DNA from: Opisthorchis felineus
Taxonomy: Eukaryota; Platyhelminthes; Trematoda; Opisthorchiida; Opisthorchiidae
Reading direction: 5' to 3'
Length of the DNA: 64,000 bases
Assembly: GCA_004794785.1 (NCBI GenBank)
Contig: SJOL01007428.1
Coordinates: forward strand, 455,375 to 519,374
In this document: piece by piece, positions 1 through 64,000 of the stretch
Layout of the letters: each line of letters opens with the position of its first letter
Numbering within the stretch: position 1 is the first letter of the stretch
Notes under the pieces: model-generated
Database searches by the model: none
What the model was told of the DNA's origin: nothing
What the model saw: the letters and a program-made list of their open reading frames with translations, nothing else
Translations under genes and position numbers: made by a program

Positions 1-495
1 AGCGTGTGACCGAACCTGTACAATCGCATCTTTCTCCGAATTAAGCAATATGCCAGAGGCGGACACAGTTCCACTTCCAGCTAACCTGTGCTACACTGGT
101 TATAATTCCCCAAAAGCATGCTTTACCGGAATGCAGTTTCTGGTAGCTGAGTCCAGAACTACCAAACAACTCTGAGTCCAGAGAGGTAGAATTTCCAGCA
201 AGTGTACATGATAAAGGAGTCAAGAGATGAATTCAACCCTCAACCCTTTAAGTGAAAGTAGACTATACCACCTAGACCAGACATCCAGACGCTGCGATAT
301 TGAAAGCTGAGTGAACATCCATGTCAGCTTTACTGGCCAATCCAAAAAGGCTTTTGTCCTCTGTTTGGTATTGCCTGAAATGTTTCATAACCCCATCCTG
401 AACCAGTGACTGCATATGTTACTTCTGCAAAATAAATAAGTAATAGAGATTGCTTTTGACTATGTTTAAAAGAAATTGTTTTTGTCAGTCTGCAG

Positions 496-615
496 GGCTA
501 AAAAGTGCTATTGTTATAGAAAGCTTGTTGGTTGATCCATGCATACTGACCGCAGGAATGTACTTATCTAGTTTTCCCACTGGTGATAGAATCAGTAAAA
601 CTCTTGATTTTTATG
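496..615 (+). CDS. candidate internal exon, unidentified protein
   Basis: This stretch is free of stops for 120 bases. A pyrimidine-rich acceptor ending in TGCAG precedes it and an ATG|GTAAAA donor follows it. Both ends fall after the first base of a codon, so the exon could be skipped without changing frame. The roughly 40 encoded residues are mostly hydrophobic (ESLLVDPCILTAGMYLSS is in the middle) and might be part of a membrane protein. No family was recognised. The open frame itself runs from about 450 to 665, so chance cannot be excluded. Confidence 0.2.
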
Positions 616-3600
616 GTAAAAATCAAGAAGCTGTTCACCCAGCTTCCGACGTGATGCTTGAGTAAGTCTGAGGGTTTAGTGTGATATAGTCATTCCATTT
701 TTTATTCTTATTTTTTATTTTGCTTTTCTGCCCCCCAATATTTTATGTTTTATTCGTAACAAAGGGGCGCGTCACCTGTGAAGACGCCGCTTCGCATGGT
801 GTACAGGTTAAATGGCTATTTTAGTTCAGGTAAACGGTGTTTTAGCTTCTACCGTATCGGTCAGCTGCTTAGGCGATTTTCCAACCCGTAGAATGACAGA
901 ATTGGTTAGAGGCTTATTTATCGACGTCAGTAACTACTAGATACACTAGGGCATTTGTATGAAGTAATATGTAAGCTACAGTATGGCGAAAACAGAACGG
1001 GTCCAAATTAACCAGATGTATTGACATTAACTTTAGGCTGCCCAACAGAAGTGGGACCGGGGTTATAAAAAACGAACACATGTTTTTACCACTTGCTTGT
1101 AGGAGCCAGGAAAAATAAGACCTTTATTTAGACAATGTAAAATTACTCAACAAAACCACCAAGCCATCTTAACATAGCGCTACGGAATCTAATTTGCCTC
1201 TCCTTCAACCCGGACTACCCATGAAAGATGAAAGCCAAGCCTCCAAAGTATAATTAACAAATTACCTGGCTGCATAAATACCTCACAAATATGTAAGAGC
1301 GTGATTTTCAAAACCTTAAATATCGACACGTAGAATTTTACTGACTCGTTTACACTGCTTGCTGGGTCTTGCTATTACCGGCCTGTCCAACCAGAATTTT
1401 TGAGGCGGACATAAGAGATTTTTATGCTGAGTCATGGTCGAGTTATTTATGGGCATTCTACACTGAATGCAACGGAAGTATCGCATCACTGTATCGGACG
1501 ATGAGCGTGAACAGCCTATACAATCAGTAAGAACACAGTGAATCGGTGCAAACAACGAATGATACACCATGATAAATTGTGCGTACCCTCGCATAAAACA
1601 AGGTGGGTAATCTTGATGAACCGGCTTCCTCCATATGTTGCGGCGAAGCAGAACAATATGGGCAGAGCTTACTGGTCGGTATAAATCTATTTACCAATTT
1701 GATGCTTTACTTTTTGGTCATTATTTGTATTAGTAGTCATCCGAAAATTAACGGCTATGTTTCAAGGTGGTTATTGTCTTGCTCAGTTTCCAAAGCAAGC
1801 TGACATATTTTCCCCAGCTAATACTTGCGTTTGGGACTCAGGCGTCATGATAGACGTAAAACGTACTTAAGAATGGGTTGACATAAAAATATCTTCTACT
1901 ATCAGTCATTATGCCGAAGCCTGCCACGGAAAGTAAGTTATTGTCCTTTTTGGTATGTTTATTGTATACTTGATATTTCTAGTTTTATTAACGTATCAGC
2001 TGTGTTACTACAACGTATTTTCTCTGAAGTCTGAATGTTTATCAGTACTAGTTGCGTCAATTCTCCAATGAACTAGCAAATAACATGTAGAATTTGTCAC
2101 GAAGTGTGATAAAAATTACTACACTTCTAGTTTCGTAACCCATTTACGTTACTGTAGATTCATGTTATTGCTGCTACGGAATTCATACGATTTACAGGAT
2201 ATACTTGAAAGAAGTATGGGTTGCACACGTTCAGCCGACTGTCTGGCTTGGTCATCGACTCATTAATACTCAAGATGCGCTGTGATCTAAACATTTTTAA
2301 TGAGGCCTTATATAAGCACGAAACTGATTCTCTGTAGAACAAACTGATATACTACATAGAGAGTTGGGTAGCATTGTCTTCGTGGTTAAAATTCCCAGGA
2401 AATCTATTACCGACGTGGATTTCCTTTCCTTTCTTATGAGCCGGTCGTTCTTTCATAGAATACTTCATGGAAATCTGGTTCAGGGTCATGTTAAGCGTGC
2501 TAGAAATTAAGCTATGTTTGAGAACCAGAATGCACGTACGTGTACGGTCCCGGGCACTGTCTTATTTAATACAATATTTCCTTCTAACCCCTCTCCCTAG
2601 ACCTACAGTCTTATTTAATTACACCTCAGGGTGGATAGTGTTATGGTCGTGGAAAAATGATTTCAAAAGTGAGCTCCACCTTCAGTTTTTACGAAGATCA
2701 ATAAGTTAAACTACAGTCTAGAGATAAGAAGGACGAATTTGGCAAAAGCTTTATCAAATTGAAAGGCTAATGTTTTCATGCCCGTTTTTGGACATATGGA
2801 TATTTAATCCAGTCAAAATGTTTGTCGCTTAATCTTACTGGTTTTGAGTGGACACAATTTGTGAAAAATTTGCATCTAACTAGAAACATGCTTAGGGAAT
2901 TTGCTTTTTAATACCCCAATGCGTCCTCTTTTGTCAACAAATTTGTATCAATAAGGAGTGGATAGAGACTGTTTTTCAACAGTTTTTTGCGCATCCATGA
3001 GTGGCTGAGCACAATTTCTCAAAGTAAGCACGGATAGGTGTGAGGTACTTCATCAATGGAAGTTTACTGAGACCCATATACGAGATCCAGTTACATTATT
3101 TGAGCTTATGCCAACATTGCTACCTAGCACTATCAAGTGCAAACCCCAGGTGATTCTTTATCTGCCATAACTGGTTGTGCCCGGTTTGATGTAGCCGTCA
3201 CTTCCCAGGCGTATTTCTTGATTTTATCTCCTTAAAGATAGACTCTGTTCGCTCCATTTGTCCATTTTTGTAGAGACTCCTGCCTACCGAAAACGTATCG
3301 TTCTTTGTTGATAATAACCACTGGGTCTTAAAAGGTTCAGTGTCACTTCTTGACAAGTGGTCTTGTATATAGCTTCGGGACCACAGAAATCTTCGGCTAA
3401 ACGGTCCATTAGACTTCAAAGCAAACAAAGGTTTCGTATGAATAGAGTAGACGTAAACTAACAAGCTCAGATTGCGGGCTACTGCACCGAAGAATGTACG
3501 GTAGCTGTTCCAGCTAGCCCGCAGAAAGCAGAACTCACGACACCGTCTGCTTGTGAGCTGACTAAAGAAGATATTGAAAATCTCATATATAATCAAAGTC

Positions 3601-4120
3601 AGCGTCTAGATCACTGGGCATATTTTGCAACAATATTATTAACAGTAGTTTAGTTGGCAATGCCGTGTTTTTCATTCAATTAGCTCATTTCCGTCCGCAG
3701 GCTGCGAGTTTAGCTTCTCCCTCCGAATATACCTTTATGTCTTAAAACGCCATTTAGTTTCCACGAGCACCAGTGTGATGCATCTTTGTATGCTATTCAA
3801 ATGAAGTACACCGAGAGACATTTCCACCCATGCAGATACTAGACCAAGGCTTGTCATAACGTGGCTACTGGCTTCAATAATACTGAAACACCAGAACTTT
3901 CCATTTGATAGGCGCGTCCGAGAGCAGCAAGCAGGGTGCATTACTCACGACCTCACATTACGTCAGATGTTTGGCAGCGTCATAAATACCGCTGGCCAAC
4001 AACTGCGGTCTCCCTCGGGTTCAAAAGAGCCTTTCAATGAATAGATAGGTTAGACAAAGTGGTCTGTCCCTGAAGCTTGTAAACATACTTTGTGCTCTTC
4101 ATTCCCACATTCCTGGTAGT
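616..4120. other. no gene recognised
   Basis: AT-rich sequence with only short open frames on both strands. The longest is a 132-codon minus-strand frame at 3198-3596. Its product has mixed composition with no recognisable domain and it has no supporting splice context. Nothing here could be assigned. Confidence 0.5.
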
Positions 4121-4135
4121 TCAAAACTACTGGCG

Positions 4136-4313
4136 GGTATCAGGCAAGTCTTTCCTTCTGATCTATTCTTGTTCAATCTTGCGAACGATATTATCATAGA
4201 ATGCACACCAATGAATTGATGAACTTGATGAGCAAATTACATCTAGAGAAGAACTAGTGGACTTAAACTACGTGGACAACATTATCTTGTTTTTTGACAG
4301 CTCAGAAATTTAG
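4136..4313 (+). mobile_element. degenerate non-LTR retrotransposon reverse transcriptase fragment
   Basis: Two short blocks in different frames correspond to the core of a LINE reverse transcriptase. At 4136-4216 the frame reads GIRQVFPSDLFLFNLANDII, which matches the fingers/palm motif usually written G-[VI]-R-Q-G-C-P-L-S-P-F-L-F-N. After a stop and a frameshift, 4251-4313 reads LVDLNYVDNIILFF, matching the catalytic block usually seen as (L/V)DLEYADDIVL. The catalytic YADD is YVDN here, so one of the paired aspartates is lost. Downstream there is no convincing thumb domain. This is a dead, short relic; its clade cannot be fixed from so little sequence. Confidence 0.6.
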
Positions 4314-5344
4314 CCACACACTGATGATATCTCCACAAGGGGTGGCGGAAATTTTGCATTCAGTTACCAAGATTGACGAACAGATACACAGCCACCTGAA
4401 ATGATGATCGTCAATCCACACAGATTACTCTAGAGAGAATTTCTGGTCCACTACTTTTAGCGTGCCATGTGCACCTGCCAACTGCAAACAGCAGTTTTTC
4501 AGAAATTTTATCTGAAAACTCAAAGGGAATTGCTTAAGATTGTTGACCACCTAATCTGTAGAGTGGCTGCATGAGCCGTGACTGTATTGTGACAGAAACA
4601 GTCAGTGAACGCATTACCACGGAGTAGGAATATTTGAAGAGTTGTATCAGTTACAATGTGAGAAACAAAATTCACTGAATAGCTTTTTATTTCACGCTTC
4701 TTTGGCTGGTAAGCATCCGTTTTTATTACAGGTGCATTGTTGCCGGTGATGCTGACAATGACTAATTGATTTTCAAAGCTACATAGCAGAAATAGTTGGG
4801 TAATTGTAACCTTAAGACCAAGAATTTAGGTATATAATTTTTAGTAGTTTGTAGTTTTGTCTTGATGAAAAACAAATTTTCACCTAGGCTAAAAAATTGG
4901 GAAATTCCCATAGATGGATTTGCGTAACTATTTTATACCTCCCTTTATATGCTTGTTTGATGCCATTTTTCTGAGGAAAATATGATGAAGTTGCTTTTTC
5001 CAACGGACTGGTTTGTCGCAATCTGTACTTAACTATTACGCTCATGACTCACCGCCTGTCATACATATTAATGAGTCGCTAGATAATTCGACTCAGAACA
5101 GGAACGTCCAAACAGGCTTCTATGTATTCTGGAATGCTGGCCTCTAGGGGGGCAACGGTCATCTGTAATCCTATTCTCAAACGGTCGTACATATGCCATA
5201 CAGTTGATGTTAGTCTCCCTTCATGCCTACCTTCGCTCAAATCCTCCATTTTCGATCTAGATGTGTAAACCCAGGGTACTGGTGCCTGAGCTTTGTGCTG
5301 CTGCCCAGTGACCATGTATCTTTACCAACGAATTTTTTTTTCAG

Positions 5345-5512
5345 GTTGTATTTGTCATGACAGTGTCCTGAAAACATGGTTGAATCAATGTATGAATATT
5401 TGTCTTGCTGATGCTACTTCGTGGGGAAAAATTGTTCCGCGAAAGGCGCCAGACTGCGCAGCTACTCAAGAAGACCCCAAGAAAACAGAGAGCACAGCTG
5501 TAATAAATGGTA
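5345..5512 (+). CDS. candidate internal exon, cysteine-containing, unidentified
   Basis: A strong acceptor (a run of nine T followed by CAG) opens a frame that continues without stops to an ATG|GTAAAT donor. The peptide begins GCICHDSVLKTWLNQCMNIC and ends with a polar, lysine- and threonine-rich segment. It contains five cysteines, including C-x-C and C-x3-C spacings. The open frame runs past the donor to a stop at 5550. A minus-strand frame of 70 codons overlaps and is probably a shadow. No domain was identified. Of the exon candidates in this window it has one of the better acceptors. Confidence 0.3.
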
Positions 5513-5559
5513 AATTGAGCGTCTCTTTGATGCACAATGATAAGTGTTAGCATAATACC

Positions 5560-7310
5560 TTTACACCCACTGTGTTATTCTTTTGCCATGCGTTGCTACA
5601 CATGAAAGTCATATTTTGCGGAACAGTTGCGCTTACCATGAGTACCAGTTCAGTCTGGATGTGTAAGTTTTGAGGTAATTTTGCGGGTCATCATTATAAG
5701 ATGCTGATTCACCAGTACTCATTCGAAATACGGCACTCCTTAAAAGCCCATGTTAAAATATATATGTATCTGGTGAAACAGTTAAACTGAGATTAGGGCA
5801 GGGTTGGGTTAGCCCGGTGGTTCCAGACTTAAGTGGCAGTTGTTTCATCATATCTGACCTCAGCTTCATGTAGTTCGTGCGGTTTATGTACGAATACGCC
5901 TTAAAAGAGCTGTACAAACCTTTGGGGACACCAACTTAAACTAATGCCACAATGCCTTGTATTGCTGCCTGAATGGACGGTTTTTGAATCTTCCCTCGAA
6001 AGACCACATCACAAAGTGAAATTTCACGGACAAAGCTATAGTTAATCAAGATTTTACACAGTCTCCGTCATTTTAAGAACTTTTAGAGCTCCTGTGCTTC
6101 TGGCGATAATGGGTTCTGAAATTCGAGCCAGTATCCAGCCTTGGAGATTTATAACGATAAACGAAGTTAATTTGAGGCTTCCGGTAAACCTCACCAAGTC
6201 GGTGTGATCCAAATCAGCAAAAGTTTGCCTAACACACGTAGAGGAGTAAAAATAATAAAACATCAAGTTCGACAGAACAACGGGGCTCAGTTATAATGGT
6301 TACAACTACCAGCCGAATAAAAGCCCTGAGGACACGTATTGCCCATGCTTTGGATCACTCGAGGCACAGTGCCACCTCCGTGTGAACGCCCGGCAACGCC
6401 CGTCCAACGATTCATGTGGTGTTGTTCAATGTTCTTGCTTGTTGAATCAATTTTATTCACGGATTCTAATTTCTTAAATTTTGTAGATTACTAAGTCCTG
6501 AACAGGATAGGAAGTAATTCTTCAAGTCTGAAGCCGGAAATATGACACAGACATTGTGCCTTCGAGAAAGCTTGTGAGCAAGCCAGATAACAAGCAAGAA
6601 ACTTAGCTAGCATTCAGAAACACTTGTTCAAGTTGAGCGGCAAATGCCATTCGCTATTTATGGTCACTGAACTCGGAAACTAGCCATTCTGCAAAGTATT
6701 CTAACCTGGATTTTGCTTACGCCTAACCCACCGGTAACAACTAAGTTATTTTCATCAACGAAGGAAATTAGGAAAACTCGTGCTTCGTTTCGTTTCCTCA
6801 ACTGCAGCTGTTCCAAGATCCTCTGGTACTTCTCTTGGCATTCCGTTTTTGGCATTTTATATTCCGCTTAACAAATTTTTAGCTTACGATATCATTCCAG
6901 TGAATTTGTTCGCAGAACCAATAAGATTGTCCTAAACTCCTCTGAAACAGGCATACAACCATATGCCTCACTGTCCCGCATTTTGTCTGTAATGAATTTT
7001 GTCCAACGCCCTACTCCCTGATTCATGATAGAACACCATGTTGCATACGTAAATTTCTGTTAACGAGTCACTCATTCAAGCGTTATCCATTCACTAGGGT
7101 TAGATTACGCTTTCAATTTATATCTTCATGAAATGTTTTAGTAAAACACAGGCGAACTTTGTTGGTTTAAGTGTCATTTGAAGGACATCGTTACTCAATA
7201 ACTGGCCACTTTTCGTGCCCACGAAAGTGGGTGGATAATATGAGTATTCGCCGTTTATCTGGTTTGTATCGGGCTAGTTTCTCGGAAAATTTTCCATGCG
7301 CACCGTATAT
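5560..7310. other. no gene recognised; one small hairpin
   Basis: No coding or repeat family could be supported here. The only structure noticed is an imperfect hairpin at about 7206-7231, in which a CCACTT...CGTG arm pairs with CACGAAAGTGG. Confidence 0.4.
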
Positions 7311-7314
7311 CTGA

Positions 7315-7818
7315 AGCATTCTGAAAGCGGCATATTCCTTGTCTTTGACGGAAGTGCTACTGTATGGCTTATGTTACATTCAACCTCAAGACCACCAAGC
7401 ACGAAAGGAGTATTATGTCGACCTGCAATTAGAGCAGCATGTTGCCCGGTGGATGAGGATAGAGCATATTTGCGACGTCATGTTACAGGAGAATCTAGTT
7501 AGCGGACGGATAATAGGTGTCCCAGAAACACATTCACAAAATTTGCGAAAAGCAAGTGTGCGGGTTACCAATATGAGAAGGAAAAAATTATTCTCTGTGG
7601 GGGAAAACATGTTGCGTTGCATCCCACGCTAAAACGTGAGAAACAAGCTGCCTAACTTATACCAGCTACCCGATCTGCAGCGCTCAATACAGAAAGAGAT
7701 TCCTAGGTTTGTGCTTTTACAGCACTTAAATTCTTTCCTAAGCCAAATGCAACCATATTTTTTAGGATCATTGCAATATACTCTATCTGTTTCATTAAAA
7801 CTTGTAGAACAAGCATGA
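7315..7818 (+). CDS. long open stretch with a single internal stop, unidentified
   Basis: One frame stays open from 7315 to 7818 except for a single TAA at 7630-7632, about 165 codons in total, which is long for this AT-rich sequence. Part of the translation has balanced, amphipathic composition (EQHVARWMRIEHICDVMLQE near 7425-7485). The second half is leucine- and glutamine-rich. No ATG suits a start, so this would be an internal or decayed exon. A minus-strand frame at 7413-7622 overlaps. No protein family was recognised. The internal stop either marks the end of a terminal exon or a pseudogene lesion. Confidence 0.25.
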
Positions 7819-8187
7819 CCTTTGGGGCGTCCGGCTCGGGATTTCCGAGTTGAATATCACATACCTTTCATCAACTTCTAAAAGAATACAACAGTCGTTC
7901 TAATTTAATACACATAGAGGTCCTGATTATAAGGAAATAGAGACAGAATTTAGGCAGCACATCAGTTGCCAACAGGCAGTGGCAGACAACAAAATTCTCA
8001 TATGTGAGGGTCTTATGTGGAACATTTTTGGCTGCGCTTTCAAGCTGTGGGTTGGCAAGAAAACTCTTCATTAGAAAGTTTCAGCCCATCAGAAGCCATT
8101 TACTGGAGGCAAACTCGCACACGTCTTACGACCATTAAACCGGCCAGCTGGGTCTGTTTGGTGGCTGCATTATCGGTGTGTTAACAG

Positions 8188-8323
8188 AGGAAAAGGAACC
8201 GACCGAAGGCTGCGCACGACCAGAGGTCTATTTCAACTCAAATCCAGTTAACCCTGCTACCTGGTGCGATGATAGTCATCCGTGCGGTGCTGCGAACGTC
8301 CGGATGGAAAGCATTGTATTAGC
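8188..8323 (+). CDS. candidate exon, unidentified
   Basis: The acceptor GTGTGTTAACAG leads into a frame rich in polar residues and containing ARPEVYFNSNPVNPATWCDD. There are three cysteines within about 30 residues. The donor AGC|GTATGG is weak. GC content is visibly higher than in the flanks. The open frame continues to a stop at 8373-8375. No known domain was recognised. Confidence 0.2.
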
Positions 8324-8900
8324 GTATGGAAATTTTTTAAGTCGTAATTGTTTTCAGTTGAATAAATACACCTAAAGGATTCAATTTTCGTCAAATTAAC
8401 TTGGCAGAGGCTTGCCTAACGTGTAATTATGAAAAGCCACAAAGCTCCCAGTTCCAAACTAGAGAAAATTATAATACTTCAGAAGACTAAACGACGTTCT
8501 CTGTTTGCTAGATAACTGGCTAGCTAAATCCGCTATCTGTCCACATAAACAGATTTTTATTTAAAAACAGTCCACAGGTAGTGAACTCAGCGTTATCGAG
8601 TCGAACTAACTAACCCATGATAAAGCTGTTACTTGTGCCGTTTTAATTGTTTAGACATTGAAGCTCTCCAAAAAATTCACTTCTATTCATCCCACGTCAA
8701 ATATTATGATGGATATCCAGTCTTATGTCATAATCAGCATGCTTATTACTCAGTAGAGAAAACCAACCACCAACAAATAAGCGAACGTTGTTCATTAGCA
8801 TACAAACGTCGACGATCGTACTAGGGTGGGAAGTAGTCACAGGCGGTTGACGTGATCGATACATCTTAGATATTCACATTTACGTCACTTTTGCTTGAAC

Positions 8901-9165
8901 AGTCCTCCTGCTATCTTGGATCCATTACTCTGGCGAGTCCACACAAAATGGGGAAAGCATTGGACTCAAGTCTCGCTCTTATTCGATCTCATCAGCAGCG
9001 CATGTACTTGGCTATTTCGGGGGTTGAACTCCTGAAATATGACACCAGTGCTCCGCCAGCGCACGCCAAACGCACCTGAGTTATCAAGTCGGGATAGCTG
9101 AAAGTGCTAACGATTGAGCGATGTGATTGATTTCCTTGACAAATGCCTTAGACTGTTCACCCGTC
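8901..9165 (-). mobile_element. tRNA-related SINE with hammerhead ribozyme, copy 1
   Basis: This minus-strand element aligns by eye with the copy at 11.3-11.6 kb over its whole length. In minus-strand order it has a shared leader (9165-9061), a tRNA-like part with an A-box-like segment near 9047-9060 and a B-box-like GAGTTCAACCCC (9022-9033), then a hammerhead ribozyme (8957-9001), then a tail ending near AGGAGGAC (8901). Known Sm-alpha SINEs of schistosomes have the same order of tRNA-derived Pol III promoter and hammerhead. Both promoter boxes carry substitutions, so the copy looks inactive. A 62-codon plus-strand open frame across it is a shadow. Confidence 0.7.
8957..9001 (-). ncRNA. hammerhead ribozyme, decayed core (SINE copy 1)
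   Basis: On the minus strand the CTGATGA core is at 8995-8989. Stem II is GATC/GAGC with loop GAATAA, and one pair is lost. GAAA is replaced by GAGA (8974-8971). Stem III is ACT/AGT closed by two bases. The cleavage triplet GTC ends at 8963. Stem I pairs GCGCTG (9001-8996) with CAATGC (8962-8957), five of six positions counting one G-U pair. The A-to-G change in the invariant GAAA should abolish cleavage according to known hammerhead chemistry. This copy preserves stems I and III better than copy 2 does. Confidence 0.65.
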
Positions 9166-9217
9166 CAGATGTGATAATTCAGGTGCGTGGTGGTACCACT
9201 TTCGTCTGTCGTATTAG

Positions 9218-9625
9218 ATGTGTGGGTTTCCATTCCTGGCCGTCGACAGATATGTGTTGCTGGTAAGATTCACTAAGAGCGATACTCAACTGCAGCACTT
9301 TTTCTCCTTCGTATGGACTCATAAGAATGATTACCTCGGGAAAGTAGGAAATATTTTCAAGCGCATCTATGCATATAACTCGTTAAGCCTATTTCTCCTG
9401 TGTGCCACAGTTTTTTGCTGGTACTTGAAAGCTTTTTTGTATTTCTACCGTGTCCATCCTGACCAGAATATCTTCTTACGATTTCTGAGGCTTCAACGAC
9501 AGGCCGTAATGCACGGTAGATCCGATGTTAGGCGAAATGATTGTGCCGTTCATATTGTGCCCCAGGTTATTTCATCTTGCATCTCGTTTAAAGAAGGACC
9601 GAAGCTCAAATCCCAACGTGACTAG
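9218..9625 (+). other. 135-codon open frame, probably chance
   Basis: An ATG-initiated frame of 135 codons with a hydrophobic middle (residues about 50-75) and a basic end. There is no recognisable motif and no good start context, and codon use does not differ from the flanks. It directly follows SINE copy 1. It is listed because of its length only. Confidence 0.12.
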
Positions 9626-9877
9626 GAATGAAAATAGCTGTTGCGCAGTGCTGACGAAAAAGATCTCTTCGTGTGGAACAGAAATAATAAACGCAAGCTG
9701 CCAGAAAAATGGACGCTCAAACGTATGCTGTGGACAAAAAAAGTTGAATTCCTTGTGAAAACTAATACAATCCTCGAAACCCTAATAAAATGGCCCGTTT
9801 CACCAATATTAAGATTTATTTAGTGCATTCATTTGGGGTCGTCAAATTACCCCTCTACAGCTAATTTCATCTGTTGT

Positions 9878-10014
9878 TCCGAGAACGACAAGTCCACTGA
9901 CCAGGCTAGGACAGCCAACGATGTGATAAAAAATGTATACGATGCAATAATCTCAGGTCGACCTAGTGAAGACAGACTAACTACTGCTCAACAGGCAACA
10001 AAATTGTCGGGCTA
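9878..10014 (+). CDS. candidate exon fragment, unidentified
   Basis: The frame at 9833-10015 has a hydrophilic product containing NDVIKNVYDAIISGRPSEDR with balanced composition. It ends at a TAG at 10013-10015. The next candidate, at 10157, is in the same frame, separated by several stops in which an intron could lie. No clear donor was found before the stop. No family was recognised. Confidence 0.18.
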
Positions 10015-10156
10015 GTCCTGAAATCTCACCGGCGACTTCCAAAGGCTTTCAGATATGAACGGTCTGGCGCAACGCATGAGAAAGTCCGTTTGCTGGATGT
10101 CCCATATTTAGGATTAGACATAGTTTAGGTTTCTCATCAGATTTCTTACGCTTGCA

Positions 10157-10325
10157 GAAGAAGCTATATGGGAAAGTCTTCGTAATGATTCTGTTCAAAA
10201 GAAGCTTTCAGAACTTTGCAAATCATCCATATGTTGCCGGGGGAATTTAACGGAGGACATCTGTTCCCGTACTCTACATAAGAACCTTGGCTCAATCCCT
10301 GGACTTCAGGCTGAGTTACTTCATG
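10157..10325 (+). CDS. candidate internal exon, unidentified
   Basis: A typical acceptor (TTTCTCATCAGATTTCTTACGCTTGCAG) precedes a frame whose start reads EEAIWESLRNDSVQKKLSEL, followed by a segment with three cysteines and GSIPGLQAELLHVT. Residue composition is that of a soluble helical protein. The donor is uncertain (CAT|GTGACG is the nearest). The frame has no ATG and is short, so it is easily missed by ORF length filters. No family was recognised. Confidence 0.28.
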
Positions 10326-11340
10326 TGACGGGAGGACGAGGGCTCATACTTATTATAGTTATATTTATTATACTTATTATCCAGTCAAAGCTGTAATCAA
10401 AAAGCTAACATTGACAACACTGCAAGATAACATTGTCAGCGGCACTGACAAAGAAAACAACTGGCCGTGGTGAGCTATGTGCACAGGCTCTCAGATTCAA
10501 GGAAAACCCATATCTAGTTTTATTATTCTTCCTAATTCAGGACCATCCTAACTGATGAGAAATCCCCAACTTCAGAATTACATTTTTACTACGTATATAG
10601 TAGATAGGACATATGGAGAAGAGGAGTCCGTTTTCTGTCGTAAAAATGAACAAGGTTCAAAATACAGCTGAAAATATGTATTTCTCAAAAACCCTTGAAT
10701 CTATGTTACTACAACTTAGGTGCTAAGATGAAGGGCTGGAAAAGCATACTTAGAGTTATAAATAGTTCAGGCTGTTCAGGTAGTTTTGCCTCCTGTACGG
10801 TAGTATAAACCGCCTTTCATCTGCATTTCATCTGTAATTTTATCTACATACCTCTTTACACTTGCATGAACATTTACAGCTTTAACTTCGACTAGCATTT
10901 GCTTGACTAAACATTTATTTTCTTAAGTTCCGAAAGCTTGCACTCCTGAAACTTTATTCAAAAATTAAGCTGATGAACTTCGTTTGGAAAATACTTCATC
11001 TTGGATAGCCTTTGTATGGTCAGAATAATTAATTACTGGAAAACCTAGAGATTGTATAGCTTAAGGCCATACAGTCCAAAGAGCAGAGCTTCGTCCGACT
11101 CAAACTATTGTCCTATTTGTTTATGTGCTTCGTTAGTTCATTAAGCATCATTCAAATTTTGTTTTTTAAAGTTCGACAAAATGGAAATTAGGGTAAAAGG
11201 TTGTGTCCTGTTGTTGGTGCATGATAGGCAGAAATACTCAAAGATCTGCAATCCACGTTAACATCAGTGTCGTTTGAACGGTCCTTCTCCTACCCTGGAG
11301 CAATTATTCTCATGAGTCATGCCAAACAAAGGAAGCATTG

Positions 11341-11373
11341 AACTTGAGTTTCGCTCTTATTGGAGCTCATCAG
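11341..11373 (-). ncRNA. hammerhead ribozyme with intact catalytic core
   Basis: The minus strand has the invariant CTGATGA (11,373-11,367), a perfect four-pair stem II GCTC/GAGC with loop CAATAA (11,366-11,353), and GAAA (11,352-11,349). Stem III is ACT/AGT around a CA loop (11,349-11,342). All core residues needed for catalysis are present. Stem I is poor: the bases before CTGATGA (CCAGA) do not pair with those after the cleavage site, and the cleavage triplet is GTT where copy 1 has GTC. The core is therefore intact but the copy may not cleave. Confidence 0.75.
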
Positions 11374-11397
11374 TCTGGTATATATATGGCTCTGTCA

Positions 11398-11409
11398 GGG
11401 ATCGAACTC
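11398..11409 (-). promoter_or_regulatory. Pol III B-box of SINE copy 2
   Basis: GAGTTCGATCCC on the minus strand fits the B-box consensus GGTTCRANNCC at all but one position. Together with the A-box-like segment at 11,441-11,454 it forms an internal Pol III promoter of tRNA type. Whether it is still used cannot be told from sequence. Confidence 0.55.
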
Positions 11410-11871
11410 CGGACGTCTGAGGGATGAGGCGAGCATGTAACCACTACTCCACCAGGGCACGCTGGGCGCGCTTGAAACATCACGTATGAAGAAACAAGCG
11501 TGTTTGCGCTTGGGCAATGTGATTAGTCTTCCCGATTTCTCAAACCACCCAGTAACTCTCACGGTTGTGTCGAATTTTCAACCTGTCTGTCAGTCCTCCC
11601 CTTTCAGGTAGCTCCACGGACCCTTGAAACCCGCCGGACAGATTTGATCAAGTAAAGTATCCTTTTTGACAAGTTCATCAGGTTACTTCTGCCTCTGACA
11701 AGACTAATTCACAGTAGCAGACAAACAATATGGATTGAAAAGGACCGATGTCGGCCACTCACAACGAGCCCTTTGTTCATTCAACCTCACACATAATAAA
11801 CTGTCGGTTTTAGTCCGGCCATCTTATTCGCGGCCTGCATACTTCATTCCACCCTCATCGTCAACTTATGA

Positions 11872-12186
11872 ATTTATGAGACTGTGAAAATTATCCTTCC
11901 CCAAATGCCTTGCCATGGGACTGGGACCAACAAGGAGGTATCCTGTCAGCTTCAGGGAATCACCAATGTAGCTTGACCTCGGCAAAACCAAGTGAAATCG
12001 ATCGAATTAGGAAGGCGACTGTTACATTGGGGACGAATAGCCCAACATCTGCGATTGTTTTTTACAGTACAACTTCAAATCTGTTGGTCGCTTGCTCGCT
12101 TTCTGGGCTAATAACCGTCTTTTAAATCATGATTTGACACAGTTTCGGTTACCACTTGCCTGGAAAGGGTCCACGAGAATGTCTGA
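11872..12186 (+). pseudogene. possible decayed WD40 fragment resembling WDR19/IFT144 N-terminus
   Basis: Three adjacent pieces in shifting frames recall the second to third blades of the intraflagellar-transport protein WDR19. At 11,872-11,907 the frame gives IYETVKIILPQ. At 11,889-12,124 it gives ALPWDWDQQGGILSA and later TSNLLVACSLSGLITVF. From 12,125 a third frame gives NHDLTQFRLPLAWKGSTRMS. In WDR19 the corresponding order is an IFDR-type strand, LPGNCVAMDWDKDGDVLA, a LAVGT.KGNLLIYNHQ strand and LGKHTKRIT. The similarity is by eye and each piece is short. The frame changes and stops suggest decay, if the homology is real. Confidence 0.3.
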
Positions 12187-12309
12187 CAATTCAGGGAGCT
12201 TGATGACACTCCCTCTGTCATACTGTATATTTAGCACGCGAATGAATACCACAAGATCTCCCTTTAGCTTAGCTTATATAATCCTGTTTCAATCACCGCA
12301 GGGCTAAGT

Positions 12310-15300
12310 ACCAGGTGATCAGGCAATGCAGGTATTCTATGCGAACATAGCCCAACAGATCGAAAGGTAATTGTGAGCGAGCTGATCATTCTGCCTGCCG
12401 GTGTCAAAACGGTACGAAAGCATAATGCAGCAGAATTCTGTCGGATTTTACTTCCTCAATTAACATGAAAAATGTGATTTGATCCAAAAGTCATCCAGTT
12501 CTAGATATCGCCCAGCAAGATATTTCAAATCTAACGTCCTCTTGGAATTGGGATTCCAGACAATTCTACCATGCCCCCGAAGTTACTATCTTGTCTAGTC
12601 GGTTAGTTAAGCCATATTATTTCGCAGTGGACAATCTGGAAAAGTAAAGCAATCCGTAAAACGCACTTTCTTGGTTTAAAAAAGGAAGATGCGAGAGCGA
12701 AGGAAATCGACTTCACAATCAGGATTTCTCATACATAAGAGATCAGTCCACATGCACGCTTAATATCCCGTTACAGACAGACATGTCAATAAAAAACAAC
12801 AGCGATGTGCACTAATTTGACCGGAGCTATTAGGACAACTCTTTCAGATGAACGGCCAGCAGTCTAAATTATATGTATGTATACTGTGCAGCGGAATAAC
12901 TTATCGATGCATTTTTGATGAGCTAGTTGCTTGATTACCATCGGAAAGTTCTCAGCACATAACATGGCAAACTGTATTGGCTGTTATATTCAGAGACTTG
13001 GAAAACTGTGAATCATCCGGTGTTGTTATCTAGTGATGTTGTGTATTTCAGCATATTTGCTCCCCACACTGATAAGAAGGTGGACAGAAGGGAGACGAAA
13101 TGCGTGGTATTCACATGGAGTGAAAGCACTTAATAACAGGAAATTAAACCTGAGGTTATTTCCGGTGCTCTAACTGTGATCACTATTCGTCGGCAGGCTT
13201 CTAATTTTTTAATGAAAACAGAACGATGACAAATTGCGGTTTCAGCTTTCTCCACAGAGTTCGTAGAGTTCATTTTAAGATCTTAAGCCCCTCATCTGGG
13301 TGAAAAATAAACCACAAAATGAAAGTTGTAGACAGGGTGTGTCAGGGCAATGATCTAAGTGGGTGATATAATAAATGTTTACCAGAAATATGTCAGATCG
13401 TCGAAATCGTCAAATATGTATAATGGAGCCTGAAATCTCTAGGTATCGTAGGTACAAATCATACAACTTCTAAGAATTGAAGGCCTACAAAAATCCGCAA
13501 GATATTTTTTTAACGTTTTGAGGCAGGTCCCATGCCTCTGTGGAGCTTACCAGGACGGACAATTCTGACAGATGGTTTATCTGATCGATACAAATAGAGC
13601 GTTTAATGAATTAGATAGCCTAGAATAAATGATTGCCTTCTAGGGTGTGGCAGTTATGATCCGTCAAACATGACCTGATAGAGTAATGGTAACACTCACG
13701 AATTGCACGTGGCAATTTCCGACATTCAGATTCCGGCCACGAAAGGAGGAAGGTAGGTGAAACGGGAGCAAGGTAGATGCGGATCCTACAATTCCTGTAA
13801 CTAACCTAAGTAACTTAAGAACTTGATTTATAAACTTTGGACAAAACTTCTCCTCCAAACCGAAGTCTTTTGTCTAGCTTGACTGCTTTCAATGTGTATG
13901 CCAACACACTTGAGCCACTTTGGAATTTCGAACGGTGTCCGCTATTTTTGTGCTGCGAAAATATGCAGTTGCAGCACGCCATTATTATTTCACCACATTT
14001 TCTAAGAACAATGCCCTGTCAAAGGTCAGCACACCGTCCGTTCTGATTTTTTTCGAGGAGCAATATCTCCAGAACATGCTGTAAATTTGCTGTCCATATA
14101 GAGACACTAGGAGCTCAAAATGTGCACTTCCATGAAGTTAAAAAATGTGAATTGGTTGCGCATGAAAATAAATCTGCGCCTTTTAGTCCCTTACGAAAAA
14201 GTGCACTTCCGTTTAACCAGGCAACATGATTACCTAAGAGGCTTTAGTAATACATAAACTGGGATATCCAAAGACTGTGTGGTTACTACTCGTCATTGTG
14301 GACGGTATTAGGAGAGTTTAAGAATAATAAAGAACAAAAATATGAGAAAAAGGCCAAAAAATGGAAGAGCCCAATAAAAGCTAGTCGAAAGGCCAATCTG
14401 TGGTCTGGTTTCTACTAAGCGGTAAACACATTTTTGTGGCCGAAATTTTGTTCCTCGATAACTTACCATGCTGAGGAATAATATATCCCGGCCAGTTTTC
14501 TGGAATCGGAAAGAGCATGTCTTCTAGTGTGCAATTGTGTTTAGAGATTGCTTTTCTCTTTGCACACTTGGATACTGTTAGCTCTCGCCTGAGGACGCTG
14601 CATCCTGAACCATCACAGAGCCAGAACGACAGATTCAGTGACTGAAGACTTTCTGTGCTTTTTACCAGTAGTGCGTCGGATATCTTTTCTGTTGCATTAT
14701 TTCATTTCCGTTTCTATACCCTGCGTTTACTCTAACAATCTATTCTCTCGTGAGCGTGGCCGCAGTTCACCTTAAAACATTCTTGTGTTTGCTTGCTTCA
14801 TGTGTCACAACTTCTTTATTCGCTGCTCTATCTGCTTCACATTATCATGCACCCCGACAGGTCCATGTGGCCCTGGATCGTAAAGTGGGGTTTGCACATA
14901 TCAGCTACGGCTTTTTCTCAATTAGTGGTCACTCACGGACGATCTTTAACGATGAAGCCTTTCGATGACCTACGAATGAACAGTTGGTGGTTTGTATACC
15001 TAGAATATGTTCTGCTATCAGCTAATAAAACGACCGCTCAGCTTGTTGAAAATATGGGCAATTTGGCCATAGCGATTTTATACCATTAGGCAGCCCCCTG
15101 TCATACAGTTTCGAATAAATGATATGAGTGTAGTTTCAAACCAGATGACGTGGGTTCAGGTGTCAGAAAATTAACTTTCCTTGTCCTGGATTTTTCATAG
15201 ATTGTGGTTTCTTGTGCAAAATGGTAATTAGGGGTCATTTTAGTCGCCCAGAAATGCTAGCCGAGCAGCCATTTGAGCATAATATACACAACAAAGAGCG

Positions 15301-15990
15301 ATTGATTTACATTTTTGAGTTAGAAATGGTCTACCGCGAACTCTGGCCTGCGTCACAAATTTTTAACCAAACTTTGTTCTGACCTGCCAAATGAGTCTCT
15401 GATTATTCAAAAAAAAAATATTTGCGACAGTTGTTGATGAGCTTTGTGCATGACTTCCACAGTGTGGGCAAAAAGTGACATGTATACCTCTCCACCATTT
15501 CTCATTCAGGTTACGTTCGCGTGCTCCGTCGAACCCTCAATACTTCGATTAATCGTCACCACCATGGGTGTTCATGGCGAATCCAACAGGTGTGACACGT
15601 CCAAAAACAGATTATAGACATATGTTCCTTGAAAAATGGTGCCATTTGTAGACACGTCGACGCAGGTTATCTGTTTGTTATTTATTCACCACATGTTTAT
15701 CTCCAAAATTTCAGATTAGCTCTGGTTCCGCAAGTCCACAGGCCTGCTGTAATTGATACATTTGAGGCAAATGAAACGCAATGCACTATTTATTAATAAG
15801 TGTATGGCAAATGCCTACTTTTTCTACCGTTGGAATATTTTCGTGTTATCAATGATATACCCATTTATTCTAACCGGAAATAGGGAAGACATTTGAGTTA
15901 TTTGGTATGCAGATTTTCGGACAACCGAACATGTTGAAATGCGTAATCCCTGTTTCCACTTATGAATATTCATTCAGATTCTTGTCATTT
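12310..15990. other. no gene recognised
   Basis: AT-rich sequence with overlapping short open frames, the longest being 98 codons at 14,793-15,089 on the plus strand. None has supporting splice or domain evidence. No repeats shared with the rest of the window were noticed. Confidence 0.4.
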
Positions 15991-15992
15991 TT

Positions 15993-16140
15993 GCGGTCCT
16001 TCTCCTATATTGATGCAGTTGTTCTGGTTGTTCCAGTCCCAAAGGGGGAAAAAGTGGGCCTGGGTTTAACTCTCACTAGAGCTCATAAGTAGTGTATATC
16101 CTTCGCCGGTCCAGAAGTTGGACCCCAAAGATCTGGCTAC
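15993..16140 (-). mobile_element. tRNA-related SINE with hammerhead ribozyme, copy 3 (decayed, truncated)
   Basis: The tail (AGGAGAAGGACCG near 16,005-15,993) and the ribozyme block match copy 2. On the minus strand the core reads CTTATGA in place of CTGATGA (16,087-16,081). Stem II is GCTC/GAGT with a six-base loop, and GAAA has become TAAA. The tRNA-like part is hardly recognisable (a GGGGTCCAACTTC remnant near 16,113-16,125), and the leader seen in copies 1 and 2 is absent or unrecognisable. Two core mutations make it inactive. A plus-strand open frame ending at 16,092 is a shadow. Confidence 0.6.
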
Positions 16141-16347
16141 GAACGTTGTACACGGACATCATTGGCCCGAACTGGATGCACTAAATCACCACGTCTAACC
16201 AGGTAAAGGTGCTCATGCTTGAAGCATACAACCGGTTTATCTAATGCTTCGATTGCATCTATCAGAAATTTGTTTCTCAGGAATTTCAATTCGGGCATCG
16301 CAACGGATGATTGAAACATACCGGAAAATTGTTACCGGCTGTAGGTA

Positions 16348-16432
16348 GTTTGAAATTTGAGGAATATGTGTTCGCGCCACTCACATGATGTGACATGCAT
16401 TATTGTCTTACCTAACTTGGATCCTTCAGTAC
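16348..16432 (+). CDS. candidate exon before a consensus splice donor
   Basis: CAG|GTAAGT at 16,430-16,438 is a perfect donor. The frame before it (from about 16,357) is open and contains NMCSRHSHDVTCIIVLPNLD. A possible acceptor (CGGCTGTAG) lies at 16,335-16,343, but its immediate downstream frame has a stop, so the 5' end is unresolved. No domain was recognised. Confidence 0.2.
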
Positions 16433-17232
16433 AGGTAAGTAATTGTAAACTGATTTGCATAAAGTTAAACCGGGAGTTGAATTGCTGCTGCTCAAACATC
16501 ATGAGATGTTTGTGTTCACTACCTGCAGAAGAGAAAAGAAATTCCGTCCTCCGTCACAAAAGGTAACTTTAAAGAGAATCTGACTGTTTTTTCTGGTCCA
16601 TTCTTACTGTGTACTTTCGGGATGTCTCTTAGGATTGTCTTGGTCTCAGCGTCGAATGTCCAGATCTATCATTCCAAAACTATGTTTTTGCTTCACTGGT
16701 TAAAACCATCTCTGTCTTTGAAGCATGGCTACCCCCAACTATCTTTGTTGCAACATAGGGACAGTTATCAGCTCTACAGAAGAGCGTAGCAGGCAAATAG
16801 AACACATTTTACGAGGACTCAGCAAACCACTAAGTTAAATGCTACATTACATGTTGCACCACAATGAATACCATGCCATGACTAGCCTTATTACCGGATT
16901 TTTAGGTGCCGTTTTACCATAGATTGTTTTTCCAGTTAGTTTGCAAAGAGATAATTATATGCTTCTCCATACATTGAAATTAGCTATATTATTCTGTACA
17001 AAACTTATTCAAAAGGTACAAAGATAATGACAGATTTAGGCACGCATAGCACTGTACACTCTAGCGTATGAACAAAACAATGCCATACAGTGTGAAAATG
17101 CGATCAATGCAGTCTATAACACGAGGGGAAAACAAGCTTTTGATGCAGGTGCATTGTTCACTGCTACAAATCAGATTAGGAGTCATGGTAATTAGTTAAG
17201 TGGCATCATGATTTTTATTGATATTTTCTTAG

Positions 17233-17336
17233 ATATGCCAGTGAATGCGACGTTTTTAGCTCAGGCTGTACGCAGCACCGTTGTTTTGTTCGCTGTGATC
17301 TGAAGTCCAACTGCAACTGTCCCGTCGCCAATCAAG
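17233..17336 (+). CDS. candidate cysteine-rich exon (extracellular-module-like)
   Basis: The acceptor TTGATATTTTCTTAG is followed by a stop-free frame ending at CAAG|GTAGCA. In about 34 residues there are six cysteines spaced C-x6-C-x4-C-x3-C-x5-C-x-C, ending CNCPVANQG. Such spacing is like EGF-type or other disulphide-rich secreted modules, but it does not fit an EGF consensus exactly. The frame stays open past the donor to a stop at about 17,402 with two further cysteines. The larger frame at 17,404-17,721 has no such character and is probably intronic. Confidence 0.3.
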
Positions 17337-17739
17337 GTAGCACCATCGGTATGTTGCGGATTACCAATGTGCCGTGTTATGGAAGTGCATCGGTGTGTAG
17401 GCATTGAGATATGCTGCGACCGCTTTTATGGATTTTTGCCGAGGAGGACAAAAACTGGTTATTACTCGTCCTGTCCACATATCTGACTGGTCGGCTGGTT
17501 TCATTATTGATCAACGTCCAGTTGACTTTGGGGTGCTAATATCCGTCTCGGGCCAGGCAACATTTGTCCTGCTTTTTCACGGGTACTCCAGTCGCCTTAT
17601 TCCCCCGTCCAACAGTCGGTTCAATTTGGGTTTACCGATTAGTCTGGCATTTCTCTTCTCGGATTCAGCTATTAGTTCTAGCCCACGTGTTCCAGTTTCT
17701 GCACTGATGACTAGGCTGTAAATCCTGTTATCGCATTCT

Positions 17740-19530
17740 CATTGGAGTTCTCCATTGTTTATGAATTCACCCATCACAGATGAATTGTTTGTTCAATCAC
17801 AAATCCAAAGGTTAGTATGCTCTTCGCTGATTAATGAGTTCTGTACTATTTGGATGGTTCAGAACTAATTCTATTAGGGTAACTTTCGCACAGTCGCGGT
17901 CAACTAACGTGAGTGGATCGTCGACGTAACTCCACCAACCTCTTACTTGATTGTCCATGATATGGCCGTAAATTGTTCGTTATTTTTGTTGAGTTTTGAT
18001 CACGCAATCAGGCGCTCTGCTCTTCTTCATTTGTTTGGTATCACCGACTTGTTTTTTGGTGGCTTCGGTGAATTGGACTTTTTTCCTCGTATTCTTTCGA
18101 GTGTCTGTAGAACTGCGCGGTGCTACCTCTGTCCTCTGGTTTCATTTTTTGCTACGTGGAGAACAGTCAGCAGAGGGAAGTGGATTACAGTTTAGAAGGT
18201 TCATGAATTGTTCAGCACTTCATTTAAAGGTAGCAGGATTATATTTAAACTTTTAAAGAGCAGTATACTTTTGTTATTAGACATATTACTCACTAGCACC
18301 AAGAAAAGGAACTTTAAATTTGCGTTCATTAGCACAGGACATGTGTAGGTGGTGAGTTAAGCAGAGACGACAGTATTTCGAAAATAATAACACAAGCTGC
18401 ATCTAAAGCTTTTTTAGGAGAGTGAATGCTCACTGAAATACAGAGGATCTAAGAAGAAGGGAAGCCAATTGCCTACATCGAATGTGTGAAAAATACGAAG
18501 ACCTAGGAAACAGCAAACAAATGATCATACGGATCATTCTACCCTACACAAAATTGAGTGAACACAGTAAATCTGCTGCGACGAATAATATTGGACAGAT
18601 TAAATGCAGCTGCTACTCAGATTAGTGAATATAATGCAATCAACAGAATACATGGCCCACTATAGTTGGTTTTTATACGCGGAGACCAAATACGCCAATT
18701 CACTTTGGAAAAATTAAATTTCCTGAGATGTGAAAATATGATGCTTGCAAATAAGCCTCTAGAATCGTGGTGTTCAGCTGCGAATCTGACATTTTTATGA
18801 AAATCTACTCACCACTAAGGGGCAAAAGAATGACTGGTAAATTAAACAAATCAAGTAAAACTAACTGCCACCCGGGCCGATCAGGCGGCATAATCAGCGA
18901 CGTCGCTCTGGGAACTCTATTTCTAATTGAATTTCCAAGTGGATTCATTTGAACCATTCTGATTCATTTGGTAAGGAGAGGGTAATCTCTATCAATATCT
19001 ATACGTCCAATTCCTATTCAGATTATACTTCAAATGTTCGGTAACTTTCGCAGTTCCCAAATACACTGGACTTAATTGGTCAAAAAAGAATAGGTGTGGA
19101 TGTACAGCGTTTTCCTAAGAACTTATGAAGAGACAAACAGTAGAGTCGAATCGCAAATAAACAGTCTAATTTAAATATTTATGTAGGCCGTTTGCGATAA
19201 TTGGTGCGCAGTGGAATTTCGCGGTATTTTAATGTTGCACCAAATGCTGAGAATATTTGCACGAATAGCACCAGAACAAGGCATATTGGCGTGACACGCG
19301 TGACTTAAAAGCATATAACCGTATCACACAGATCAAATGATACAAACCGCAAGAAGTTGTGCTCGTACCCTTTTGGAAGTAAATATTTAAGAATAGCGGC
19401 AGTGTTTCAGTGAAAATGTCGTTCTGTGATTGAAGTTACCGCATGATGAAACGCTGGAAAGCGTTATACAGTCGACTCACCATTGCTGAGAGTTCTCACT
19501 AGGGAGCATCCTACAGCCTGAGAAATGAAC
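17740..19530. other. no gene recognised
   Basis: Short, T-rich overlapping open frames (for example 17,947-18,256) without splice or domain support. Nothing else was identified. Confidence 0.35.
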
Positions 19531-19538
19531 GATTTCAG

Positions 19539-19659
19539 TGGTTTTGGTGTGTCTGAGAAAGCCATCTACAAACCCTGCCGGATCGGCCATGCCCCGGTTG
19601 GAGACATCAACTTTGTAGACCAGTCAAAACATGCTTCAGCAGAATCCTACCTGAAGATG
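19539..19659 (+). CDS. candidate internal exon, unidentified
   Basis: The acceptor AACGATTTCAG leads into a 121-base stop-free exon closed by ATG|GTAATC. GC content is higher than in the flanks. The product contains GVSEKAIYKPCRIGHAPVGD and ends ESYLKM. Its composition is typical of a folded soluble protein. It begins with the last base of a codon and ends at a codon boundary. No family was recognised. Confidence 0.3.
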
Positions 19660-20228
19660 GTAATCTCGGTCTCATTCATTTTCTTGGTTTATACTGATGG
19701 ACGAAAAATTGACTTCGCATGTGTACGTTCGTTTTAGACCACCAAGTTTAGTTTTCCGTGATTCAGTATACCAGCCTCACGTCATTCACAAACTGGAAAA
19801 AGCCGCATTAGAAGCATCATGCCTAACATATTCTCAGTAGACTATTGGGCCTCTGGGGCTCCGTTTATGAACACTGTTTTAAGCACTGCGACCCAGCGGG
19901 ATAAAGTTGAACTTCAGTCAACCGAAAACAATTTTTTCTAAATGATTGGACACCATTCGTGCCATAAGTGGGCATCCGGACAGACAAAACTTCGAACAGT
20001 GCTGCAGAGGTATTAGATACACCTGGCGACGAAGTAAAACGAGCTGACCTACATGATCTTCAAAAGTAGGTCACTTACCAAATAGTAAAGTTAGTTTTCT
20101 CTTTGTACATTTGCAGTATGGAAGAATTTGAATCCCTTCTAGAACTGACATGAAGCGAGTTGGGAAAATGATCATCAATTGCTTTTTGACCCAAAATGTA
20201 ATTCCCACGTGACGATTGCTTCGCACAG

Positions 20229-20300
20229 ACAATGGTATTTTGAGGCCAATAACATGGTTTCCGTGAAATTAGGAGGACCTGAAAGAGCATCACATGCAAG
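20229..20300 (+). CDS. candidate short exon, unidentified
   Basis: A 72-base stop-free segment between acceptor GATTGCTTCGCACAG and donor CAAG|GTTTGA. It encodes about 24 residues containing WYFEANNMVSVKLGGPERAS. Only this frame is open. The exon is too short for any inference about function. Confidence 0.18.
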
Positions 20301-21327
20301 GTTTGATTTACCGTTGTTTCTTCGGTATATTTTTGAAGCCGTTGGTAAAACGGAGGATTGGCTACTGTTACAGTTTAATCTTTTTCTCCAGCCACTGACC
20401 GGGAATAAACAAATATTGCTTTTTTCCAGGTGCCTTTCGTTTTGGGCACTTTAACGAAGAGACAGCATGAAAATTCTACCCACTTCAGTGCTTTGATATA
20501 TGATTACAGAAACCCATTGAGTTCAGTACCAGTTTATTATGTGGCCAGTTTAGGTTTACCCCTTCTCCCCAAGAAAGATAACCGTCATAACTAAAACAAC
20601 TTCGGCATTCCACAGTCTCTGTTCATGTAAGGTTTGTCGGTGCCCGTAGAACACACAGAGAAGAGTGGATATACGGAAATGCAAAGTTTGCCCCAGTATT
20701 CAGGGGGACGGTTTTTTGAGGATACCTACTCAACAACTAATGTTTTCAACACTTATCCCATAAACTGGAGCACTGTCCGTTAAGTGTAAATTTGTATTAA
20801 ATAACCGCAATCTCGTTTTTACGCTTTTACTCGGCACGCCAAAAAACAAAGTTAACAAAAGCAAATATACCAGTAAGCTTTTCATCTGCGACTAATAATT
20901 GTGAAATAAAATTAATGTAACGTAGACTGGTTTAATAACTCGCCCTTCAAAACGCAGCATGATTCTTCAGGAGACGTCCCCAGAATTGGGGCAAAATTTA
21001 TTGTCACTCATTAATCGCGGTTTTATTGTGCTCTTATTCCGCAGCTTTAGGGAAACTGCAAATAAACAATTCTCAACAATGCACCCCACTGGATATCCTA
21101 ACGAATGCTTTGGCGTCTTTTATGGAGACTCTATAAAAAAGCTAATCAGACAGTCGTCCTTTTTTCCTGTCCACCCATACAAATTAACCGCGGTGAGGTG
21201 GGCGAAACTAATCGCCTTGGTAATCACACCACTCACTTTGGTCACGTGAGTATGGCCTGGTTTAACGTGCGCTCCAAAATTGGTGGTAAATCTGTATGCT
21301 GCCGAATAGTCAGAATTGTTCCTAATG

Positions 21328-21415
21328 TTAGCGAAATACACTCATTTGCAAACAAATTTGGTTTTGCGAGAGACTCATCTGGAACCGAGCTGAATCTCTT
21401 GTTGGTGATGTTCCT
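21328..21415 (+). repeat. dispersed repeat, family R1, copy at 21.3 kb
   Basis: About 88 bases match 59,601-59,690 on the plus strand and 59,874-59,958 on the minus strand. The shared sequence includes GCGAAATACACTCATTTGCA and AGCTGAATCTCT. Open frames on both strands across it (21,105-21,446 plus, 21,242-21,508 minus) are coincidental to the repeat. No coding function or ribozyme is visible in this copy. Boundaries are approximate. Confidence 0.7.
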
Positions 21416-21519
21416 AATTTTCTTCACGATCCGTGAATGGAAATAGGCTCTGTGGGTGAAGCTTTCACAAGTGTTAATTATGAGACAGAATGGCCCATCA
21501 TGTAACAATAGATTTTGAA

Positions 21520-24500
21520 ACGCTTACTAAACCAAGTAAAACACACCTGAAATTATGCCTTGCGCACGTGTGAGGTATGCAACCGTTTGTTAAGGATGTG
21601 AATTTCGGACTTGAACTTAAGGTAAACTAATGTTGTTACAGCCCAAACTATTAGTATTATTTGTCACAAAGAATTTTCCGACGACTGCCTTCTCATGGAG
21701 TTAATTAAGCAGGTACAAAATAGCCGCTGTCTTTTAAGTTTGTACCACTCGAGGTAATTTTTCGAAAAAATAACTTGCTTCTGATTATTAAGGTCAAATT
21801 AGATTGTCCTGCCAACATACAGTAGTCGGTGTGCTTTTAACCCTCCGGCACAGAAAAACGAAAAATTTGATTAGAAAATCTTGATCAATTATAACATATC
21901 GAAGAAACGTTTTTATTGAATTTCGAATTTTAAAATCCCGCATTTTTAATCCTGCAATTGTTGCATCAGATTTGCGGGTTTTTCGTGAGCATAAAGCTTT
22001 TGTAAGTCATCAAAATCACCGATCAGTTGACGCGGAACAGAAATGCTAATGTTAAATTTGGTGGCCTGGCTGGGTGGCAAAAACAACAAAACCTAAACTT
22101 TATGCAGATTGTGATAAGAAAAACTTTTATGTCTGTAATGTAAACCGAATACGCATAAACTGTCGCACCTTAGCCAAATAGCCGACACACCGCACGATAG
22201 AAAGTAGGCGCCGATGCTTTCATCGACAAACTGACACTAAAGTGACCATTTCAAATACCATATTTAATCGTTTTTCACACTTTACACAGGACAGTTATAA
22301 CGTAAATCCAGTCAACTAATCAGAACGATCGATCAAATCGTATACTAAACATGGTTTGCCATGCTTCAAGCCCCGTGATTCAAAGTACGAGCTGTCCGGT
22401 GTGCCAAATTTATAAACGGTCTTTAGTGGAGCTTTGAGTTAATTTAGTCTGTCAGACATAAGTTCATATCCCCATCAAAATACGTGGCCAGTTTTACGGG
22501 TATATCAGTGGTGAACGTTTGCTGTGTATTTCCTGCGTATGAAGGTTGCATCATAACCACCAGTGAAGTACTAAATTACATCTGCGACAGATCGACCTGG
22601 TTTATGCTGGAGCGTAATTCTTCAGGCTGTAGAAAGCAGATGTAGTCCTGCAATTTACATTGCGGGAAAATAAAACTGCTTGGGTTTTGTTTGGTGGTGG
22701 CATGCCCCAAGAGGAGACACAAGAATACGTTTTCGCTTGATTACGTTAGACCAAGGACATCACATTTTCCTAGGCAGCCGCTTGCGGCTGATCTCTAGTT
22801 CAAATCTTCCTCTGCATGGATAAACTTGTCCATGGTGCATACCTTTTGCTTTCTGTAAAATAGTATTCTCACTAGGCCTCGGCTGAATACGATAGAAGAG
22901 AAGCTCCAAAAATGGAAATTTTACATGCTCCGCGTGGTTTAACGACGGCCCTTAATCCAATGTCCCTTCTGAATGTATACTGGGCAAAATATCCACAGAG
23001 GTCCAAACTTGGTAGTTCCCTCCACATGGTTCACCGATAGAATAAGTCGAATAATAATCAATAATTTGACAAAAAACAACTAATTCTATGATCTCAAGCA
23101 AGAAACTGAGATCTCAGAAATATATGATTTGTAAAGGGAAATACTAAAAACACTATCGCGGAACTGTTCCTGAGATTTTACGAGAAAAATGTCAACTGGT
23201 ATTTTTCCAACTGGTATTTTGTCCAGAAGTATGTCCTGAGGCCACGGCAACTACGGCTATTTAAATAGTTTGTTTGAGACATCCAATGGGGGATTGCCGT
23301 GCCCAAATTTAACATTTGTTCACACTGAGACATTAAAAAATAGAAAGCCATCAACAATCTAAAATGCGTCTTGGAACTCACCGGTAAGTGACAGGCTACC
23401 GGCAAAACTCAAGGAACTCCTAAAAAAGTCGGGAACTGAACTTTACAAGTGGAATAAAGGATGTTCACCACCGTTGAGCAAGCTTATGGTAGATTGCATA
23501 CTGTATGTTGAAAGTTGATCTTATGGGCGCGGATTTGACGAAATCTTCATTCTTAAATTTCTGGCCCCCACTGGGTACTCATACCTGTACACATTCCCGT
23601 TCCCCACACAGCTTCACTAACTAAACTCTGGCTGGTTTTCTTTTTGATAGGGATAAGCCCACAAGAGTCTGTACTTTTATACACAGTTGCTCGCCTACAA
23701 AGTTTGCTTGTTACCTTGGCGATAAGCTTCCGCCTGTCTGTTCAGATGAAAACAACATTGCTTACGTTTCATAAATTTCCGATGCTAGTCTAGTGCTCAT
23801 AAGTCAATAGGCGACACTGTCTTACAGTGCCGAATATAAGCAGATCCCAGATATGTGGACCAAGTGTGCTTTGAATGGAATCCATTTGACGGTTACCGGT
23901 AGAATGGAACCTAAGTTTACAGTTCGTTTACCTTTTTGGGGATATCATGAACATTAAATTGATCAACACAACTACTGATTATGCTTTTGTGTGGAGTAAA
24001 ACAGTGTAAACAAATTCCGTTGCTATATTATGAAGACTGTAGTAACTGTCAGGTCCAACCGAATAGTTCACGTTGGTTACGAATGTTTTTTCGTCGCTTT
24101 CAGGAATAGAAACTCGTGAATTTGATGCGGCAGATTAAGGGCAGATAGTGAAGCAAATGAGCAAACCGCCGTTGAGTAACGGAAAATTGCCCCAATTACA
24201 TATGTAAAACTTCCACGTAGAGATTCATTATCGATATTTTTAACATGCAGCAATGAAGCATTTTAATGTACATATGGACGTATGAACAGAAACCTGATTA
24301 GCACTGATGTAAGCCACTGCGGTAGAATACATTATTCATAAAGTAAAATTTGCGTCCTTCCAAATACTGTTTTCCGACCCAAAAGTCCCAACTCGTTCTA
24401 TGGCTTGTATCAATAATCGTTTTAGGAGTCTGGATCACCACCTTCCGCTTTTGAGAATTTGCTTCTTTGGGGAAATAACTGGTCTCTAAACTTTGTGGGA

Positions 24501-25540
24501 CTGAGTAGTACACTTCAGTCAGTAAACACTCAGATAGCTAGTGTACTATTAGAAAAAGCAACCACATTTTGACAAGGATGGCCCAGTGGATGCCGGAGAA
24601 TTCTACCCTCATACCGAACCGACTCCAAAATGCATCCACCGTATGTGAAAGTTCACCCATTTGAACGGCATGCAGATATCCGATTTCAACTCGCCAATTT
24701 GAAAACTTGTTCTCAAAGAGTACCGGTAAAATATAAATGTTGGTAGTAAGATTTGCACGAATGATCACCCTCAACTATGCTACAGCAGCGGGAGGACACT
24801 TCCAGTTCCTCTGTATCAGTGAATGATACTTTTCAATTATGGGTAGTGTTTGCATCCCTGTCAACGCCCACAGAATAAAGAAAACCAACAAACAGGCAAC
24901 ATACTCAAGACTTTCTCTAAGTGATTTCTAGAGTGATATTGGTATAAGTTTGATCAGCAAGGCTCTTAAGTAATAAACGTTAAACTCCAGTTTGTTAAAC
25001 AATATACTGACTAGCTTTAGGTTATTCTGGACCTGTAATTTAGCAAGGCTTTACTTCTCAATAGTACACCGATGTGGGTCTTCATTTATACTTTCCACAA
25101 AGCAAATTCTGTGTTCTTAAATAGTGACAAAAATGACACAGTCAAGCATTCGTCCACATTTCTTCAGCAGCGTGAAATTTCAAAAATAAACCGTTGGGAG
25201 CAGACAGAATGTCTGAAGATGATGCGTCTGGAATAATATTGAGTTGACGTTCACTGCCTCGTAAATTCACAGAAATCTTCTCGCGGCCTCCCGAATAAAG
25301 TTTTGTCCAGCGTGTCTGATGATGACAGTCACAGATAATTGAAATCCTGTGAAAATCGATAACATATGCGAGACAGATATTTCACGCTTTCAGAGCACAC
25401 AGTCACACTGAAAAACAGAAGAGTTTATCTAAGCTCGTTCGAGTGCAAGATATCAAGTCTATCTAAACCGAGAAATTGAATTTGTCTCTTGCTTGGCTAA
25501 AGTTGAACAACTAGTGTATACAAAGGTAGACTTATCGTCC
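21520..25540. other. no gene recognised; one perfect hairpin
   Basis: Long AT-rich stretch without supported genes or repeats. A perfect palindromic hairpin, CAGCCGC-TT-GCGGCTG, lies at about 22,773-22,788, shortly before a GTTCAAATC that resembles a B-box core; no A-box was found. Short minus-strand frames (for example 24,298-24,513) have no support. Confidence 0.4.
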
Positions 25541-25542
25541 AG

Positions 25543-25679
25543 AGGAGAATGCAACTCTGGTATGGTGGTCCTCTTTAACGCCTTTGACCGCAAAGTCCAT
25601 TCCAGCATCAACTCCACTGTCGATAAACCGTAATGAACGGGAATTATTCTTCCACACTTATGTGAATTTAACAGTGCAG
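25543..25679 (+). CDS. candidate internal exon with consensus donor
   Basis: The acceptor TTATCGTCCAG opens a frame that continues for 45 codons without a stop to a perfect donor, GCAG|GTAAGT. The other two frames contain stops. The peptide has ENATLVWWSSLTPLTA near its start and FFHTYVNLTVQ at its end, with two N-glycosylation-type sequons (NAT, NLT), which would suit an extracellular domain. It lacks an ATG and is short. No family was recognised. Confidence 0.35.
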
Positions 25680-26476
25680 GTAAGTCTGTCTAAGTCAGAA
25701 GACAGTTAACCCGATACGAACACAAAATTTGCAGAATAAATTTTTGTATGAAATGGAAACAAACATCATATCCATATCTACGTGGTGTCAGTGTGTCATA
25801 CTGGAAACGGCCTTTGCGGAGACACTAGAACCTCAACCGAAGCTCGATTGAAACGTTTATCTTTTTTTCCTCTTAGAAAGACAAAAAATTGCCTACATCC
25901 CATTGCTGCGCTAACTTAGCCTGCGTGAATGGTAATTACGCAAGAGCAGCCGGCTCTAAGGACGAAGACTAATATCTAACAGTGTGAATTCTCCTATACA
26001 CAGTTGCGTTTGCCATGACCCGCAGGATCTTTGTTTAGACCGAATCCAGCAATGGCTCACACCTGTTTGCATAAAAAATCGGGCTTACCCAAAGCCTACT
26101 AAAAGCTTCCAATTAAGAATATAATTCGTGGCCTAAATGCAATTCAACATAAGACAGGCTATCAGCATATCTTTTTTCTATACCTGAATTTCATCCGAAC
26201 AGTCTTGATAGTAAACACAAACTCTATAGGTATGTGAACATCGGTGAAGTAATGTAAGTCTTTAGGTCCTACACAGTGTTGAAAAATCCCCTTAAAATAT
26301 GGATGAAAGTAATGTATTATGGATTTCATGTTGAAAATACCGGATGTGTTACAGTTTACATTCATATTTTTGCTGAATGCCAATGCCTTGTGCAACAAGG
26401 TGGCTATCCGCGTAAATTACTACCACTAATTTACTACTCCACTATGGGAATCGCCGAAAGTTGGTCACACTCTGAG

Positions 26477-26685
26477 GTAGTCTACGACGCACAGTATGCG
26501 CAGGCGCCCTGTTAGACATTCCATCTGCAGAGCGGTCAATCCCGGCTCCTTTGGAATCCCAAGATTTTGTCCTACGACTGGTGGTATCCATACTTCTCTT
26601 TAAGAATCTAACAACTCGTGAAAATATGCGGGAAAGAGCCACACTTTTCGGGATTTTAGGGGATTCTAAAAACCGAAGTCAGTAG
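26477..26685 (+). CDS. candidate terminal exon or decayed coding segment
   Basis: A stop-free plus-strand frame of 69 codons with higher GC and many CpG runs to a TAG at 26,683-26,685. It contains LLDIPSAERSIPAPLESQDF, a hydrophobic LRLVVSILLFKNL stretch and a charged end. A possible acceptor CTCTGAG directly precedes it. The same frame upstream of the TGA at 26,473-26,475 also looks coding-like, so this could be one segment broken by a nonsense change. Minus-strand and other plus-strand frames here appear to be shadows. Confidence 0.3.
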
Positions 26686-26989
26686 AGTATAAGTCAGTGC
26701 TCCAGCTGTTTCCCAACAACGGCACCAAATTCAAAAGCTTAAAAGATATTGTGACTCTTCTAGGAATGTTCAGCCTCATTTCGCAACGTGAAAAACAATG
26801 CCGATCTAGGTTTTTTCCCTGTCGTGTCGCCACTTATAGCATATTGTGTCGTGTTTACATTCAACCGCCATTTTAACTGACCACCTTGTCAGACTTTGGT
26901 AAAGACGGAATAAATGTTACTGGCCCCTTAAGCTCAGGTGGATTTTTGGCACACTAACAGTGGTAAACACTGAGGTCATGGCTTACTGT

Positions 26990-29180
26990 GAACGCCGTTC
27001 CTAGGGAAATAATAAAAGAATTTTCGGCAGTGTATTGTGCTGGAAGCGTGAACTGGGAAGAAGACACCAGCGTAATGACTAGGTTCAACGTGATTTTAAT
27101 AACAGTTATGCGAGATCTCATGTTTAAGCTACTAGTTGACATTTGACCTTAGAACTGTCAACGATCGGTAATTGTCCGGACAAGTTTGCATCGGAAAGCC
27201 TACAAATGTGAGCGAACTTTATCCAGTACACTGAGTTTTATACGGTTGGCTTTGAAGCAGCAACCAAAATCTCTAACGGTGAAAAGATCAACTAAAAAAT
27301 GCTAGATTGTTTGCCTAAACATTTCGGTCGCAATATCTCTTTCCACATTACGACCTGTTTTCAGGTACTGCTGTAGACGGTACTTTAGGAAGGCGATATA
27401 AAAAGACCCAGGACAGTTGCCGTAAGTCGGTGGTGCGGCACCCATGTGACGCGTGACCGATTTTATTCATGCTTATTAGCCGTGCATCAAGACATGAGGC
27501 TGGCAAGGAAGAAATGAACTGATTAAGACTTCAAAACGGAATCTTTTGACGATCAGATTAAACCATATGTGAATAGTGAGTAGCAAATTAGTGAACACAG
27601 TAGAGGTCACCGACTGAAGCTGATGAACGGAAAATCGGTTAGTACTCTTGGAAGAACCGTCAACGTGTGCGCTGGTCTCGAAACATATCTCGGGGATTTG
27701 TAAATGTAGTTTGGATTTCCGTTTCGACCCTTCAAAATGCCACTCAAGTTCTGCTTTAGAACGACTAAACAGATGTCCGTAAATTGGATTAAACTTTCAG
27801 CGTGCGGCTCATTTCTTCCGTATTTAGGTGGGTTTCCCATTTAAAACCATAATGACCCTTTATCAGATTACGTCGGTAAACGTGAAGCCACTAGTATGCT
27901 TGCAAAAGTGATGCACTATATGTCTTTCCCTATGTGGTGGACGTGGAATAGTCGGCTTTGTTTAACATCCTTCACAGATGATTAAAAAACCAGTCAGCCA
28001 CTTAACATACCTAAGTACGAGAAGGCGCCCGCAAGTTTTGTGTATGTGTGGCTAGCAATTTGGAAAAATCATTCTACTCGTAGATATGAGTCAGCACCGA
28101 ATCAAAGTAGTCGTTAATCCCCACATACACAGGCGTGCCTACAAAAATTGAGATAAACATGATATATGTGCTGTGGTAATACTGATATTTCTGCGAAGTG
28201 TGTGCATTCATGCTACAAAAACACCTATAAGCTTTAGGTCGGAATCTCCTTTGGCCAGGGTGCTTGTATCAAAATTAGGCCTTTGTTGTAAAGCTTGCTT
28301 CCAAGAGTACCGCGTATCTTATCTATATATTCACTGACCTAGTCTGGAGCATTTCTTTTGAAAATCAACTCCCATATCATTCAATCCTAGACACTTGTGT
28401 CTCACGACTCCGAAATCCTGGAAGCTTTATAGGCGCGTCGATACTATCAAACTTTTCTGCTTGTTCCACAGTTTTATTAGAGCAAGACTTGTATTTTTAT
28501 CTCGGTTGAATAAGTCCTACAAATTACCAAAATGTTGTGACCATTGGGGATAGAGTATAATTTTCGACTTGACTGCACTATCGTCATTTGAACAGACCTG
28601 ATGCTTGAATGAACTTGTGAATTACTCTCGCATGACCTGCGTTGGCCTAGGTAGGCAGGCTGTCACGTGACTGTCTTTCAAATCCCTGAAATAACCCGAA
28701 GAAAAGCACGTCTCTTAAGTCACGATACACATTTTGGTTTGTGCCAACCTGTTGGCTCACCCATTACTTAAGTTCTTCTCAATTCATTAGGACAAGTGGT
28801 TTTAGATTTTTGGAGGAAACATATCTCCAGTGGTTGAATACGAGTAAGTTAGGATTATAAGTGGCGCACAAGAGCTAAACTTTTATAGTAAACAAGTTTG
28901 AAAACATTTCACCAACGACTTTGGACAGAACACCTGATGAAAAAGCTTCCAGTAATGTCAAAACGCTTTTGCTCCGAATAAACACCAGCGCCATCTAAGA
29001 AATGAAGACAGGAAAATTTCGGAAAGTAAGGACAGCTTGTGGGCACACCTGCATAAAAGTTCAGTGGGAAAGAGATATACAAGTGATGGGTCATCCGAAA
29101 ATTTTGTAGTGAATAAATGAAAATTACAAAAACGTCTGACTTTACAAACTGTGTTTTACAGCCAGTTATTCATTCATGCA
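26990..29180. other. no gene recognised
   Basis: AT-rich sequence. Three minus-strand frames of 61-77 codons have no recognisable features. A GA|GTAAGT donor-like site at about 28,844 has no convincing upstream exon. Confidence 0.4.
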
Positions 29181-29254
29181 GTTATTCAGAAGCGTGGCTT
29201 GCGCTGAAAGACTAGAACCATATTGTATGTGTTCGTCCAAAAACAATAAGGGTC

Positions 29255-29365
29255 GGTAATTATGTGATCATCGACGCCGACACGAGGAACCCCTTTGACC
29301 CTCCGGATTTGAACCGGATGCAAGCTTTTAGGTGCTTGCATACATGGTTCCGTCCAAACCACATG
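29255..29365 (-). repeat. possible tRNA-like SINE remnant with B-box
   Basis: On the minus strand, GGTTCAAATCC at about 29,303-29,313 fits the Pol III B-box exactly, and 11 bases upstream AAGCACC and TTGCATCC could be remnants of a tRNA-like fold. No clear A-box was found and no hammerhead follows. It does not align by eye with the SINE family at 8.9 and 11.3 kb. Confidence 0.25.
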
Positions 29366-29987
29366 TGACAACACCTATTGTGTTCAAAGATTCACTGACG
29401 TGGTTCGATGTGACGTTCGGATTCTGACAAGAATACCAGTCACCGAGATTGACATGTCTTCAGTAACAAAAGCTGATTAGCGAAATTGCTCATTTTTCCG
29501 TCTTATTTACTTGTCTGATGCGCCCTGGTTGTTATTTTCATTTCACCTTATTCATGGCGTCAGGTATTTTGTGTAATATTGAACGATCTTACATTCATTT
29601 GGGAAAATCGGCCAGAAATCCATAGCCATTTTATTCCTACTGATATACAACGCATGACCACCTTCAGTGTTTTCCCGATAGTGCTTTGACGTTGAGGACA
29701 AATAAATGTAATAAAAGCGTGGTTTAATAATCTCAGTCATGTCAACGTTACCAAATGTCAGCTTCGTTTTTGGAGATTAGATGCAGCCATTCAACTTGAA
29801 AGGCTCTAGTGAATCGTGGTTCCTGGCGCCTCCCCACTGAATGATTTGAGGAATATAGATGATTTTTTGGCGAGCGTGGCATTAACTGAACTGAAAGGAT
29901 ACCCCTAATGGTGTTAAAAACTACAACCTATTTCACCAACGTAATTGCATTATAATGCACCTGCCGTTTGTATTCTGTGACGGAGGT

Positions 29988-30155
29988 CAATGTAATTAAG
30001 CAGCGCTCACTGAAACACTGGATGCAAATGGCCGTGAACAGTTCTGTTGACGCCCCGGAAAACGACACACTGCGTTGTTTCCATTGGTCGAATATATATA
30101 CATACATACGTATATTTGCAGTATATAAGCGGTCATACGCTATCCCCTGTAACGA
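29988..30155 (+). CDS. candidate exon, unidentified
   Basis: The plus-strand frame open from 29,968 to 30,240 has a good internal donor, GAG|GTAAAT, at 30,156. The peptide contains IKQRSLKHWMQMAVNSSVDA and a cysteine-histidine-tryptophan segment. A minus-strand frame of 86 codons covers the same bases. The acceptor could be at about 29,987 (GACGGAG) or 30,120 (TATATTTGCAG). The strand and extent are therefore uncertain. Confidence 0.18.
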
Positions 30156-31843
30156 GGTAAATGCGGATAATTTCCCAGATTTCTCCATTCACTCAGAAAC
30201 AATAACAAATTCTTTGCGGCACATCGTTGCAAATTGGTGAATGTGATTATCAGAAAACCCTCATGACTGAGCTGACTCACAGTCAGTTTATGAATGGCAA
30301 ACATCTCCGAATTCAATTATTTACCCACCAAATTGCCCCTCGGGTGATGAGCATAAAGTGATTTGAATGCTTTTGCGCCGCTGTTTGACAACTTCCCAAG
30401 CTGTTTATCATCAGCCGAAAGCGAATGCTGTAGGACTGTTTAAAAATGTTCCGCATAATTCTGTGCATTTAAGTCACTAATTATCGCAGTCATTGAAAAT
30501 TCCTTATTTAATGAGCAATGCAATGAATTGCTTGCGCACTTCATTCAACTTGTCTGGATTAATTTATTGCCAGCAATATTTGTCAGGCTGCCATTCTTAG
30601 AGCAGGGAACTCCCAGAGGGGACAGTGCCTCGGAAAAGACCAACGTTTCTTGAAATGCAGGATTTTTTATTGAAGTTTGGGGCTTTACAGAAGTCACTCT
30701 TCATCAAAAAACCCCGTGTTCTTTGAAGGCATATCTTTTTAGGGTTTCACTGAAATAGATAACATCATAGGCTCTACTATCTGGGACCTGGGTTTTCCCG
30801 AATGGTTCCGAATCTAATTTCGGTTATTAGCTAACGCGCAATGACCGCAATCCTGTAGTTTCTCCTGAAACCTGCTAGCGAATTCGGCTTCATATGAATG
30901 GCGAACACTTTATAGAAGTCCTCTCTCCAAAGTCCCATGTTTGCTTCGTCCATCCATGTGATGTGTTCACAGAAGGACAACTGTAGTATCACGTTTACTA
31001 TTCTAATTATGGTAAATCACCATTGTATGCATCACACTTTATCGAAAATGCCTATTCCATGTGATATTTTAACGAAATTACTGGGTGCTACCTTTCATGT
31101 AAAATTCCGCTAAAGGCTTCCAGCTGCCCTTAAAAAATTCTGCCCAAATTAAATGTGTGCTTTAATTATAAGAACACCCTATCCTACATGAACCACGTTA
31201 CCGGCAGAAATTGCAAATCGAATTGCAACTTTTTACCAGAAAGGTCCGTTTTATAGTCGGAATTACGCAAACAAGAGCCTAGCAATGAATTGTATGACGT
31301 AATAGGGCGAGGAAGTATTACAAATTCAAAACATGTCCCTTGCGAAGGACTTTGTACTTTGACTGGTGACGAGATTGTCACGACACTGGTCTAATCATGC
31401 ATTCAAATTCTGTTTAACGGCGTTGCAACTACTTACCATCTACCATGATTCGTGTTCTTGTAGGCCGTAAAGTGATTCAATCAATCAGATTTTGATGTAC
31501 ATAATTTAGTGTGGTAAGTACTTGAGTGCATCTCCAAGGTTAGATTGCCGCGACCAAACCTGAAGATTGGTGTTCATTAAAGCTACCATAACTGCGATAA
31601 AAACTCTATTGTAATTAACCGTTGAAGCTCACGAATGAAACGTGTGTACTAAACTGGGTAGGAGGGGAAAACGCACATTGAAACAAGTCGAACAACTTCG
31701 TAAACCTCGTCTGTAAGGTCATCATCACTTATCCTCATATGAATAATTTGGCTGGCTCACAGCACAGAGGGCCATTTTGATTATCCTCTTTGGTTTCTTC
31801 TTAAGAAAGGTATGGCAGCTGTTGACGATATCCAGTTTATTCA

Positions 31844-32101
31844 TTGTTACTACTTCTGACAGCTAACCGAGTGAGAGGCCGTTTCAATAGTACTAAAGTG
31901 GTTGGTATTGACGTGAATTATGGGTTGCGGCAGCAATGCAGAGGGCCTCTGCAGTTAAATAAGATGAGCAGGGTGTTTACCATTTCAGAAGTTATCGTAA
32001 CCACACAAAAGACTCGTTTGCTCTGGGATGAACCCGAAGTTAATGAAGTGCTGTATGTCACTAAAAAATCCATCAGTTACTCACAGGAAGTTACCACATA
32101 G
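31844..32101 (+). CDS. open frame with weak resemblance to an NAD kinase segment
   Basis: A frame of about 85 codons. After an internal acceptor (TTTACCATTTCAG, about 31,988) it encodes TRLLWDEPEVNEVLYVTKK. In NAD kinases a similar strand pattern, R-L-x-W-x-x-P-x-x-x-V-L-V-x-K-K, occurs near the start of the catalytic domain. The match covers under 20 residues and nothing downstream supports it; the frame stops soon after. It is listed as an open frame, with the family only a suggestion. Confidence 0.15.
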   Translation: MLLLLTANRVRGRFNSTKVVGIDVNYGLRQQCRGPLQLNKMSRVFTISEVIVTTQKTRLLWDEPEVNEVLYVTKKSISYSQEVTT

Positions 32102-32576
32102 TAACGTAACTCAGTCCACTGTATCATTCCAAACAGTACCCACAATAACAAAAGACCCAATAGTGCTGAGCCTTTAGAACTTCACTGAAAACTTTGTGGT
32201 CAGCTTCCGGTTGAATTTTTAGCCCACGTCTTTTTAATTATCGGCTCCTTGGCATTCGTCCCCTAGAGTGAATGGACATGAAACACAAACAAATAGAGCA
32301 CTTCACCATGGAACTTTCTCACGCATGGTGTATAGAGTATTAGTCTCCACGCCTACTGTGTTACTGGTTGCCGACCATGGGATATGTATTTCCTATCCGT
32401 TCTGAACTGTTACACGCTTCAGAAAAGTATTTTTCTTTGATAAACTACTAGCTGAATACAGCAAACCCCAGAGCACCTTTAAAAGTAAATTTCTTGTGGA
32501 CCAACCGTTTTTTTCTGTTTATTTTGAGAGCAAGCTCTCTAGAATTTCTGTTGGTTTGTGTGTTTATGTTTGCCAG

Positions 32577-32729
32577 CTAGAATGTGCTAGTCATGCAAGC
32601 CTGTGGATTGTTAGCTGTTTGCCACTCTACCAATTTGCATACTCACAACCAAAACACTCTTCATTTATCAGCCAAATGAACAATTGTCCCGTCGAGATGG
32701 CCTATCAAAACCAGCACAACAAACAATGA
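32577..32729 (+). CDS. candidate terminal exon, unidentified
   Basis: A long T-rich tract ends in an acceptor GTTTGCCAG at 32,568-32,576. The frame then runs 50 codons to a TGA. The product has four cysteines at the start and a polar glutamine- and asparagine-rich end (MAYQNQHNKQ). No polyadenylation signal was found close by. No family was recognised. Confidence 0.2.
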   Translation, partial: LECASHASLWIVSCLPLYQFAYSQPKHSSFISQMNNCPVEMAYQNQHNKQ

Positions 32730-32997
32730 TTGACGATCTGAAATGATTATGCAGATCTGTCCAGTAATTCGCTTCCTTCATTGTCAGTCAACTGGCATCC
32801 GGATCTAATTTCATTGAGAGTATTTCATCACACCTCGGCAAACACAACAAACATCTACAGACCTGAGTCAGTAGGGTAATCACCGTCAACAAGCAGCAGC
32901 CAATGCAATCCTTTTGTGGTCTCAATATCGGCTGTCAGTTCTTTCCAAAAAAACGTTTTTGGCTACCCACAGACTCATTTTATTTTAAAAATATCAG

Positions 32998-33216
32998 ATG
33001 AACCATACGACTACTTCTATGTTTAATTACGCCAACACAACCCTACAGGTACCTTACTCATCAGTCTGGAGTACTTTTACCCTACTGTTTCGGGACCGCA
33101 CAACAGCATCGTCTCCATCTAAGTCAGGTCGGCAATCCAATTATATGAAGTTGCCTAATTCGCAGTCAGCACAAGTACACTTCACTATTGTAGGAACCCG
33201 CTCTCCTAGGGACTAA
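32998..33216 (+). CDS. candidate exon, Ser/Thr-rich, unidentified
   Basis: The acceptor TTTAAAAATATCAG precedes an ATG-initiated 72-codon frame. An internal CAG|GTACCT at 33,046-33,052 could be a donor, giving a 17-codon exon; otherwise the frame runs to its stop. The product is rich in Ser, Thr and Asn without a recognisable domain. Confidence 0.15.
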   Translation: MNHTTTSMFNYANTTLQVPYSSVWSTFTLLFRDRTTASSPSKSGRQSNYMKLPNSQSAQVHFTIVGTRSPRD

Positions 33217-33227
33217 GTTCCTCCTAG

Positions 33228-33360
33228 GGAAAAGCACAATTTGATTAGTGGCGAAAACCTTTTGCTGCTGGAAAGCTACTCAATGTTTCTTATTCCGTTT
33301 GACAGCACAGCGAGAAGGCTGGCGTTTTTTGGATATCAAGTATACCTACTAATACAGCAG
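33228..33360 (+). CDS. candidate internal exon, unidentified
   Basis: The acceptor AAGTTCCTCCTAG and the donor CAG|GTGACA enclose 133 stop-free bases. The product reads KHNLISGENLLLLESYSMFL near its start and then a basic and aromatic segment ending YLLIQQ. The length and hydrophobic patches would suit a membrane-associated protein. The surrounding frame remains open to 33,438. No family was recognised. Confidence 0.28.
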
Positions 33361-34283
33361 GTGACACTGACAGTTCAAATGCGCATACAGTGGGTAACAA
33401 GAAATTTTTTTATTGTTTCTCTTGCCCGAATGGGGTGACAACTAGTTTCCGTTTCATCCTTTGGCAGATAAAGTGAAAGCAAATGGCGGCTTTGTTTAAA
33501 CACAAGAAGCACCAATGTAATTCTTGAACGTAGTTTGACGCAGCGCAACTAGTACAACTAGGTGAGCCGGCTGAAAAACAAGCAGGAAATTCCTGATCAT
33601 ACACTGGATTCCGGTTGTCAGATATTGGCAGCCCAAGTGTTGTAGCCTGGTAAGAACTTGTAACAAGTGGACTCACTGGAAAATTGAAAGTCCCCTATAG
33701 TACGACTGCATTTTATTTCCATAGAATAGGACCAACAGACTGGTAGTAATACTTCCACATTACTGAACTTATATTGCTTTACTCATTCATGATTGACCCA
33801 GTAAATTTCAATTCGGGAACATTTATTAATGAATTACAAAAATTTCTTTAGAATGGAGTAATAATTTAATTGAAAGGCATGGTCAGTACATTTTTACAAT
33901 ATATATCAAGGAGTTCTGTGTCATGAAAGTCCTTTTTTATTTGAGTTTGATGTAAACAAAGAAGTCTACTAGATGAACTCTTCATTTTTGGGAACTCACC
34001 GAGTTCGATTCAGATACTGGGTTGAACCACTAAGGTTATAGACACAAACCAGCCCGATTACGTCAAAAGAGGTTTGAATATGATTTCCTTCTAAGGGCGG
34101 AAGATTATCCCTTGTCAGTGGAAATATATAAGAGGATTGCGGGGACGAACTCATTCAGTGGAATGGATACTGAGTTATGGGGCCTTACAGGAAATGACAC
34201 TCGGAATATGTACTTAGATAACAGGGTAAGAAAAGGCACATTAAATCATGAACTTTAGTCTGCTTGGAGAGGGGGCTAGGCAT

Positions 34284-34365
34284 GTGACTCAGCTGAATCT
34301 CTTGTCTGTGATAAAAGTCAAACTAAATGTGTTGCACAAAAGCTACTTCAGATCTCAGTTGGAAC
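34284..34365 (+). repeat. dispersed repeat, family R1, partial copy at 34.3 kb
   Basis: Matches 59,660-59,740: the shared core CAGCTGAATCTCTTGTCTGT is followed by a looser match through AACTRAATGTGYTGCAC. Compared with the copy at 59.6 kb the left part is missing. Boundaries are approximate. Confidence 0.55.
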
Positions 34366-34714
34366 ATTACTCACTATAAACAAGTGATATTTTGTTGAGA
34401 AAAATACTTCAAAATCTTGGACACCATTCTAACTGAGAACTGAGACGGCTTCTGTACAGCACATTACTGTAGGCCGGAAGAGAGTCCTATGTGCACACTG
34501 AGTTTACTTGGAAGTGAGCTCAAATTTCATCTAGCCTGCGGTTAGTTGTTCGAATGTGGACTAATACTAGTGAAAAGTCAAGCACCATCCTACCTGATGT
34601 CAAAGAGTGCTGTTTCAAGAAAATGCAAATCATTTTTCCGACAACGGATATACACAAAGACACTCAGGTCCGTTGTTGCCCACCCCACAATGTTAAATAC
34701 AAATACAATTCCTA

Positions 34715-34747
34715 TATTATCTATTTATCTATTTATCTACTGTTATT
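34715..34747 (+). repeat. short (ATCT/ATTT) microsatellite
   Basis: A short run of TCTATTTATC-type tetranucleotide units, imperfect. Two overlapping open frames across it (34,546-34,775) owe their length partly to this low-complexity tract. Confidence 0.7.
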
Positions 34748-35572
34748 TATTCTTCTCATAGCCGTTGAAGGCTAACATGGCTCAGTTACAGAATAACTTT
34801 GGAGGTGCGTATGTTCTATCATCCCATTCAGATATGTATGATCAACAAGGCAGTTATCTCCATTATGTCTTCATGAACACACCAACCAATACTAAATTAG
34901 GCTAACCTACTGAAACTTCAAACTTCAGTTTGACCAGCAATGCAGATGGAAGGTATGTGACAGGGGATTTTATGAAACGGTCAGTGCTTCCGTTATGCAA
35001 TGATTAATTAGTTCTGTCAATTCCTATTTTGGTTTTGTTATCTCTTCAAAATGAAGGAACTAACGTTCAGCACAGTTACTTTTGTGAGAAACGCAATATC
35101 AAACCAGGATTCCGATCTTGAAAGACCGAACATCAGCCGGGCAACTTCCCAAGTAATTGTTCTTGTTGCACCATGGTGGATGTAAAAAGCCCTTCCCGGA
35201 GATGGTATTATGCAGCTTAGTACCATTTCCTTGCAAATATAGAAATTCTTGTAAATCGTCAAGACAACCTGGGTATGCTGGGTATATGCTGGTAAGCGCT
35301 CAGAAATTTTCCGATTGATGCCGACCCGCACCGCAAAAGAAAGCAGGAATTTGAACTTATTATATTTAGACAAACAGTTTAATGAAAGCCCTTCTGTTGA
35401 GTACCTAATCCATGATGAGTTTGAGAGGTGTGCACTTGTGTGCGTGTTACAAATCGCAGTCCATTTTGCCAAATAGTAACTAATATTTCCCTAAGGTCAC
35501 AACTTTGATTCGTGTGATATTTTTCCTACAACTAGTGCCGACCACTTTGATCAGTTGTACTATATCCCCAGC

Positions 35573-35761
35573 TCAACCCCCCAAAATTTGCATTTTCCAC
35601 GTGAATGAGAATTTGACACCAAGTTGTCGTTTTGGGATGCTTTCATGGTTACATGACTTTTTGGTCTCATATAACCTTCAGCTTCTCGGAGGTCAAAGTA
35701 AAACGGTTCGCATTTGTATTTTTATAGCTCTACACAGCTGTAGGACACAGTTGGTCAAGTA
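35573..35761 (+). CDS. candidate exon, unidentified
   Basis: The acceptor GTACTATATCCCCAG precedes 62 open codons ending in TAG. The product contains GMLSWLHDFLVSYNLQLLGG and four cysteines. Possible internal donors are GGAG|GTCAAA and CAAA|GTAAAA. A 144-codon minus-strand frame lies just upstream (35,038-35,472) and has no recognisable features. No family was recognised. Confidence 0.18.
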
Positions 35762-36078
35762 GATAACTTGTTTTGTAATCTGGAAACTTTATTTAGAAGT
35801 GACGGTTATTTAAAAAGACTATTATCAGATGAATGGAGAATGTTACCGTGATTTACGGTTCGGTTGTTCTCCAAAGCGTGCTGTTCCTAAAGTCAAAAAG
35901 GCAACCACTTGACTTGTAACAGGTTGACAGTGAACACTACTTTGAGCAATCCTGTATAAATGTGCGTGATTTGAATTACCAGAGAAATGCATTTCCAACG
36001 GTTCCGGCATTGATCGGCTTATTTATTTGCGGCGCACGTAAACCATTAGTTCCGTTTGAGAAAACATCATTTTTGCAG

Positions 36079-36257
36079 AACGGAACAGGTGTATGGCATA
36101 GCTGAGCACACAACAGAGTACCTAACTGGAGCAATGTTATTACTGACCTTAGGAGATGAGAACTTTATTGTAACCCCAATGAAGCACTTCATTCACGGGA
36201 CTTTTGCTGCAAACATACAGGCACATACATCCAAAAGCTTGTCTAGTGTGTTGTTCC
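36079..36257 (+). CDS. candidate internal exon, unidentified
   Basis: The acceptor AACATCATTTTTGCAG and a fair donor TCC|GTAAAA enclose 179 open bases. The peptide includes EHTTEYLTGAMLLLTLGDEN and PMKHFIHGTFAANIQAHTSK. The composition is that of a folded protein with a hydrophobic helix in the middle. No family was recognised. The frame remains open until 36,287. Confidence 0.28.
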
Positions 36258-37311
36258 GTAAAAGTGACCTATATTTGTACTCTGAATGATATTCTACTAA
36301 TGAATAATGATATTTTGAATAACTTGTTTAACCGCCCAATAATTCCATTTAACTATTTGGGTAACCAGCAGAGGAATTCTGGCGCCGAATAGTTTCAGCT
36401 GTGACATGTTTACTGGCATTTAGATTTTATTTACTACCGACCAAACCAATTCAAAAAGTTGCTTTACCAGTTGCCCCAATATTTGGTAGATTTTAGAGTA
36501 CAAACAACATATAATATCTGATCCATTATTATCGAGTGTTGGGTAATAGAGTACAAATGACCAATTAAATTCTTACGGGGGTGTTACTTTGTTTAGTCAA
36601 AATACATTCAGACTCGAACATGGCGAAAGCTCTCTGTCCAAATTCCATAATTAGTCTGGTTTGAGGTTACCTAATAAAATAACCTATAGTACGAACAGAA
36701 ACTGATGATATGCAGAATATGTAAAAGACAAAACGCGGTCTGCCCTCATTTCGCGCAATTTCGTTTTATGGTAGTCTTTTGAATATCTTCATAGTGGCAG
36801 AGGTGCAAGCTATTGATCAGGACCCAGTGGTTCATTTCTCTGGCAACAGGTTTAACTCTTCAACCTCTTGGCTTCCGGTAACCTTCCATGCTGGGATACA
36901 CTAAACGAAGTGTCTTTTTGTGTGAAGGCATCGATACAGTCGTTTATTGGAGGAAGTAAGAGAATTTATGGATTAGTAGATTTGGCGAAACCGATGCGCA
37001 GTGTCTATAGCTTTCAAGTGCCCACTGACGTGGTCTCTCAGGTAAGATTCATAATTGGAACTTCCAGCTCTCCACATTTCATAAAAAGACTGTTTTTGTC
37101 CTTGCTATATGCTTTTTTTGTCCGTTTTGTTAGAAGTCAATGTACAGGGATGGTTTTGACAACAGCCATTGCGTACATTTTTTGCAGTGTTCCGATACCC
37201 CTCCAAGGTTTAAAAATGCCAGTTTAAGTCAGTTCTAATAAAATCAACTACCTATGTTATAGTTAGATGCACCTTCCCAATAAGTGATCATATATAGTTT
37301 TTTTCACAGAT

Positions 37312-37587
37312 TTGGTACAAATTCCACTTTTTCCCGGTGCTTTGTTACCTCGCAACATAAATCATCCTTCCGTGACTCATTTACCAAAAACGTTTGTCAG
37401 GAAGAACTGGAGTACACATACAATTCCAAAAATTGTGCCGTGCATGCTATTTGCATTGCAAACACAACCGAGCGTACACTTGAAATCGCATAGTCTGAAA
37501 CACATCACAATTACTCGTAAGTGCTCAAGTGATAAAACATATTATGAACTGTCTAGACGCATGTTCAATCAAGCGTCGGATGATTAA
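37312..37587 (+). CDS. two overlapping open frames after a strong acceptor
   Basis: An excellent acceptor (TATATAGTTTTTTTCACAG) ends at 37,309. Two frames are open after it. One, to 37,491, encodes cysteine residues and NST and NTT sequons. The other, to 37,585, contains IPLFPGALLPRNINHPSV and passes a TACTC|GTAAGT donor at 37,518. They cannot both be coding, and which is real cannot be decided by eye. An AATAAA at about 37,681 could serve as a polyadenylation signal. About 270 bases upstream, a separate perfect donor (TCTCAG|GTAAGA, 37,049) ends an open frame from 36,856. Confidence 0.25.
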   Translation: MVQIPLFPGALLPRNINHPSVTHLPKTFVRKNWSTHTIPKIVPCMLFALQTQPSVHLKSHSLKHITITRKCSSDKTYYELSRRMFNQASDD

Positions 37588-39220
37588 CGTTTGTCGCGTG
37601 TAGCAATTCGATATGCCATTTCATATTCGTAGGGGTGACTTTTCCCCCGAGGTTTTGCTCCCCGATTTCTGGCTGTACGAATAAAAAATGAGTTTGAGCA
37701 ATTTGACTCAATCTCATTTACTCTGTATATTTTTAATAGCCTACGGAAAATGGGTCCTGATACCCTTCAACGGATATTTGTGTCTTGCACCGCTATGTTG
37801 GCACTATGGAATGTGATGACCAACTAGTCGTACTAGGATTTAAGAGCGTCAGAAACTGTCAACGTTGATGATTAAGTAACCTCGGAAAAGCAGCTTTCTT
37901 TAGTGGAGTGACTGATCTACACTCACCACCACTTGTCCATTGATATAACGACTCCGAGTTTGGCAGGTGATGTGTTCCTTTCGTAACCGCCGACTGTTGA
38001 AACTCAGATTACACTTTATTGTAACTGCGCGAGCACTAAACGACGAGACTCGAACTACTGATGGCAGGATTAAGGCGCAAAGTCGTCGGGTCCTTTTGAA
38101 GTGACAAATTCAGGGAATGACCCAGTGCCTTCCAGACAGGAGGTTTCCTTCCGGGATAGTCAATCAAAAAGGAGTATATCACAAGTTTTTCTACTTGAGT
38201 ACTAAAGCACTAGTCTTATCCGTACATTTTAAACAGCTAATATGGACTTACTCTCCCCGTATACAGCAGTACTCTAGGCACATAAAATTGTTCTGCGTCG
38301 GTAGTTGTACTTGGAAAACTTAACTGATGGTCATAAAAACTGATATTTCGGTCATCGCCCTACTTATTTAAGAACAATTAATGCATATAAAAGAGGTATT
38401 GTATCGTCGTGCACTATAAGATGACAAAGCAGCTTCAGTCTGTTTCAATAATTTGACGGGAATTGACCTATGACGCGCTTTTACATCCCGTATTAAAGCA
38501 TCATCAATGTTAGTTCGGTTCAAAACTGTGGATACTTTTGGAGAATAGCGCTTCCTGTTCATCCTGATCCATGTCGTTGGACAAGTCCAGTCACATCAAG
38601 TCAGATCTAGCCTGTTCGTATAGTGATAGAATATATCCAAACTGTCCACAATAACAGCCATTTAAGTCGACAACGAAGAACAACGAAACAAACAACCATC
38701 TTACCTATGAAACAGCACAGGAAATTTGCGCTGCGAAATTTCTCCATGGGTAGGTGGCGAATACCAAAACTGAAAGCATTTTATCCTTGGTTCCGTGCCC
38801 TCGAAAACAGATTCGCCTGGCTATAATCCCTGCTAATAAAACTCTCTCGCCCGCTAAAGCGTCTGCGTCAGAAGACGGGTGGAGTTGTAACACATACACT
38901 GAGTGAATATCAACTTCAAAACAATTTTCCGCCGTAAAGATACATCTGATAAACAATAAATGGTAAACGCGTATCGCTATCAATTTGCTGAAAACATTAT
39001 CGTGGATGATTTCTGACGCAGTGCAAGTAGGAAGCGAGGGGCATTAATATCACTGTTATTAGAAAACTGTTCTTGGCTTCAGCAGCACTGCACATTTTAT
39101 ATCGCACACTATAATGGCTACTGTCAAGTTCCATATCAGTAAAACTGGTAGATAACTACAACATGTCAAACAAGTACTCATACTTCTTGTCCTTATTGCA
39201 TTTACATGTAATTACTGGAA

Positions 39221-39751
39221 CTACTGTTGATTTCGTTTTGTGCATTTTCGGACCATAATTGACGCACAGGGATTAAAGGACTCTATCCAACACGTCAAAG
39301 TTTTTTCCAGAAATAGACATCCATGTGTCTTATTATCATTCGCATCACTTTGTTTAGGACAACTGAACAAAGGCGTAATTGCTTCACTGTCAAGAAATTC
39401 GTGTGCTCGACTGCCCAAAAAGTGTTCCATGACTACATCACTAGAACACTTCAAGATAACTTCCTGAAAAACGTAGGGTGTGTTCTTGTCGACGATAGGC
39501 CTTACGCGTACAAATGGAGACCGGTTAAGTGTATAGCGTACCGTTTCGGACACAAATAAAATTGTGATGACGCTGCTATCCAATCTCGTCATAAGAACAA
39601 GCGAATTTCTGCCTTCCAATTTTCTGATAACATAATCACAGTAATTTTTTAACTTAAGATAGCGTAAGTTGTGCAAAACATTACTTTTCTTGGTAATACA
39701 CACAACCGAATCATTGCGCAATCTCATTTGCAAATATGACCATTTTCCCAC
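39221..39751 (-). other. 176-codon open frame overlapped by plus-strand frames
   Basis: One of the two longest open frames in the window. It begins at a GTG and not an ATG, and two plus-strand frames (39,240-39,467 and 39,323-39,559) are open across the same bases, so all are unusually stop-poor here. The minus-strand product has a basic N-terminus and a cysteine-containing C-terminus, with no recognised motif. It may be an exon, a relic or chance. Confidence 0.2.
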
Positions 39752-40499
39752 GGTTTCACAATTCCGTATTCATCAAATTACGTGCATAGGTAGGAGATAC
39801 AATAGTCGGAACAAACGGAATATTCCTACATAGTGGGTCCCAAACGGAGCGAAGTTGGTATAGGGTCACCGTTGGGTTTTCGGCGGATTTATGAGCAGTA
39901 TATCGTACCGGGAATTTCGAAATGATGTCTCAAATATCTGTCCAAATGATCCACAAAGCAACCAATCGAGGAGCAACGTAAACATAAGAGTGCTTTTTGT
40001 TGCAGCTGAGTGAATTTTTGGTTTGAAAATGAGCGCTTAGTGTCACTTTGTGTGTATTGCTTTTGCAGCAACCGACCAAATACTCTTTGAATCACAGTAA
40101 CAACAGCAAATCTACCAGATAGAAACTGTTTCCAGTGGAATAAAATGTTAGCTAGTGGGCAAAACTATTGGCAAGCGAATAAGTTGTCTATATAGCGTGC
40201 TACACAGCTTCACGGAAGTATCAAACAGCCAACTAAACAGTTGGGTTTACAGTACTCCCTTCCAACAACAAGCGCCCCCAAATGTATACCCCTCCTTGGT
40301 GCACCCACTAGAGTGTATTTAGCATAATCAAACGACGCACTTTTGCCCGATTTTCGTTATTACGGCAAAAATACCAACAGCCAGTAACACTCTAAGACAG
40401 AAAGCGGAGGGGCTGCTGAAGGGACTCAGAAACGTTACTTTCAAGCCAGTACTGGTTGACTGCTAAAATTTTATCGCCTGCATAATCATCGTCATCGAC

Positions 40500-41400
40500 G
40501 GCATAACATCAGTGTTCAGCGCTGATGCTTCGCTGCCCCACAAAAGAACTGTAGTCGGTTGGGGGCGTAAGCACATAAGACAAACAGACAGCGATCAACT
40601 TCCCGCTTGTGAGTCTCCTTCACGGAGATTTCCGGACAAACCGCACAGAGACGGCTATGAACGGATATCCAGTCAAGCAAGGACCCTTCCGCCCGGTGAC
40701 TTAGGACAATACCAACCCTTGCACATCTTCAGCAGCAGCAGCCTCTGGATCACCAGAGGTACCCAGCTGTAAGCGAGCGTAGAGTGATGGGGCGGTTAGC
40801 TCAACCATTGTGCTTACATCTCGAATTCTTGCTTCTGATACACGGCACGAATCAATGTCAAGTGGGTCCGGTGTGACAGCAAGAACAGCTCATCCTCCAG
40901 CTTGCTTCAGAGCGTGAACATTGGAAGCAGCCAGATAATTTGGGCGTCGAGTTTTGAAGATTCATTTCGAGATGCCTGAAGATGTCAGCGCCGGATGACG
41001 CGCAGATGTTGCTGTCAAAACCGATGCAAGACAAACGGAGTTATAAGTCGTAACCGACGGGCCTACAAGGAGGGAGATATTAATGGGGTGGGGGGCACCA
41101 CGCGACAGCCGATGTGGCATGAGATTATTTGTAAGCATGAAATTCACGGTTGTGCGTGGGCTGGGATACTACCAGGGGGACCACACCTAGACAGAAAGAC
41201 TATTAGGGTCTTCAACCAAGGCCTTTGGCTCAAAAACCTGATGGCAAGGCAGCCGTCTGTGGCTAGAAGTTCAAGTGCATTTCAATTTTTACAGAAGAAG
41301 TCGCCACACATGTTCCAACCCCCAACTTGGAGGACCAGGAGACTGTGCTTGTTAGACCTCTAACCATTGATCAACCTGATAGGAGAGACACTGCGAGTGT
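40500..41400. repeat. GC-richer unclassified block, probably repeat-derived
   Basis: GC content is visibly higher than in the surrounding sequence, and three open frames (40,512-40,772, 40,995-41,363 plus; 40,962-41,147 minus) occur without splice support. Text such as CAGCAGCAGCCTCTGGATCA looks like mobile-element 3' sequence, but no second copy was found in the window. The class is unresolved. Confidence 0.25.
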
Positions 41401-41523
41401 CGCACGGACACTCCCAGTATAGCTCAATCGGTCACATAGGCACACAAACCGTCACACTACAGTAAGGTCAAATGTCTACTTGACGGACGGCGTTATAACA
41501 GCAACTGAAGAATCATCACCGAT

Positions 41524-41583
41524 GAACCTGAAGGGGCATCTACCACCACACTTTTCAGCTGGCTTCATCAGGTTTCTAGGTTC
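41524..41583 (-). repeat. repeat fragment with hammerhead-like words
   Basis: On the minus strand there is CTGATGA (41,571-41,565), then an AGC/GCT pairing with only two bases between, then GAAA (41,556-41,553), flanked by complementary six-base arms GAACCT and AGGTTC. A stem II loop of two bases and unpaired bases next to the core argue against an active ribozyme. A similar CTGATGAA...GAGAAAAC string occurs on the minus strand near 45,995-46,015. Confidence 0.25.
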
Positions 41584-42146
41584 TGTTAGTAGCATGAAAC
41601 AGTCGTCCTATTCAAACACGTTGAACTGGTCTACTCTCCGTGCATAGACTTCGAAGAATTTTGTTTGCAGAGACAAGCCCTGTATAGGTACAATACGGTA
41701 TCAAAGGGTGTTTACCGCCTCTGACTTCGGGTAAATACAGGAGAACAAGTTTCAGTGATTTGATTGTGGCCAAGCTAGGTTTATAGTATAAAGCCAGTAG
41801 GAAAACATTAATAAAGTCAAGAAATGGCTCTGTCATGTAAATAACAAAGTGATACCGAAAAAATGGAAGAGTTGTGATGATACCTTACACCTGAAGTGCG
41901 CATCCAACTATTTGGCATTGCTGCATTCATAGACATCCTTATACCCGCGGCCATTTCAGCAACATGGTGACATGCTTTCAGATGTGAGAAGACAATGAAT
42001 ACAGTGAGGAGAGGTAAGCAAGAAGTAGAATGTTTTTTTCAGGGTACCTTTTTAACTAAATGTCTTACTCTGTCTATCAAGTTTCTCTCGTGTAACTTTA
42101 AATGGATGGTTAGGCAGCTATCACCTAAGGAGAGAATCTTTCCACA

Positions 42147-42488
42147 ATGAAAGATTTTGAATTTTTTGAACGTATTTTCTCCCAAAGCGAATACTGTACT
42201 ACGAAGATATTTCCCGTGTTGAGCCTCAGTGCCCAAATGAACGCCAGGGACTTACGAGGTCGATCGCCTGCTCATTTCAGTTATATCTTTTTTATGACAT
42301 ATATCAGGGATATCTATACCAAAAACCTGGTGAAGCTATTTTTACCTCACCTCCAGAATAACATTTGTGGTAAAAAGGTACTAGAGTGCAGACATGCTGC
42401 AATATCTAAGCTTACAGAACAGCTTTGGGGTTTTAAATCGTCAGCATTTCACAATAGAGTTTGTTATTTGGGAAATTTTTTCTACTAG
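42147..42488 (+). CDS. ATG-initiated 113-codon frame with possible exon
   Basis: The frame begins at an ATG in an acceptable context (CACAATGA) and reads MKDFEFFERIFSQSEYCTTK at its start. It passes two possible donors, TTGTG|GTAAAA and AAAAG|GTACTA, near 42,370-42,379. In the second half an acceptor (CTGCTCATTTCAG) opens another frame containing YQGYLYQKPGEAIFTSPPE, so two readings compete. No family was recognised. Confidence 0.2.
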   Translation: MKDFEFFERIFSQSEYCTTKIFPVLSLSAQMNARDLRGRSPAHFSYIFFMTYIRDIYTKNLVKLFLPHLQNNICGKKVLECRHAAISKLTEQLWGFKSSAFHNRVCYLGNFFY

Positions 42489-43359
42489 GTATAAAATTAC
42501 GCCATTCTGTCCTTTGTGCTTAGCCTCGATGATTATAGTATTGAAAAGCACTTTGAATCCATGAAACTGGATATAACAGACACCAAATGGTTAAAATCAG
42601 ATGCAGCACTTGTGTGTTTTATTTGGTTTGCTTTCACATGAAATAGCCAAAAAGCACGCTCATCTTTTGTGACTATTAGTTAGCTATTTGCCGAAGATGG
42701 TTCTTGTATCGTCTCAGGTCGTGTCGCATGAGCAGGTTGGAAAGTGATTTTTTTATTGCCCTTCTTGTGGTAAACACAAATGTGTTTCCCCACCCCATTG
42801 TTGTGGAACAATTATTCACTCAAATGCACGCTTCCAGTGTATTTGTATTTACATGCCCAGTGACAACAACACGAAAAACCACTTAATTTGTCGAACATTC
42901 CAAACCATATCAATCACAGATATCATCAATCCTGGTGATGGTCGGTGAGAATCGCAACTGTGAGCAGTATTGAGGCATTTTGTGCACAGGAGCTGACGGA
43001 AGCTGAGTGATGTTTTAGCTGGGAACCTTCTGTGGAATCAGCAGCTGTTTACAACTGGTAGGGACAAAGTCGCGATTGGGATATCTGATAAACACAAGCT
43101 GAAACACAATGCCCCCGTTTCCGCTAACTCTTGTTAATACAGTTGTAACTTTTCAGTGGATAACGAAACACCTAAACAGTCAAAGAGCGTAGCTATCGGG
43201 TAAGGCTGAAGTATCAGTTGTTATGCTTAGTATAAGGCTGAAAGGCATGCCGGATATATAAATCCAGGCGCAATCCGCCAGAGCTGTGGATAAGATCATA
43301 CAGCAGAATCATATGTTGGTAATGTGTCGGAGTATTAGTAGCTCGGGTGAGTTTATTGG

Positions 43360-43890
43360 TTGTTAATCAGGTGGCTGTTGATCTGTTCGCCAAGCTTGCC
43401 AACTGACTTGCAAACGTTTCGTCACTATACGAGGGGACATCATCAGTGCGCAGTTGGGAGGGTGTTTGATGATCCTACTTTGGAAGTTTGGTTGATCCCT
43501 TTAAATTTTTGTGATTCAGTCAATAAAACTGAATACACACGTCCCGGAGAAAGTTGCTCACTGGGCGGACATCCTACGTCAACTCGTCTTGCATTTTTTT
43601 CGACCCATCGCCAGCAAACATTTGTATCTGCTTACACTGATTTAATAGCGCAGATTTTTAAGTCTGTGACTCCGTATTTATATACCATCCTATGCAAGTC
43701 CAACATCACATCACATCAAAGTAAAGAATTCCTCATACATTGTTCTATATTTCATTGTAAGCAATTCTTTAAAAACATCAGTTCGAATTCTGAATTCTAT
43801 GTATTCAAGGTGTTCCGCCCAGTTTGTGTTTGCGAAGACTCGGAGACTTGCGGAGACCAAGACAAAATATTCTCACTTTCCGGGTGCTAA
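43360..43890 (+). other. 176-codon open frame overlapping a repeat
   Basis: Stop-free from a TTG at 43,360 to 43,890. Its first 35 codons cover the minus-strand repeat described at 43,399-43,457, so that part is unlikely to be coding. The rest has a mixed composition ending in a cysteine-containing tail. No motif was recognised. Confidence 0.15.
43399..43457 (-). repeat. repeat fragment with hammerhead-like core
   Basis: On the minus strand CTGATGA (43,446-43,440) is followed by a weak three-pair GTC/GAC stem, GAAAC (43,420-43,416) and GTC (43,407-43,405). The six bases after GTC (AGTTGG) are the exact complement of CCAACT found five bases before CTGATGA. The order of elements is that of a type I hammerhead, but an extra base before stem II and an unpaired spacer in stem I make activity unlikely. 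Confidence 0.4.
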
Positions 43891-44407
43891 ATTTATGAAT
43901 TCGCAAAAGATGACTGTGTGGTGATAACTATACTGATACACTGGCCATAAATTATCATGTTACTGGCTTTCTATAGCCCCTTGAACTTGGCACGTAGCTC
44001 CACCATGATGCAGTTTTCTGCTCTTGATGTTGCATAGACTAGCATCATTAGTCCATAATGTAGTTGTCGTCCTCCGAACAGATAACGTTTGGAAAAAGAC
44101 TTTTGTACACTGTTTCCTAAAGTGCGTTTTGGTCTTAAACTCCCGTTAAGAGGCCACTCAGCAGACTACTTATGGTCAGCCCCATTAAGCAGTCTCCACA
44201 AGGGAGAAGATTGTAACCTCAGCCAACAATTTAAATAATACCAAAATAGCTGTAGACTGTCCCAATCTACTGAAGATTTGAAATGTCATCGTAAATTTTG
44301 CCGATGACCAGTTGGTGTTATTGAGATAAATACCAAGTTGACAATAGATATCTAACTTTTGAGGGATACATATCCGTCAATTTTCACTTAATTTGTGTGT
44401 ATTTAAG

Positions 44408-44628
44408 TGAATGATCCGCATAAATATTACTTTCCGCCACCTAAACAATGCAACACCCCCATGGGAAATGGAACTAGCTTAAATGGTGGAATGAAACGGT
44501 TTTGGGATGTGACCCTTCCTTCCAAATCCACTCAGTTTTCACCGTTTGGAATTGACTTATCTACTTATTACACAGATTATATGCTGGTCTGTACTTGTTT
44601 AGGACCAAGAAGAACCACGGGTAGTTGA
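44408..44628 (+). CDS. candidate exon, unidentified
   Basis: The acceptor TTTGTGTGTATTTAAG is followed by 73 open codons. The peptide reads NDPHKYYFPPPKQCNTPMGN at its start, then a tryptophan- and phenylalanine-containing part with FGIDLSTYYTDYML. GC content and codon choice differ from the AT-rich flanks. Candidate donors CTG|GTCTGT and GG|GTAGTT are weak. No family was recognised, though the composition is among the most protein-like in the window. Confidence 0.3.
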
Positions 44629-44991
44629 GCTTTGGTTATGCATTCCACCTTATGTTTTTTACCCGTACATCGTGGTACACCCGTTGCAGCTTTGTTCGCT
44701 AATGCGTTGGGGGCGATTCATCGATAAAGGCATGATGTAGTAGTAAGCAGAAGCGGCGATCTCTCCGATTTTGGTTCCGGCAAAGACGTTTCTATATGGG
44801 ACACGAAAGCTTTCTTGGATGGGCATCATCAGCTTGGTTGCCAAACTGCATCCCCGAGTTACTTCAGTCGTTCTTCTAGGGGCTACCCCAAATTGCTAAT
44901 CGACAGTGTCACTACAGAAGATTCATCTCACTTATGGGGTCACAGCGGTTAAACAAGCCTGAAGGCACCAGTCAATAGTGAACATTGTGGA

Positions 44992-45219
44992 TTGGCCTCT
45001 CCTGATGGAGAAAAGGTGTACTGTCCTGAAGTTGCCATATACACAGATTATCGATACCAAAGCAAACCAAGGCTTGCCTGTTTAACAGCTTGTGACTTGA
45101 AATCAGAGTTTAAACTTTTATACGCTATTTATCTTCGAAATAGAGATACACCAGTTATCTGGATTTCAACTGGACGAAAATTGCCACGTTTTGCTGAACA
45201 GGATTTTTTTGCACCTTAG
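44992..45219 (+). CDS. candidate exon, unidentified
   Basis: A 75-codon frame starting at a TTG, with good composition: EKVYCPEVAIYTDYRYQSKP, then LACLTACDLKSEF and a basic, aromatic end. A possible acceptor is ATGGAG at about 45,006. No donor precedes the stop, so it would be terminal. No family was recognised. Confidence 0.22.
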   Translation: MASPDGEKVYCPEVAIYTDYRYQSKPRLACLTACDLKSEFKLLYAIYLRNRDTPVIWISTGRKLPRFAEQDFFAP

Positions 45220-45229
45220 CGAAGACAGA

Positions 45230-47890
45230 GGGAGACTTAACGCTAAGAAGACGTTTTAGATTCATCCTCACCTATCAGCTTTAATAAGATATTAAAAAGT
45301 TTTCCAATCTCAAGAGTTACTAAGTTAAATCATAAACCTGAGAACAGGGTGCAAGTAATTCCTTCTTTTACGCTTAATTTTAAATCGATTGTTTTCTGGT
45401 TCGGCTCCACCGAGATCATCCGAGCTGCCCTAATTTGCGAGACAACTATCCAGTTCCGATGTGTATTCAACCGGGGCGTCTCATGATCGTAAAACCAAAT
45501 TTACATCTCTCATATTACCAACGGAAAGTTTATGTCCTATCGTGTTGATCCAATGAGCTGAGCAACTTTTGATTGACAATCCTAGGGAATCCTTTGGAAC
45601 TACTATCACGCTAAGTACATAAAGGTGCGACAGCCAGCCAATGTTTTGGCTGTTTTCAGGTGGCCACAGAATAGCAGCTACTTAAATGCGATCCACACGT
45701 AATTTAAATAAAATTAGTGATACTGCAGTGCGAGACCCACCGCACCGCACTTTTGCTCACTGAAGTCGAGGATGAAACCTTTCCAACGGAATTGTCCAAC
45801 AGTTTAACAAACAACTGACGGATAGTAAGGCCAAACCTCATTTGCATGACAAATTCGTGTTACTGGGAGTTTTAAACAAGCATCTTGCTATTGGACTGTC
45901 CTTCACCAGAAGGTACAGTTCTAAAACCACTTCTGGATTTAAGATACAGAAGAAATTTCCGTTTTCAGTTGGATGGTGAGGTGACGCAAAGTGTTTTCTC
46001 CCGTTTCATCAGGTGGGTGTGGTAGTTGGATTTCGATTGCTAGCAACGAACCTCCACCAATTTCATGAGTAACATAGTTAACAAATAAAAACAGAGTAGC
46101 ATAGCTTCCCAACGTCTATCTTTGAATGGGTGAATGTCAATGCCATACTTTCGGGTTAAACCCCACCAGCGTCATTAAGGTAGGTAGGTATATAGGGCGA
46201 ATGAGTCATCTGGTTTGCAACAATGTGAACTAAATCAGGGTACCAACTGCCCACCGCTGACCATAATCTCATTGATACTCAAGAGAGTGGGACATTCTCA
46301 CCCTCACTTGGAAGCGGTTCTCCCTACCAGGTGACAGGTCCAAACTCTTTTCTCATCACTTTAGTTCTGCCCATTCTTTCGAGACCAGAGTATGACTCAC
46401 ATTTTTGTGTTGACTGACAATTCGTCTGTCGCAGAAAAGATTGTGCTTCTGAGAAAAAAGCTCATCAACTTGACATCTACCCATGCACACACTTTAAGGC
46501 AAAATAAAGGTTGATAGAAGTTTGTTAATTGACTTTGATTACCCGTTGTGTTTCTGATGACCGACTGAATAGCGATGATTTTAGGGCCTACAAAATGCGT
46601 TTTCCCTGACACACAGAACACATTTCTGACCGTGTGATCAAAGCGTCAATTATATGACACAAGAAAACCCAAGAGACAACTTTTCCTACAACACTTGGCC
46701 CAGTATTCCAAATAGCGAGGTGCTACCGCTGAAATAAGAGCAGGATGGGTGAGTTAGGTGCTGTATTGAGCTATTTTACGTTCAATGGGTTTGTTTTGGC
46801 TGACTAAGAGGTGGATGCTTTTCTAAATTGTAACTGTTTCAGGGATTCCAACATTGCTTTTTTCAGAGATGATTGGTGAGAGGCTAACTGGGTAAAATAG
46901 TTTTCCCTGACATTACCATGAACAGACTAGTGGGTCTGTATCAGAAACACTTCAAAACGGAATAGCTAACTATTTATGCAGTCGTAACTAATCAGTCGAA
47001 GCTGTTTAGCCTGTAATGCAGTGAAGTAAATATTGTGCGGTTATTTTCTTCCTTATTGCGATGGGCAGTATTTCACAGTTTTACCTTCTAAATGGATTTG
47101 AATGCGCATACTTTCAGACTTACATCCAACACGCTCCAAAGGAGCTACAGCTGACTGATTATGCGAACGTTATAGACGCGCATGCGGCTTTTTCGTACCG
47201 GATCTATTTCGACTGAACTTCTTTAAAGGCTATTGAATATCTAGAAATTCGAGTGAATTATCAAAATGATCTGGGATAAAAAGTGCCAGTTTGCTAACAC
47301 AGAACAGTTTTGCCGGTACCCTCACCTAACATTCTGTTACAGAAGTTGGATAAAGGTGAATTCGAGGAGATTTGTTAAGACAACAGCTTTTTAAGTTGTC
47401 GTACTAAAACTTAAATCCATCATAAGTAATTCCCCAGTTTTCTGGTTAAGTGCTCAATAAGCCGTAATAAAATCCGCTCAACTCACCCTCGGAGTGAGGC
47501 AATAACTGCAATGCTGAAAATCAACAACAAAGGAGAACAAACAATTTGTTTCTTGAAACAATGCCACATAGTATTTTGGTGGGGAACGATCTGATAGCTC
47601 ATTAGTTAGTTTTTATTTTTGTAATATTCCCATTCATTTTGTTCTGTATCCTAAATTCAGACTGGTTTTGCATGAATTTAAATACTCGTTCGCGAAAAAG
47701 GCAACGTTGACATGAAGACCAAATGGGAACTAAGTGAATGTCCAGTTGACGTCTTCATTTGTGTTCATTTATGACACAAGAATAAAAGGAATTCAGGAAG
47801 GTGGACCTAACTGATTAACCAAAAAGGGAAAAACCAGAAACAGAAGGTCGAAAAGTTCTCATTATTTAGATGCCAGAGAAAAATAATTTA
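45230..47890. other. no gene recognised
   Basis: AT-rich, with few open frames of any length. The donor-like G|GTGAGT at about 46,744 has stops upstream in all plausible frames. Nothing else was identified. Confidence 0.4.
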
Positions 47891-47898
47891 TTATGCAG

Positions 47899-48028
47899 AA
47901 GCCGAAAGGCAATACGCCTTTTGCTCGACGTATTTGGTTATTCCACCTCATAAATAAAAGATGTTTTCATCCTATTCAGGATTTACTGGGATACCCATTT
48001 GAGTTTACAGATAGGTGCTTAGCACCAA
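47899..48028 (+). CDS. candidate internal exon with consensus donor
   Basis: The acceptor ATAATTTATTATGCAG precedes 130 open bases ending at ACCAA|GTAAGT, a strong donor. An ATG two codons upstream, inside the acceptor, offers an alternative reading as a first exon. The peptide reads KPKGNTPFARRIWLFHLINK and then CFHPIQDLLGYPFEFTDRC. No family was recognised. Confidence 0.32.
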
Positions 48029-49761
48029 GTAAGTTTATTCTAATTTCTCATTGTAGCTTGTTGTTTTATGCACAAACCAAGGCTGTTGTTTCTTTCAGAA
48101 GCATCATTTTACTGAAATGTATCAGGGTTCTAGGTCAAGTGGAAAGAAGTGGGATTGAGCAGGAGCAAAGATGAAAAATGATCATCGGAAATGGATGCGG
48201 TATTTGGATAGATTCTAGTTATTGTAATTGCTGACAACTGTGTGATTTATAAGTTATAACCTTTTAGGACTGTTTTTATTCCTTTTATAGAAAGGGAAGA
48301 CAGTGATAATTTGCTGATACAAATTCTGCCTAAATTTGGATCTCAAATTTTATGAATTGTTAGGACTCTGTTATACCGAGGTCATCACATAAACTTAGCA
48401 ATCAAAGTCCACTATGACTCAGCACAGCCCTACAGCGTCACCATGAAGCAGTAAAGTACATCTACCCAACTATTCAGTTGAATAAAATCATCATGAACGA
48501 GCAATTCAGCTGCATTCACTTGAGTCTCAGATTAAAAACAAATCAGCGTACAAATGAGAGTAATTGGTCAAATATCGAGTTTACTAAGTCTGGTTTACAG
48601 CAACCACCGTCTCTGTTGATTTTAGTGATTATCCAGAGCCCCTTGACTTTCTACACCTAATTCTAGTAGTCATCACACGTAGATTTTAAGGTTTGTTGCA
48701 ATTAAATAAGCTCAATGCAACTCCATATTGTTTAGGACCATTAGCTGCGGTAGGTTTTGCAACCAAGGGTTTCGTAAACAATCGGTAGCCTTTAAATGGG
48801 CAGAGTTTCGCTGTTGACACAAAAACTTCATCATGCCAAGCGATCAGGCCATTAATTTGGTTAGTTTTTAAGGCCATCAGAAGGCCAAACATTACAACTT
48901 CTTTAGGTTAGGACACTAGATCAGTGTTGAATGTCAGTTAAAGGGTCTTATCGGTTAATGTGGTTGCCTAAATCTTGCGGTTGACGGATTAGGGGAGTTT
49001 CAAATCAAATCAGTATATTTTCTGCGCGACAACCAAACTAGAGTTATCAAGTTTTTTCTCAATAATCGCATTTATCCTTCGAGTGCTCTGCTTCAAAGTT
49101 TTGTACTGCGGAACTCCAGGATTGATTTTCCCGGGTTACTATTATGCGAAACTTGACCAACCCTTTAGTAACATCTGCTTTTCCTGATCAATGAGTTAGC
49201 TTTTAAGTGCTCCATAGCGATTCATTTACGACGCCTGCGATCACGCAAACTTATTGTGACGAGACATTTAGCAAACTTGGAGTCAGACTTGCTTCATCAA
49301 AAAGAAACTGATTCAAAAAGAGGAAGCAATAAAACTTATCTACCGAACCCGCTCACCAGCTGGCGTATCATGCTTTGATGGAAGACAAGCAGTGTTCTTT
49401 TGATCTTTCTAACGCATTCTCCTTTGCACGACGCACACACCGAAAAATCTCGTTTTTGCGCTGGGAATGTACTGAATGCGAGATTGAAAAACAGTGCAGA
49501 GCATTACCAGTGGGGGAACTTTATACTTTATTTCCTACTTCATGATAAATGATTATAAAGTCGACTTATTGGTTTTTGCATGAATCAGCATTGCATGATT
49601 TATACGAATTCGAAGCAAAGCGAGTCAATCAACTTCTAAGGGAAAAAAGTCGAGGTATTCCTATCAGTAATGAACTACATATTTCGGCATAAAATTCTAG
49701 ATAAATCCCCACTTCCCGGAGGCTGAGAATATATCAGCAATTTCTTATTTAAAGTTCTGAC

Positions 49762-49812
49762 CACCTGTTTTAATAGAAGGCAACTTTTCTTATTGCCTTC
49801 TAAAATAGGTTG
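49762..49812. repeat. imperfect inverted repeat (hairpin)
   Basis: CACCTGTTTTAATAGAAGGCAA is mirrored after about ten bases by TTGCCTTCTAAAATAGGTTG. The inner twelve bases pair perfectly and the outer part with a small offset. No gene overlaps it. It may be the relic of a foldback or MITE-like element, or part of an intron. Confidence 0.5.
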
Positions 49813-49999
49813 TCCGCATACGGCGAGAAAATTCCCGCAAGTTGTATGAGCTAGCCGTCTGAGAAATCCTCACTCATGAGGGCAGTCGACACAAGACTCA
49901 GCAACCTGAACAGCGTGAATATAGGATGGTAGCGCTATATGCCATTCAAGAGTGATATGATCACGTCGCTGCTAAACTATACGCAGAAGAATGATACAG

Positions 50000-50077
50000 T
50001 GTTTGGCCTTGAATCACTGTGAGATATGCACTGTATGTGATTTCCATCAGCAATTAGACTGCTGGGTGATGTTCCTT
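50000..50077 (+). CDS. candidate short cysteine-rich exon
   Basis: Acceptor GAAGAATGATACAG, 78 open bases in phase 0 at both ends, donor CTT|GTAAGA. The 26-residue product has five cysteines (CLALNHCEICTVCDFHQQ and one more). It could belong to an extracellular or zinc-binding module, but is too short to assign. Confidence 0.22.
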
Positions 50078-51818
50078 GTAAGAAAAATCAATTTGACAAC
50101 CCTTCAACACCGTACTTGGTTAAAAGACTCAAGCTGTCGTGATCCACCAATGCATGTATCTAAAACTGAGTAGACAGCAAACGTAACATTAGCTAGGATA
50201 AAGCTAATTGACGTAGCAATGCGTCAGTGAAGAATCACAGAATCACACGAGTGGCAAGTCTGACGAGGCAGCAGAGGAAGTTAACAATTTCTTTCACTTT
50301 CTTTAACCGCGGACCTAACACATCCAAGGTTATGCAACGATACCAGAAATGAAAAACAAAAACCGAAGACGCGTTGGTTGTGTAAAAGCACTCCCCTGTC
50401 ATAGTAAACATACGACCTGAGTCAACACCTTCTGTGCACCCAGTGCTCGTAGATATATACTAATTGATATGGCCTTGGAAATTCTCAGAAACTTAGAATT
50501 AAGGTTCGACAAAAAAGACTTTGAAGGTCCAATACAGTGACCAGTACCAAAGAGGTGTTTCGCAGTCTTTGGCAGCGGACTTCCGCTTGACACCTGACCC
50601 GTGCATTTTAGTTGCATTACTCACTGCATCAGTTATTTCGGGACGTGTTCGGACGCTGAAGGGGATTGACCTCAGTCTGTTCTGCAAGTGTATGTCAGTG
50701 TAGCTGCGTGTGAGATATCAATCTACATGAAGCAAATAGAGAGTGGATGAAATACTTGTTCACCTGTGCATTGGAAGTCCTCTAGTGCACTAGACTCTAT
50801 ATAGAGCCGATTCCACCTTGTGTTTGAGGCCTTCTGCTGTATACCTAGACCATGTTGTTATCATGACATACATTAGGCAGTCGCTCGTTTAGCTTAATAA
50901 TCGTCATTGTTCGTCTTAGGGTATAATCTTGCAACTGGATATAGCAAAATATACTTAATCATATTGAGACCTATGTCTTCCCTCTACGTTAACATAGTGG
51001 ATTAAATGTACATGTATTAAGCTGGATTTTTCTAAAAGGATACGTTTGGTATGTAAGACACCATCAGTAGACGACACTGGGATGCGCATTGACAGTCACA
51101 CTGAAATTGGCCAAGCACTGTGTAAGAAGCTCACACAAAAAGTGATATTGAAATTGCTGTTGCTGCAGATGAATCACATAAGACCCGAGTCAACGTATTG
51201 CGACTCCAGCCTGGTTAGGAAAACCTATTCAGTCTCAGCACCAAAATGCCCTTGAAAATGTAAAGTGAGCATATTACTGGCGTAATTTGGATCCTTCAAT
51301 TGTACCCTCAAAATTGTGTAAATTTGCCTAAATGAACACGTGCACCTCCGTGGCATGATCATTTGGGTTCAAGAAAGTAAAAAAAACAAAGTAGAAAGGC
51401 GCCTTCATTTATTGTCGAGTTAAACAGTGAAAAGTGAATTCAGGTTGCTCGCATACAGACTATTTGTTCTATATTTTCTAACAAAAGGTAGACACTGTCA
51501 ATCCACAAACTGGCCTTGTTATTGCTGGAAATATATCCACTAGTAGAACGGAATCTTGCTACACAAAAGAACTGCAAGGTCATAGCTGCAAGTGAACCTC
51601 GGTTAAACAGACCACATCAGTCCAGACTGTGCACGTAAAAACATTGATAAATTTCCCCAAGATCGATCAACTGGCATGTATAAATCACTCAGGTCTTGTC
51701 TGTTCAACAACCGCTTATACGCCTTAGTGAACATTGTCCGCATATTGTACATCCACAACTAATAATAGTGAAAGAAACCTCTCCCCTCCGCAGCGTTTTA
51801 TCCAATCTATCTTGCCAT

Positions 51819-51862
51819 ATATCTATCCACCTACCTACCCACCTATCTATCTATCTATCCAT

Positions 51863-51911
<49 letters not shown>

Positions 51912-51912
51912 C

Positions 51913-51967
<55 letters not shown>

Positions 51968-52006
51968 CATCTATCTATCTATCTATCTATCTATCTATTT
52001 CTTATC
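51819..52006 (+). repeat. (ATCT)n microsatellite
   Basis: Nearly 190 bases of ATCT units, interrupted by three or four ATCC units and flanked on the left by CACCTACCTACC-type variants. Two long plus-strand open frames (51,696-52,100 and 51,734-52,045) exist only because the tetranucleotide contains no stop in those frames; they are not genes. Confidence 0.97.
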
Positions 52007-52163
52007 TTATCGAATGCAGTACAAAGTCAACTCCATCTTCCATGACTCACAAATGCCTAAAATCTTTTCTTTTTCTTTTTTCTTTTTTCTTCTAGAGTAA
52101 ATCGAACATAATTAGCCCAAAATATGATCTGCGCTTTATCGAGTTTCCTCCTTTTTTCCACAG

Positions 52164-52298
52164 GACCAAGGGCGCACCCGTGCTTTTTGTTTTCTCTAAT
52201 GCCGCAGACGAAAATTGCCAATTACGTAAACTCTTCCAAAAACATGAAGGTGTGGAATTTTTACCCACATGTGAAATCTTGTGCAGTTCAACTACTGT
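52164..52298 (+). CDS. candidate internal exon, unidentified
   Basis: A textbook acceptor (CTCCTTTTTTCCACAG) opens a frame of 45 codons ending at ACTGT|GTGAGG. The peptide reads TKGAPVLFVFSNAADENCQL, then RKLFQKHEGVEFLPTC. A beta-strand of VLFVF type followed by a helix recalls thioredoxin-like folds, but the active-site pattern is absent and this is only a suggestion. Other open frames here (52,124-52,351 plus, 52,092-52,337 minus) are probably shadows. The LINE fragment begins about 140 bases downstream on the other strand. Confidence 0.38.
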
Positions 52299-52439
52299 GT
52301 GAGGCGGCAGTAACAAGAAACCACGTAACATTACCAAGCATTCACCTGTGACGTTTCTTCATTGCGTCCACATCATGTTCAGCTGTGACTACCACCTACC
52401 TACTGTGCCATAGTTATAGCTACGACAGTCTCATCCGCT

Positions 52440-53345
52440 GATGATTTGGGAAGGCAGGTGTAGATAGTTGGAGGCTGTAGCCGATACATCAATGATGCAT
52501 CAATACAGAGGTGTCAGTAGGCGTTTCTTTGGAGAGGTCGGGAGAAGCTATGCATTAAAGACAGCTTGGATACACGCGCACCATTAGGCTCATGACTACA
52601 CCATGTTTGACGATGTCTCTAAACAATGATGTGCCCTGCCTCGTGTTTCCAGCCACTGAGACGGCAGTGTACGGCGCAGCTGAGTTTCCTGGTAACGGCT
52701 TTCATGCTCCGCTGCCAAGTCTTTGCTTGACTCATTTCGCATGGTTGTGTGAAGTGGGCTCTCCAAGGAAGTCTATCGATTGGCATGCAGAGCACGCTAC
52801 CAAGCCAGCACAACCTATGAAGTGTGAGCAGTTCACCTATTGTAGGCGAGTGATTCCTTCCCATAATTTTTTCGATGTGCTTCAGTATTACTAATCCGGT
52901 ATTCGCACAAAACTCGGGCAGTGCTACGAAGGCTCCGATTGTCAAACTCTGAGAGGTTGTAACATCCTCAGTGCGCACCGACCAGATTTCTGACCTACAT
53001 AACAATAAGGAAGGGCACTGCAGCATTGTAAAATGGACCGCTGACAGACAGGCTGAGGTCACATCTGTGCCACAGGCGATACAGTGTCCCAAAAGCTGCT
53101 CTGGCCTTCCCAATCTGGATGGAACTATCGCCTGTGGCTAGACCGCCGGAACTGATACAGCTGCCCAGGTAGACAGATTTGTCTACTACCTCGATCGGCC
53201 TATCCGCAAGCGAGTTTGAGGTGCGAGCCAACCCAGTCTTGCAGCAGCACTTTACAACTTGCAGGTGTAAAGCGCACTCCAAACCGTGTAGCAGAATTAT
53301 TTGGCTCATTTAATGTTTCTTGCATAAAGCACGACAGTCCTCCGC
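52440..53345 (-). mobile_element. 5'-truncated LINE, reverse transcriptase C-terminal region (degenerate)
   Basis: Minus-strand translation gives, over three frames, the typical end of a trematode non-LTR retrotransposon polyprotein. At 53,283-53,233 it reads FGVRFTPASCKVLLQDW. After a frameshift near 53,232 it gives RPIEVVDKSVYLGSCISSGG and KARAAFGTLYRLWHR. After another near 52,997 it gives SEIWSVRTEDV, then LLTLHRLCWLGSVLCMP and WQRSMKAVTRKLS. These correspond to the known phrases SKCKVLLQDW, YLGSCIS, CETWPLR.EDV, LRWLGHVLRMP and TWQR.MK. The catalytic YADD block just upstream is no longer readable. The 3' end toward 52,440 is not well defined. The clade (RTE- or CR1-like) was not resolved. 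Confidence 0.85.
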
Positions 53346-54470
53346 ATGTCTTTTTGGGAGGTTTTAAAAGGTGATTGTGAAACACGTACCGACAGAAAAA
53401 GGTCATTGTGGCAGTCAACAGTTGAGCGCTGCATGCTGTCTGTGTTGCTTCCCTTACATCCTGGTGCTCAATCAAACTTTACGCCATTCCCCCGTGTTTT
53501 GTCCTCATGGAAAATTGTGTGCACTTTCTTGTTTTATTCAAACAGGCGCTCGAATTTCTCTCAGTTCTCGGTTTTCCTCAACACAAACGATCTACTTCGG
53601 GGTTGCTCGTTTTGTTTGAGTAATCACTGAAGTTTAGCTCATCCCCGCGGTGGTCCAATGGCCATTTGTGTTTTCAACTGTAACTCTCCCTGAAGAGATT
53701 TTTGCCAAAGGCTTCCCGCCGCGGTTGACCCAACTGGATTGCGTCCCGCTCAAGTCTAACATCTTTTCCACAATATCCGCCATTAGATGGATTTATCTGT
53801 GCTCATTCAAATTCAGTCTCTTTTGGTCAGTGTGATCAGGCGGCTACTGTGGTATAGCAATCAGATGTACCGTTATGAAGGTTTATTCATTCTAGTAGGA
53901 TACTAGCCCTTTTACAAAGTACCCTTCTAAGTTAAGAGCCCTACTCCAGATCATATACCCATTTCGTTTTAGCATGGTATTATCATTTCCATGTCTGGTA
54001 TACATTTCAGCTGATCCCATTGGACTGAGATATAGGCGACGAAGAGGGGCAACTTAGACACCTACAGTTCTTCGTCGAATAAAGTCTACTCGCTCAACTT
54101 ATCACACTCTAGTACACGGGCTATTGGGTAAACAATTCCGGGACAGGATATCTGCAAATCAAATGACAGTTTGCCCTCCAAAGGTTTGCCAGCCACCGGT
54201 CCGCTAATTATGTCTGCGAGCGGTTTTCATGACCTGGATAGCATAGCGAAAATTGAGGGTAGCGTGACAGACACCTGAATACACACCTCGTCGATGGTCT
54301 CAGTTACAACTACCACACTAAAGAATGGTAATTTACAAGCTGAGATGAACTTGTCGAATCAACAGCTCACAAGCGCATCAATTATCTTCTCTAGCCGATC
54401 ATGTGCGAGCTTGCGTCAGCATCCGCTACCCGAATTGCCACTGCCTTTAGATAAAGGATCTTTGAAGCAG

Positions 54471-54627
54471 GCAGCCCGCCAAGGCCAAGCAGAACATTTT
54501 AACCAAGAAGCTCAACTTCACTTCAAGGAAAACCACCTACATGGAACACCTAGGTGGCCTAGGGCTCAGCAAACTTGCTCAGAAAGCCAAAATCAGCTAT
54601 ACCGAACCGCTGTTTTTGGCTCCATAA
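54471..54627 (+). CDS. candidate terminal exon, unidentified
   Basis: After the acceptor TTTGAAGCAG a frame of 51 codons runs to TAA with a marked preference for C or G in third positions. It encodes QPAKAKQNILTKKLNFTSRK, then MEHLGGLGLSKLAQKAK and a hydrophobic end. A second frame (54,294-54,662, 122 codons) is open over the same bases with a glutamine-rich product. The terminal-exon reading is favoured on codon choice and composition. GC content is higher than in the flanks. No family was recognised; a mobile-element origin is possible. Confidence 0.3.
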
Positions 54628-55248
54628 GCAACGGAGTGTTTAGCATAAAACCTGTGCTTTAATGATGCCCTCTTAATATGTGGTTATCAGTGCGCTTCCA
54701 AGTGGCCTGCTGATTTGATTGTATATTTATGGTTTTTCCTTGTCAATGCAGGTTCTCTTACACACACCCCTCAATCCGAATGGTTGCTTTCTTTGTATTG
54801 GCCCGTTTCTCGCTCTCATTATCGGGCTGCATGGCTACCTGTTTTTTTATTCTCACCCGTCTGCTAGTAAAATCATGTTCGAGAATTTTCTTAAATTTTT
54901 ATTTGCCTTGTTAACTTAGGCACTATATTAAGCCTCGTGCACCAGTTGTCTCCTGATTTAGCGATCATAAAACTCCCGAGTGCACATTGCGCAGACAGAA
55001 TCTTTAGCATCATTTCCAGCTAAATAAATCACTTAACGAGTAAACGGAAGGTAAAAAACATCATTCCGTAAGTTATCAAAGGACGCCCGGCGGTCATCAT
55101 GGACGAAAACTGATTAATAGGACGACAACTCTACTCTACGTGCCCAGAGAATAATCAGAACAAATACCTGTAAAGAAAACCAGAGCAACCAGAAGGAATT
55201 ACAAAATCTCCAAAGACTGCATAAAAAGACAGACCGCGGACCGTCAAA

Positions 55249-55713
55249 ATGGGCAAAAGGACAGTACCACCACGATCGGTAACAGCAGCCGTACGTACAC
55301 CAAAGTATATCCATTCAAATGAATTGTGGACGGACTTTAAACTATTGGTTAGCGATTCGCAATACTCATTAAAAGAAGTAGGGCATAATTTTGGAAAAAC
55401 AGCACGATATGCAAATGTCGTAGAGGACGAAATAATGGTATGTGAGCTCCCCCTGACACTTTCAGGACAACTGTCGCCAAACTCCTGGAAAGCCATAGTG
55501 TATCAAATAGATCTCAAAATTATGCCTGACTACACAGTGCAAAGTATCTTGAGCAAATACCAAAAACTACTATTGGGTCCCAATTTTCGGTTTGTTGCAG
55601 AAATTTCAATGAGAAGAGCGGAGTGGATAAAACTTTCAGCTAACATTTCCAAAACCTGGATCCAAAGATTCAGCAAAACTTTTGCGATCAGTACGGCCAG
55701 CAAACTACGGTAG
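55249..55713 (+). CDS. 154-codon ATG open frame in A-rich block, unidentified
   Basis: The start ATG has a strong Kozak context (A at -3, G at +4: TCAAAATGG). The product begins MGKRTVPPRSVTAAVRTPKY, has basic ends and a mixed middle. It shows no zinc knuckle, protease or polymerase motif. The plus strand is A-rich from about 55,050 to 56,520, as in many retroelement sense strands, and the same frame downstream remains coding-like with scattered stops. It may be a gag- or ORF1-like protein of an unrecognised retroelement, or a host gene. Minus-strand frames at 55,114-55,496 are probably shadows. Confidence 0.35.
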   Translation: MGKRTVPPRSVTAAVRTPKYIHSNELWTDFKLLVSDSQYSLKEVGHNFGKTARYANVVEDEIMVCELPLTLSGQLSPNSWKAIVYQIDLKIMPDYTVQSILSKYQKLLLGPNFRFVAEISMRRAEWIKLSANISKTWIQRFSKTFAISTASKLR

Positions 55714-56520
55714 ACAGTTCAGTTACCAAAAATAGTGTTTGATGACACTCCTTTCACAGTGCACTAGAACTAATTGATAAAACATGGCATGTTTGTATTT
55801 GTTTGTTGAGAGATTGTTAAACAAGCAACCATAAACCAAGATCCGCGGAAGTGCTGCGCACACAATCAGAGGTCTCAGCTACCGTGACAATTCCCAAATC
55901 ACCATAAACAAGGCTGTAATTGGCTGATTTTTAAGCCATCTGAAGCGCACCGCAAAGCCACGTAGTCCAGGTCCAGAGAGGAAACTCGCGCAAGGGTTTT
56001 CAGGGAACCTGTAATCAGACGGCTCTGGTCCAATGAACATTTAGAGGACAAAATAGCTCACCTAGAAACATGAAAAAGGCAAGCGGGCCGCACATCCATA
56101 AATCAATCGGAAATCTGAAGCATTGACCGACGAACCCGCATGCCCTTGAGGAAGGCACCCATCAAATCAGAAAGAAACAGAGACACATTTTTGAGGGCAC
56201 ATTTTAATGCACAAAATGCAACAAAAAGCATTTGAGACAAAAAGAATGAAGGCCTTCTGCCAGAATATATAAACAAATAACCTAACGCTAAAGACAAAAA
56301 CTACTTTTGCCCCATCTCCGCGAAAGAAGCCCAGGATGGACACGATCTCTACTGGGACGACCTTCAAATACTAACCCACCCAAGGACGAAAGAGAAAAGC
56401 GAATTCAAGGGAGTGTGGCGCCCCACGAATTACACCAAAAAATCAACCCGATCTGTTAACCACTTAGAGGAAAAGGGCTCCGGGAAAGCGAGATGCAAAA
56501 CTCTACAATAGGCCGGCCGG
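55714..56520 (+). other. A-rich continuation, possible decayed retroelement
   Basis: The frame after the 154-codon ORF contains several stops but long coding-like stretches between them, for example around 55,970-56,070 and 56,320-56,510 (hydrophilic, rich in Lys, Arg, Glu). No recognisable reverse transcriptase, RNase H or integrase motif was found. The block ends near an ACTCTACAATAGGCCGGCCGG string at about 56,500-56,520. Confidence 0.2.
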
Positions 56521-57599
56521 ATATTATTCCCAGTCATCAAATGAAACCTTACTATATACTTCTTATCTTCAGGATTTTTCCGCTATTTTCGCCATGGGAA
56601 ATCGGTCGTAATAACAAAACTCTGCCTTTTTGCGCAAGAAGTCACATTTCCTGAATACCGAATTCAAGGTCATTTGAGCATGTGAACTTCCGGAATAAAA
56701 ATAAATTACCATTCACAAACAGTACATACACATTTTCCAGTGAAACAGGACAGAACTATGTACGTGGGTGGCTGGGAATAGGAAACTGAGCTGACGCAAA
56801 TAAATGTCAAAGTGAAAGTTTTCTGTGTTCATGGTTAGCGGATATAACTGGGCTCAACAGTCAACTTGATGAGGAATCTTTTTGCCAGTTTATGCAAAAT
56901 GTAACTAGAATGCTTGCCGGATATTTTTAAACATTTGCAAACCTGATCACGGCACGGACGCGAAGCAACGCTACTTACGGTCATGTTTACCAGGTGAAAC
57001 ATAGAATGCTTTTGTGTTCTGCTGAGGCTGTGACTTATTTTTTTCCATATTCAGTCGATCACTGGCTGGTCTAGTCGAACTTGGGTGCTAAACATGAATC
57101 TTAGAACTTATCACAGTTTTGGACAACGTCACTCATAGGTTCCATGGCAAAAAAGACTGGGTACTGGATCAAACTCCCTTAAATTTTTCAGCACCTCTGA
57201 AACAGATGTAAGCCCACAGCAGCTTGCTGGCGCTTGATACGCACACCTTTTGGCTAAAGTTTGTAAGCAAGTGTTTCTCGATAGAATTTATTACTTAGAT
57301 TCTTTTGGCCAAAAGGATGTCAGTAGGGTGGCTGCCAATAATTTTGCTAGGTTACGGTTGCAACATCTTTACTGTTTGAATGAATCGCGCAACCAGTTTT
57401 TAACTGACGCCAATGATAGGTGCTTTTATTTCGCTAAGCTCGTAAGCTGCGTTATCTCCATCGTTCATTTTCGATGTCCATTTCGGTTTATATGATCAGA
57501 TAACTATGGTATTTTATTTTATTATCAATGCAGACGCGGTCAGCGGAATGTTGCTAATAGGCGCTATTACAAAGCGACTCATTAGTTGTTCGTCTCACT

Positions 57600-59600
57600 G
57601 AACTGACGAAAGTTAAACTGACCGGTGTGGCGGCTGCTTTGATTCTTTCGGCGTAGTTTCTGCCGTTCCTCCTCTGACTCCTCATTTCAACGACCTTTGA
57701 CCCACTTTAGTTTACCTCAGCCATTTGCATTGTTTAGTGAAGGCTTCCGAAGCGTAAATGAAACTTCGAGCCACGACTGAACAGTAGGACGAGTGGATTT
57801 CTGTCTTTCCGCGGATGTTATACCCCATGAGTGGCCGGTGATAATGTTCAAGTTCACTTCAGAGAAGGCCCCTGGTGCATTTAGTCGCTCACACGTATCT
57901 TCCAACGACCGAAAACCATGGCCCAGGTAGAACAATTCATGTAACCAACACGTTGACCACACTTTCTCAATCTGTTTTTTCAGGTTACATCGGTCCGCAG
58001 CCACAAGGATGCAAGCAATTAATAGTAGCTTTGTTTTGTGGTTGAGTCACTACTTCAGGCCCTTCCACCTTATAATCCCACAACCAAACCACCACTTTCG
58101 TTATACGGTAGTTATCTGATCAAAAGAGACCAGTTTGACACTTCAAGGAATGAATCTGCCTTCTTAATAAGCTGTTATACTACAAACTTAGGAGGGCAGC
58201 GTGCTTATCGCGTCTTCGTGGTTGTGTATCCGTCCACTAAGGGAAGAAGGAATATACATGTGTTGCCCCTGAATAACAATTTACTCGAAGTGGGAAAAAC
58301 GAGGAGATTTCTTTCAATGTTGGGCGAGGCAAAAAACCACAGCGATATCTCCAGCCTACCGATGCTGTTTCGAAAAGACGGGGGACAGTCTTTTTTACTT
58401 TTATTCTGGAACACAGCCAGAGGTACACGCTGCAACCTCAAACCGGCAGTTACAGGCAAACAACTGCGGTACTCATAGATTTTCCGAATAAACGACTAGT
58501 TTTCAGAATACTGACACTGAACGAAGCATCCCTGGCTCTGAATGAATAGCAATTTACGGGGATCGCACACAAGCAGTGACGTATCTTACGAGGCGCACCC
58601 GACGGTCACACAAGGTTTTACACTTCACACATGCCATCCGTTTTGCAAGGTGGCGAGCACCAAGAAGTCATGAAAAGGGCTGCGCCTTTCCGATGAATTC
58701 CAGGTGCCAGATATTTTATCCTTTTGGGATAGGGCACGGCTAGTAAAACAGCTCACTGAATATGGGCAGGTGGGCAGTGCTCAATCGCCGGCTCAGGAGA
58801 GTTACGGAGAATTACGGAGAAAGCACAAAACCATTGGCTACAACTGGCGCAATGGAAGTAGAATGGAGGTTTTCGGAGCAAATGCAGTATAGATATACAT
58901 GGCGGATGCACTGATTTGCACCACCATGACAGGCAGCAACACAAGGTTGTGTATGTGTCCCTCGGTAGCTGTGAAGCCGAATGGGATTGCTCTGCTCTTG
59001 CATCTTCTGTGCACCTGTGGTGCGGCAGTTACCACAACACTGTAAGACACCCAATAGCCCCAGAGGGTCAGACAGTTTGTCTTCTTTTGACTGTCATTAG
59101 TTGGTGCATGGCGTCAAAGTTTGAACACAGCCGAAAGAGTAAGCAGTGAATAAAATCTGGCTTAATGGTAACGAGGTGCAAGCTCAATAGCAATGTCAAA
59201 ATCAGGGTCAAAGAATAAAGGCGTAAGGGCCACAATGAAGAGCAGAAGTTCGACATCTTCGATATCGTTGTTAAACTCCGAAAACACGATGTGGGCGCCA
59301 GCGTCAGAAATAGGCCTACCGTCTTAAGGTAAGGCGGGACTTTGGATGTCTATCATGAAGGGCAATGACGCCAGGTCTAAGCTCAGTTAAACTGGACAAA
59401 ACTCGTGCACAAATAGGATGTCAGGTTAACGCCACGTAGTGAAAGATCTTATACCTCAGCTGAGAGAATAGTTTAAGCTTATCGACAGAAGTCATTGCCT
59501 AATGGAATATCAGGTCCAGAATGTTTTTCATGGATGCTATAGGAAACCTTCATGCACCCACGCTGATCCACACTGGTACCTATATAAGGCAATACTAATA
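57600..59600. repeat. repeat-rich, unclassified
   Basis: Several overlapping open frames on both strands (57,717-58,004 minus; 58,038-58,478 plus, 146 codons; 58,704-59,149 plus; 58,812-59,054 minus) without splice or domain evidence. Phrases such as GGTGGGCAGTGCTCAATCGC have the flavour of trematode mobile-element sequence, and GC is higher than average, but no second copy was found in the window to define an element. Confidence 0.25.
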
Positions 59601-59690
59601 ATTAGCGAAATACACTCATTTGCAAACAACTTTGGTTTTTGCGAGAGACACACCTGCAACCCAGCTGAATCTCTCGTCTGTGATGCTTCC
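59601..59690 (+). repeat. dispersed repeat, family R1, outer copy (left part)
   Basis: Matches the copy at 21.3 kb over most of its length and, in inverse orientation, 59,874-59,958. The right part (59,660-59,740) matches 34.3 kb. It lies outside the inverted pair formed by 59,771-59,832 and 60,033-60,095. Confidence 0.75.
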
Positions 59691-59770
59691 AGGCAACTGA
59701 ATGTGCTGCACCAGGCCGCCTCATGTTTCAGTTGCTACGATATTCGAGATATCGCGATACATGTATATTC

Positions 59771-59832
59771 GTGATGCACTACTCACAAGGTTGCTGAAAA
59801 CTCTTCGAGAGCCCACGATGAGTTTCGCCCTT
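59771..59832 (-). repeat. inverted-repeat arm (family R1, right part, inner copy)
   Basis: On the minus strand this arm reads AAGGGCGAAACTCATCGTGG and continues to AGTAGTGCATCAC. It matches 60,033-60,095 on the plus strand over about 62 bases. It contains the 3' half of the hammerhead seen in the other arm (GGGC, GAAAC, GTGGGC), but the CTGATGA half is not recognisable here. Confidence 0.75.
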
Positions 59833-59873
59833 GAAAATATACTACGATATCTCAAATAACGTGCTTGGTAATA

Positions 59874-59958
59874 TCACAAACGAGAGATTCAGCTCGGTTC
59901 CAGGTTAGTCACTCGCAAAAACCAAATTCGTTTGCAAAATATTGTACTTCGCTAATTT
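59874..59958 (-). repeat. dispersed repeat, family R1, inner copy (left part, inverted)
   Basis: On the minus strand it matches 59,601-59,690, including TTTGGTTTTTGCGAGTGA and GGAACCGAGCTGAATCTCTC. Together with the arm at 59,771-59,832 it forms an inverted unit lying between the two outer parts. Confidence 0.75.
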
Positions 59959-60011
59959 CATGCAATTTAGTCTCAAGTAGAACATAAGGTTGACGATAAC
60001 TCGGGGACTGC

Positions 60012-60054
60012 GCCTACCTGGTGAGCCCCAAGAAGGGCGAAACCGGTCGTGGGC
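60012..60054 (+). ncRNA. hammerhead ribozyme with minimal stem III, one core mutation
   Basis: Stem I pairs GCCTAC (60,012-60,017) with GTGGGC (60,049-60,054), six pairs counting one G-U. The core box is CTGGTGA (60,018-60,024), one change from CTGATGA. Stem II is GCCC/GGGC with loop CAAGAA. GAAA is intact (60,039-60,042). Stem III is a two-pair AC/GT closed by two bases. The cleavage triplet GTC ends at 60,048. Very short stem III is characteristic of hammerheads in Penelope-like retroelements. The A-to-G change in CTGATGA at an invariant position should inactivate it. It is a different family from the SINE hammerheads at 9.0 and 11.3 kb. Confidence 0.8.
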
Positions 60055-60095
60055 TGTCGAAGAATTTTCAGCAATCTTATGAGTAGTGCATAACC
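60033..60095 (+). repeat. inverted-repeat arm (family R1, right part, outer copy)
   Basis: Plus-strand partner of 59,771-59,832. It begins inside the hammerhead (60,033) and continues through TCGAAGAATTTTCAGCAA to AGTAGTGCATAAC. The two arms are separated by about 200 bases that include the inverted copy of the left part. Confidence 0.75.
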
Positions 60096-60499
60096 AATAC
60101 TAATAATGTTCATTCTCAACCGGTGGGCGGCATACCGTCAGGCATGATCATAATGGCACAGTGAGAACAAAGGCGCGGCTGATGTTATTTAAGGGTACTC
60201 AGGAATGCCGAAAGCGGGACAGTCACACAAATAGTGAGCATTATCCGACGCAGATGATGTCGTGCCTAAACTGGCGCGATCTAAACGTGGTTAACCCCAA
60301 AGGCAGAAAAATACAGTTAGTAGGGATTTTTCATCTATTAAGGAGCATCAGATTTAATCAGGATCAAAGCTGAACAATTTAAAGGTGGTGGGCAACAACC
60401 CAACGTGGGGAACGCAGAACAATGATCCCGCCTACGCGGGACAAGAGACTCCCAATTGCGAAACAAGTATCCAGAGCAATAAATCTGGAAAAGCATCAG

Positions 60500-63400
60500 T
60501 ATTTCAGTGACCAAGTTGGCCAATTTGAGTTAAAACTGAAAGCTATTGCTTGGACTGAGTAGCCTTGGACGGTTGAGTTTGTGACCGGGGTTACGGAAAG
60601 CCTATGCGGGGATGATAGATTGGATAGATTTGCAATGCAGGTAAATGGCAGCTCGAATCTCAGAATCCCAGTTCAACCGTATTGACTCACTGATATCTCT
60701 CTTGGAGAGGAGTCAGGTGTGAAATTTCCTTGGTAGAGTGAGTTGGGGCTAACGTACGGGACGGAACGCGAACTGCATTGGAACTCATTGACTTTATTGG
60801 GAAATTACACCGATGTGGTTAAATCAAAGGGAGGTTTTGAGTGAAATGGAACGAACTCGTCTAAGATGCTGTTGGCGCCAGGTAGTTAGTTTGTTCGTAT
60901 TTACAGCCAGGGTGCCAAGAGGGTGAGAGCGGACAGTCCAGAGTATGGAGAGAATATTTGCGGATGTGCCATCGGACTGGGTATGGCAGAGTCGTGCCGT
61001 TGTTGCACTGACGTACTCCGGTTTCTGGACAGCCCCATAATAGACGTCATGGTTGAACTGATAGGACCGGGAGTGCGCGGCTCTGTTAGCAGCGGGATTT
61101 TTGTTTAACCAAGGCAGAACAAAACCAATGCAGGATCAGGAGTAATTTGGTTCGGTTGGATAAAAAGCAGGCTATAGGCGCGGTGGAGACAACGATTGTA
61201 CAGGGCACTCGAAGCGGCTTCTGCTGACGATCGAAGCTGGGAAAGAGGAGGGAATGTAACGAGATCAGTAAAACCTAGTGAGTACAAAGAAGTATCAGAT
61301 GGCGTAGAGTTTATTAGTGGAAAAGTGTTTGCTGCACTTAGGGTGGTGACAGCTCGTGGTTAAATGAGCCATACTAGAGGTAGATTTGTGTTGCGTAACA
61401 TAGCACTGTTGATTGTGACTGGGCAGCTTGGAATAAATTATAGGTCTCTTTCCAAGACGTCGTCCAATTTTGGGTGCCCAGCAAATGATGGCCCGCACTT
61501 TCAACAGATGTGCAGTAGCATGCAGCATTCTGAAAGCGGAAAATGCAAAAGGCAACATGGGTGGGGGAGGGGGCCTACGTTGCAGTGCGGGTTAAAGTAA
61601 AAAGATCAGGCCATGTTGCAAGGCGTTTTGAGTGATGACTGAGTGGAGTGAAAATTCAGGGTTACGTAGGTTATACTGAGGGTGAAAAGGATAATCAGGG
61701 CAGTGTCCGGCAACAAATGTGTTTTGAAGAAGCAGGCTTTACATGATCCACAGGTTAAATTTAAGACACCTGACTCCTAGGGGATTTGGTTCAGGTGACC
61801 AGCGGGACGGAAGATACGGTGGCGCGCGCAATGTGGAAAGCAAAAGGTTTGCAGACAATCGTTGCACACTCTTCGCAGCAATTCGAAAAACCTCTAAATA
61901 TGTCTCCAGAAGATGTTTCATAATCTGTTCAAGTGTGGCGATGACACACACGTGTTGATGCGCAATAAGCGGCGGACGAAAGCAGAGACTGGGACATCTG
62001 GCCACACAGTAACACGCCTGGATGCACGAGAACGTGTCTTGACTGCTATTTAGGGACTCCGTACATGATCCTTAGGGCAGTGTTCCTACCTATCCTATGG
62101 TTTGCGCTGATCATTTGAGCAGTGGCAACACCTTTAAATATCTAGTGCTGCTTCAAGGAAGGCGGTTTAGACAGTGTTTCCGGAAGCGGATAGCAAGCTA
62201 ACGGATAGTTCCCCCTGGATACGAAGCGACACAGACGCATCTGAAAGAGTAAAGAACCATGGTGTGGTCAACATCTGTGGCTTGCCCTTGATATTCGGCT
62301 GGATGACTTTTTAAAAAATCATATGGGAAGTGTGAAAGGTGGGTTGATGACGCTCTTACGCCTTTACATTGGTATTCCATTTGTAGTTGCACCCTTGAGG
62401 AGCCGGCTACGAAGCAATTATAACGGCCACTTTTGGAGGACTTCGCAGTCCTGGTTAAATCCTAGTTTTTTATCGATAAGCTGCTCAGGAGAACCCACGT
62501 AACCGATTGCTAAAGAACATGGAAGTGGAGGATAGAAGTCTTCGAGGGTATGGGAGGTCAAAAAAGTACGACGGACATGAGGACACCTGGCTACAATCGT
62601 CCGAAGGCCTGACACAATGTAGAGTAATGATAGAGTGCCTCCGCTGGTTTGAAAGTGCGCCAGTGCATGGCAAAGTACTAGGGTGATTAGGAACAATAAC
62701 AATAATGCTCAAGCTACCAACCTTAGGAAAAAGAGAGAATGTCGTCGGTGTCCGGAAAAGCGAGACCTGTAGGTTGATCGAATAAGGAATTCAGGTAGGG
62801 TAATATAACTGAGCACTCGGAAAGCATGAGTTATTTTGAAGTTAGAAGTAGCCGGATGGAAAGGACTAGATAGGCCGCAAGACTGGGATGGATTAAAGTA
62901 CACAGTAGCTGGAAAGTTCCTCCGAGTTTCTACGATGTCATTAGGGTCAGAATGAGCTTCCTTATCGCAGACCCCAATACTGTGGGTGGCGAAAAGCGTA
63001 AAAAAATGTTTACGTAGCAATCCGGCTGTTTTAATTGACGGCACTATATTTCGCAATTTTTGATGACAAGTTGGCTCGTGGCAGGTTCACGTGAGGGCGT
63101 GTGAATAAGTGTAGACAGGGAAAGGTGACGGGCCCTGTGAAACAGCCTCAGGTACGTCCTAGGTTTGTCACCCAGAACCGTAACTGTCTGGTTGTATGAT
63201 TACCAGATTGTCGCAAATCCAATTAGGAAAAAGCTGCAAATTTGAACAACGCGAGGTTACCATAAATATTGATATCGTTTTGCATATCCCAGGAAGGAAT
63301 GCACCTGTCGAAGTTTTTATTTTACAACAGCTTTTGGATAAAAATGTTTCAGAGTGACATTTGGACGGATCGATCTTGAGTTACTGTATTTCGGGTGATA

Positions 63401-64000
63401 TACACGGGCACCCGGAATACTAGGACTGTGCCGCATTTTAGCGTCACAGCTGGAGGCCGGGCTGTCTAGAGTGGAGATAAGCTAAATGTGGTGTAGCAGC
63501 AAAGAGCGCACGTTAACTAGACAACAGAGATATCATAAGAAAAACTAGAGAAAAAACGGCGATTAGTAAAATGCTTTGTATCCAGGGTAAGTCGATATGG
63601 AGGGAGGTAAGTTCAAGGGAACCCGGTGGCCCAGATTGGACGAGGTAGAACATGTTAAGGGGCGATCAGACTTGTTGACGTATGATGCTGTTGTGTACTG
63701 GAAAGAATTCGGATACAGAAAACGCGTGGCGATGAGCGGAATAAAGAACCGCGAGCTGCCGATGGTGTCGGAGTTGAACACGGGGTCCGTGAAGAACTGA
63801 CCAGGGTTGGAGCAAGCAGAACTTCATTGGGGTGGCAACGGTGGCATCGAGGAATGCGGAATACAAGGCAACTGAACGTAAATGAACAAAATAAGGTTCA
63901 GCACTTTTAGGCGGCTAAGCGTATGCCTACATATGAGGAAGAAGATGGGCTTAGCGCGCAAGCTGGAAGTAAAAATTGCAAGGAGACCAGAGGGGACACA
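60500..64000. other. purine- and G-rich block without recognised genes
   Basis: From about 60.5 kb the plus strand is markedly rich in G and A. In the single line 62,521-62,580 I count 23 G and 6 C. GC content is also higher than in the AT-rich middle of the window. Short frames on both strands (for example 62,709-63,056 minus, 115 codons; 63,597-63,800 plus, 67 codons) have no recognisable domains. Two GTAAGT donor-like sites lie 20 bases apart at 63,588 and 63,608. Asymmetry of this kind over 3.5 kb is seen in retroelements and strongly transcribed DNA. Confidence 0.3.

What the first reader, a model, noticed from the sequence alone, without database searches (positions are those of the whole stretch)
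11276..11560. Sm-alpha-like SINE: tRNA-type promoter followed by a hammerhead with an intact core
On the minus strand an A-box, a near-consensus B-box and then a hammerhead with perfect CTGATGA, stem II and GAAA occur within about 115 bases. This layout is known from the schistosome Sm-alpha SINE. If the element is from another flatworm lineage, it would extend or refine that family.
Basis: partly seen in the sequence, partly recalled or inferred. Interest (0 to 1): 0.75.

Follow-up and report, generated by a model that had tools for sequence, protein, structure and literature searches.

The report
SINE-like liver-fluke repeat with hammerhead
A short jumping gene carrying a self-cutting RNA motif, of a kind known from blood flukes, is abundant in a liver-fluke genome, although the copy in this window has lost a part the motif needs to work.

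Summary
On the minus strand lie A-box-like and B-box-like stretches and a hammerhead (HHR) core; Rfam HH9 matches 11341-11373, though below its gathering score. The core is intact, but stem I forms only 1 of 6 pairs, so this copy is probably dead.

It is a decayed copy (11258-11640, 75% to consensus) of a 432-bp family with very roughly 27,000 pieces in a 630-Mb genome. A host gene there is 100% identical to Opisthorchis felineus. The consensus HHR has all core bases, stem I 6/6, stem II 4/4 and a GUC site; 62 exact copies exist. Copies are dispersed, often 5'-truncated, and 11 of 39 tested show flanking repeats. The tRNA-like part sits mid-element.

The layout matches Sm-alpha; descent from it could not be tested. 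New here: (1) the stem III arm is palindromic, and folding predicts a hammerhead in the dimer, not in the single RNA; (2) 10 of 40 copies carry an inverted, overlapping second piece at most 30 bp upstream.

Best explanation: a non-autonomous retroposon whose uncut RNA is the insertion template, while the HHR cuts RNA dimers or multimers. Activity is inferred.

The parts
11258..11640 (-). whole element copy, consensus positions 2-389, 75% identity
   Evidence: blastn of the family consensus
11463..11640 (-). 5' module upstream of the tRNA-like part (consensus 2-182)
   Evidence: shared by full-length copies L003, L005, L008, L010, L020, L023
11387..11462 (-). tRNA-like region (consensus 183-257)
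   Evidence: consensus called as a pseudo-tRNA by aragorn only at its most relaxed setting tried; best score 52 to 23 recalled tRNAs against at most 38 in 100 shuffles; window limits placed by eye
11441..11454 (-). A-box-like stretch TGGTGGAGTAGTGG
   Evidence: literal string; a generic A-box pattern does not hit here
11398..11407 (-). B-box-like GTTCGATCCC
   Evidence: pattern scan, only hit in the window
11335..11379 (-). type I hammerhead region; predicted cleavage between 11341 and 11340 (GUU triplet)
   Evidence: Rfam HH9 27.3 bits, below the gathering score 52; consensus HHR fully paired
11349..11373 (-). intact core: CTGATGA, stem-loop II, GAAA
11374..11379 (-). 5' strand of stem I, damaged (ACCAGA; consensus GCACTG)
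   Evidence: 1 of 6 pairs
11335..11340 (-). 3' strand of stem I (CAATGC; consensus CAGTGC)
11258..11334 (-). 3' part of the element
8870..9144 (-). second copy (consensus about 109-395) with a mutated HHR; one half of a head-to-head pair
9150..9363 (+). third piece, inverted relative to 8870-9144 and about 5 bp from it
   Evidence: 9187-9363; 9150-9350
13629..13737 (+). weak fragment, consensus 162-251
15972..16328 (-). old copy, consensus 1-54 and 132-390

Best explanation
The element is a decayed copy of a non-autonomous, SINE-like retroposon of an opisthorchiid liver fluke (Opisthorchis felineus by a host gene). Shown: a 432-bp consensus made of a 5' module (1-182), a tRNA-like part (183-257), a type I hammerhead (267-311, cleavage 305|306) and a 3' tail ending in ...CACAACAGAAACA; dispersal in many copies, frequent 5' truncation, and target-site duplications in a part of the copies. 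Inferred: its RNA is reverse-transcribed at the target from the 3' end by a protein supplied in trans (LINE or Penelope-like; not identified). Inferred: the hammerhead is blocked in single RNAs and becomes active when two copies pair, because the stem III arm (ACUCGAGU) is palindromic; it would then trim multimeric or dimeric transcripts, while uncut RNAs are the templates that insert. The copy at 11258-11640 is a fossil with a broken stem I.
For: Copies: 42 listed matches of the window segment, itself included, from 1447 first-look candidates of which 40 were scored. Density: 8 of 20 stretches carry a piece, 184,714 non-N letters, about 27,000 per 630 Mb. HHR: 62 exact genome copies of the 45-nt consensus, control 0; 21 of 40 aligned copies fit catalysis by my criteria (a biased set). 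Retroposition: exact flanking repeats of 7 bp or more in 11 of 39 copies, against a mean of 1.7 and a maximum of 6.2 in 500 permutations. Truncation: starts from consensus 1 to 163, 9 of 40 at 5 or less. Uncut templates: 6 of 10 inverted partner pieces run across 305|306; the other 4 do not reach that part. Dimer gate: single-RNA minimum -14.8 kcal/mol with core CUGA paired, hammerhead shape -9.9; the two-RNA minimum -39.1 is a double hammerhead; in the full-length fold the core is again paired, to 299-303. Species: SLX1 100% over 193 aa to O. felineus, 87% to Clonorchis. Precedent for palindromic stem III in repeat hammerheads: PMC3088659 passages.
Against: No RNA or cleavage data. Inserted copies show no selection on the HHR: non-CpG change 0.102 (23 of 225) in HHR and 0.102 (76 of 742) elsewhere in the 10 inverted partners; 0.241 (61 of 253) and 0.239 (256 of 1070) in the 8 random-stretch copies; the lower HHR rate in the 40-copy set is a search bias. 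28 of 39 copies show no exact flanking repeat of 7 bp. No autonomous partner was found. The tRNA-like part begins about 180 bp inside the full-length element, so a start set by that promoter would not explain copies that begin at consensus 1. The A box is weak. Folding energies are predictions; the stem III palindrome could be partly chance.
Confidence: 0.7

Rival explanations
1. It is a direct relative of Sm-alpha inherited from the trematode ancestor, with the same biology: a Pol III-transcribed element that forms tandem satellite arrays as well as dispersed copies.
For: Same order of A box, B box and type I HHR (schistosome layout: PMC2576457 passages); tRNA origin and high copy number also in Schistosoma (PMC2770079 passages); S. 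mansoni too has dispersed partial copies (PMC8490949 passages).
Against: The S. mansoni array unit is 332-335 bp (PMC8490949 passages), here 432 bp; only 3 places have two exact core words at tandem spacing (the total number of exact cores was never obtained). The tRNA-like part is closer to recalled Ala/Pro/Gly (52/52/51) than to Gln (42/38), while the S. mansoni family is given as tRNA-Gln-derived.
Confidence: 0.3
2. It is a retrozyme-like element that spreads through circular RNA made by double cleavage of tandem transcripts.
For: Self-complementary positions 123-388 and a fold of the whole consensus better than 100 of 100 shuffles (z -3.4), as described for metazoan retrozymes (PMC4918200 passages); tail-to-head junctions in L009 and possibly L027; 3 head-to-tail pairs.
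Against: No copy in the 40-copy set begins or ends at the cleavage site; 9 of 40 start at consensus 5 or less and all 40 end between 375 and 432 (the query spanned the site, so main copies had to cross it, but 6 of 10 partner pieces cross it too).
Confidence: 0.2
3. It is a terminal part of a longer LINE or Penelope-like element, and the copies are its 5'-truncated remains.
For: Variable 5' truncation with common 3' ends; Penelope-like elements with RT and GIY-YIG exist in this genome and one has a hammerhead-like motif 3' of the nuclease (L063).
Against: 9 of 40 copies share a 5' end at consensus 1-5, and those compared have unrelated DNA upstream; the three Penelope-like loci tested (L062-L064) show no blastn similarity to the family.
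Confidence: 0.1
4. Chance: an accidental motif.
For: The Rfam score is below the curated cut-off.
Against: 62 exact genome copies of the consensus HHR with control 0; 0.02 expected cores per window.
Confidence: 0.005

Closest known systems
Sm-alpha (W36.2) of Schistosoma mansoni and Sj-alpha of S. japonicum
   Same: tRNA-type A and B boxes followed by a type I hammerhead; thousands of copies (PMC2576457, PMC2770079, PMC8490949 passages)
   Different: Liver fluke instead of blood fluke; 432 bp instead of 332-335 bp array units; found here as dispersed copies, with 3 head-to-tail pairs; tRNA-like part mid-element and less like Gln; homology untested
Metazoan retrozymes (non-LTR)
   Same: Type I HHR, non-coding, highly self-complementary RNA (PMC4918200, PMC7761336 passages)
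   Different: Insertions seen here are not permuted at the cleavage site; circular RNA not shown
Double (dimeric) hammerheads of newt satellite RNA, avocado sunblotch viroid and Aedes/Nematostella repeats
   Same: Palindromic stem III that can pair between two ribozymes (PMC3088659 passages)
   Different: Not tested in vitro here; sits in a dispersed tRNA-type element
Hammerheads of Penelope-like elements
   Same: Minimal motif with short or no stem III (PMC6155905 passages)
   Different: No blastn similarity to the three Penelope-like loci fetched here
Twin-priming inversions of LINE-1 (recalled)
   Same: 5' end of the insertion carries an inverted piece; in 4 of 10 a repeat of 7 bp or more flanks the whole pair
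   Different: Inverted and direct pieces overlap in all 10 cases (18-178 nt), which one RNA copied once cannot give

Membership tests
Sm-alpha / Sj-alpha | tRNA-type Pol III boxes directly upstream of a type I hammerhead | tested here: met
   the A box is only A-box-like
Sm-alpha / Sj-alpha | sequence homology to Sm-alpha outside the motifs | not testable with these tools
   no Sm-alpha sequence at hand; source papers not held
Sm-alpha / Sj-alpha | derivation from tRNA-Gln (S. mansoni) | tested here: inconclusive
   Ala 52, Pro 52, Gly 51, Gln 42 and 38 against recalled tRNA sequences
Sm-alpha / Sj-alpha | tandem arrays of about 335-bp units | tested here: inconclusive
   3 head-to-tail pairs with exact core words at 432-type spacing; the 330-type spacing search did not complete
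SINE | short, non-coding, dispersed, with target-site duplications | tested here: met
   11 of 39 copies with repeats of 7 bp or more; 62 exact HHRs on many contigs
SINE | Pol III head at the 5' end | tested here: not met
   tRNA-like part at consensus 183-257 of 432; hence 'SINE-like' only
SINE | 3' tail shared with a LINE partner | tested here: inconclusive
   44 tail matches listed, 40 of 2837 candidates scored; their surroundings could not be fetched
Hammerhead ribozyme, type I | CUGANGA, GAAA, three stems, NUH site with open stem I | tested here: met
   met by the consensus; not met by the window copy (stem I 1 of 6)
Hammerhead ribozyme, type I | self-cleavage | not testable with these tools
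   needs in vitro transcription
Retrozyme | circular unit-length RNA intermediate | not testable with these tools
   needs RNA
Retrozyme | insertions permuted at or bounded by the cleavage site | tested here: not met
   0 of 40 main copies and 0 of 10 partners begin or end there; the main set was selected to cross the site

The most novel reading that the evidence does not exclude
The hammerhead is a dimerisation device. Two element RNAs pair through swapped stem I and the palindromic stem III (helped by the 266-nt self-complementary rod), travel together into one target-primed reverse transcription complex, and are copied from both ends of the same break, which yields the head-to-head paired insertions; the ribozyme is active only in that paired state and so limits or resolves dimers and multimers.
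Probability: 0.12. Interest if true: 0.78.

Novelty: new variant of a known kind. Interest (0 to 1): 0.5.

Why it matters
In the held open-licence library, 0 papers contain both 'hammerhead ribozyme' and 'Opisthorchis'. A Fasciolopsis paper calls SINEs not widespread in flukes (PMC6191129 passages), though small SINE fractions are reported for Fasciola transcripts (0.76%, PMC11270206 passages) and for O. felineus repeats (0.4%, PMC6530080 passages); the latter paper set aside repeats it could not classify. A second fluke lineage with a tRNA-hammerhead element lets one ask whether this pairing is ancient or arose twice, and what the ribozyme does for a retroposon: here the insertions seen come from uncut RNA, so cleavage is not how those templates were made.

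Tried and rejected
Selection on the HHR: the 40-copy set showed less non-CpG change in the HHR (0.038) than in the other parts (0.078 to 0.178), but those copies were collected by words shared with a query whose best-kept stretch is the HHR. A first check with 18 extra pieces (some poorly aligned) and 12 random or window copies gave 0.183 versus 0.166 and 0.237 versus 0.248; the cleaner check with the 10 direct inverted partners and the 8 random-stretch copies gave 0.102 versus 0.102 and 0.241 versus 0.239. Rejected.

Snap-back of one cDNA as the source of inverted pieces: read by eye, the join points show no mirror relation; only L014, with inverted flanks as well, fits, and it was left out of the target-site test.

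A Penelope-like element as direct source: no similarity in L062-L064. Rfam hits other than HH9 near the locus (asX2, ceN111) are far below their cut-offs. The HH9 hit at 60003-60067 first looked like chance coding sequence; it proved to be another repeat family. A COX1 search for the species found nothing in the genome. Pfam scan of 10 long frames found only a collagen and a reverse transcriptase.

Never answered although tried: genome count of cores with a variable loop; 330-type tandem spacing; genome search with the 5' module; glutathione transferase search.

Full report
OBSERVATION. The minus strand around 11276-11560 was read. An A-box-like TGGTGGAGTAGTGG lies at 11441-11454 and a B-box-like GTTCGATCCC at 11398-11407. 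The A box is weak: a generic A-box pattern hit 62 other places in the window and not this one. A hammerhead core follows: CTGATGA at 11373-11367, a 4-bp stem II with a 6-base loop, and GAAA at 11352-11349. Rfam HH9 covers 11373-11341 with 27.3 bits (E 8.3e-5 for 401 bases, 0.013 for the window; gathering score 52), so nothing is listed at the gathering threshold. Core + stem II + GAAA occurs once in the window; 0.02 are expected by chance. It misses one thing: stem I is ACCAGA against CAATGC, 1 of 6 pairs, and neither the single nor the paired minimum-energy fold of the window copy is a hammerhead. The copy is therefore most likely inactive.

WHOSE GENOME. The window lies in a 630-Mb genome of 1848 contigs. 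A reverse transcriptase fragment (L046) has its best named relatives in Opisthorchis viverrini and Trichobilharzia (120 of 329 hits listed). Two exons of the DNA-repair gene SLX1 in L061, joined by eye (193 aa), are 100% identical over their length to an O. felineus protein (a second O. felineus entry of the same gene name: 94%), 87% to Clonorchis sinensis and 62-63% to Schistosoma. I take the genome to be O. felineus or something indistinguishable at this gene; one gene was used. A COX1 search found nothing.

THE FAMILY. The window segment 11276-11470 has 42 listed matches in the genome, itself included, out of 1447 first-look candidates of which 40 were scored. I hold the 39 other long ones (L002-L028, L049-L060) and with the window copy L001 aligned 40. 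The first 28 gave a consensus, extended at the 5' end by eye with full-length copies to 432 bp: 5' module 1-182, tRNA-like 183-257, hammerhead 267-311 with predicted cleavage at 305|306, 3' part to 432. The tRNA-like part aligns to recalled tRNAs with score 52 (Ala, Pro), 51 (Gly), 42/38 (Gln); shuffles reach at most 38. Aragorn finds a pseudo-tRNA there only at the more relaxed of two settings, and no tRNA in the window at the tool's setting. In 20 stretches of 10 kb taken at round coordinates on contigs that had a hit, 184,714 letters are not N and 8 of the 20 carry a piece, 7 of them at E 1e-5 or better. That is about 27,000 pieces per genome, with a wide error (8 counts) and contigs not drawn at random. 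The exact 45-nt consensus hammerhead occurs 62 times, the reversed control 0 times.

HOW IT MOVES. Of 39 copies (L014 left out because its flanks are themselves an inverted duplication), 11 have an exact flanking repeat of 7 bp or more; 500 permutations of flanks give a mean of 1.7 and at most 6.2. Some of these repeats overlap up to 5 bases of the element end, as did the control; the other 28 show none of that length. Copies begin anywhere from consensus 1 to 163 (9 of 40 at 5 or less) and end between 375 and 432, 11 at 395-402 and 15 at 429-432. The query covered about consensus 172-374, so later starts could not be seen in this set; in the random set starts are 1, 11, 151, 167, 203, 262, 292 and 297. 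In 10 of 40 copies an inverted piece of the same family lies within 30 bp upstream, in 8 of these with a 0-1 bp join. Repeats of 7 bp or more flank the whole pair in 4 of the 10: L018 (12), L049 (12), L054 (13) and L055 (7), so those pairs probably entered as one event. Inverted and direct pieces overlap in all 10 (18-178 nt), unlike classical twin priming on one RNA (recalled). The halves share more variants than any control in L054 (8 shared; control maximum 3.1 of 39) and L050 (2; maximum 1.7 of 32); L053 has 6 (1 of 39 controls reaches it) and L025 1 (3 of 39 reach it); in the other six (L004, L009, L013, L018, L049, L055) sharing is absent or within the controls.

THE RIBOZYME. In the biased 40-copy set 21 copies keep what catalysis needs by my criteria. 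Among the 12 random and window rows, read by eye, the only one that keeps both core boxes is the finding itself, and it lacks stem I. Change in the hammerhead equals that elsewhere once the search bias is removed: 0.102 and 0.102 in the 10 inverted partners, 0.241 and 0.239 in the 8 random-stretch copies, so inserted copies decay as if neutral. The consensus arm ACUCGAGU is palindromic. Predicted energies: single RNA -14.8 kcal/mol in a shape that buries the core, hammerhead shape -9.9, two RNAs -39.1 in a double hammerhead with 8-bp stem III. In the full-length fold (-150.3 kcal/mol, z -3.4, 0 of 100 shuffles as good) stems I and II form and CUGA 273-276 pairs with 299-303. Positions 123-388 form an imperfect palindrome. 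Dimeric hammerheads with palindromic stem III are on record for repeat-type hammerheads (PMC3088659 passages).

MECHANISM, SHOWN AND INFERRED. Shown: structure of the family, dispersal, target-site duplications in a part of the copies, truncation, paired insertions, and templates that cross the cleavage site uncut (6 of 10 partners; the other 4 do not reach it). Inferred: transcription from the tRNA-like boxes or from outside; trans-acting reverse transcriptase; dimer-gated cleavage. A promoter at 183-257 would start near 183, yet full-length copies start at 1, so at least part of the templates must come from transcripts started upstream. Head-to-tail pairs exist: 3 places with exact core words at the expected spacing (no denominator, since the single-core count did not complete).

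COMPARISON. Sm-alpha/Sj-alpha: same layout; differs in length, arrangement and probable tRNA source; homology not testable here. Published unit and array figures are from passages of PMC8490949, tRNA-Gln origin and copy counts from passages of PMC2770079, boxes A and B from passages of PMC2576457. Retrozymes: passages of PMC4918200 and PMC7761336. Penelope hammerheads: passages of PMC6155905.

WHAT IS IN PRINT, as far as searched in the held open-licence library: 0 papers with 'hammerhead ribozyme' and 'Opisthorchis', 2 papers with hammerhead, Fasciola, retrotransposon and ribozyme, both on S. mansoni; one search was not exhaustive (30 of 1,695 listed), and searches were seen as listings. The O. 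felineus genome paper (passages) gives SINEs as 0.4% of repeats and does not contain the word ribozyme. Subscription papers, among them the original Sm-alpha paper, could not be read, so an earlier report cannot be excluded.

The selection control was redone with cleaner sets, the A-box miss and the 28 copies without a long flanking repeat were added, and the overall confidence went from 0.72 to 0.70 for that reason.

Noticed in passing
window 59600-60120 (HHR 60003-60067, +): A second repeat family with its own hammerhead (Rfam HH9 32.7 bits, below the cut-off 52). The consensus of 17 rows has CTGATGA, stem II GCCC/GGGC, GAAAC and a palindromic ACCGGT arm with hardly room for a monomer loop; the two-RNA fold is again a double hammerhead. 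32 hits in 12 of 20 random stretches, more than the family studied here.
   Followed up: partly
L063 (about 908, minus; 2588-2793) and L064: Penelope-like elements with RT and GIY-YIG nuclease; L063 has a hammerhead-like motif 3' of the nuclease, and a stretch upstream of its RT is weakly similar (59-76%) to the second repeat family of the window.
   Followed up: partly
window 8870-9363: Another head-to-head pair of the studied family, pieces about 5 bp apart.
   Followed up: partly
L014 1-600: Pieces of the family within an inverted duplication that includes flanking DNA; fold-back product or assembly artefact.
   Followed up: no
window 51805-51998: ATCT tetranucleotide array, 48.5 copies.
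   Followed up: no
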